Positions 1 to 34,359 of a DNA stretch of 34,359 nt are shown here, in pieces. The stretch covers positions 1 to 34,359 of the forward strand of contig VBMV01000080.1 of assembly GCA_005878835.1 (NCBI GenBank), read 5' to 3'. Position 1 is the first letter of the stretch. Each line of letters starts with the position of its first letter. The stretch is from Gammaproteobacteria bacterium. Lineage in GTDB: Bacteria > Pseudomonadota > Gammaproteobacteria > Steroidobacterales > Steroidobacteraceae. The notes beneath the pieces are model-generated. The model saw only the letters and a list, made by a program, of their open reading frames with translations. It was not told the DNA's origin and did no database searches. The position numbers and the translations under genes are program-made.

Positions 1-1388
1 CGCGCGGCCGATGCAAAGCTCACGATCTGCTCCGGACTCTTCACCCCGGGGCGCACCTCGACACCGCTCGACACGTCGACCCCGAAGGGCTGCACGGCGC
101 CGATGGCGGCGGCCACGTTGCCGCTGTTGAGACCACCCGCGAGCACCAGCTGCGTGCAACGCGCGAGACGGCGGGCGGCGGCCCAGTCGCCCGCCACGCC
201 GGTGCCGCTCACGGGCCCTTCAAAGAGGATCCGGCCCGGCAGGGTTGCGGGCGCATCATCCCCATCACGCACCACCGGCAGCAGACCCAGGCCGGCCGGC
301 AGTTGCAGCCGCGCGAGATCGGACAGGTCCGTCTGCAACAGGTCCGGGCTGAACACCTTCAGGATCTCATCCACCGCGGCCTGGGCCGGATGCCGGGTCA
401 CCGCCACGCAGCGCACCCGCCCGCGCGCGGCCTGCGCCAGGCGCGCGGCACGCTGCGGCGTCAGCCGCCGCGACGACTCGGCGAACACGAATCCGATGGC
501 ATCCACGCCCGCCTCGAGCGCCGCGCTCACCGCCTCGGGAGTGGTCATGCCGCAGATCTTGACCTTGGCCGCCGCTCGTCCCGCCGCCAGCACCGCCGCG
601 GCGAGCCCCTGCGGATCCTCGGCCTGCATCAGCGCGCCGCCGACGAGCGCCAGCTGGTAGCCGGCCGCAACGAGCTGCCGCGCATCCGCAGCCGTCGCCA
701 CGCCGCTTTCCGCGACCCGTGGCGTGCCCGTGGGCAGGAGCGGCGCGAGCTCGAGCAGCCGCTGCGGCAGCACCTGCATCGTCGCGAGGTCGCGGCAATT
801 CACGCCCGCGAGCAACCGGTTCGCGCCCGCGTGCGCCTCGATCAGCTCGCACACGAGCTCGAGGTCGCGCGCGTCGAAGGCTTCCAGCAGCACGAACAGT
901 CCGAGCGCACGGGCGCAGGCGAGCAGCGCATCGATCGCGCTGCGCGACAACATGCGCACGATCACCAGTACCCCGCCCGCGCCCGCGGCGCGCGCCTCCA
1001 GCACCTGGTAGGGATCCACCAGAAAGTCCTTGCGCATGGCGGGAACCGCGTGCGGCGCCAGCGCCCGCGCGGCGCTCGCCAGATGCTCGAGTGAGCCATC
1101 GAAGCGGCTCGGCTCGGTGAGTACCGAGATCGCGGCCGCCCCGGCGCGCGCGTACGCCGTGACGCGTGCCGCCACGTCCTCGGCCCGCGGACCCAGCCGC
1201 CCCGAGCCCGGCGAGCGCAGTTTCACTTCCGCGATGAGATCGAAGCCGGAACGGTCGAGGCGCAAGGGTGGCGGCGCGGGGCTCTCCCGGGCCGCGGCCT
1301 CGAGCGCGCTTTCCGAGCGGGTCTGCTTCGCCGCCCGCACCCGCTCGCGGCTGGCCTCCGCCATCTCATCAAGAAACGCGCCCCTCAC
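1..1388 (-). CDS. trpCF: Bifunctional indole-3-glycerol-phosphate synthase / phosphoribosylanthranilate isomerase (TrpC-TrpF fusion), 3' end cut by the window
   Basis: Catalyses two consecutive cytoplasmic steps of tryptophan synthesis: isomerisation of phosphoribosylanthranilate (TrpF) and ring closure to indole-3-glycerol phosphate (TrpC). The frame opens at GTG 1388-1386, overlapping the trpD stop as GTGA, and stays open to base 1, giving about 462 residues; E. coli TrpCF is 453, so little is missing. The TrpC half shows IAEVKLRSPGSG, AMRKDFLVDPYQV, GVNCRDL, RVAESGV and ALVGGALM. The TrpF half begins around residue 276 with KVKICGMTTPE and continues with GFVFAESSRRL, LAGGLNSGNV and FGVDVSSGVE. 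I checked the codon phase at 1388, 1037, 953, 659 and 548 and found no stop or shift, so the two domains are one polypeptide with a very short linker. Last visible gene of the trp operon. Confidence 0.93.
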   Translation of the reverse strand, partial: MRGAFLDEMAEASRERVRAAKQTRSESALEAAARESPAPPPLRLDRSGFDLIAEVKLRSPGSGRLGPRAEDVAARVTAYARAGAAAISVLTEPSRFDGSLEHLASAARALAPHAVPAMRKDFLVDPYQVLEARAAGAGGVLVIVRMLSRSAIDALLACARALGLFVLLEAFDARDLELVCELIEAHAGANRLLAGVNCRDLATMQVLPQRLLELAPLLPTGTPRVAESGVATAADARQLVAAGYQLALVGGALMQAEDPQGLAAAVLAAGRAAAKVKICGMTTPEAVSAALEAGVDAIGFVFAESSRRLTPQRAARLAQAARGRVRCVAVTRHPAQAAVDEILKVFSPDLLQTDLSDLARLQLPAGLGLLPVVRDGDDAPATLPGRILFEGPVSGTGVAGDWAAARRLARCTQLVLAGGLNSGNVAAAIGAVQPFGVDVSSGVEVRPGVKSPEQIVSFASAA

Positions 1389-2422
1389 GGCTTGCGCTCC
1401 CCGTCGGGCCGCCGTGCTTTGAGCGCCTCGAGCAAGCGGCGCGCGGCGCCGGAGTCGATGGCGGCGGCGGCGCGCGCCAGGCCCTCGCGGGGCGCACGCG
1501 TCTCCCCGGCAAGCTCGAGCGCCAGCGCGGTACCCAACAGCAGACAATCGCGATGCGCGCCGCGATCCTCGCCGTACAGCACCGCCGCGAGCGCGCGCGC
1601 ATTGTGCGCGGCGTCGCCTCCGGCCAGATCACTCGCGCTGCAGGGAGCGAGTCCGTACTGCGACGGCGCGCGCACCTGCATCTCGACGCGCCCGGGGCGC
1701 ACATCGAACAGCGTGAACGGACCTGCGGGCGTGGGCTCATCCCACCCGAGCGCGCCGTGCACGACGAAGGCGCGCTCCATGGGCAGACCCTGGAACGTGT
1801 CGGCGATGAGCCGCGCGACCTCCACACTGAACGCGCCCACCAGATGCAGCGGGGGCTGCGCGGGATTGACCAGGGGGCCGAGGATGTTGAACACGGTGCG
1901 CACGCCGAGCGCGGCGCGAATCGGGGCGATCGCCCTGGTGGCCGGATGGTAGTGAGGCGCAAACAGGAAAGTGAAGCCGGTGGCCTCGAGACAGGCCAGC
2001 GCGGCCGGCGCATCGGGCGGAATCGCCAGCCCCAGGGCTTCGAGCACGTCCGCGCTGCCGCAGCGGCTCGAGACCGAGCGGTTGCCGTGCTTGACCACCG
2101 GCACGCCGCAGGCGGCGGTCAGGAGCGCGGTGCCGGTGGAGATGTTGAAGCTTCCGGAGGCATCACCGCCGGTGCCGACGATGTCGAGGGCGCGCAGGCC
2201 CGCGGGCAGCTCGGGCCGGTGCGCCAGGCGGCGCATCGCCTGCGCGAAGCCCCGCACTTCATCGGCCACCAGGCCCTTGGTCGAGAGCGCCGCGAGCAAC
2301 GCCCCCGCCATCGCGGGCGGCAGCTGCGGGTCGGTCAGGTGAGCGAGCAGCTCCTCGGCCTGCGCCTGCGACAGGTCGCGGCGCTCGAGGAGCTGCTGCA
2401 GCAGCTCACGCGCGAGCGCCAT
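1385..2422 (-). CDS. trpD: Anthranilate phosphoribosyltransferase
   Basis: Transfers the phosphoribosyl group of PRPP to anthranilate, the second step of tryptophan synthesis, in the cytoplasm. The 345-residue protein has the usual family length. Diagnostic motifs are GTGGD at residues 83-87 (PRPP binding), SFNIST at 91-96 and KHGNRSVSS at 111-119. The start is ATG 2422-2420, which lies 17 bases inside the 3' end of trpG, and the stop TGA overlaps the GTG start of trpCF. Translation is therefore probably coupled on both sides. It is a separate gene here, not fused to trpG as in enterics. The motif set leaves little room for another identity; the related nucleoside phosphorylases lack this combination. 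Confidence 0.97.
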   Translation of the reverse strand: MALARELLQQLLERRDLSQAQAEELLAHLTDPQLPPAMAGALLAALSTKGLVADEVRGFAQAMRRLAHRPELPAGLRALDIVGTGGDASGSFNISTGTALLTAACGVPVVKHGNRSVSSRCGSADVLEALGLAIPPDAPAALACLEATGFTFLFAPHYHPATRAIAPIRAALGVRTVFNILGPLVNPAQPPLHLVGAFSVEVARLIADTFQGLPMERAFVVHGALGWDEPTPAGPFTLFDVRPGRVEMQVRAPSQYGLAPCSASDLAGGDAAHNARALAAVLYGEDRGAHRDCLLLGTALALELAGETRAPREGLARAAAAIDSGAARRLLEALKARRPDGERKP

Positions 2423-3035
2423 TGCCTGCTCCGGGCGCGGCGTGCGCGGCGCGCTCGCCGGCGGTGTACTTCAGGAAATTGCCCAGCAGCCGTGGACCCT
2501 CGGGCGTGAGGATGCTCTCGGGATGAAACTGCACGCCCTCCACCACCAGCGTGCGGTGGCGCACCGCCATGATCTCCGCTTCCGCGGTCTGCGCACTCAC
2601 CTCGAGCTGCGCGGGCAGCCTCCCGGGAGCGGCGATCAATGAATGGTAGCGCCCCACCTCGCACGGCTGCGGCAGACCCTCGAACAGCGTGCGCTGATCG
2701 TGACGGATGAGCGAGGTCTTGCCGTGCATGAGCCGATCGGCCCGCACGACCTTGCCACCGAACACTTCCACGATGGCCTGGTGTCCGAGGCAAACACCCA
2801 GCACCGGGATACGGCCGGCGAAGGCGCGGATCATGTCCATGGACACGCCCGCATCGTACGGCGTCCCGGGACCGGGCGAGATGCACAGGTGCGAGGGTGC
2901 GAGCGAGCACGCCTCCTGCGGGGTGAGCGCGTCGTTGCGGTAGACGCTCACCTCAGCTCCCAGGACCAGGAACGCCTGCACCAGGTTGTAGGTGAAGGAG
3001 TCGTAGTTGTCGATCAGCAGCAGGCGCGGCTTCAC
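2406..3035 (-). CDS. trpG: Anthranilate synthase glutamine amidotransferase component
   Basis: Class I glutamine amidotransferase that hydrolyses glutamine and passes ammonia to TrpE for anthranilate formation. The 209-residue protein shows LLIDNYDSFTYN at the N-terminus, the oxyanion loop SPGPGTP, the nucleophile in GVCLGHQ (Cys82) and the HPES motif (His171, Glu173), which complete the catalytic triad. The start is GTG 3035-3033, overlapping the trpE stop as GTGA. By sequence alone such proteins can also serve PabB in folate synthesis (PabA). Its position between trpE and trpD makes the tryptophan role primary, but dual use is possible because no pab gene is visible here. The C-terminal 20 or so residues are Ala-rich and probably flexible. 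Confidence 0.96.
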   Translation of the reverse strand: MKPRLLLIDNYDSFTYNLVQAFLVLGAEVSVYRNDALTPQEACSLAPSHLCISPGPGTPYDAGVSMDMIRAFAGRIPVLGVCLGHQAIVEVFGGKVVRADRLMHGKTSLIRHDQRTLFEGLPQPCEVGRYHSLIAAPGRLPAQLEVSAQTAEAEIMAVRHRTLVVEGVQFHPESILTPEGPRLLGNFLKYTAGERAAHAAPGAGNGARA

Positions 3036-4417
3036 AAGCCCTCCCCGGCGAGCTCGAGCGCGCGCACCAGGGCCGCGCTCTTGGCCAGCACCTCTTCGTG
3101 CTCGCTCTCGGGCACGCTGTCGGCGACGATGCCGGCGCCGGCCTGGTAGCTGTACTCGTCGCCCGAGAACACCAGGGTGCGGATGGTGATGGCGTGATCC
3201 ATGTCGCCGCGGGCGCCGAAGTAGCCCACCGTGCCGCCATACAGGCCGCGATTCACCGGCTCGAGCTCATCGATGATCTGCATGGCGCGCACCTTGGGCG
3301 CACCCACCAGTGTGCCGGCCGGAAAGGCCGCGGCGAACAGATCGAAGGCATCGCGATCGGCGGCCAGCTCGCCGTGCACGCCGCTCACCATGTGCATCAC
3401 GTGACTGTAGCGCTCGATCGAGCGGTAAGGCTCCACGCGCACGCTGCCGGCGCGCGCCACGCGCCCGAGGTCGTTGCGCGCCAGGTCCACCAGCATCACG
3501 TGCTCGGCGTTCTCCTTGGGATCGGCGAGCAGCTGCGCTTCGCGCGCGCGGTCGGTGGCGGCATCGGGCGAGCGCGGCCGGGTGCCGGCGATGGGCCGCA
3601 GCTGCGCGCAGCGCCCGTTGAGCTTCACCAGCGCCTCAGGAGAGGAGCCCACCACCGCCACCTCCCCGAGCGCGCAGTAGTACATGTAAGGGGAGGGATT
3701 GATCAGCCGCAGCGCGCGATACGCCTGGAACGGATCGAGCTCGTGGCGGCCCGAGAAGCGGCTCGCCAGCACCAGCTGGTAGACATCGCCCGCGGCAATG
3801 TACTCCTGGGTGCGCCGCACGCCGGCCATGTACTCGGCGCGTGCGTAGGCCGTGGTCGGCGGGGCGTAACGGCCGCGGCGCCGGCCGTTGGGCAGCGCGC
3901 CGCGCAGCGCGCGCACCACTTCCTGGCGCAGCGAGCGGCGCTCGGCTTCCGCGCCGGCATGAAGCAGCGCGATGCCGCGCGTCAGGTGATCGAACACCAG
4001 CACCGAGCGCGGCGCCACGTAGTGCAGCGCCGGCGCGCCGCCGACACCCGCCGCGCGCGCCGGCAGGCGCTCGAAGTAGCGCACCACGTCGTAGGCTGCA
4101 TAGCCGACGAGTCCCCCCGCGAGCGGTACGCCGGCGATATCGGGCTGCGGCCTGGGTGCCCGTCCGAGCGCCGCCCGCAACGCCGCGAGCAGCTCGGCGC
4201 CGGAGGCGGGAGCCGGCCGGCGCTCGTCGCCGATCGTGAGCCCTGCGCCATCGAGCCGCACCTCCATGCCGTCGCCGAAACCGATGAACGAGTAACGCGC
4301 CAGCCGCTCGCCGCCCTCGACGCTCTCGAGGAGGAAGCGCGGCGCGAAGGCGGCGAGCTTCATGAACGCCGACACCGGCGTGTCGAGATCACCGGTTATG
4401 TCGAAGGGTGGTTGCAA
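3032..4417 (-). CDS. trpE: Anthranilate synthase component I
   Basis: Converts chorismate and ammonia to anthranilate, the committed step of tryptophan synthesis, together with TrpG. The 461-residue protein is slightly shorter than most TrpE. It carries DLDTPVSAF near the N-terminus, the LLES motif (residues 29-32) associated with tryptophan feedback inhibition, and the chorismate-binding core with IAGTRPRS, DPKENAEHVMLVDLARND and GLYGGTVGYF. The start is assigned to TTG 4417-4415. Upstream in this frame there is no ATG or GTG before a TGA lying inside the attenuator, and GGAG sits 10 bases before the TTG. Residues 1-12 already resemble the family start. The gene begins 33 bases after the attenuator T-run, so its transcription depends on read-through of that terminator. 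Confidence 0.95.
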   Translation of the reverse strand: MQPPFDITGDLDTPVSAFMKLAAFAPRFLLESVEGGERLARYSFIGFGDGMEVRLDGAGLTIGDERRPAPASGAELLAALRAALGRAPRPQPDIAGVPLAGGLVGYAAYDVVRYFERLPARAAGVGGAPALHYVAPRSVLVFDHLTRGIALLHAGAEAERRSLRQEVVRALRGALPNGRRRGRYAPPTTAYARAEYMAGVRRTQEYIAAGDVYQLVLASRFSGRHELDPFQAYRALRLINPSPYMYYCALGEVAVVGSSPEALVKLNGRCAQLRPIAGTRPRSPDAATDRAREAQLLADPKENAEHVMLVDLARNDLGRVARAGSVRVEPYRSIERYSHVMHMVSGVHGELAADRDAFDLFAAAFPAGTLVGAPKVRAMQIIDELEPVNRGLYGGTVGYFGARGDMDHAITIRTLVFSGDEYSYQAGAGIVADSVPESEHEEVLAKSAALVRALELAGEGL

Positions 4418-4450
4418 CGCTGCAGGACTCCAAACGTGGATCGGAACAAC

Positions 4451-4485
4451 AAAAAACCCATCCCGGGGTCATCCGGAGATGGGTT
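4451..4485 (-). terminator. trp attenuator (intrinsic terminator upstream of trpE)
   Basis: On the minus strand the arms AACCCATC (4485-4478) and GATGGGTT (4462-4455) pair over 8 bp. An inner CCGG (4476-4473) pairs with CCGG (4466-4463) across the six-base loop ATGACC, with one bulged T. The hairpin runs straight into TTTTTT and then GTTGTT. It lies between the trpL stop and trpE, so it would stop transcription before the structural genes when tryptophan is plentiful. Confidence 0.9.
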
Positions 4486-4546
4486 TCTGGTGCCGTAAAA
4501 GAGTTCTTTAAGTCGCGAGAAACAAACCAGCCGTCAGCCCACTCCG
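4474..4546 (-). promoter_or_regulatory. trp antiterminator pairing region
   Basis: Directly after the trpL stop codon the transcript reads CGGAGTGGG (4546-4538). This can pair over 9 bp with CCCATCTCCG (4483-4474), with one U bulged, and the latter covers the whole 5' arm of the terminator. The two pairings exclude each other. A ribosome stalled on the three Trp codons leaves CGGAGTGGG free and would favour read-through. A ribosome that reaches the TAA covers it and would allow termination. The pairing is read directly from the sequence; the mechanism is the established enteric trp model applied here. Confidence 0.8.
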
Positions 4547-4600
4547 TTATGAGGGGCGCCACCACCAGGAACGCGAAGCGCTGACGGGCTGCTGCGACAT
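4547..4600 (-). CDS. trpL: trp operon leader peptide with three consecutive Trp codons
   Basis: A 17-residue open frame, MSQQPVSASRSWWWRPS, starts at ATG 4600-4598 and ends at TAA 4549-4547. Codons 12-14 (4567-4559) are TGG TGG TGG, which is very unlikely by chance in a 17-codon frame placed just before a terminator and trpE. The peptide is a sensor of charged tRNA-Trp rather than a functional product. The stop lies immediately before the antiterminator arm, the geometry needed for attenuation. A GGAG occurs at 4606-4603 but only two bases before the ATG, which is too close for normal use. A promoter-like pair at 4637-4608 would place the transcription start at about the A of the ATG, so initiation may be leaderless. 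Confidence 0.88.
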   Translation of the reverse strand: MSQQPVSASRSWWWRPS

Positions 4601-4607
4601 GGCTCCG

Positions 4608-4637
4608 AGTATCACCGTCGGGCGGTTGGGACGTCAA
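4608..4637 (-). promoter_or_regulatory. Candidate trp operon promoter
   Basis: On the minus strand a TTGACG (4637-4632, five of six to the sigma-70 -35 consensus) is followed after 18 bases by GATACT (4613-4608, four of six to the -10 consensus). The expected start point falls at about 4601-4600, the first base of trpL. I see no TrpR-type operator with confidence. A promoter further upstream is not excluded. Confidence 0.4.
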
Positions 4638-4866
4638 GCGAAACGCTGCGCGCCGTGCGCGGCGGTGGCGCGAGCCCTCATCGTCGACCTGACTCAGACC
4701 GACCCTTACACGTATCTCGGCGAGCGGTGAACCGTCCCCACGCGGCCGCCGATCCCGGCGCGCGCCGCGGGAGGCGCAGAGAGCCTCGGGCGAGGCGCCG
4801 ATGCACGGCGCCCCGACCTCGAGCTGCAGTTGCGAATCGTCGCCTCGCGCGACCGCCCTGGAACCG

Positions 4867-5229
4867 CTACTTCAGGCACACGGCTTCGACGTTGTTGCCG
4901 TCCGGATCAAACAGGAACGCGGCGTAGTAGGTCGGGCTGTAGTCCCGCCGCATACCCGGCGCGCCGTTGTCGCGCCCGCGCGCCTTGAGCCCTTCGCGAT
5001 GGAACGCATCGACCGCCGCACGGCTGCCGGCCGTGAACGCCAGGTGCACCAGCGAGTGGGCGAGCTTCGCGTCCGCATACAGCCACAGCGACGAGTTGCC
5101 GCGGGAGCCGAAGGCCGCGGTCGACTCGTCCTGCGAGGTGGCCTCGTAGCCAAGCGGCGCCAGAGCCATGGTGTAGAAGCGCACGCTGGCATCCAGATCC
5201 TTCACCCTCAAACCGATGTGATCGAACAT
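4867..5229 (-). CDS. VOC superfamily (glyoxalase/bleomycin-resistance/dioxygenase fold) protein
   Basis: A 120-residue cytoplasmic protein of the vicinal oxygen chelate fold. It opens with MFDHIGLRVKDLDASVRFY, the first beta-alpha-beta unit with a probable metal ligand in DHIGL, and ends with AAFLFDPDGNNVEAVC, which carries the typical acidic metal ligand near the C-terminus. The length matches one VOC module of two paired motifs, so a dimer is likely. The start is ATG 5229-5227, preceded by a strong AGGAGG six bases upstream. The substrate cannot be told from sequence: members include glyoxalase I, fosfomycin or bleomycin resistance proteins and dioxygenases. It lies upstream of the trp promoter on the same strand but is separated from trpL by more than 260 bases, so it is not obviously part of that operon. 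Confidence 0.85.
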   Translation of the reverse strand: MFDHIGLRVKDLDASVRFYTMALAPLGYEATSQDESTAAFGSRGNSSLWLYADAKLAHSLVHLAFTAGSRAAVDAFHREGLKARGRDNGAPGMRRDYSPTYYAAFLFDPDGNNVEAVCLK

Positions 5230-5364
5230 GAAACCCTCCTGGCCCCACCACCCGGTCGTTCGATGCTACCGCGCGTGGGCGCGCCGTCACAACCGCGCCG
5301 GGGCGCGCACGCTTTCCGCTAGAATGCGCGCCCGGGCCCTTGAGGCCGGCGGGGTGGTCTGCAG

Positions 5365-5754
5365 GTGAGTTTCAAGGAGTTGCTCGACAGCTGGCGCGAG
5401 CGGGCGGCCGCGCCGCGCACCGCCAAGGTCTACGCCGTGCGGCTGCCGGTGGATGATGCCGCGCGGCTCGCGGCGCTCGCGGAGATGTTTCCCGGGCGCG
5501 CGCCCGAGCAGCTCATCACCGAGCTGCTGGGCGCGGCTCTCAGGGAAATCGCCGCCGCGATGCCCTACGTCGCGGGTAAGCGGGTGATCGCCACCGACGA
5601 GCAGGGCGATCCGGTTTACGAGGACGCCGGCCCCACACCGCGCTTCATGGAGCTCGCGCGCAAGCATCGCCGCGAGCTCGAACCGCGGACGGGTCCCGCG
5701 AGGCGCGCGAAGCCGGCGCGCAAGGCCGCAAAGCCAGGGCGGCGCCGCAGCTGA
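5365..5754 (+). CDS. Conserved small protein of unknown function
   Basis: A 129-residue protein beginning with MSFKELLDSWRERAA from GTG 5365. The middle reads YAVRLPVDDAARLAALAEM and EQLITELLGAALREI, which looks like a short beta strand followed by two amphipathic helices, a plan reminiscent of ribbon-helix-helix proteins. PRFMELARKHRREL follows, and the last 30 or so residues are a basic tail rich in Lys, Arg and Ala. I recall similar proteins in pseudomonads and xanthomonads, sometimes labelled as pilin assembly or pilus tip components, but I see nothing here supporting that label. It lies 8 bases before yajQ on the same strand, so the two are probably co-transcribed. The basic tail would suit nucleic acid contact. 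Function is unknown. Confidence 0.8.
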   Translation: MSFKELLDSWRERAAAPRTAKVYAVRLPVDDAARLAALAEMFPGRAPEQLITELLGAALREIAAAMPYVAGKRVIATDEQGDPVYEDAGPTPRFMELARKHRRELEPRTGPARRAKPARKAAKPGRRRS

Positions 5755-5762
5755 GGTCCCCG

Positions 5763-6245
5763 ATGCCCTCCTTCGACACCGTTTCCGAGCTCAACGCCCA
5801 CGAGGTCGCCAACGCGCTCGACCAGGCAAACCGCGAGCTGGCGCAGCGCTTCGACTTCAAGGACACGGGCGCGCGCTTCGAGTTGCAGGAGCTCACCGTA
5901 ACCCTGCACGCGCAGGTGGACTTTCAGCTCAAGCAGATGCTGGAGATCCTCAAGCTGCGCCTCTCCAAGCGCGGCGTCGACCTCGCGTGCCTCGAGGTGA
6001 AGGAGCCGCAGACCAGCCTCTCGGCCGCGCACCAGGAAGTGGTGCTGCGGCACGGCATCGATCAGGACACCGGCAGAACGATCATGCGCCTCGTCAAGGA
6101 CTCCAAGCTCAAGGTGCAGGCGAGTCTGCAGGGCGACAAGGTGCGCATCAGCGGCAAGCAGCGCGATGAGCTGCAGGCGGCGATCGCGCTGCTGCGCGGC
6201 GCGAAGCTCGACGTGCCGCTGCAGTTCAACAATTTCCGCGACTGA
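5763..6245 (+). CDS. yajQ: YajQ family nucleotide-binding protein
   Basis: A 160-residue cytoplasmic protein matching the YajQ (UPF0234) family over its full length. It starts with MPSFDTVSELNAHEV, continues with FDFKDTGARFEL and VLRHGIDQDTGRTIMRLVKDSK, and ends in DVPLQFNNFRD, the family's typical terminus. YajQ proteins have two ferredoxin-like domains. They bind nucleotides or RNA, and a Xanthomonas member has been described as a cyclic-di-GMP receptor that acts with a transcription factor. Whether this protein binds cyclic-di-GMP cannot be seen from the sequence. Start ATG 5763 follows the preceding gene by 8 bases and that gene's end supplies a weak GAGG. Downstream lies a strong hairpin shared with the convergent gene. 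Confidence 0.95.
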   Translation: MPSFDTVSELNAHEVANALDQANRELAQRFDFKDTGARFELQELTVTLHAQVDFQLKQMLEILKLRLSKRGVDLACLEVKEPQTSLSAAHQEVVLRHGIDQDTGRTIMRLVKDSKLKVQASLQGDKVRISGKQRDELQAAIALLRGAKLDVPLQFNNFRD

Positions 6246-6260
6246 TAGTGTCGCGCCGCG

Positions 6261-6288
6261 CGTGCAGCGCTGCGGTCAGCGCTGCACG
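6261..6288. terminator. Perfect 12-bp hairpin between convergent genes
   Basis: CGTGCAGCGCTG (6261-6272) and CAGCGCTGCACG (6277-6288) are exact inverted copies separated by CGGT. The hairpin begins 15 bases after the yajQ stop and contains the stop codon and last codons of the opposite gene. There is no T-run on either strand, so it may be a transcript-end stabiliser or a Rho-aided bidirectional terminator rather than a classical intrinsic one. Confidence 0.5.
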
Positions 6289-6620
6289 TGGCTCACAAAG
6301 AAATACGCGACCCCGAGGAGCAGCGCGAACTGCCCCATGATCGCCCCGTACATGTGGCGCACGCTGCTGGTCATGGCGGCGTGAAAATCGCTTTGGCTCA
6401 GCTTCCCCTCGACCTCGTGACGCAGCCCCGTCATCTCCGACTTCAGTTCGGTGCGCAGCTCCGCGATCTCATGCCGCAGGATCAGGATGTCCTGCTTGGT
6501 GGCGAGGGTGTCCTTCGCCCCGGCGATCTCGATCTCGATCGCCTGCACGATGGCGCGCGCCTGCGCGGGCGGGACGGCGGCCTTGTCCAGGATTTCGAGC
6601 GATGCGGCTTGCACGGCCAT
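6276..6620 (-). CDS. Coiled-coil protein with a C-terminal membrane anchor (DUF1640/CCDC90-like)
   Basis: A 114-residue protein. Residues 1-35 are helical and include VPPAQARAIVQAIEIEI. Residues 38-75 form a heptad-rich coiled coil (TKQDILILRHEIAELRTEL). The last 25 residues, with MGQFALLLGVAYFF, form one transmembrane helix followed by SHVQR. This plan matches bacterial DUF1640/CCDC90-like proteins, relatives of the mitochondrial MCUR1/CCDC90 family, whose bacterial role is unknown. The coiled coil would project into the cytoplasm and oligomerise. The start ATG 6620-6618 follows a GAGG nine bases upstream and sits at the edge of a 9-bp inverted repeat (6621-6672). Convergent with yajQ. The family assignment is from pattern and is moderately secure. 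Confidence 0.75.
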   Translation of the reverse strand: MAVQAASLEILDKAAVPPAQARAIVQAIEIEIAGAKDTLATKQDILILRHEIAELRTELKSEMTGLRHEVEGKLSQSDFHAAMTSSVRHMYGAIMGQFALLLGVAYFFVSHVQR

Positions 6621-6672
6621 CCAGCATAGCCTCGATGGACTTCGGCGGCGAGCTTACAGAGCCCTATGCTGG
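6621..6672. repeat. 9-bp inverted repeat flanking the promoter region of the coiled-coil gene
   Basis: CCAGCATAG (6621-6629) and CTATGCTGG (6664-6672) are exact inverted copies with centres about 43 bases apart. One arm touches the start codon of the gene at 6276-6620. The spacing is close to four helical turns, which would suit a dimeric regulator binding two half-sites or a long-stem leader RNA. No known regulator is recognised. Confidence 0.45.
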
Positions 6673-6683
6673 AGGACAGCGGC

Positions 6684-6716
6684 AAAAAGCAGCGCGATCG
6701 TGCGGATTTGCCGCAC
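6684..6716 (-). terminator. Possible terminator downstream of btuF
   Basis: Just after the btuF stop the minus strand reads GTGCGG (6716-6711), CAAAT, CCGCAC (6705-6700), a 6-bp stem, and 11 bases later TTTTT (6688-6684). The T-run is detached from the stem, so this is a weak intrinsic terminator candidate. Confidence 0.35.
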
Positions 6717-6717
6717 G

Positions 6718-7659
6718 CTAATCGCCACGGCGCACGCCGCCATCACGCACCCGCGCGAGGGTGCGGCACAGCGCCTCGGTCGCGTCGACGACGCTCGGTC
6801 CCAGGCGGCTCAGTGCCTGGTCCTCGAACACCACCAGCCGCCCGCTGCGCACCGCCGTCAGAGTCGCGAATCGCTTCCAGTCGGCGAGCCACGCCGCGCC
6901 TTCCCCCGGCGGCGCCGCCGCGATGATGATGTCGGGATCGCGGGCGATGACCGCCTCGGTATCCACCAGCGGGCCGGCTTCCGGCAGGTCGGCGAACACG
7001 TTGCGCGCGCCGCAGATCTCGAGCGCATCGCTCATGAGGTGCCGACCGCCCACCGTGTAGATGGGGCGATTCCAGACCTGCAGCAGCACGGCCGGCGCTC
7101 TGCCGGCGCCGGCCGCGCCGTAGGTGCGCTTCAGCGCGGCGAAGCGCGTTTCGATGTCGTGCGCGGCGCGCTCGGCCGCGGCCGCGGTGCCGGCGAGCGC
7201 GCCCAGGCGTCGCACCGAGACCGGCAGGTCCGCCAGCCGCACCACCTGCTGTTCGTAGACCGGGATGTGGAGTCGTGCGATTTTCTCGCGCTGCGCGGGA
7301 TTGCCGCCCGCCGGCCACGCCACCACCACGTCTGGCCGCAGCGCGACCAGACGCTCCATGTCGACCGCGGCCACATCCCCGATGCGCAGCACGCGCCGCG
7401 CCGCCGGCGGCTCATCGGAATACTCGACGGTTGCGATCAGCTCCCCGCCCGCGCCCGCGGCGAACAGCATCTCGGTGGCGCCGGGCGTGAGGCTCACGAT
7501 GCGCAGCGGGGGCTCGCGAACCGTGACCTGGCGACCCGAGTCGTCCGACACGGTGTGTGCCGCGGACGCAGGCCCGACACCGAGCCCGAGACACAGCGTC
7601 AGCGCCAGGACAGCCAACGATCTGATGGCAATCGACAAACGTCCAACCGGTGTGCACAT
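6718..7659 (-). CDS. btuF: BtuF-like periplasmic cobalamin/iron-chelate binding protein
   Basis: Solute-binding protein of the Fhu/Btu class III family. It binds vitamin B12 or another metal chelate in the periplasm and delivers it to an ABC importer. From ATG 7659 the product is 313 residues, with a Sec signal (hydrophobic AVLALTLCLGLGV, likely cleavage after ASA). Family features are RIVSLTPGATEMLFAAG, DVAAVDMERLVALRPDVVVAW, GRHLMSDALEICGARNVF and DTEAVIARDPDIII. The longer frame to 7713 adds an unlikely Arg/Gly-rich segment, so I chose the downstream ATG; a TTG seven codons further on is also possible. No permease or ATPase gene is adjacent, so the partner must lie elsewhere, and siderophore or haem specificity is not excluded. 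It follows ahpD by 66 bases on the same strand. Confidence 0.82.
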   Translation of the reverse strand: MCTPVGRLSIAIRSLAVLALTLCLGLGVGPASAAHTVSDDSGRQVTVREPPLRIVSLTPGATEMLFAAGAGGELIATVEYSDEPPAARRVLRIGDVAAVDMERLVALRPDVVVAWPAGGNPAQREKIARLHIPVYEQQVVRLADLPVSVRRLGALAGTAAAAERAAHDIETRFAALKRTYGAAGAGRAPAVLLQVWNRPIYTVGGRHLMSDALEICGARNVFADLPEAGPLVDTEAVIARDPDIIIAAAPPGEGAAWLADWKRFATLTAVRSGRLVVFEDQALSRLGPSVVDATEALCRTLARVRDGGVRRGD

Positions 7660-7725
7660 GACCGGTCGCCATGGTCCGCAATTTCCCGCGCCAGCGCGAG
7701 AGACCCGCGGCAAGGCCCAGGGCCT

Positions 7726-8289
7726 TCAGGCCGCCACCGCCTTGCCCATGCTCTCCCCGCTCACGCTCTCCAGCACCCGCGCCACGGCATGCACCGTCGC
7801 CGCGATGCGCACCGCGCTCTGCACCGCCTCACGCGCCAGCCCGTGCTGGCGCAGTTGCCGTTCGTGCGAGGCGACGCAACTTCCGCAGCCATTGATCGCC
7901 GATACCGCGAGCGAGAGCAGCTCGAAGTCCGCCGTGGCGATGCCGGGTGCGCCGATGACGTTCATGCGCAGGCGCGCCGGAAGCTTCGCGTACTCCGGAT
8001 CCTCCACCAGGTGCAGGAAGCGGTAGTAGACGTTGTTCATGGCCATGATGGCGGCGGCGGCGTGCGCGGCGCTCACGTGCGCGGCGTCGAGGTGCCGTGC
8101 CGCCAGCGCCTGGAATCGTAAGCTGAAGGCCGGGTTACGCGAGGCGGCGGCCGCGGCGAGCGCCACCGCCCAGATCTGCCGCTCGCTGAGGCCGGGCGCT
8201 CCGGCCGGCGTGAGTACCGTGCCGAGGTTCAGCTGCAGGTCGCGCGCGTAGCCCGGCAGCGCCTCACGAATGTCCTCCAGAGTGCTCAC
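7726..8289 (-). CDS. ahpD: Alkylhydroperoxidase AhpD
   Basis: Disulfide reductase and peroxidase that recycles AhpC, as in Mycobacterium tuberculosis. From GTG 8289 the protein has 187 residues. It carries the active-site run INGCGSCVASHE with Cys135 and Cys138, His142, and the upstream Glu123 in DFELLSLAVS, the same set as the proton-relay residues known in the family. The start is placed at GTG 8289, one base after the ahpC stop; the longer frame only adds out-of-family residues that overlap ahpC. The ahpC-ahpD order and tight spacing indicate one operon and stoichiometric expression, probably under OxyR through the operator upstream of ahpC. Cytoplasmic, normally a homotrimer. Confidence 0.95.
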   Translation of the reverse strand: MSTLEDIREALPGYARDLQLNLGTVLTPAGAPGLSERQIWAVALAAAAASRNPAFSLRFQALAARHLDAAHVSAAHAAAAIMAMNNVYYRFLHLVEDPEYAKLPARLRMNVIGAPGIATADFELLSLAVSAINGCGSCVASHERQLRQHGLAREAVQSAVRIAATVHAVARVLESVSGESMGKAVAA

Positions 8290-8290
8290 C

Positions 8291-8830
8291 TCAGGCCGCC
8301 TTGAGCGTGTCTTCGCCCTTCTGCCAGTTGCAGGGGCACAGCTCATCGGTCTGCAGGGCGTCCAGCACGCGCAGCACTTCCTCGGGGCTGCGGCCCACGT
8401 TGAGGTCGGTGACGTAGACGAAGCGGATCACACCCTGAGGATCCACGATGAAGGTCGCGCGCTGCGCCACGCCCGCTTCCGGATCGAGGATTCCCAGCGC
8501 CCCGGCGAGCTCGCGCTTGACGTCCGCGAGCATCGGGAAGGGCAGCTCCTTGAGCTCCTCCTTCGCGCGCCGCCAGGCGAGGTGCACGTACTCGTTGTCG
8601 ATGCTGGCGCCCAGCAGCTGCGCATCGCGCGCGCGGAACTCCTTCTCGAGCCTGCCGAAGGCGGCGATCTCGGTGGGGCACACGAAGGTGAAGTCCTTGG
8701 GCCAGAAGAACACCACCCGCCACTTGCCGGGGAAGCTGTCCTGGGTGAAGGACTGGAACGCGTGGGTGACATCGCTCGACACCACGCCCGTGAGCGAGAA
8801 CTGCGGAAAACGCTGGCCGACGCCTGACAT
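8291..8830 (-). CDS. ahpC: Alkyl hydroperoxide reductase AhpC (2-Cys peroxiredoxin, mycobacterial type)
   Basis: Reduces hydrogen peroxide, organic peroxides and peroxynitrite in the cytoplasm. From ATG 8830 the protein has 179 residues. The peroxidatic Cys51 lies in DFTFVCPTE, and Arg and Trp residues of the peroxiredoxin core are present. The C-terminus DELCPCNWQKGEDTL holds two cysteines (165 and 167), the arrangement known from M. tuberculosis AhpC and its relatives that use AhpD rather than AhpF. The start is set by AAGGAG eight bases before ATG 8830; the frame extends upstream by 20 codons without a ribosome site. The gene is divergent from oxyR with 128 bases between them, containing an OxyR-like operator. 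Confidence 0.96.
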   Translation of the reverse strand: MSGVGQRFPQFSLTGVVSSDVTHAFQSFTQDSFPGKWRVVFFWPKDFTFVCPTEIAAFGRLEKEFRARDAQLLGASIDNEYVHLAWRRAKEELKELPFPMLADVKRELAGALGILDPEAGVAQRATFIVDPQGVIRFVYVTDLNVGRSPEEVLRVLDALQTDELCPCNWQKGEDTLKAA

Positions 8831-8914
8831 AGACGGGACTCCTTGACTGCGATGGGCGCTCGAGGCCCGTAGCGGAAACGGCGCCATCATGCCAGCGGAT
8901 CTGCTATCATTCCA

Positions 8915-8951
8915 ATCGATTGATTTTATCTTCTTGATAGATTCCGTATAT
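8915..8951. promoter_or_regulatory. OxyR operator between ahpC and oxyR
   Basis: Two 15-base elements, 8915-8929 and 8937-8951, separated by 7 bases, follow the OxyR layout ATAG-N-T-N3-A-N-CTAT repeated at that spacing. The first half has ATCG, T and TTAT; the second has ATAG, T and ATAT. Each four-base block keeps at least three consensus positions; the inner A is not kept. The site lies 7 bases upstream of the oxyR start, consistent with autorepression of oxyR and activation of ahpC. Confidence 0.7.
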
Positions 8952-8958
8952 CTCTGTC

Positions 8959-9852
8959 ATGGAGCTGAAGCTCAAGGACCTGCGCTACCTGGTGGCCGTG
9001 GCCGATCACCGGCACTTCGGCCGCGCGGCCGCGCGCTGCTTCGTCAGCCAGCCGACGCTGTCGGCGCAGCTGAAAAAACTCGAGCAGGCCCTCGGGGTGC
9101 AGCTGATCGAACGGGCACCCAACAACGTCTCGCTCACCGCGGCCGGGGAAGAGATCGTGGCGCGCGCGCGGCGCATCCTGGAGGCGAGCGACGAGGTCGT
9201 CGCGCTGGCGCGCAGCCAGCGCGATCCGCTCGCCGGCAAGCTGCGGGTGGCGCTGCTGCCGACCATCGGACCGTACCTGCTGCCGCAGGTCGCACCCGCG
9301 ATCCGCAGGAGCCTGCCGCGCCTGCAGTTGCGCCTGTACGAGTACCAGACCGCGCCGATGCTCGAGAAGCTGCACGGCGGGGAGCTCGATGTGGGCATTC
9401 TCGCCCTGCCGGTCGAGATGGCCGGCCTCGAGGCGCGCGAGCTGTACCGCGAGCCCTTCACCGTGGCGCTTCCCGAACGCCATCCGCTCGCCGCGCACGA
9501 CACGCTGCGCGTGGCCGACCTCAGGGGCGAGACGCTGCTGCTGCTCGAAGACGGTCACTGCCTGCGCGAGCAGGCGCTGGAAGTCTGCAGCCGCGCCGGC
9601 GTGCGCGACTCGCAGGACTTTCGCGCCACCAGCCTCGAGACCCTGCGGCAGATGGTGGCGACCGGTGCGGGCGTGACGCTGCTGCCGGAGCTCGCCGGCC
9701 GCGGCGCCTACCGCAACGCCCGCGGGGTGGTGCTGCGTCCGTTCGCGAAGCCCGCGCCGCAGCGGCGCATCGGTGCCCTGTGGCGCAAGAGCACGGCGCG
9801 CCGGCCGGCGATCGATGCGCTCGCGAAGCTGATCACGGAGCATGCGTTGTGA
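8959..9852 (+). CDS. oxyR: Hydrogen peroxide-sensing LysR-family regulator OxyR
   Basis: Redox-switched transcription factor that activates peroxide defence genes. The 297-residue protein has an N-terminal winged helix-turn-helix (residues 1-62, with FGRAAARCFVSQPTLSAQL) and a LysR substrate domain. The sensing cysteines are Cys201 and Cys210 in EDGHCLREQALEVC, matching Cys199 and Cys208 of E. coli OxyR. RHPLAAHD and GVTLLPELA are further family features. The start ATG 8959 gives the usual N-terminus (MELKLKDLRYLVAVADHRHF). It is divergent from ahpC-ahpD, its classical target, with an OxyR-type operator between them. Its stop codon overlaps the GTG of a methyltransferase gene, an unusual partner. 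Confidence 0.97.
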   Translation: MELKLKDLRYLVAVADHRHFGRAAARCFVSQPTLSAQLKKLEQALGVQLIERAPNNVSLTAAGEEIVARARRILEASDEVVALARSQRDPLAGKLRVALLPTIGPYLLPQVAPAIRRSLPRLQLRLYEYQTAPMLEKLHGGELDVGILALPVEMAGLEARELYREPFTVALPERHPLAAHDTLRVADLRGETLLLLEDGHCLREQALEVCSRAGVRDSQDFRATSLETLRQMVATGAGVTLLPELAGRGAYRNARGVVLRPFAKPAPQRRIGALWRKSTARRPAIDALAKLITEHAL

Positions 9853-10778
9853 AGAACAAACTACAGCTACTCGTGCGGCGCGCCGCAGCCAACATCCTCA
9901 ATGACTACACTCCTCCGACCCTGGGCTGCTCGGAGGAGCTGCTTGCGGAGCTGGAGGCCGCAACCCGGTTCGGGCCGGCGGGCAGTGAGTGGGCCCGGTT
10001 CGCCGCCGAGATCAGCAATGCACTGCGACGCAACGGCACCGAGCAGTTCTTGCGGCTGCCGCCCATAGCCAAGACTCTGCACTCCCGCCAGCGCAGTCAC
10101 ACGCGACGGTACTTGACCTACCTGCTGGCATCCAAGCGGTTCAGCCCGACCATACACAAGGCCCTCACGGAATCCCCGGTCGGCAAGCCGCTGGTGAATC
10201 CGCACTACCCCTTGAGCAGCCCGTTGCTCGTACAGCACGGGTATCACCTGACACGATTGCTCGAGTCCACGGACTTTGACCTGTCGAGGCTGCGACTGGT
10301 GGTGGAGTTTGGCGGCGGCTATGGCAGTTTCTTTCGCCTGCTGCGCAACCTGGGCTACCGCAACAGGTACGTCATCTGTGATCTGCCGGTCATGTGTGCC
10401 CTGCAGCGGTTCTATCTGCGCAACGTGTTTCCAACCGAGCCGGGCGCACAGCCCCCGGCCAATCTGCAGTGGTGGGCGAATGATGATTATGGGGGATTGA
10501 GACAGGAGGCAGCGCAGCACAGCCCCTCGCTGTTCGTCGCTACCTGGTCCCTCAGCGAAACGCCGCCGACCGTGCGCAGCGGGATCGCAGCGGTCGTGGG
10601 CCTCTTCAGCTACATCCTATGCGCCTATCAGCGGACCTTCGGCAGCTACGACAACGTTCAGTACTTCACCTCGCTGCAGCAGACACTGCCGCACTTCAAT
10701 TGGCAGCACGCCGAGTGCCCGGTGTACAGGAACAACTTCTATTTGATAGGGCAGAACACCCGCGGTCAGGGAATGTAA
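9849..10778 (+). CDS. SAM-dependent methyltransferase, possibly a sugar O-methyltransferase type
   Basis: A 309-residue cytoplasmic protein with a class I methyltransferase core. Motif I is LVVEFGGGYGSFFRLL (about residues 150-165), and the strand 2 acidic residue follows in YVICDLP (Asp178). The C-terminal part is aromatic-rich (FSYILCAYQRTFGSYDN, PHFNWQHAECPVYRNNFYLIG). The pattern resembles the putative sugar O-methyltransferase families found in polysaccharide loci, but I cannot name the substrate. The start is GTG 9849, overlapping the oxyR stop as GTGA, so translation may be coupled to oxyR. Its base composition is visibly less GC-rich than its neighbours and its codons more varied, suggesting acquisition by transfer. 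It converges on the EamA gene with 19 bases between stops. Confidence 0.75.
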   Translation: MKNKLQLLVRRAAANILNDYTPPTLGCSEELLAELEAATRFGPAGSEWARFAAEISNALRRNGTEQFLRLPPIAKTLHSRQRSHTRRYLTYLLASKRFSPTIHKALTESPVGKPLVNPHYPLSSPLLVQHGYHLTRLLESTDFDLSRLRLVVEFGGGYGSFFRLLRNLGYRNRYVICDLPVMCALQRFYLRNVFPTEPGAQPPANLQWWANDDYGGLRQEAAQHSPSLFVATWSLSETPPTVRSGIAAVVGLFSYILCAYQRTFGSYDNVQYFTSLQQTLPHFNWQHAECPVYRNNFYLIGQNTRGQGM

Positions 10779-10797
10779 GGGGCTTGTTCGCCAAGCG

Positions 10798-11817
10798 TCA
10801 CCGCGACTTGCTGTGGCGCGGCGCGCTCGACCGCAGGGACGCGCGCGGCAGCCGAGGCGCCGGCAGCGTCTCCAGGTCCGGGAGCGGGGCGCGGCGCGCG
10901 GTGCGCGCGAGTGCGATCGCGCCCAGCACTATGCACCCGCCGGCAATCTGCCATGGCGTGAGCCGCTCCTGCAGCAGCAGCCACGCGTAGGCGGTCGCGG
11001 CGATCGATTGCAGATACAGTCCCACGGAGCTGAAGGTGGCGGGCAGGTGCGCCAGCGCATACGCCACCAGGCCCTGGCCGAGCACCTGCGCCGACAGCGC
11101 GCAGCCTGCGAGCAGCAGCCAGCCGTGCGGCGTGGCGGGCAGGAACTTCTGCGTGAGCGCCAGCGGCAGCAGCAGCAGCGTGAACACCAGCGTGCTGTTG
11201 AACATGACGATGCCGGCGCCGTAGCGGGTGCGCAGACGCGCCACCGCGAGGATGTAGAAGCCATAGAAGCACGCCGTCCCCAGCCCCAGCAGGTCGCCGG
11301 CGAGGGCGGGCGGCCCGTGCGCGAATTTCGTGCTCACGATCAACAGCAACCCGACGGAGGCGAGCGCCAGCGCCAGCAGGAAGCTCGGCCGCGGGCGCTC
11401 GCCCCACAGCGCCCACGCCCCGAGCGTCACGACCATGGGCGCGCAGTTCGCCTCCAGCGTCGAGGCGGCGACCGAAGTGAGCAGGAGCGAGGCGTGCCAC
11501 AAGGCAAGATCGCCGGCGAAGAACACTCCGGCCCAGAAGAACATCGGATCGCGCCAGCTGCGTTCCGTGGGCGTTGCGGCGGGTGGCGGCGCGGCGGGTG
11601 GCCTCCCGGCGGGTGGCGGCGCGGCGGCGCGGGCGCGCGCTTCCAGCGCCGCCCACACGGCCAGCAGCGGCAGCGCAAAGGCGCCGCGCCAGAACGCCGT
11701 CGCCGTCGGTCCGGTTTCCGACAGCCGCACGAAAATGCCCGAGCTGCCGATCGCCAGCGCACCGGCAAACAGCGCAATGAGTGCGGGAACCTCGGACGCG
11801 TCGTGGCGGGCCGGCAT
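10798..11817 (-). CDS. DMT-family (EamA) inner-membrane transporter
   Basis: A 339-residue polytopic protein with two EamA repeats and about ten transmembrane helices, such as ALIALFAGALAIGSSGIFV, FLLALALASVGLLLIV and IAGGCIVLGAIALA. FWRGAFALPLL and LLLQERLTPWQ are typical EamA elements. The family exports metabolites, often amino acids or nucleosides; the substrate is not predictable. An unusual feature is a Pro/Ala-rich loop after the second helix (residues about 62-84), encoded by a 30-base-period DNA repeat (11577-11627). The C-terminal 40 residues are basic and proline-rich. The start is ATG 11817; no good ribosome site is visible, so a later start before the first helix is possible. Confidence 0.88.
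   Translation of the reverse strand: MPARHDASEVPALIALFAGALAIGSSGIFVRLSETGPTATAFWRGAFALPLLAVWAALEARARAAAPPPAGRPPAAPPPAATPTERSWRDPMFFWAGVFFAGDLALWHASLLLTSVAASTLEANCAPMVVTLGAWALWGERPRPSFLLALALASVGLLLIVSTKFAHGPPALAGDLLGLGTACFYGFYILAVARLRTRYGAGIVMFNSTLVFTLLLLPLALTQKFLPATPHGWLLLAGCALSAQVLGQGLVAYALAHLPATFSSVGLYLQSIAATAYAWLLLQERLTPWQIAGGCIVLGAIALARTARRAPLPDLETLPAPRLPRASLRSSAPRHSKSR
11577..11627. repeat. Tandem repeat of 30-base period inside the EamA gene
   Basis: A 21-base G/C-only-plus-T block at 11577-11597 recurs exactly at 11607-11627. The period of 30 bases equals ten codons, so the reading frame is kept. It encodes the Pro/Ala-rich cytoplasmic loop PPPAGRPPAAPPPAA. Replication slippage would change loop length by ten residues. 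Confidence 0.8.
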
Positions 11818-11928
11818 GGGATGTTTGCGGACTGCGCATCATAGTCGGTGGTGCCCGGACCCGTCTGGCATAATTGCCCCGCGCGACCTCGACGCCGGCG
11901 CGCACAGGATCGCCGCCGCAGCCTTCGC

Positions 11929-13239
11929 GTGATTTCTCCCGACTCACCGCTCGATCACGTCACGCCCTACGACCGCTTCGCATGGAGCGATGAGCAGATC
12001 GAGCTGTGGCTCGCGAGCGGGGAGCGCCAGCGGGAGCTGTCCGCCTACTTCGGCGCCGCCGAGTATCGCGCGCTCGCGGCGCTGGCGCGCCGTGCGCGGA
12101 GCGCGCCGGCGGCCGACGCTGCGCTGCGGGTGCTGGTGGTGCCGGGCATCATGGGCTCGCAGCTGGGGCTGCTGCGCCCGCCGCCGCTGCCGCATGACAT
12201 CGTGTGGCTCGATCCCATCGACATCCAGCTGGGGCGCCTGGCGACGCTGCGCTTTCCGGGACCGGCGCCCATCGTGTCGCTCGGCGTGGTGCTGTTTTCC
12301 TACCTGCGGCTGAAGTTATATCTGCGCGCGCAGGGCCTGGCGGCCGAGTTTCATGACTATGACTGGCGGCTGCCGGTCGCACAGCTTGGCGGCGCGCTGG
12401 CCGAGCGCGTGCGCGCGGCCGGCAGCCGCGTGGCGATCGTGGCGCACAGCCTGGGGGGACTCGTCGCGCGCGCGGCGCTGGCCCTCGCAGGTACCGGCAA
12501 CGTCGAGCGGCTGGTGCTGCTGGGCACGCCTCATTGCGGCTCGTTCGCCGCCGTGCAAGCCCTGCGCGGCACCTACGCCGTGGTGCGCAAGGTGGCACGG
12601 CTCGCGGGCCAGGCATCCGCCGAGTGTCTCGCCGCCGAGGTCTTCAGCAGCTTTCCGAGCCTGTATGAGCTCTTGCCCGCCGGTGGCGGCGCCACGGATC
12701 TGTTCGATGAGCGCGCCTGGCCCGCCGCGGGTCCGCAGCCCCGCGCGGCGCTGCTGCAGGCGGCGCTCGCGGCGCGACAGCGCCTCGCGGCGCCGGATGA
12801 GCGGTTCATCAACATCGTCGGGGTGGGTCAGGAGACCGTCACCGCGGTGGCGCGGCGCAACGACGACTTCCTCTACACGCTCACGCGCCACGGCGACGGC
12901 ACCGTGCCGGCGGCGAGCGCCGTGCTCGCGGGCGTGCGCAGCGCTTACGCGCGCGTGGCGCACAGCGACCTGACACGCGATCCGCTCGTGGCCGCGGCGG
13001 TGGTGGACATGCTGCGGCGGGGTGCGACGACGCGCCTGCCCGGCAAGTGGCTCAGCGGCAGCCGCGCCTGCACGCAGGTGAGCGATCGGCAACTGCGCCG
13101 CAGCCACGCCCACAAGGTGGACTGGGCCGCGCTCGCCCCAGAGGAGCGGCGCCTGTTCCTGCAGACTCTGAACGAGCCGCCGCACTTCAAACTGCGCGTG
13201 CCGGGCGCGCCACGCCGCGCGCGGCGCGGACACGGTTGA
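11929..13239 (+). CDS. LCAT/PDAT-like alpha/beta-hydrolase (lipase or acyltransferase)
   Basis: A 436-residue alpha/beta-hydrolase. The nucleophile elbow is VAHSLGGLVAR with Ser174. PGIMGSQL at residues 72-79 and the YDWR at 144-147 resemble lecithin:cholesterol acyltransferase-type enzymes, which hydrolyse or transfer acyl groups of phospholipids or glycerides. Asp of HGDGTVPAASA and His of VAHSDLTRDP are the best candidates for the rest of the triad. I see no signal peptide, so the enzyme may be cytoplasmic. The start is uncertain: GTG 11929 gives MISPDSPLDHVTPYDRFAW, while the longer frame to 11848 adds an Arg-rich segment overlapping the neighbour's promoter region. Substrate unknown. It is monocistronic or read with the following lipoprotein gene 172 bases downstream. 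Confidence 0.82.
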   Translation: MISPDSPLDHVTPYDRFAWSDEQIELWLASGERQRELSAYFGAAEYRALAALARRARSAPAADAALRVLVVPGIMGSQLGLLRPPPLPHDIVWLDPIDIQLGRLATLRFPGPAPIVSLGVVLFSYLRLKLYLRAQGLAAEFHDYDWRLPVAQLGGALAERVRAAGSRVAIVAHSLGGLVARAALALAGTGNVERLVLLGTPHCGSFAAVQALRGTYAVVRKVARLAGQASAECLAAEVFSSFPSLYELLPAGGGATDLFDERAWPAAGPQPRAALLQAALAARQRLAAPDERFINIVGVGQETVTAVARRNDDFLYTLTRHGDGTVPAASAVLAGVRSAYARVAHSDLTRDPLVAAAVVDMLRRGATTRLPGKWLSGSRACTQVSDRQLRRSHAHKVDWAALAPEERRLFLQTLNEPPHFKLRVPGAPRRARRGHG

Positions 13240-13363
13240 CGCAGCCATCTTGACCTGGATCTCGGCCACGCGCGCCCGGCGGGCGTGCTTCAGCGTGCGC
13301 GGGAACGCGATCGGGTAATGTTGCTCTGCGCGTCGCTGCGCTACGACACGTTGTCGGCCACCT

Positions 13364-13406
13364 CACTCCTTGTTCTGATAACGCCGCGTCCGGCAACAAG
13401 GGAGTG
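13364..13406 (+). promoter_or_regulatory. Hairpin that buries the ribosome-binding site of the DUF5666 lipoprotein gene
   Basis: CACTCCTTGTT (13364-13374) is the inverted copy of AACAAGGGAGTG (13395-13406), with one extra G. The second arm contains the Shine-Dalgarno AAGGGAG five to six bases before ATG 13412. The loop is 20 bases. Folding would hide the ribosome site, so translation could depend on temperature, a ligand, a small RNA or RNA chaperone. The pairing is seen; the control is inference. Confidence 0.55.
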
Positions 13407-13411
13407 CTCTC

Positions 13412-14845
13412 ATGAAGACGACCTTAGCGGCAGCAGGGGCGCTGGCGGTGCTGGTGGCCTGCGGGGGCGGTTCAACCGGTTCCATGCCTCAGGCCGGCAT
13501 GCAGCCGGTAGTCACTTCCGGAACGATCACGGCCTTTGGCAGCATATTCGTCAACGGCGTGCGCTATGACGTATCCGCCGCCAGTCTGACCAAGAACGAC
13601 ACCTCGGTTGCGCAGTCCGCACTCTCGGTCGGCGAGGTCGCTCTGGTACGCGGTCGCGAGGATGCGCAAAGCGGCCAGGGCGCGGCCGATAGCGTCGACG
13701 TCGAGGACCGCGTGGTCGGCCCGATTACGACGATCGATGCCGCCGGGGGCCAACTCACCGTGCTCGGTCAGACGATCAGCGTCACCGCCAGCACTTCCTT
13801 CGGCCCGGGCATCACGCCGGCGGATCTCACCGGCCTGAAAATGGGTGACGGCATCGAAGTGAGCGGTCTTGCGGGTACCGGCGGGCTCATCATGGCCACG
13901 CGCATCGGACGCACCGAGGGCAATGAACCCATGCAGGCAATGGGCACGGCCAGCACGGTGGACACCGCCGCTCATACCCTCATGATCAACGCCCTGACGG
14001 TGGACTTCTCCGCGGCGAACCTGATCGGCTTTGCTTCCGGCGAACCGGCGGCCGGCGATCTGGTGATCGTGCGCGGCAGGGTCTTCGATGCCACCGCCGG
14101 GAAGCTGACCGCGACCACGCTGCGAAAGGCGGATACGGATCGCGACGACCAGGCAGAGGGTGGAATGGTGGAGGAGGAGGGCCTGATCACGCGCTTCGCG
14201 TCGGCGACGGATTTTGACGTCGCGGGCGAGAAGGTGACGACCACGGCGTCCACCGTATTCAAGAATGGCACGGCCGCGGATCTGGCGCTCAATGTTCGCG
14301 TGGAGGTGCGCGGCACGCTGGATGCGAACAAGGTGCTGGTGGCGGATGTGGTGGAGATCGAGCGCATCGCGGTGATCGGTCTGGCGGCGACCGTCTCGGC
14401 CGTGACGACCAATACTCTGACCGTGCTCGGCGTGACGATCAGCGTGGATACCAACACCCGCCTCGAGGATGTGAGCAACGCGCACGTACACATGTTCAGC
14501 CTGGCGGATGTCAAGGTCGGCGACACGGTGTTGGTGCTCGGCTACGAAAATCCGGCGGGCAGTGGCATGGTCCTGGCGACCAGGCTGGTGCGGCTACCGC
14601 CGTTACCGATGATGAACGTCGGGGTCCGTGGGCCGTTCACGGCGACCACCGCGCCGCAATTCAAGATACTCGGCATCACCATCGATGCGACGAGTGCCAA
14701 GTTGTTCGGAACGAGAGGCCAGAGCTTGACCGCTGGTGAGTTTTTCACCCAGGCGGTGGGGCAGATCGTGGACGTACGTGGCACTGCGAGCGGCAGCACG
14801 GTGACGGCCAGCGTGGCGATCATCGATCCTGTAAAGGAGCGCTAG
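13412..14845 (+). CDS. DUF5666 repeat lipoprotein
   Basis: A 477-residue predicted lipoprotein. Signal LAAAGALAVLVAC ends with Cys17 in a lipobox (LVAC), followed by a Gly/Ser linker. The mature part consists of about six beta-rich repeats of 60-75 residues. Each has a strand starting GxIT or similar (SGTITAFGSIFVNGVRYDV, VVGPITTIDAAGG, EEGLITRFASATDFDV) and ends with a VxVxG segment (ALVRGRE, GIEVSGLAG, VIVRGRVFD, VEVRGTLD, TVLVLGYE, IVDVRGTAS). This is the DUF5666 pattern of small OB- or barrel-like modules; function is unknown. It is probably anchored in the outer membrane. The start ATG 13412 has AAGGGAG at good spacing, itself inside a hairpin. A strong terminator follows at 14876. Confidence 0.88.
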   Translation: MKTTLAAAGALAVLVACGGGSTGSMPQAGMQPVVTSGTITAFGSIFVNGVRYDVSAASLTKNDTSVAQSALSVGEVALVRGREDAQSGQGAADSVDVEDRVVGPITTIDAAGGQLTVLGQTISVTASTSFGPGITPADLTGLKMGDGIEVSGLAGTGGLIMATRIGRTEGNEPMQAMGTASTVDTAAHTLMINALTVDFSAANLIGFASGEPAAGDLVIVRGRVFDATAGKLTATTLRKADTDRDDQAEGGMVEEEGLITRFASATDFDVAGEKVTTTASTVFKNGTAADLALNVRVEVRGTLDANKVLVADVVEIERIAVIGLAATVSAVTTNTLTVLGVTISVDTNTRLEDVSNAHVHMFSLADVKVGDTVLVLGYENPAGSGMVLATRLVRLPPLPMMNVGVRGPFTATTAPQFKILGITIDATSAKLFGTRGQSLTAGEFFTQAVGQIVDVRGTASGSTVTASVAIIDPVKER

Positions 14846-14875
14846 CGCACAGCCGTCGATCGACACGCTGCACTG

Positions 14876-14916
14876 AAGCCGGCGCGACCCTCGCGGGTTG
14901 CGCCGGCTTTGTTTTT
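14876..14916 (+). terminator. Intrinsic terminator after the DUF5666 gene
   Basis: AAGCCGGCGC (14876-14885) pairs with GCGCCGGCTT (14900-14909), and an inner ACCC (14887-14890) pairs with GGGT (14895-14898). The stem is followed by TTTGTTTTT. It lies 30 bases after the lipoprotein stop and separates it from the CsgG operon. Confidence 0.92.
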
Positions 14917-14942
14917 CCGGTGCGATTCACTCCCGGTGCGAT
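14917..14942. repeat. Direct repeat upstream of the CsgG-like operon
   Basis: CCGGTGCGAT occurs at 14917-14926 and again at 14933-14942, a period of 16 bases. It lies about 100 bases before the operon's first start codon, where a regulator's tandem half-sites could sit. No known motif is matched. Confidence 0.4.
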
Positions 14943-15040
14943 CGGGTCACAAAATGGGGCATCCGGGCGTGAAGTCCCTTTACTTTGCGCCGCCTCCACG
15001 GCTACCGTTCCGGCTGCCAGGATCAAGCTGAAGGGAACGT

Positions 15041-15736
15041 ATGACACGCGCGCACTCTCGCTCACTCATCGGCGTCGCCACAGTCGCAGCCCTCGTCCTC
15101 GGTCTGGCCGGCTGTGCCACCGAGTCCCATCAGGCGGTGCAGGTCGAGAAGCCCGCCGCTGCCTCGATCGCCTACTCGGGCCCCAGGAGCGCCATCGCCG
15201 TGGGCAAGTTTGACAACCGCTCCACTTACATGCGCGGGCTGTTCTCCGACGGCATAGACCGCCTCGGCGGTCAGGCGAAGACCATTCTCGTCGGTCACCT
15301 GCAGAAGACCGGCCGGTTCGACGTGCTGGATCGCGACAACATGGAGGAAAACGCGCGCGAGGCACAGCTGTCGGGTAAGCAACAGCGACTTCAAGGTGCT
15401 GCGGTGATCATCACGGGAGATGTGGTGGAATTCGGGCGTAAGGAAACCGGCGACGAGCAGCTGTTCGGTATCCTCGGAAGCGGCAAGCAGCAGGTTGCCT
15501 ACTCCAAGGTTACCCTGAACGTCGTCGACGTGATCACATCGCGAGTCGTGTATTCGGTTTCCGGAGCCGGAGAATATGCGTTGAGCAATCGGGAGGTCAT
15601 CGGTTTCGGCGGTACTGCCGGCTACGACTCCACGCTCAACGGCAAGGTACTCGACCTTGCGGTCCGCGAGGCGGTCGACCGCCTGGCGGAAGGCCTGGAC
15701 AAGGGAAGCTGGACGCCAGCCGGCCAGCGTCAATGA
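15041..15736 (+). CDS. CsgG/HfaB-family outer-membrane lipoprotein
   Basis: A 231-residue lipoprotein. The signal ends in LGLAGC with Cys25, and Ala at +2 favours outer-membrane sorting. The mature domain matches CsgG/HfaB: AIAVGKFDNRS, GLFSDGIDRLGGQAKTILVGHLQKTGRFDVLDRDNM, AAVIITGDVVEFGRK, KVTLNVVDVITSRVVYSVSGAGEY and a C-terminal helix with LDLAVREAVDRLAEGL. CsgG itself forms a nonameric secretion pore for curli; here no curli genes are present. The start ATG 15041 has AAGGGA just upstream. It is the first of three lipoproteins with 4-base ATGA overlaps, so the products are likely made in fixed ratio and act together at the outer membrane. The insertion of a transmembrane hairpin cannot be judged by eye. 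Confidence 0.9.
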   Translation: MTRAHSRSLIGVATVAALVLGLAGCATESHQAVQVEKPAAASIAYSGPRSAIAVGKFDNRSTYMRGLFSDGIDRLGGQAKTILVGHLQKTGRFDVLDRDNMEENAREAQLSGKQQRLQGAAVIITGDVVEFGRKETGDEQLFGILGSGKQQVAYSKVTLNVVDVITSRVVYSVSGAGEYALSNREVIGFGGTAGYDSTLNGKVLDLAVREAVDRLAEGLDKGSWTPAGQRQ

Positions 15737-16080
15737 AGTGGCTCATCTGGCTCGTTGCAACCACGGCCGCAGTTGCCGGGTGCGCCACGCCACGCACTCT
15801 GTATACGTGGGGAAACTACGAGGAATTGATCTACGCTTCGTACGTCACGCCGGACAAATTGCCGCCGGAAAGTCAGGTGGAGATCCTCGAGAAGGACTAT
15901 CAGCAATCCCGCGCCACCAACAAACGCATGCCGCCGGGCTGGCACGCGCACCTGGGCTATCTCTATTACCAGCTGGGTAAGCCGGATGAGGCGCGACGCG
16001 AATTGTCGACCGAGAAGGCGGAGTTCCCGGAGTCCGCAGTCTTCATGGATCGCCTGCTGGCGAATGTGCACAAACCATGA
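15733..16080 (+). CDS. DUF4810 family lipoprotein
   Basis: A 115-residue lipoprotein with a short signal ending VAGC (Cys17). The mature part begins ATPRTLYTWGNYEELIY, continues with QVEILEKDYQQSRATNKRMPPGWHAHLGYLYYQLGKPDEARREL and ends in FMDRLLANV. The second half reads like a single tetratricopeptide-type helical hairpin, so a protein-protein contact role is plausible. This is the DUF4810 pattern, which in other proteobacteria also sits between a CsgG-like and a DUF799 lipoprotein gene. ATG 15733 overlaps the stop of the preceding gene (ATGA), and its own stop overlaps the next start. Function unknown; inferred partner of its two neighbours. Confidence 0.9.
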   Translation: MKWLIWLVATTAAVAGCATPRTLYTWGNYEELIYASYVTPDKLPPESQVEILEKDYQQSRATNKRMPPGWHAHLGYLYYQLGKPDEARRELSTEKAEFPESAVFMDRLLANVHKP

Positions 16081-16730
16081 ACGCCCGCACACCCGTACCT
16101 GTGGCGCTGTGCGTGGCCGCATTGTCGGCGCTCGGCGGCTGCCAGACGACCAAGCCCTACGACTACACCAACTTTCGTGCGCATCCGCCCCGCTCCATTC
16201 TCATACTTCCGCCACTGAACGAGAGCACGGCTCTCGAAGGCACCTATGGCTACCTGTCTACGGTAACGCTGCCGGTCGCGGAACACGGGTACTACGTTTT
16301 CCCGGTCGAAGTCGTCGACAGATTCCTCAAGGAAAACGGCATGCCAACAGCAGGTGAGATGCACCAGGTGCCGCTGAACAGGGTGGCGGAGATCACCGGC
16401 GCCGACGCCGTCCTGTTCGTCACGCTCGAGCAATACGGCAGCAAGTATCGCGTGCTGAACAGCACGGCGATCGTGAAAGTGCGGGTGAAACTGGTGGACA
16501 CCCGCACCCAGACACTGCTGTGGGAAGGCCGCAGCGAGGCCGAGCAGAGCTCATCAGGATCGGGGAACCTCCTGGCCGATTTGATCGCGGCGGCGATCGT
16601 GCAGGCGGTCAATTCCAAGACCGATCCGGCACACAAGGTGAGTCGGCTGGCCAACGCGAAGCTCTTCGCAGCGGGGAACGCCGGTCTGCCTTACGGGCCA
16701 TACAGCCCGCAATACAACAAGGAGCCCTGA
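16077..16730 (+). CDS. GNA1162-like (DUF799) lipoprotein
   Basis: A 217-residue lipoprotein with signal ending LGGC (Cys22), Gln at +2. The mature part has YDYTNFRAHPPRSILILPP, EGTYGYLSTVTLPVAEHGYYVFP, DRFLKENGMPTAGEM, EITGADAVLFVTLEQYG and VRVKLVDTRTQTLLWEGRS. These are the hallmarks of the DUF799/GNA1162 family. The Neisseria member GNA1162 has a fold related to the TolB N-terminal and CsgG-type domains. Its N- and C-terminal boundaries are complete. It is the last gene of the three-lipoprotein operon, starting in an ATGA overlap. It converges on the aldo/keto reductase with 64 bases between stops. Likely periplasmic, anchored in the outer membrane. Confidence 0.9.
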   Translation: MNARTPVPVALCVAALSALGGCQTTKPYDYTNFRAHPPRSILILPPLNESTALEGTYGYLSTVTLPVAEHGYYVFPVEVVDRFLKENGMPTAGEMHQVPLNRVAEITGADAVLFVTLEQYGSKYRVLNSTAIVKVRVKLVDTRTQTLLWEGRSEAEQSSSGSGNLLADLIAAAIVQAVNSKTDPAHKVSRLANAKLFAAGNAGLPYGPYSPQYNKEP

Positions 16731-16794
16731 CTGGCGGCAGGTCGCCGGCCGAGCATTCCCTGGCGCCAGCCGCGGCGGCCGGCTCACCGTTGAG

Positions 16795-17706
16795 TCATGG
16801 CGCGAACGCCTGGACGATCGCTGCACGCTGGCGCGCGCCCGGCAGCCGCCCGCGGCCGGCGGCGAGGTTGTCCTGCAGGTGCGCGAGCTTGCCGGTGGCG
16901 GGAATGATGCAGGTGACCGCGGGATGCGCGGCGATGTACTTCAGTGCCAGCTGCCCCCAGCTCGCGGCGTCCAGTTCTGCCGCCCACGCGGGCAGGGGCT
17001 TGCCGCGCACCGCCTGGAACAACGCGCCGTCCTCGAAGGGGCGATTGACAAGCACCGCGACGCCGCGCTCCGCGGCCAGCGGCAGCAATTCCTTCTCCGC
17101 GTCGCGCGTAACGGGCGAGTAGTTGAATTGCACGAAGTCCAGCTGCTCGCGTGCCAGCACGCGCGCCAGCTCGGCGTGTGCGCTGACCGTGTAGTGCGTG
17201 ACACCGATGTAACGTACCCGCCCGGACTCCTGCCACTCATGCAGCGTCTTCAGATGCGTGTCGAGATCCAGGAGGTTGTGCACCTGGATGAGATCGAGCC
17301 GCGCACTCTGCAGCAGCTGTGCCGAGTGCGTCATCTGCTCGATCCCGGAACGCGCGCCGCGTGTCCACACCTTGGTGGCGAGGAACGCCCGCCGGTGCAT
17401 GTCCGGCGTCATGAGCTCTCCCAGCACCGCTTCCGCGCTGCCGTACATCGGCGAGGTATCGATCAGGCGCGCGCCGGCGGCGAAGAACCCCTCCAGCACT
17501 TCCTTGAGCGGGGCGCGCTCGGCGGAGGACTCGCCGACTTCGAAGGTGCGCGAGGTGCCCAGGCCGATCAGCGGCAGCTCTTCGCCGCTCGCGGGGATCT
17601 TGCGCAGGAGCGGCGCATCGCCCGGGTTCGCGGCGCCGGCCCGTGAGCTGAGGGCGGCCGCGGCCATCAGCTGGGCTCCTCCGGCGAGCAGCTCACGTCG
17701 GTTCAT
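16795..17706 (-). CDS. Aldo/keto reductase with a twin-arginine export signal
   Basis: A 303-residue NAD(P)H-dependent oxidoreductase of the AKR fold. The catalytic tetrad appears as Asp83 and Tyr88 in LIDTSPMYGS, Lys112 in LATKVW and His143 in LIQVHN. The N-terminus MNRRELLAGGAQLMAAAAL has two arginines before a hydrophobic stretch and an AGA cleavage-like site, so a Tat signal is likely. The start is ATG 17706, with GGAG six bases upstream; an in-frame ATG six codons earlier is less good. Export of a folded, cofactor-loaded reductase would explain the Tat signal. It lies 68 bases downstream of the acyl-CoA dehydrogenase on the same strand and may be co-transcribed. The substrate is unknown. 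Confidence 0.9.
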   Translation of the reverse strand: MNRRELLAGGAQLMAAAALSSRAGAANPGDAPLLRKIPASGEELPLIGLGTSRTFEVGESSAERAPLKEVLEGFFAAGARLIDTSPMYGSAEAVLGELMTPDMHRRAFLATKVWTRGARSGIEQMTHSAQLLQSARLDLIQVHNLLDLDTHLKTLHEWQESGRVRYIGVTHYTVSAHAELARVLAREQLDFVQFNYSPVTRDAEKELLPLAAERGVAVLVNRPFEDGALFQAVRGKPLPAWAAELDAASWGQLALKYIAAHPAVTCIIPATGKLAHLQDNLAAGRGRLPGARQRAAIVQAFAP

Positions 17707-17774
17707 CGCTTGCTCCGCCGGCATGAAGTGATGTTCGCACGCGCCTGCGGCGCGTGTCTTGCGCGGGAGGCCGA

Positions 17775-19553
17775 CTAAATGAGCGCCGCGTCGGTCTCGA
17801 CCACGCTCATCCCGCCGCCTTCGACCACGCGCGCGAGCGCCGCCGCGCCCGGCAACACCTGCGCGGCGTAAAAGCGCGCGGTGCGGATCTTGGCCGCGTA
17901 GAACTCGCCGTCGGGGCCGGCGGGCTTTGCCGCAGCGATCGCCGCCGACTTCGCCAGCAGCCAGCCGCAGGTCACGTAGCCGGACAGCTTGAGGTACGGC
18001 ACCGATACCGCCATAGCTGCGTCGGGACGTGAGGCCAGCGTCCCGAGCAGCGCCTGGGTGGCGCTTTTCAGCGCCGCAACCGCCTCCAGCGCCGCCTTGC
18101 GGGTGGCCTCGACCGAGGCGTCGGTGGCGGCGATCGCCCGCAGCTCCCGCTCCATGTCGCCGATCAGTGCGCCCATCGCGGCGCCGCGATCGCGGCCGAG
18201 CTTGCGGCCGATGAGATCGTTCGACTGGATACCGGTAGTGCCTTCGTAGATGGTCGTGATGCGCACATCGCGCAGGTACTGGGCGGCGCCGGTCTCCTCG
18301 ATGTAGCCCATGCCGCCGTGAACCTGCACGCCGAGGCCGGCGACCTCGTTGCCGATTTCCGTGCACCAGCCCTTGACGATCGGCGTGAGGAGCTCGCCGC
18401 GGCTGCCGGCGGCGCGGCGCACCTTCTCGTCCGCGCCGTAGGCGGCCAGGTCAAACTGCAAGGCGGCATAGAGGGTGAGGGCACGCGCGGCCTCGGTCTG
18501 CGACTTCATCACGAGCAGCATGCGCTTCACGTCGGGGTGATTGATGATCGGCGCCGGGCCTGCGCGCCGCGCCACCGGCGGCTTGCCCTGCACGCGCGTG
18601 CGCGCCCACTCGGTCGCGCGCTGCAAGGCGCGCTCGCCGACGGCGTAGCCCTCGCTCCCCACCGAGAGGCGCGCGCTGTTCATCATGACGAACATGTATT
18701 CGAGGCCGCGGCCGGGCTCGCCCACGAGATCGCCGAGCGCGCCGTTCTTCTCGCCAAAGGCGAGCACGCACGTCGGGCTCGCGTGGATGCCGAGCTTGTG
18801 CTCGATCGACAGGCAGCGCACGTCGTTGCGCGCACCGAGAGAGCCGTCGGCGTTCACCAGCACCTTCGGCACGATGAACAGCGAGATGCCCTTCACCCCG
18901 GCGGGCGCGCCCTCGATGCGCCCGAGCACCATGTGCAGGGTGTTCGCGGTGAGATCGTGATCGCCCCAGGTGATGAAGATCTTCTGTCCGAACAGCCGGT
19001 AGTGATCGCCATCCGGCACGGCGCGCGTACGCACCTGCCCGAGATCCGAGCCCGCCTGCGCCTCGGTGAGCACCATGGTGCCGGTCCACTCGCCGCTGAC
19101 CATCCGGGGCAGGTACTGCTGCTTCTGCGCCGCCGAGCCGCACAGCTCGAGCGCGTGCGCGGCGCCGTGTGTGAGCATCGGACCTAACTTGAAGGCGAGG
19201 CAGGCAGAGCCCCAGAACTCCCCCGCCGCGCTCACCAGCACGCGCGGCACGCGCTGGCCGCCGAACTGCGGCGCAGCGCCCAGGCCGGGCCAGCCGCCCG
19301 CCACGAACTGCCTGTAGGCCTCGCGAAAGCCCGGTGCCGTGACCACCCCGTCCGCGGTCCAGCGCGCCCCGTGGGTGTCGCCGGGACGGTTGAGAGGCTC
19401 GAGCACGCCTTCCGCAAAGCGCGCCGCCTCCTCGAGCACCGAGCGCGCCAGCTCATCCGAATAGTCGGCGAGCAGCGGATGTGCGCCCAGGCTGCCCGCG
19501 CCCAGCAGCTCCTCGAGCACGAAGCGCATTTCGCGCAGAGGCGCTCGGTACAC
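17775..19553 (-). CDS. Acyl-CoA dehydrogenase, long (DmdC/AcdC-like) form with C-terminal extension
   Basis: A 592-residue FAD enzyme that oxidises an acyl-CoA to its 2,3-enoyl-CoA in the cytoplasm. Visible elements are the FAD/substrate loop GTMVLTEAQAGSDLGQVRT, the middle-domain KIFITWGDHDLTANTLHMVL, the C-terminal QVHGGMGYIEETGAAQYLRD and the YEGTTGIQSNDLIGRK motif that holds the catalytic glutamate in this subgroup. The extra C-terminal domain of about 130 residues (including YLKLSGYVTCGWLL) is that of the family with 3-methylmercaptopropionyl-CoA dehydrogenase. Similar proteins are commonly annotated generically, so the substrate stays open. The start is GTG 19553 (MYRAPLREMRFVLEE, the family start). 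It is transcribed divergently from nothing; the LysR gene lies upstream on the same strand. Confidence 0.93.
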   Translation of the reverse strand: MYRAPLREMRFVLEELLGAGSLGAHPLLADYSDELARSVLEEAARFAEGVLEPLNRPGDTHGARWTADGVVTAPGFREAYRQFVAGGWPGLGAAPQFGGQRVPRVLVSAAGEFWGSACLAFKLGPMLTHGAAHALELCGSAAQKQQYLPRMVSGEWTGTMVLTEAQAGSDLGQVRTRAVPDGDHYRLFGQKIFITWGDHDLTANTLHMVLGRIEGAPAGVKGISLFIVPKVLVNADGSLGARNDVRCLSIEHKLGIHASPTCVLAFGEKNGALGDLVGEPGRGLEYMFVMMNSARLSVGSEGYAVGERALQRATEWARTRVQGKPPVARRAGPAPIINHPDVKRMLLVMKSQTEAARALTLYAALQFDLAAYGADEKVRRAAGSRGELLTPIVKGWCTEIGNEVAGLGVQVHGGMGYIEETGAAQYLRDVRITTIYEGTTGIQSNDLIGRKLGRDRGAAMGALIGDMERELRAIAATDASVEATRKAALEAVAALKSATQALLGTLASRPDAAMAVSVPYLKLSGYVTCGWLLAKSAAIAAAKPAGPDGEFYAAKIRTARFYAAQVLPGAAALARVVEGGGMSVVETDAALI

Positions 19554-19644
19554 CGTCGATTCCCCCGTTGTTGCCCGCGACTTGAGCGCCGGCGGAAGGT
19601 CAGCTCAGCAGCCGGCACGGCTAGTGTAGCGGGTCCGCCGCCAC

Positions 19645-20601
19645 CTATCGGTGGCCGACCGCCCCGGGGTGCGCTGCAGGTGCACGCGCCGGCGCGGGCG
19701 GCGCCAGCGCCGGGACGATGTTCGCGGCCAGGAAATCCACGAACTGCTGCGCCCGCGGATCGGACTCGAGCGCCGTGGGATACAGGGCATACAAGGCCGC
19801 CGCCGCCGGCACGGCCCATTCGGACAGCACCGGCTTCAGGCGCCCGGTGGCCAGTCCCTGGCGACACAGGAACTCAGGCAACAACCCGATGCCCAGTCCC
19901 GCGGCGGTGGCCGCGTGCAGCACCGCCGGGTCATCGACCGCGAGTTTCGGCGTCAAAGGCACTTCGGCGCGCTGCGCCCCGCGCTCGAGCAGCAGGCGAA
20001 ACTCCGGCAGCTCGGCGGCATCGGGTGTGAGCAGGTCGTGGCTGCGCAGGTCATCGGGGCGCGCGGGCATGCCGCGCTGCTGCAGATAGGCGGGTGTGGC
20101 GCACAGCAGCGCCGGAGGGGCGCCCAACAGGCGCTGCGTGACGCTGCCGTCCGCGGGCGGACGGGTGCGGATCGCGACGTCCCAGGCACCTGCGGCCAAC
20201 TGCTGCGCATCGAGCGCCACTTCCAGCGGCACGTGCGCGAACGCCTCGAGAAAGCGCGGCACCAGTGGCGAGAGCAGCACCCGCCCATAGGTGGGATCGG
20301 CCACCACGCGCAGCGGCCTCGCCTCGGGCGACTGCAGCTTCGCGATCGCGCTGCGCGCGGCGTCGGTTTCCTCGCCGACACGCCTGGCGTGCGGGTACAG
20401 CAGACGCCCCGCGGAAGTGAGTGAAATACGCCGCGTGGTGCGCTCGAGCACGCGCACGCCGAGGGTCTTTTCCAGGTCGGCGACGGCGCGGCTGACCGCG
20501 GCTTTTGGGACCGCCAGCGCCCGCGCGGCGGCCGAGAAGCCATTGAGATCCACCACCTTGGCCAACATGGCCAGTTGCGCCGGGGTCCAGATCAGGTTCA
20601 T
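19645..20601 (-). CDS. LysR-family transcriptional regulator
   Basis: A 318-residue LysR-type regulator. The winged helix-turn-helix occupies residues 1-60 (FSAAARALAVPKAAVSRAVADLEK), and the effector domain follows with RPLRVVADPTYGRVLL, WDVAIRTRPP and GLGIGLLPEFLCRQG. The start is ATG 20601, with GAGG five bases upstream; the frame extends 11 codons further without a ribosome site. The helix-turn-helix and the pattern of the effector domain resemble the large clade of LysR proteins that repress quinone or drug-response genes next to them, but no ligand can be named. It is divergent from the DUF1993 gene (173 bases between starts), which is therefore the best candidate target, while the acyl-CoA dehydrogenase lies downstream on its own strand. 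Confidence 0.93.
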   Translation of the reverse strand: MNLIWTPAQLAMLAKVVDLNGFSAAARALAVPKAAVSRAVADLEKTLGVRVLERTTRRISLTSAGRLLYPHARRVGEETDAARSAIAKLQSPEARPLRVVADPTYGRVLLSPLVPRFLEAFAHVPLEVALDAQQLAAGAWDVAIRTRPPADGSVTQRLLGAPPALLCATPAYLQQRGMPARPDDLRSHDLLTPDAAELPEFRLLLERGAQRAEVPLTPKLAVDDPAVLHAATAAGLGIGLLPEFLCRQGLATGRLKPVLSEWAVPAAAALYALYPTALESDPRAQQFVDFLAANIVPALAPPAPARAPAAHPGAVGHR

Positions 20602-20774
20602 GGCAGCCTCAATCCCCGTTTCAGGATTGGGCATTGTTTCACCGGAGACGCGGGCACGCCAGTGCCCGCTGCACCCGTACCCGCCGCCGCGCCCGCACGG
20701 GTGAGCAAGACCCGGGCCGCTGTGTAAGCTTGGTCGGTCAAGCGCTCCGACGCAGCGACGCGAAAGGAACAGTC

Positions 20775-21278
20775 ATGAAAATCTCGATGCACGCGCTCTC
20801 GGTGGAGGTGTTCGCGAACACCCTGGGCAATCTGTCGCGGGTCCTGGAGAAGGGACTCGCCCACGCCACGCAGCGCAAGTTCGACCCGGGCGTGCTGCTC
20901 GCCGCGCGCCTGGCGCCGGACATGTTGCCGCTGACGCGCCAGGTGCAGATCGCCTGCGACCTCGCGAAGAATTCGGTCGCCCGTCTCGCCGCCCAGGAGC
21001 CGCCGCGCTTCGAGGACAACGAGACCTCCATCGAGCAGCTGCGCACCCGCATCGCGCGCGTCATCGACTACCTGAAGAGCGTGCCGGCGAGTGCGCTCGA
21101 AGGGGCGGAGACGCGCGACATCAAGGTGCCCGCCGGGGAGCGCACCTTCGAGTTCAAGGGACTGGCTTTTCTGCAGCGCTGGGCGATTCCCAACGTGTTC
21201 TTCCACGTCACGACTGCCTACGCGATCCTGCGTCACAACGGCGTGGAGCTCGGCAAGCGCGACTTCCTCGGCCCCTGA
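20775..21278 (+). CDS. DUF1993 family protein
   Basis: A 167-residue protein matching DUF1993. It begins MKISMHALSVEVFANTLGNL, followed by LEKGLAHATQRKFDPGVLLAARLAPDMLPLTRQVQIACD, and ends with FFHVTTAYAILRHNGVELGKRDFLG. The run of helices with His residues (His6, His30, FFHVT and LRHNG) resembles the DinB four-helix bundle, in which such residues may bind a metal. The start is ATG 20775 with AAAGGA upstream. It has no signal peptide and is probably cytoplasmic. It is divergent from the LysR gene and may be regulated by it. A hairpin at 21299-21328 follows. Function unknown. Confidence 0.92.
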   Translation: MKISMHALSVEVFANTLGNLSRVLEKGLAHATQRKFDPGVLLAARLAPDMLPLTRQVQIACDLAKNSVARLAAQEPPRFEDNETSIEQLRTRIARVIDYLKSVPASALEGAETRDIKVPAGERTFEFKGLAFLQRWAIPNVFFHVTTAYAILRHNGVELGKRDFLGP

Positions 21279-21298
21279 GGCCATACAACCAATATGAC

Positions 21299-21328
21299 AA
21301 ATGGCGACGGGTGCGACCGTCGCTATTT
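21299..21328 (+). terminator. Strong hairpin after the DUF1993 gene
   Basis: AAATGGCGACGG (21299-21310) pairs with CCGTCGCTATTT (21317-21328) over 12 positions, one of them a G-T wobble, around a six-base loop. It lies 20 bases after the DUF1993 stop. There is no long T-run after it, so it may terminate weakly or stabilise the transcript end. Confidence 0.5.
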
Positions 21329-21439
21329 GCGAACAGAACGCGAAGGCAATCACGGCGCCCGCGGCGCCGGGCTGCCACGCTGGTACGAAAGGCGCGCACC
21401 GAGCGTGCCCGTGCTCAGTCGCGGAGAGGGAAAACTTCC

Positions 21440-23005
21440 TTGTCACAGAAAGCCACGGCACGCCCGCCCGCGCATTCACCGGCTTTCGCAGCCGTGCCCG
21501 CGGCGGCGGCCGGGACCTTCACGCTGTCCTCACTCGGTCAGCAGTTACGCGAGGTGTTGCCGCCGCGACGTCTGCACTCGGTGTCCCTGTGCGACCGCGA
21601 AGCGAACGTGCTGTGGCTGAGCGAAGGTGCGCTCGGACCCGATGAGCACAGCGTAATCGTCGAGGCTCTCGAGATCCTCGCCGCCGACACCTCGATCGAC
21701 TGCCATGAGACCGGTCTCGAGGATGGCCGGCACGCGCTGTTTCTGCCGCTGCGCGCGCCGATGGGCACTCTCCTGGGCATCGCCCTGATCCTCGCCGACT
21801 GCAAGTCGGCGGGGGACGACACCGTAGAGCGCGTGACCGCCGCGCCGGTGCGCGCCATCATGCAGCGCCTCGCCGTGCTGCTGAAGCCCGCTCGAAGGTC
21901 AGGCGACACCCACGCGGGGGGGAGCGGCGCGATCCCGGTGCTCGAGCTCGCCGGCGAATCGGTCATCGTATCGGCGCCGCCCACGGCTCGGGCCCGCGCG
22001 CCTGCAGCCGCGGCGCCCGCCGCGGCCACGGCCATCTCGCCCGAGCAGGTGAACGACATGCTCGAGCTGGAGCTCCTGCCCGCAGAGATCCCGCCGGCGC
22101 ATGCGGGGCACGGCGAATCGTCCTCGCGCCTGCCGAGGCTCGAGCTCATTGACCACGCGCCGGCCATGCCCGCCGCACCGGCGGCGCCGCCCAAGCCGCC
22201 ACGGGCGGCACGCCCGCGCACAGCCCCCGCCATGCCCGCCGCAGCGGCGGCGCCGGCGGCCCCTACGGTAGCGGAGGCCCCGGTGAGCGATGTGAATCTG
22301 ATACTCGAAGTGCTGCCTTTCGCGAAGCTGCGCGCGGGCGGACAAACGCGCCGCTTTCAAATCCTGGCACGCAGCCCGACCCGTACGCCGCAGCGCCTTC
22401 ACGCGGCACTGGACGCGCTCACCCTGCAGCGGCTGTTGGGATGGCTCGCCGCGCATCGCGCGGTGTGGAACTCGCAGCCCACCAGCTTCACCGTCAACCT
22501 GTCGATCGCGACGCTCGAGGACGAGCGCTTCGTGCACAAGATCGCCGAGGCGCTCAATGAACATGCCATCGCCGCCGAGACGCTCGGCTTCGAGATCGCG
22601 GAGGCCCTGTGCACGCAACACCGTGCGCAGGTCGAGCGTTTCATCACCCAGTGCGAGAAGCTCGGCTCCTGGGTGGTGATCGAGGACTTCTCCTTCGATT
22701 CCCAGGTGCTGCCGCTGCTGCGCTCCACGGCGGTGCGGATGGTGAAGCTCGACCCGAAGCTCACCTCATCCGCGCTCAAGGACAAGCTCTCCCAGGCGCT
22801 CGTGGTCGCCACCGTGCAGGCGGCCAAGGTGATGGGGATCCACTGCTCCGCCAAGCGAGTCGACTCGCAGGCGGCGCTGCAGTGGCTGACCGCCATCGGC
22901 TGCGACTTCGCGCAGGGTGCGGCGCTCTCAGCGGCGCAGCCTCTGGAGGCGCTCGCGAACGTCCCCGATCCGACCAGCCGCGTCGCCGCCATCCGGTCGA
23001 TGTAA
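21440..23005 (+). CDS. Degenerate EAL-domain protein with an N-terminal sensor-like region
   Basis: About 521 residues from TTG 21440, which has GAGAGGG nine bases upstream. Residues 20-140 look like a small sensory fold (LSSLGQQLREVLPPRRLHSVSL, HALFLPLRAPMGTLLGIALIL). Residues 140-265 are an Ala/Pro-rich linker. Residues about 285-510 align by eye with EAL domains: VNLS, FEIAEA, VIEDFSFD, VKLDPKL and GCDFAQG correspond to the canonical blocks. The EAL signature itself is replaced (QILAR), DD is ED and the AEGVET block is SAKRVDS. Catalytic Glu and metal ligands are therefore missing, and cyclic-di-GMP hydrolysis is unlikely; a binding or scaffold role, as in other degenerate EAL proteins, is more probable. 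A longer frame to 21311 adds an Arg-rich segment that looks non-coding. Confidence 0.75.
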   Translation: MSQKATARPPAHSPAFAAVPAAAAGTFTLSSLGQQLREVLPPRRLHSVSLCDREANVLWLSEGALGPDEHSVIVEALEILAADTSIDCHETGLEDGRHALFLPLRAPMGTLLGIALILADCKSAGDDTVERVTAAPVRAIMQRLAVLLKPARRSGDTHAGGSGAIPVLELAGESVIVSAPPTARARAPAAAAPAAATAISPEQVNDMLELELLPAEIPPAHAGHGESSSRLPRLELIDHAPAMPAAPAAPPKPPRAARPRTAPAMPAAAAAPAAPTVAEAPVSDVNLILEVLPFAKLRAGGQTRRFQILARSPTRTPQRLHAALDALTLQRLLGWLAAHRAVWNSQPTSFTVNLSIATLEDERFVHKIAEALNEHAIAAETLGFEIAEALCTQHRAQVERFITQCEKLGSWVVIEDFSFDSQVLPLLRSTAVRMVKLDPKLTSSALKDKLSQALVVATVQAAKVMGIHCSAKRVDSQAALQWLTAIGCDFAQGAALSAAQPLEALANVPDPTSRVAAIRSM

Positions 23006-23155
23006 GCCCGAGCTTTAATAATCAACGAGTTAATGAGTTGCGCCCGGCGGGTGGGCGCGAGCGTCGTGCGCGCCGCTTGAGCTGCGACGAAGCGAGCCGG
23101 CTGCGCGGTCACTGAGGAGCCCGGCCAGCGGCCGGATGCCCTAAGCTTTCATGGC

Positions 23156-24292
23156 ATGAAAATGCCGACGCTCGAGCAATTCCGCACCAACCGCAACGTG
23201 CTGTTCTGGAGCCTGCACGCCGCCGGCTGGGCCGCCTACGGCATCACGCAGTACTTCGGGGCGTTGCTGTACGAGAAGCCCTCCAGCTACGCGCGCGTGA
23301 TCGCGGTAGCGGCGGTCTCGGGGTTCCTGCTGTCGATGCCGATGCGCTTCATCTACCGGCGCCTGTGGGGCCGGCCGCCGCGCCTCATGATCACCGGCGC
23401 GCTCGTGACCTGCTACATCACCGCGCTCGCGCTGCGCATCGTGATCAACCTGTCCTACAAGCAGTTCGTCGAGCCGGACTGGCACGCGCAGACGCTGTTC
23501 GAGCTGTTCGGCGGCGCGCTCTCCACGACCTACCTGCTGCTGTGCTGGAGCGTGCTGTACTTCGGCATCAAGTCCTACGAGTCGCAGCGCAAGCAGGAAC
23601 AGGCGATGCTCAAGGCGGTGGCGCTGGCGCAGGAGGCGCAGCTGAAAATGCTGCGCTACCAGCTCAACCCGCACTTCCTGTTCAACACACTCAATGCCAT
23701 CTCGACGCTCATCCTCGACAACCAGAACCGCAAGGCAAACCACGCGGTGACGCGCCTGTCGGAGTTCCTGCGCTACACCCTCGATCAGGACCCGATGAAG
23801 AAGGTCACGCTGCGCCAGGAAATCGAGGCGCTGGATCTGTACCTGGGCACCGAGCGGCTGCGCTTCGGCGAGCGGCTGCGGCTCGAGTACGCGATCGAGG
23901 AGTCGGCGCTCGAGGCCCTGGTGCCGAGCCTGCTGCTGCAGCCGCTGCTGGAAAACTCGCTGAAGTACGCGGTGTCCGCGCGCGAGCAGGGGGGCCTGGT
24001 GCGCATCGAGGGCCGCACCCGCGAGGGGCTGCTGGAGCTGTCGGTCATCGATGACGGCCCGGGTCTGCGCGAGGGCGCCGGCTCCGGTGAGCGGCGCGGT
24101 GTGGGCCTCTCCAACACCCGCGAGCGCCTGGCGGTGCTGTACGGCGAGAACCACCGCTTCGCGGTGCTCAGCCGCCAGCCGGGGCTGCGGATCGAGATGG
24201 CGCTGCCGCTCGAGTCCGCCGCGGCCGGCCCACAGGCCGCGGCGAAGCCACAGGCGGTACCCGCCGGAGCCGCGCGCGGGGCGCACGCATGA
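23156..24292 (+). CDS. LytS/AlgZ-type membrane sensor histidine kinase
   Basis: A 378-residue kinase of the His_kinase (PF06580) group. Four hydrophobic segments near residues 14-34, 47-63, 78-99 and 116-138 form the membrane sensor. A helix (SYESQRKQEQAMLKAVALAQEAQ) leads to the phosphoacceptor His173 in YQLNPHFLFNTLNAIS. The ATP-binding part has PLLENSLKYAV (N box), SVIDDGPGL (G1) and GVGLSNTRERL. The Ala/Pro-rich C-terminus is unlike the core. The start is ATG 23156; there is no ribosome site near it, and the start is covered by the palindrome TTTCATGGCATGAAA (23147-23161). Its stop overlaps the next gene's ATG, so it pairs with the LytTR regulator. Signal unknown. Confidence 0.93.
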   Translation: MKMPTLEQFRTNRNVLFWSLHAAGWAAYGITQYFGALLYEKPSSYARVIAVAAVSGFLLSMPMRFIYRRLWGRPPRLMITGALVTCYITALALRIVINLSYKQFVEPDWHAQTLFELFGGALSTTYLLLCWSVLYFGIKSYESQRKQEQAMLKAVALAQEAQLKMLRYQLNPHFLFNTLNAISTLILDNQNRKANHAVTRLSEFLRYTLDQDPMKKVTLRQEIEALDLYLGTERLRFGERLRLEYAIEESALEALVPSLLLQPLLENSLKYAVSAREQGGLVRIEGRTREGLLELSVIDDGPGLREGAGSGERRGVGLSNTRERLAVLYGENHRFAVLSRQPGLRIEMALPLESAAAGPQAAAKPQAVPAGAARGAHA

Positions 24293-25110
24293 AAATCCGC
24301 ACCCTCATCGTCGATGACGAGGGGCTGTCGCGCCGCGGGGTCGAGCTGCGCCTGCGCGCGGCGCCCGATTTCGAGATCCTCGCGCAGTGCGCCAGCGGCC
24401 GTGAGGCGCTCGCGGCCATCCAGCAGTACAAGCCGGACCTGGTGTTCCTGGATATCCAGATGCCCGGCATGTCGGGGTTCGAAGTGCTGGCGCACCTGCC
24501 GCAGGAGTCGCTGCCGGTGGTGGTGTTCGTCACCGCCTACGACCAGTACGCCATCCAGGCGTTCGAAGCGCGTGCGGTCGACTACCTGCTCAAACCCATC
24601 GACGATGCGCGCTTCACCGCGACGCTCACGCGGGTGCGCGAGCACGTGCGTGCCCGGACCGCCGCCGATCAGCGCGACCGACTGCTGCAGATCATCGCCG
24701 AGATCACCGGCTGCGGGGAGCTCGCCCTCGATGAGCTGCTCGAACGCGGCCGCCAGGCGATCGACGGGCGGCGCCCCGAGGTGCTGCCTATCCGGCAGGG
24801 ACGCGAGACGGTGCGCGTCCCGGTGGCATCGATCGAGTGGATCGACGCCGCGGGGGACTACATGTGCATCCACGCCACCGGCGACACCCACATCCTGCGC
24901 GGCACGATGAAGGAGCTCGAGGAAATCCTCGACCCGAAACTCTTCCAGCGCGTGCACCGCTCGACCATCGTCAACCTGCGCCTGGTCAGGAGTCTGCGTG
25001 CCCACATGAACGGCGAGTACTTCCTCACCCTCGAGGGCGGCCACGAGCTCAAGCTCTCGCGGACCTACCGGGGCAAGATCGAGTATTTCCTCAGCGGCTC
25101 GGCGAGCTGA
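24289..25110 (+). CDS. LytTR-type response regulator
   Basis: A 273-residue regulator. The receiver domain (residues 1-125) has the acidic pair Asp9-Asp10, the phosphoacceptor Asp55 in LVFLDIQMPG, Thr82 and Lys102 in DYLLKPID. The LytTR DNA-binding domain follows a linker, with EVLPIRQGRETVRVP, IEWIDAAGDYMCIHA, RGTMKELEEIL, FQRVHRSTIVNLR and ELKLSRTYRGKIEYF. LytTR proteins bind paired direct repeats in promoters. It overlaps the kinase gene by the 4-base ATGA, the usual arrangement for a cognate pair. It resembles the AlgR/LytR group, which often controls exopolysaccharide, biofilm or twitching genes, but no target is visible in the window. Confidence 0.95.
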   Translation: MKIRTLIVDDEGLSRRGVELRLRAAPDFEILAQCASGREALAAIQQYKPDLVFLDIQMPGMSGFEVLAHLPQESLPVVVFVTAYDQYAIQAFEARAVDYLLKPIDDARFTATLTRVREHVRARTAADQRDRLLQIIAEITGCGELALDELLERGRQAIDGRRPEVLPIRQGRETVRVPVASIEWIDAAGDYMCIHATGDTHILRGTMKELEEILDPKLFQRVHRSTIVNLRLVRSLRAHMNGEYFLTLEGGHELKLSRTYRGKIEYFLSGSAS

Positions 25111-25150
25111 GATTCGCCGCGCCCAAACGCTTCGAGGGTGGTGGATTCAC

Positions 25151-26905
25151 TCAAAACCCTGTGCCGACCAGGGCATCCTGGTTGGCAGGCGTCAGGCCAG
25201 GATTGCCACGAAAGTCGGTCCACACGGTAACCGCTTTGCCATCGGCGCCCACCGCTGTGCCGGTGTAATCGCCAATGAACGAGCCTGCGAAAGTGATGTA
25301 CGGATTCGACGATTGCGTCGTCACCCGTTTCTCGGTGGCGAAGTTATCGCTCGACGATCGAACCGCCCAATCCAGGCACACCGCCGCGTTGGCCCGACCG
25401 GCATCGGTGGGTAGCACGACATTCCCGGTCGTCGAATCAAGTTCCGCGATGCCGCAGCTGCGATCGGTCGCGGTCGGCGCCGGCGAATAGGCCCGCGTGT
25501 AATAGCCAATGACCACACGTCCGGCATGGGCGCCGACCGACGCATACACCTTATCGGCGGCACCCGCAGTGATCGTGCGGGGAGCCGTCCAGTGGACTCC
25601 ATCGGCGGATCTAACGAGTTTGACCTGGTTCGAGCTCACGCCACTGAACGTGGCACTGCCGCTACCGCAATTACCCGCGCCCTGATCGTCCGCCCACACG
25701 ATGGCTATGCCGCCGGTCGTGGGGTCGATCGACATGGATGGGAAGCTGTTGATGCGAAACTGCTCGTTGGTGAGCGTTTGGCGACCTTGCGCGCCCGGCA
25801 GCTGCAGCGGGTAGCAGTCGAGATCATCCCACACGCGCGCAACCTGGCTGTTGAGGAATGAAGTGCCGCCATTGGTCGAGCGCGCGACCACCAACTGATC
25901 GGTCGCGTATCCGGTCGCCGGGTCGGATCCCTCGTAGGCGACATACAGGGCCCCGTCGGGCGCAACCGCCACCTGCGATCCCTGGTTGAACGGGTGTGCA
26001 GCATCAGAGACCGCCTTGACCGATGACCAGGTCTTACCGCCATCGGAGGAACTCGCCATGACGATCGGCGAGCGAAGATAGCCCAGGCCGCGCGGTCCCT
26101 GGTAGAACTTGGTCCACGTCAAATACACCGTGTTCCCGGGCCCGGCGGTAACCCATTCCTTGTCATTGAAGAAGTCGCCGCTGGCTCGATAGTCGACCAT
26201 CGTCGGAGCCGACCAGCTGGCGCCGCCGTTGGTCGACACCGCGACCGCTACCCCGGACAGGGTGCGGGGAAACTTGTCGAAATTGCACACCAGCCCACTG
26301 TAGTAGAGCCGCTGACCGTCGGGTGAAAAGGCGAGCACCGGATCGCCGCAGGAGTCGAGATGAGAAAAAGTGCCCGCTCCGCCTGACGATCTCGTCCAGC
26401 CGGGAAGAAACACGTTGTTCCAGGTCTGTCCGCCATCGCGTGAGTAATAGACGGCATGCACATTGTCGCGATACTCGTTGGAGGAGGTGACAACGTTCTG
26501 CGCATTGGCAGGATTGATCACGATGTTCTGTTCGTTCTGCGGGTTGTAACAGCTGGAGCCGTCCGCGAAGCCAAACGCCGTGTCGTTCACGATCGCATCG
26601 AATACCGGCGCAGTTATCGGGCTGTAAAGGCTCACGGTGCCGCTGAACGGCGGACGACGGCAGCGCGAGAATAACGACTGGGTCGCGCTCTGCGGATGGC
26701 CGCTCGCTGCCTGCTCAAACTGCAGTGGAGTGCGTAACAGGTCCGACTCGCCGGCGCCGCCATCGGGAATCGTGGCGCGAAAGCGATCGTTCGCCGCCAG
26801 GGCTCGGGGAGGATTCGTCAGTGCGAGTAAACCGAATGCCAGGCCCAGCGCCGCGGCAGCTCGTGCGATTAACCAGCATTTCGACGCAAATGATTTCGGA
26901 ACCAT
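25151..26905 (-). CDS. Secreted sialidase-like (Asp-box) beta-propeller protein
   Basis: About 584 residues. A signal peptide (LGLAFGLLALTNPPRALA) is followed by a mature part with four Asp-box-like motifs: YYSRDGGQTW, VSTNGGASW, SSSDGGKTW and RSTNGGTSF. These are turns typical of sialidase and related beta propellers. FAFGD-like glycan-binding or catalytic residues of true sialidases (Arg triad, Tyr/Glu pair) are not recognisable by eye, so I call it sialidase-like only; an exo-glycosidase or binding role is possible. Its base composition is less GC-rich than the neighbours. ATG 26905 is preceded by GGAG six bases upstream; the frame extends a few codons further upstream (M at 26911) without a ribosome site. 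Convergent with the LytTR gene, 40 bases between stops. Confidence 0.8.
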   Translation of the reverse strand: MVPKSFASKCWLIARAAAALGLAFGLLALTNPPRALAANDRFRATIPDGGAGESDLLRTPLQFEQAASGHPQSATQSLFSRCRRPPFSGTVSLYSPITAPVFDAIVNDTAFGFADGSSCYNPQNEQNIVINPANAQNVVTSSNEYRDNVHAVYYSRDGGQTWNNVFLPGWTRSSGGAGTFSHLDSCGDPVLAFSPDGQRLYYSGLVCNFDKFPRTLSGVAVAVSTNGGASWSAPTMVDYRASGDFFNDKEWVTAGPGNTVYLTWTKFYQGPRGLGYLRSPIVMASSSDGGKTWSSVKAVSDAAHPFNQGSQVAVAPDGALYVAYEGSDPATGYATDQLVVARSTNGGTSFLNSQVARVWDDLDCYPLQLPGAQGRQTLTNEQFRINSFPSMSIDPTTGGIAIVWADDQGAGNCGSGSATFSGVSSNQVKLVRSADGVHWTAPRTITAGAADKVYASVGAHAGRVVIGYYTRAYSPAPTATDRSCGIAELDSTTGNVVLPTDAGRANAAVCLDWAVRSSSDNFATEKRVTTQSSNPYITFAGSFIGDYTGTAVGADGKAVTVWTDFRGNPGLTPANQDALVGTGF

Positions 26906-27125
26906 AGTCATCTCCAAATTTTTCTTGCCCGGGAGGCAGCGGAATCGTTAGACCCTGACGCGCCGGGATGCAGATCGCAGGCTGCGACACCCCGCTGTTT
27001 CGCAAGTTCGCGTGTCACTGTAGTTGTGTTCCCCCGGATGGCAGCGTCACATCTACGCGGGTGCCGTTGCGCCTGCAATACCGGTAAACCCGTGTCGCAA
27101 CCGCTCCAGGACCGAAGGGGTTTCG

Positions 27126-27251
27126 ATGGCCGAAATGACCCACGAGTTGCCGCCGCAGTGCGTGACGCAGTACCGCCGGCGGGACCTCATCCGGCCAAGT
27201 GTGACCGGCGTCACGAACCGGAAGGGGGCGCCTCCGATCTGTGAGCCATAA
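27126..27251 (+). CDS. Possible small protein of 41 residues
   Basis: A frame from ATG 27126 to TAA 27251 encodes MAEMTHELPPQCVTQYRRRD and a further 21 residues. AGGGG lies five bases upstream, so it has a plausible ribosome site. It is not similar to anything I recognise and has two cysteines and a basic middle. It sits inside the intergenic region with a CRP-like site in its 3' half. Short open frames occur often in GC-rich DNA, so it may be chance; I rate it low. Confidence 0.2.
   Translation: MAEMTHELPPQCVTQYRRRDLIRPSVTGVTNRKGAPPICEP
27200..27215. promoter_or_regulatory. CRP/Vfr/Clp-like binding site
   Basis: TGTGACCGGCGTCACG matches the CRP consensus TGTGA-N6-TCACA in nine of ten fixed positions. 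It lies 75 bases before the start of the plus-strand gene at 27291, a suitable position for an activator site. It also overlaps the possible small frame. Match to a consensus only; no binding is shown. Confidence 0.45.
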
Positions 27252-27290
27252 CGAGGCCGCGCCGCCGAGGCGTTGCTTAGATGCGTGCGT

Positions 27291-28895
27291 ATGGAAGCCG
27301 CGCCTCGCCCGTCGCCGGAGCTCCTCGTGGACCTGCCCCTCGAGGAGCCACTGGATGCCCTCGCACCGCCCAAGAGGGAGCCGCCGACGCTAGCGCCGGC
27401 GCCACCGGTACCTGCGCCGGCCTCGACGGCACGGCCTGCCAAGGATCCGGAACAGACGGACCTGCATTTCATGGACCCCGAGCTGTTCCTGCCGCCCGAT
27501 GACCCGTCTGGGGCGCTCCCGTTTGCCCCCCAGGCGGCGGCCCCTGTCGAGCACCCCGGTGCAGAACTCGAGCTGCAGGACCCGATCGTGGACGAGCTGC
27601 TGAGCTCACCGCCGCCGCCACCCGCGCCGGCGCCCCCTGCCGCTGCAGCCCCGCCAGTGATCCTGACCCCGACATCGCCGGCCGCGGCTGCGCAGCCTGA
27701 AGCGGGGTCCGCGCGTGGCGCACCCAGGGCCGCCCCGAACGACGCGCAGGCGCGTGCATCGACGCGCGCGCCGATCGCCAAGACCGCCGCCCTGACCGCG
27801 GCGGCCGCCAAGCTCGCCGCCGCGAGCGCGGCCCACCCGCAAAGATCCCCTGGCTGGGCCCAAGCCGCCGCGCGTGCTGCGCCGCCCAGCACTGCCGCCG
27901 GGCCACCCAAACCGGCCCCTCGTGGGGAGACCCCCCGGGTCGCGGCACCGGGCTTGGCCAGCTGGGCAAGCGCCCGGGCCGCCGCGGCGCCGAGACCCGC
28001 CCCGGTGGCAGCGGCAGCCCCGGCACCGGCGTCCAGGATGCGGCCGGCCTCGATGGCACCGGCAGCCGCGGCACCGGCCGCGACATCTACGGTACCCCTG
28101 AGGAGCGCGGCCCCCAGAGCCGCAGCGCCGGCCTCGGCGCCACCTTCCCCCGTGCAACCCGCTGCGCCGCCCACCGGGGCCGGTGCGGTGTCTGCGCCCA
28201 TGGGGCTGGACTTCATCGCCCGCAATCAGGTGGTCGAGCGCTATCTGTCGGGACGGCTGCCGCTCAAGGGCGCGACCGATTTCGAGCGTTTCTGTCACCA
28301 GCATCCCGAGCTCCTGGACGAGATCGGTCTCACCGAGAGAGTGCACGCCGGGGTGCGGCTGCTCGAGGCGAGTGGCAAGCCCGAGCCGTGGCAGGAGGCC
28401 GCGCGGCCGCTGTGGCAGAGGCCGCGGGTGATCCCCGGGCTCGCCGCCGCGGTGCTCGTGCTCGGGGCGGCGCTCGCCATGGTCGCCCTCGGCAGCGTCG
28501 CCAAGAGTCAGCGGATCACCGCTTTGCAGAAACAGGCGTTCGAACGGGCGCTCGATCCGGCCACCAGCACGCGCGAGATTCGCCTCCTGCCGAGCCGCTC
28601 GGGGGCATCCAACACGCCGGCGATCACCATCGGCGGCGGCAGCACGCAGCTGGCGGACTTCAAGATCGACGAGTCACGCTCGCCGTATCACTCGTTCCGC
28701 GTGACCATCGATCGCATCGATCAGGGACGCGTGGGCGTGATCACGAACCTGGCGAAGGACTCCAACGGTCATCTGCGCATTGCGCTCAACAGCTCCGCGC
28801 TGGGTCCGGGCAACTACCAGCTGACGATCGAGGGGCTCAACTGGCGCGCCGATCCGGAGCCGGACTCCTGGATCACGATCGGCATCGTGCGCTAG
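27291..28895 (+). CDS. Ala/Pro-rich single-pass membrane protein with anti-sigma-like organisation
   Basis: A 534-residue protein from ATG 27291. Residues 1-300 are low-complexity Ala/Pro/Arg sequence. Residues about 304-370 form a helical segment with VVERYLSGRLPLKGATDFERFCHQHPELLDEIGL, which looks like the cytoplasmic part of anti-sigma factors (compare the common RYLSGRL-type helix) but without the Cys/His zinc ligands. One transmembrane helix (GLAAAVLVLGAALAMVAL, about 381-400) and a C-terminal periplasmic domain with IRLLPSRSG, FKIDESRSPYHSFRVTIDRI and NSSALGPGNYQLTIEGL follow. The plan fits an anti-sigma or membrane-spanning signal transducer, but no sigma factor gene is adjacent. Function not recognised. 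The start could be a TTG six codons earlier. Long Ala/Pro tracts resemble those of proteins with stiff cytoplasmic or envelope linkers. Confidence 0.65.
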   Translation: MEAAPRPSPELLVDLPLEEPLDALAPPKREPPTLAPAPPVPAPASTARPAKDPEQTDLHFMDPELFLPPDDPSGALPFAPQAAAPVEHPGAELELQDPIVDELLSSPPPPPAPAPPAAAAPPVILTPTSPAAAAQPEAGSARGAPRAAPNDAQARASTRAPIAKTAALTAAAAKLAAASAAHPQRSPGWAQAAARAAPPSTAAGPPKPAPRGETPRVAAPGLASWASARAAAAPRPAPVAAAAPAPASRMRPASMAPAAAAPAATSTVPLRSAAPRAAAPASAPPSPVQPAAPPTGAGAVSAPMGLDFIARNQVVERYLSGRLPLKGATDFERFCHQHPELLDEIGLTERVHAGVRLLEASGKPEPWQEAARPLWQRPRVIPGLAAAVLVLGAALAMVALGSVAKSQRITALQKQAFERALDPATSTREIRLLPSRSGASNTPAITIGGGSTQLADFKIDESRSPYHSFRVTIDRIDQGRVGVITNLAKDSNGHLRIALNSSALGPGNYQLTIEGLNWRADPEPDSWITIGIVR

Positions 28896-28919
28896 CCGGC
28901 TCAGGCTGCGGCCGGCGAG

Positions 28920-31409
28920 TCACGCACGCAGCGTGGTGAGGGGCGGCTGATTCACGACGCTGCGGGTGGCGAGCCAGCCGCCGGCCGCCATCAGCAGCGC
29001 ACCGCCCGCGACGCCTTCCACCCAGGGCATGAGCCCGAACGCGTACCGCAGGTCGAGCCACTGCGTGGTGAGGAAATAGGCGCCCACGGACGCGCCCACC
29101 GCGGCGAGCAGCCCCGACAGGCTCCCCAAGGTTGCGAACTCCGCGAGCACCCCCTGCACCACGGTGCGGCGGCTCGCGCCCAGGGTGCGCAACATGGCGC
29201 TCTCGTAACGGCGCTCGTCGCGACTGGACTGCACCGCCGCCAGCAGCACCGTCAGTCCCGCGAACAGCGTGAACACGAACACGCTCTGCACCGCGAACGC
29301 CGCCTTGTCGAGCACCCCACGCACCTGCGTGAGCAGCTCATCGATGTCGAATATCGACACGCTGGGAAAGCGCCGCACGAGCTGCGCGAGCGAACGGGCG
29401 CTGCCGGGCGTGAAATAGGCGCTCGTCATGTAGGTACCCGCGGCGCCTTCCAGCACGCCGGGGGGAAACACGATGAAGAAGTTCGGCTGAAAGGTGTCCC
29501 ACTTCACCTTGCGGATGCTCGCGACCGTGACCTCGAGGGCTTCGCCGGCGATGTCGAAGGAGAGGCGATCACCGAGCCGCAGGCCGAGGGATTCCTGGAA
29601 CTCGGTGGCCAGAGACACCAGCGGTTTGCCGAAATCCTCCGCCGTCCACCAGCGGCCGGCGATGATGCGGTTGTCCGCCGCCAGCTCGGAGGCCCAGGTG
29701 AGGTTCTGCTCGCGGGTCGCGAAGCTATCCTCGCCGGTGCGCGCCGCGCGCAGGCTCTCGACGGCGTGGCCGTTGATGCTGGTCAGGCGCCCGCGGATCA
29801 TCGGCAGCACGCGCGTGGTGCGCGCGCCCTGCGCCTGCAGCGCGCGCACGAAATCCCCGCGCACCGCCGGCGGGATGTTGATGAAGAAGTAGTTGGGAAG
29901 ATTCGGCGGCAGCGTCCGTTGCCAGTCGCCGTTCAGATCGTCACGCAGGATCCCCAGCAGCAGCAGCACCATGATGCCGGTGCCGAAGGCCACCAGCTGC
30001 ACGACGCTCTCGGCGCGGCGCCGGCTCAAGTTGGCGACCCCGAAGCGCCAGGCGACACCGACCCGGCCGCGCAGGCGCCCCGCGAGATACACCAGCAGCA
30101 GTCCGGCGAGCGTCAGCACCAGCACGAAGGCCGCGAGCGCGGCGGTGAAGGACAGGAACAGTTTCCTCTCCGGCACCACCCAGTAAATGAGCAGCAGCAC
30201 CACGGCTATCGCCGGACCGAACGCCAGCAGCACCAGCGGCGGCGGCGGGCCGACGTCGCGGCGCAGCACCCGCAGCGCCGGCACGCGCGCGAGCTGCAGG
30301 AGCGGGGGCAGTGCGAACCCCGCCAGCAGCGCGATCGCGGTCACGAAGCCGATGGCGAGCGGGCTGAGACTCGCCGCCGGCAGATCGGTGACCGCCAGGA
30401 GCCCGCGGATGGTGCGCAGCAGCCACTCCTGGGCGAGGAACCCGAGCGCCGCGCCCGCCACGGCCGCGAGCAGCGCGAGCGAGAGCAGCTGCAGCACCGA
30501 CACCGCCAGCGTGAAGGCCCGCGTCGCGCCGAGGGTCTTGAGCAGTGCCACGGCATCCAGGTGCCGGTGCACGTAGCGGCGCGCGGTCATCGCCACCGCG
30601 ATCGCGCACAGCAGCACGCTCACCAGGCTCGCCAGGCTCAGGAAGCGGCCGGCGCGCTCCACGGCGTTGCGGATCTGGGGGCTCGCCTCGGTGATGTCCC
30701 GCAGGCGCTCACCGGGGCCCTTGTGGGCGATGAGCCAGGCCTTGAAGGCATCGATGCGCGTGCGCTCGCCGGCGAACAGCGCGCCGTAGCTCACGCGGCT
30801 GCCGGGCTGGATGAGGCGCGTGGCCGGCAGGTCGGCCGCATTCATGATGAGGTTCGGCGCCAGCTCGGCAAAGGTGCCGCCCTGGTCGGGCCGGGCGATC
30901 AGCACCCGGGTCACGCGCAGGCTCGCCGCCCCGATCGAGAGCTGCGAGCCCACCTGCCCGCCGACGGCCGCGAGCAGCTTCGAGCCCGGCCACGCCTCCC
31001 CCGGAGCGGGAATGCCCGCCGCGGGTGAGCCGCGCGCGAAGGGCTCGCCGGCGACCAATACGCGGCCGCGCAACGGATAGCCGGCGCTCACCGCCGCCAC
31101 GTTGGTGAGCTGGCTCGCCTCGCCATTGAACACCACCGAGAGCAGATTGGTGCTGCGCGCGCAGCGCAGCCCGCGCCGAGCGGCTTCCGTGAAGTACGCC
31201 TCGGGCAGCGGTTGCGGTGAACCGAGGCGGATGTCCGCCGCCAGCACCGCGCTCGCCTGCAGGGCCACCGCGGCGCTGATGCGGCTGACCAGAAAGCCGA
31301 CGCCCGTGAGGGCTGCGACCGCCACGGTGAGCGCGAGCAGCAGCACGCCCAGCTCCCCCGAGCGCCACTCGCGCGCCAGCGTACGCAGCGCGAGCCGCAG
31401 CGCTTTCAC
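28920..31409 (-). CDS. ybbP: YbbP-like ABC exporter permease (FtsX/MacB family)
   Basis: An 829-residue integral membrane protein of the FtsX-like permease group. A first transmembrane helix (ELGVLLLALTVAVAALTGVGF) is followed by a periplasmic domain. Two clusters of three to four helices include SLASLVSVLLCAIAVAMTA, LLAFGPAIAVVLLLIYWVV and AFAVQSVFVFTLFAGLTVLL, and a conserved MLRTLGASRRTVVQGVLAEF region marks the cytoplasmic coupling helix. The E. coli counterpart, YbbP, is 804 residues and sits with YbbA next to tesA; the same order occurs here. It is thought to export or extract lipophilic compounds. The start is GTG 31409, overlapping the ybbA stop as GTGA, so the ATPase is translated first. 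Confidence 0.93.
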   Translation of the reverse strand: MKALRLALRTLAREWRSGELGVLLLALTVAVAALTGVGFLVSRISAAVALQASAVLAADIRLGSPQPLPEAYFTEAARRGLRCARSTNLLSVVFNGEASQLTNVAAVSAGYPLRGRVLVAGEPFARGSPAAGIPAPGEAWPGSKLLAAVGGQVGSQLSIGAASLRVTRVLIARPDQGGTFAELAPNLIMNAADLPATRLIQPGSRVSYGALFAGERTRIDAFKAWLIAHKGPGERLRDITEASPQIRNAVERAGRFLSLASLVSVLLCAIAVAMTARRYVHRHLDAVALLKTLGATRAFTLAVSVLQLLSLALLAAVAGAALGFLAQEWLLRTIRGLLAVTDLPAASLSPLAIGFVTAIALLAGFALPPLLQLARVPALRVLRRDVGPPPPLVLLAFGPAIAVVLLLIYWVVPERKLFLSFTAALAAFVLVLTLAGLLLVYLAGRLRGRVGVAWRFGVANLSRRRAESVVQLVAFGTGIMVLLLLGILRDDLNGDWQRTLPPNLPNYFFINIPPAVRGDFVRALQAQGARTTRVLPMIRGRLTSINGHAVESLRAARTGEDSFATREQNLTWASELAADNRIIAGRWWTAEDFGKPLVSLATEFQESLGLRLGDRLSFDIAGEALEVTVASIRKVKWDTFQPNFFIVFPPGVLEGAAGTYMTSAYFTPGSARSLAQLVRRFPSVSIFDIDELLTQVRGVLDKAAFAVQSVFVFTLFAGLTVLLAAVQSSRDERRYESAMLRTLGASRRTVVQGVLAEFATLGSLSGLLAAVGASVGAYFLTTQWLDLRYAFGLMPWVEGVAGGALLMAAGGWLATRSVVNQPPLTTLRA

Positions 31410-32077
31410 AGCACCCGCCCCGCTTCCATCTGCACCATGCGGGCACAGCGTGCGGCGAGCTCGCGATCGTGCGTGACCAGGACCAGCGTCGTATGGGCGT
31501 TGGCGTTGAGCTCGAACAGCAGCTCGCCGACCCGCGCGCCCGTGACGGTGTCGAGATTGCCGGTCGGCTCGTCCGCGAACAGCACCGCCGGCTGGGTCAC
31601 GAACGCCCGGGCCAGCGCCACGCGTTGCTGCTCCCCGCCCGAGAGCTGGCGCGGGTAGTGGCCGGTGCGCTCGCCGAGGCCGACGCGCCGCAGGGTCTCG
31701 GCGGCCGCGCGCCGCGCATCACCCCGTCCCGCCAGCTCCAGCGGCAACATCACGTTCTCGAGCGCGGTGAGCGCCGGGATCAGGTGGAAGGACTGAAACA
31801 CGAACCCGACGCGCTGCGCCCGCAGGCGCGCCCGGCCGTCCTCATCGAGCTGCGTCAGATCCTGCCCCTCGAGCAGCACGCGCCCGCGGGTCGGCACGTC
31901 GAGTCCGGCCAGCAGCGCCAGCAGCGTCGATTTACCCGCACCCGAGGGCCCGGTCACCGCGACCGACTCGCCCGCCAGGATACCGAGCGACACCTCATCG
32001 ACAATGGTCAGCGAACCTTCCGGACTGCTAACCTGCTTGCAGAGGTTTTCCGCCTGGAGTACGCGGTTGCGGATCAT
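31406..32077 (-). CDS. ybbA: YbbA-like ABC transporter ATP-binding protein
   Basis: A 223-residue ATPase of the LolD/MacB/YbbA group. Walker A is GPSGAGKST (residues 43-51), the signature is LSGGEQQRVALARA, Walker B is AVLFADEPTGNLD, and the H-loop is LVTHD. Q-loop FVFQSFHLIPALTALENV is also present. It drives the YbbP permease encoded immediately downstream. The start is ATG 32077. It is divergent from tesA, whose chosen start TTG 32067 lies 11 bases inside this gene. The E. coli pair tesA/ybbA is likewise divergent, but here the coding regions overlap at their 5' ends. LolD could be an alternative name, but the pairing with an 829-residue permease and with tesA fits YbbA better. Confidence 0.95.
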   Translation of the reverse strand: MIRNRVLQAENLCKQVSSPEGSLTIVDEVSLGILAGESVAVTGPSGAGKSTLLALLAGLDVPTRGRVLLEGQDLTQLDEDGRARLRAQRVGFVFQSFHLIPALTALENVMLPLELAGRGDARRAAAETLRRVGLGERTGHYPRQLSGGEQQRVALARAFVTQPAVLFADEPTGNLDTVTGARVGELLFELNANAHTTLVLVTHDRELAARCARMVQMEAGRVL

Positions 32078-32711
32078 CGGCGCCTGGGCGCTGGGCTTGG
32101 GGTTGGTGTTCATCGCGCTCCAGAACGCGGTGGCCTCCGACCACACCATCCTTGTGCTGGGCGACAGCCTGAGCGCCGCACTCGGAATCCGGCCGGAGCA
32201 GGGTTGGGTTGCGCTGCTCGCGCAGCGACTTCGGGCACAAGGGTACGGGTACCAGATCGTCAACGCCAGCGTGAGCGGCGAGACCACCAGCGGCGGCCTC
32301 GAGCGCCTGCCGCGGGCGCTGCAGCTGCACCAGCCGGGAACCGTCATCCTGGAGCTGGGCGCCAACGACGGGCTGCGCGGGTTACCGGTGAGCGAGACGC
32401 GCGAGAATCTCGCGCGCATCGTGCGCCTGTCGCAGGCGGCCGGCGCCCAGGTGCTGCTGGTCGGCATGCGCATTCCACCCAACTACGGGCCGCGCTACAC
32501 GGAACAGTTCGCGCGCGTGTTCCCGGAGCTCGCAAACCAATATCATCTGCCACTGGTGCCGTTCCTGCTGGAGAAGGTGGCCCTCGATCCGAGGCGCATG
32601 CAGCCGGACGGCATGCACCCCAACGCCCTGGGCGAGCCACCGGTTCTCGATACACTCTGGCCGTACCTGAAGCCACTCCTCAAGAAGAATCCTCAAAGCG
32701 GGGGTCGTTGA
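32067..32711 (+). CDS. tesA: Multifunctional acyl-CoA thioesterase I / lysophospholipase (SGNH hydrolase)
   Basis: Periplasmic esterase of the GDSL family that hydrolyses acyl thioesters and lysophospholipids. From TTG 32067 it has 214 residues, close to the 208 of E. coli TesA. The signal (MRIIGAWALGLGLVFIALQN, cleavage near AVA) is followed by block I GDSLS (Ser34), the Gly of VSGETTSGG, block III GANDGLRG and block V DGMHPN (Asp181, His184). The start is supported by GGAG seven bases upstream; a longer frame to ATG 32004 would add a 21-residue charged leader and overlap ybbA by 74 bases. Its TGA shares a base with the fadD ATG (TGATG), so the two are coupled. Together they form a small acyl-chain operon. 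Confidence 0.9.
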   Translation: MRIIGAWALGLGLVFIALQNAVASDHTILVLGDSLSAALGIRPEQGWVALLAQRLRAQGYGYQIVNASVSGETTSGGLERLPRALQLHQPGTVILELGANDGLRGLPVSETRENLARIVRLSQAAGAQVLLVGMRIPPNYGPRYTEQFARVFPELANQYHLPLVPFLLEKVALDPRRMQPDGMHPNALGEPPVLDTLWPYLKPLLKKNPQSGGR

Positions 32712-34359
32712 TGGACAGAATCTGGCTGAAGTCGTATCCGCCCCACGTGCCCGCGGAAGTCGACCCCACACTGCTGCGCTCGCTGAAGCTGCTGCTGGAG
32801 GAAACCTGTGCCCGGCACGCCGAGCGCGTCGCCTTCATCCAGATGGGTGCACAGCTCACCTACCGGCAGCTCGATGAGCTCACGCGGGCCTTCGCCGCGT
32901 GGCTGCAGCAGCAGGGGTTCGGCAAGGGTGATCGCCTCGCCATCATGCTGCCCAATACGCTGCAGTATCCGATCGCGATGTTCGGCGCGCTGCGCGCCGG
33001 CCTGATCGTCGTCAACACCAATCCGCTGTACACCGCGCCGGAGTTGCTCCACCAGCTCTCCGACTCCGGCGCCACGGCGATCCTGGTGCTGGAGAATTTC
33101 GCGCACGTCCTGCAGCAAGTGCTGCCCGGCACCCGGGTGAAGCGGGTGCTGGTGACCGCGGTGGGCGATTTCCTCGGGTTCCCCAAGTCACTGATCGTGA
33201 ATTACGTCGTGCGCCACGTGCGCCGGCAGGTGCCGCGCTGGAACATCCCCGGCGCGACCTCGTTCAAGGCGGCGGTCACGGCCGGCCTGAAGCAGCCGCT
33301 CGCACCGGTGGAGGTCGGTCCCGACGATCTGGCCTTCCTGCAGTACACCGGCGGCACGACCGGAGTCGCCAAGGGCGCCATGCTGTCGCACGGCAACGTG
33401 AGCACCAACGTGCTGCAGGCCGAAGCGTGGCTCGGGAAGCGCTTCCAGGAGCCCGCGGCGCTGATCACGGCGATTCCGCTCTACCACATATTCGCCCTGT
33501 CGGCGAACTGCATGCTGTTCGCACGCCTCGGCTGGAAGAACGTGCTCATCATCAATCCGCGCGACCTGTCGGCGCTCATCGCCGACATGCGCAGGTACCC
33601 CTGCACCTTCATCAGCGGCGTCAACACGCTGTTCAATGCGCTGCTGCACGCGCCGGGGTTCGACAAGCTCGACTTCAGCCGCTTGAAGGTCACGCTCGGC
33701 GGCGGCATGGCCGTGCAGGCCAGCGTCGCGCAACGCTGGAAGGAGGTAACCGGCAACACCCTGACACAGGCGTGGGGCCTCACCGAGACCTCACCGGCCG
33801 CGTGCATCAATCCCCCGGACGAGCCGTTCAACGGCTCGATCGGCCTACCCATCTCATCGACCGAGATCGCCATCAAGGACGACGCCGGCAACGACCTCGC
33901 ACTGGGCCAGCCCGGCGAGATCTGCGTGCGCGGCCCTCAGGTGATGCGCGGTTACTGGAATCGCGCCGATGAGACCGCCAAGGTGATGCTGCCGGGGGGC
34001 TGGCTGCGCACCGGTGACGTCGGCCGCATCGACGCGCGCGGGTTCGTGTATCTCGAGGACCGCAAGAAGGACATGATCCTGGTCTCGGGCTTCAACGTCT
34101 ATCCGAACGAAGTGGAAGCCGTCGCCGCCACGCACCCCGGGGTCCTCGAAGCCGCCGCGGTGGCGCAGCCCGACGAGCGCTCCGGCGAAGTCGTGGCGCT
34201 GTTCGTGGTGCGCAAGGACCCGTCGCTCACCGCGAAGGACCTCATCGACCACTGCCGTAAATCACTTTCGGCATACAAGGTGCCGAAGCATGTGTACTTC
34301 AGAGCCGAGCTGCCGAAGACCAATGTGGGAAAGATCCTGAGGAAGGCGTTGAGAGAGGA
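32711..34359 (+). CDS. fadD: Long-chain fatty acid-CoA ligase FadD, 3' end cut by the window
   Basis: Activates fatty acids to acyl-CoA with ATP at the cytoplasmic face of the inner membrane. The visible 549 codons are nearly full length against 561 in E. coli FadD. Visible motifs are YTGGTTGVAKGAMLSH (residues from 212, the adenylate-forming P-loop), WGLTETSP from 355 and the fatty acyl-CoA synthetase signature GGWLRTGDVGRIDARGFVYL followed by DRKKDMILVSGFNVYPNE. The end reads LPKTNVGKILRKALRE, which places the A10 lysine in KILR. The start ATG 32711 overlaps the tesA stop by one base. The thioesterase-ligase operon suggests recycling of exogenous or membrane-derived acyl chains. A few C-terminal residues lie beyond the window. 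Confidence 0.96.
   Translation, partial: MDRIWLKSYPPHVPAEVDPTLLRSLKLLLEETCARHAERVAFIQMGAQLTYRQLDELTRAFAAWLQQQGFGKGDRLAIMLPNTLQYPIAMFGALRAGLIVVNTNPLYTAPELLHQLSDSGATAILVLENFAHVLQQVLPGTRVKRVLVTAVGDFLGFPKSLIVNYVVRHVRRQVPRWNIPGATSFKAAVTAGLKQPLAPVEVGPDDLAFLQYTGGTTGVAKGAMLSHGNVSTNVLQAEAWLGKRFQEPAALITAIPLYHIFALSANCMLFARLGWKNVLIINPRDLSALIADMRRYPCTFISGVNTLFNALLHAPGFDKLDFSRLKVTLGGGMAVQASVAQRWKEVTGNTLTQAWGLTETSPAACINPPDEPFNGSIGLPISSTEIAIKDDAGNDLALGQPGEICVRGPQVMRGYWNRADETAKVMLPGGWLRTGDVGRIDARGFVYLEDRKKDMILVSGFNVYPNEVEAVAATHPGVLEAAAVAQPDERSGEVVALFVVRKDPSLTAKDLIDHCRKSLSAYKVPKHVYFRAELPKTNVGKILRKALRE

Follow-up and report, generated by a model that had tools for sequence, protein, structure and literature searches.

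The segment 4600-4451, read on the minus strand of the window (the whole 34,359-nt stretch of DNA analysed here), is very probably a ribosome-mediated attenuator that controls transcription of the trpEGDC(F) operon through an intrinsic terminator. Its parts, the mutual exclusivity of its pairings and their conservation are established by the sequence and by comparison with related genomes, and from these a transcription start site, ribosome stalling, actual termination and a response to tryptophan are predicted. The sequence-only reading that preceded this analysis had proposed that a trp attenuator, its leader peptide containing WWW, precedes trpE, and both the leader frame and the operon genes agree with that proposal. 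The features, with what each assignment draws on, are as follows:

4637-4632, minus strand: -35 element TTGACG of a sigma-70-like site
4613-4608, minus strand: -10 element GATACT, 18 nt after the -35 element and ending 7 nt before the AUG
4600-4547, minus strand: leader peptide frame of 17 codons, MSQQPVSASRSWWWRPS followed by the stop (translation; kept in relatives)
4567-4559, minus strand: three Trp codons TGG TGG TGG (codons 12-14), the sensor (read from the sequence)
4593-4570, minus strand: segment 1, which lies within the leader frame and forms the 5' side of the 1:2 protector hairpin (MFE fold; swap test)
4547-4526, minus strand: segment 2 with its 3' extension, pairing with segment 1; 4546-4538 pairs with segment 3
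4487-4473, minus strand: segment 3, 5' arm of the terminator; 4483-4474 is the antiterminator partner
4466-4453, minus strand: segment 4, 3' arm of the terminator (fold; pair counts)
4456-4451, minus strand: T6, the U-tract of the terminator; it overlaps the base of segment 4
4417-3032, minus strand: trpE, anthranilate synthase component I, 461 aa, TTG start (profile matches)
3035-2406, minus strand: trpG, glutamine amidotransferase (profile matches)
2422-1385, minus strand: trpD, anthranilate phosphoribosyltransferase (profile matches)
1547-3, minus strand: trpC-trpF as a single open frame (IGPS then PRAI domain) that leaves the contig end, its true start lying inside the frame

The best model for trpE, TIGR00564, scores 467 bits, below its curated cut-off of 518, and both Pfam anthranilate synthase domains score above theirs. 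The presence of the IGPS (trpC) and PRAI (trpF) domains in one frame, cut by the contig end, gives the distal part of the operon a fusion-like appearance. The source assembly comprises 4.18 Mb in 186 contigs, of which the window is contig 25, and is 95% complete by tool estimate. It carries a TrpR-family gene at G000:C43:29900-30142, as do, with the source included, 44 of the 60 genomes searched for one.

On direct reading, the 17-codon frame with TGG TGG TGG at codons 12-14 lies at the coordinates originally given for it, and the antiterminator arm does begin right after the leader stop, the TAA at 4549-4547 abutting 4546-4538. The motif ATACT, 3-12 nt, ATG, 9-39 nt, TGGTGG occurs at a single site of the 4.18-Mb assembly (two overlapping matches), and its reversed-motif control has 0 matches there. 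As a class-wide marker the same motif was discarded as unspecific, since 342 of 369 class genomes match it and controls often do too. Rfam models gave no match at gathering score in the 34,359-nt window, and over 4400-4700, at E-values up to 10, they returned an unrelated weak match on the opposite strand and nothing else; the Rfam trp leader family has no covariance-model match at 4600-4451.

To place the leader among its relatives, we looked for TrpE in 99 genomes from the order (source included) and in a public genome collection. Upstream DNA was obtained from 82 of the 99 order genomes, the other 17 having no listed match that spans the orthologous trpE start. As had been anticipated for related genomes, a Trp-codon leader frame stands upstream of trpE in 76 of these 82 (four of them, L023, L140, L143 and L144, assigned by hand after the automatic search had missed them), and 71 of the 76 are followed by a terminator whose T-run is 4 nt or longer. 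The six regions that yielded no leader frame are L028, which is a contig edge; L158, where an assembly gap (NN) falls within the leader and ..LWWWRTS followed by a stop is still visible; L155, whose upstream region has no leader; and L160, L161 and L162, which likewise have none, belong to family f12 and encode a TrpE just 47-51% identical. Among the best 80 matches of the public collection, all 26 contigs with a TrpE identity of at least 62% carry the leader (21 first occurrences and 5 duplicates, five more sharing a leader with one of the 82); in ten of the 26 it is identical to one found among the 82. Clustered Trp codons in a short frame upstream of a trp gene thus recur across this set: the longest Trp run in the 91 unique leaders is WWW in 61, WW in 27 and a single W (W-R-W) in 3, and the start codon is ATG in 87 and GTG in 4; for L021, L023, L041, L140, L143 and L144, leaders with nested frames, W-R-W or a GTG start, the start was chosen manually.

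A covariance model of the leader matched in 50 of 60 genomes, source included, with a training set that overlaps these genomes, and found no match in the remaining 10. When 369 class genomes were searched with 8 candidates scored per genome, 24 had a match; matches outside the order are mostly to the terminator part alone, and three are full-length (L174, L171 and L182). Terminators vary at the margins of the set. L016 has T3 in the second terminator search and T6 in the first, and two members of family f11, L136 and L137, keep WWW and have no terminator T-run. When L136 is folded at full length, its GGAGGAGG ahead of trpE pairs with CCTCCTCC immediately upstream, a pairing absent when the post-leader region is folded alone, and control may thus have shifted to translation.

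The 150-nt leader has a minimum free energy of -60.6 kcal/mol (z = -2.99; 1 of 200 dinucleotide shuffles is equally low) and folds into a long leader hairpin followed by the terminator. Within this fold 4593-4580 pairs with 4538-4526 (interrupted) and 4578-4570 with 4547-4540, such that pairing 1:2 sequesters segment 2 as a protector hairpin would. The antiterminator joins CGGAGTGGG (4546-4538) to CCCATCTCCG (4483-4474) through 9 pairs with one bulged U (4479), in keeping with both the coordinates and the pair count first put forward, and is mutually exclusive with the 3:4 terminator, which lies between the leader frame and trpE at 4487-4453 and consists of 10 outer pairs, one bulged base and 4 inner pairs, followed by T6. 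The inner stem of 4 bp and the T6 had been read correctly, and the outer stem, taken to be 8 bp, has to be extended to the 10 pairs counted here. As 1:2, 2:3 and 3:4 are mutually exclusive, the layout is the classical four-segment one of the enteric attenuator, and the idea of only two pairing alternatives, in an arrangement more compact than the enteric one, is ruled out by the third exclusive pairing, the 1:2 hairpin present in the most stable fold.

Support for these pairings was sought in 37 divergent representatives (pairwise similarity below 0.75), from which L145 was dropped because its terminator scored poorly, although a hairpin and then TTCTTTTT are visible in it. Since pairing 1:2 is significant in just 24 of 89 single-genome shuffle tests, we relied instead on a swap test, in which each arm is paired in turn with its own partner and with partners from other genomes and the duplex energies are compared. 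Summed over the 37, the own partner is better for the outer and inner helices of 1:2 (z = -3.7 and -3.8), for 2:3 (z = -5.4) and for 3:4 (z = -13.5), these z values ignoring kinship among the 37 genomes; per genome, the own partner falls in the best 5% in 6, 6, 3 and 13 of 37, respectively, and for both 1:2 helices at least 1 of 5000 permutations does as well as the real pairing. On alignment A1 (39 sequences, namely 36 of the 37 representatives, L049 being left out, together with L012, L014 and L048), covariation for 3:4 is 0.211 against 0.158 in shuffled alignments (0 of 500 as high; best slid control 0.172), and 9 of its 14 pairs have changed on both sides. For 2:3 it is 0.138 against 0.103 (3 of 500 as high; best slid control 0.094), and its 4 pairs changed on both sides are not exceptional, 60 of 500 shuffles being as high. 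Furthermore, 2:3 beats dinucleotide shuffles of the region from the Trp codons to the terminator in 27 of 37 representatives, with a mean z of -2.8. A search for compensatory changes in orthologous leaders had been suggested as a check on the attenuator; 2:3 and 3:4 covary above shuffles and own partners beat permuted ones, which bears the proposal out. Pairing 1:2 also recurs among the relatives listed, with sequence support that is weaker than for 2:3 and 3:4.

In the mechanism that we propose, RNA polymerase would initiate at the AUG at 4600 or no more than a few bases away from it, and a ribosome would load on a leaderless, or nearly leaderless, mRNA. When charged tRNA-Trp is scarce, the ribosome would stall on codons 12-14, thereby breaking 1:2 and leaving segment 2 (4546-4538) just beyond its leading edge, where segment 2 would capture segment 3 while segment 4 is yet to be transcribed, and RNA polymerase would proceed into trpE. 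With ample tryptophan, a ribosome at the UAA (4549-4547) would cover segment 2, 3:4 would form and transcription would stop at the T-tract; in an untranslated leader, 1:2 would hold segment 2, with termination as well.

Stalled-ribosome folding, in which the downstream RNA folds alone, with any one of the three Trp codons in the A site and about 11 nt covered beyond it, gives a predicted P(2:3) of 0.98 once segment 3 emerges and of 0.73-0.97 at nucleotide 140, and 3:4 replaces 2:3 by nucleotide 144, at which point the 3' arm has about ten of its 14 bases. With the ribosome at the stop codon and segment 2 covered by assumption, P(3:4) is 0.94 in the complete leader. In this model, a ribosome at the Trp codons would free segment 2 and one at the stop would cover it, an outcome built into the assumed footprint and into the upstream RNA being unavailable; when the upstream RNA is instead allowed to pair past the ribosome, all scenarios give a P(2:3) of 0. 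That ribosome position could decide between the two folds, as the sequence-only reading held, is thus borne out in the computed model with downstream RNA only. At equilibrium, 3:4 is more stable than 2:3 (-22.3 vs -11.7), so that antitermination must be kinetic, as it likewise is in the E. coli trp operon. The same difference makes another of the suggested checks uninformative, since folding with and without a block on 4546-4538 yields a P(3:4) of 0.98 both ways and does not discriminate.

The spacing of the leader points to the stalled ribosome as well. Segment 2 starts 9-14 nt past the last Trp codon in 33 of the 37 representatives, as opposed to 448 of 3700 shuffles (12%), whereas the position of the stop codon ranges between 4 nt ahead of the start of segment 2 and about 40 nt beyond it; the stop precedes or touches that start in 34 of 89 leaders, and the frame enters or crosses segment 2 in 55 of 89. 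A fixed distance between Trp codons and segment 2 combined with a drifting stop favours the stalled position over the stop as the main constraint, and a ribosome translating through segment 2 would presumably cover it too.

Upstream of the leader, TTGACG-18-GATACT (4637-4608) is the only sigma-70-like site detected in 1-8000, where 0.2 would be expected, and as its -10 element ends 7 nt before the AUG, transcription would begin at about 4600-4602, at or near the leader start codon. A promoter of this form (TTGAC, about 17-18 nt, ATACT) is conserved in relatives: TTGAC is present in 64 of the 91 unique leaders, and 65 of them have, ahead of the start codon, a -35/-10 pair with a score of 8 or 9 out of 12, a score of 9 of 12 being reached by 0.7% of shuffled flanks. 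The other 26 score 6 of 12 and have a different flank (many TATTGTA...GATAGG), so that the promoter reading is weaker for those leaders. A clear -10 element (29 ATACT, one GTACT) ends 6-11 nt before the start codon in 30 of the 37 divergent representatives; with the 7 that match the -10 poorly set aside, column statistics on these 5' flanks reveal no conserved stretch besides the -35 and -10 elements. The conserved -10 position would imply a leaderless or nearly leaderless peptide, and the position of the promoter and the lack of a conserved SD would fit a transcription start at the leader start codon; the peptide of 4600-4547 is probably leaderless or nearly so. The earlier statement that all parts of the attenuator were visible was right about the parts it named, and had overlooked pairing 1:2 and this conserved promoter.

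A variant compatible with attenuation would place the start further upstream, the leader then being translated from the SD site CGGAG (4607-4603), and we regard it as unlikely. The GGAG at 4606-4603 speaks for it, as do the SD-like matches of 4-5 nt found within 20 nt upstream in 25 of the 91 leaders and the degenerate promoter of the 26 low-scoring ones. However, the GGAG ends just 2 nt before the AUG, the SD match is 3 nt or absent in 66 of the 91 leaders, as opposed to at least 4 nt at 66 of the 91 trpE starts, and the -10 element is kept 6-11 nt before the start codon in the 30 divergent leaders counted above.

Two further readings would deny the Trp codons their part, or the leader its conditional function. 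It is highly improbable that the leader senses translation generally, or that tryptophan acts mainly elsewhere, for example through TrpR at the promoter, with the Trp codons being minor: the TrpR homologue in the genome means that tryptophan could act at the promoter too, and the leader peptides vary freely outside the Trp codons, yet the Trp cluster is the constant element of the 91 unique leaders, its distance to segment 2 is nearly fixed, and the 5' flank holds nothing conserved beyond -35 and -10, a result of column statistics. We give even less credence to a constitutive or relic element, in which a terminator would separate a spurious frame from trpE and read-through would not be conditional. 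Short WW frames do arise by chance, at 7 of 54 distant trpE loci (other phyla), against 99 of 108 near loci, those of the order and of its named relatives, by the same fixed criterion, under which the failing near loci include W-R-W leaders; moreover, the three exclusive pairings are kept across the order. Attenuation at the Trp codons remains our reading of 4600-4451.

The E. coli trp leader, which is leadered and the textbook case of Gammaproteobacteria, has its Trp codons in the short trpL frame, segments pairing as 1:2, 2:3 and 3:4 and a stop beside segment 2, and controls trpE. The element described here shares with it the Trp-codon frame, the four segments, the stop beside segment 2, the intrinsic terminator and the position before trpE. 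It differs in that it probably has no 5' UTR or SD site for the leader, in its three adjacent Trp codons where E. coli trpL has two, and in having no similarity to the enteric trp attenuator that Rfam models detect. The general principle of trp attenuation is outlined in excerpts of PMC7298713, which also describe trpL of Sinorhizobium meliloti (rnTrpL) as starting at the RNA 5' end, with attenuation before trpE(G) and with trans functions reported for leader RNA and peptide; that system is alphaproteobacterial, and trpE(G) is one of three trp operons there, whereas the present one is gammaproteobacterial. The leaderless transcript of Streptomyces lividans trpL1, encoding an 18-aa peptide (MFAHSTRNWWWTAHPAAH) with WWW upstream of trpE according to excerpts of PMC8079986, resembles by description the probably leaderless WWW frame before trpE seen here, and differs in being actinobacterial and in preceding a monocistronic trpE. 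Classical trp attenuators with double or triple UGG and GC-rich terminators have been predicted by comparison in Corynebacterium and Streptomyces, in another phylum (excerpts of PMC1262725); the word "leaderless" is absent from the main text of that paper, to which this remark is confined. PMC3847290 and PMC11955535 describe a C. jejuni TrpL with a single Trp codon, and a survey of premature terminators (PMC2965389) mentions trp in connection with NusA. Among the open-access matches listed, no title or abstract concerned a leaderless trp leader in Gammaproteobacteria, which is a statement about those titles and abstracts and no claim of absence from print.

Several leaders outside the order deserve mention in their own right. 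L174 (reverse strand), from another order, has a leaderless-looking WWW leader (TTGACT, TAGTAT, 8 nt, ATG) and a terminator, and precedes a trpE/pabB-like gene with 41% identity over part of its length; with a similar leader in another order, the leaderless trait may be wider. L171 and L182 have Val-codon-rich (poly-Val) leader frames with a terminator, and the gene downstream is presumably acetolactate synthase-like, a guess from its first residues. In other gammaproteobacterial families, a short W-rich frame occurs in 19 of 60 upstream regions (for example L230, L231, L237 and L242, and likewise L245, L249, L278 and L281), frequently with WRWR or WW at or near its end and with a CGATGG motif, about 80-130 nt before trpE; the trpE behind these frames differs (about 45-50% identical) and mostly has, by eye, no promoter of the present type, and the frames are apparently another kind of trp leader. 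WWW frames about 250-350 nt upstream of trpE in Deltaproteobacteria/Desulfobacteria MAGs (L077, L087 and L110) are possibly trp leaders of their own.

Overall, judged on its sequence, the element at 4600-4451 is a real, conserved and classical trp attenuator, probably leaderless and ordinary in principle. Leaderless trp leaders are already documented in Sinorhizobium and Streptomyces, so the kind is known, and apart from the leaderless trait and the set of variants the regulation is ordinary. What it adds is a clear, apparently leaderless classical trp attenuator spread through one gammaproteobacterial order, and its 91 unique natural variants are well suited to asking which of two spacings is important, that from the Trp codons to segment 2 or that from the stop to segment 2. 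More tentatively, and as a possibility that we hold to be less than even, the order as a whole may control its trp operon by means of an attenuator that is obligatorily leaderless. Ribosomes would then load at the 5' end in place of SD-directed initiation, the distance from the Trp codons to segment 2 would serve as the constrained ruler and the stop codon could drift through segment 2. If so, the terminated RNA of about 150 nt would be a free leaderless mRNA and could act in trans like rnTrpL/peTrpL.
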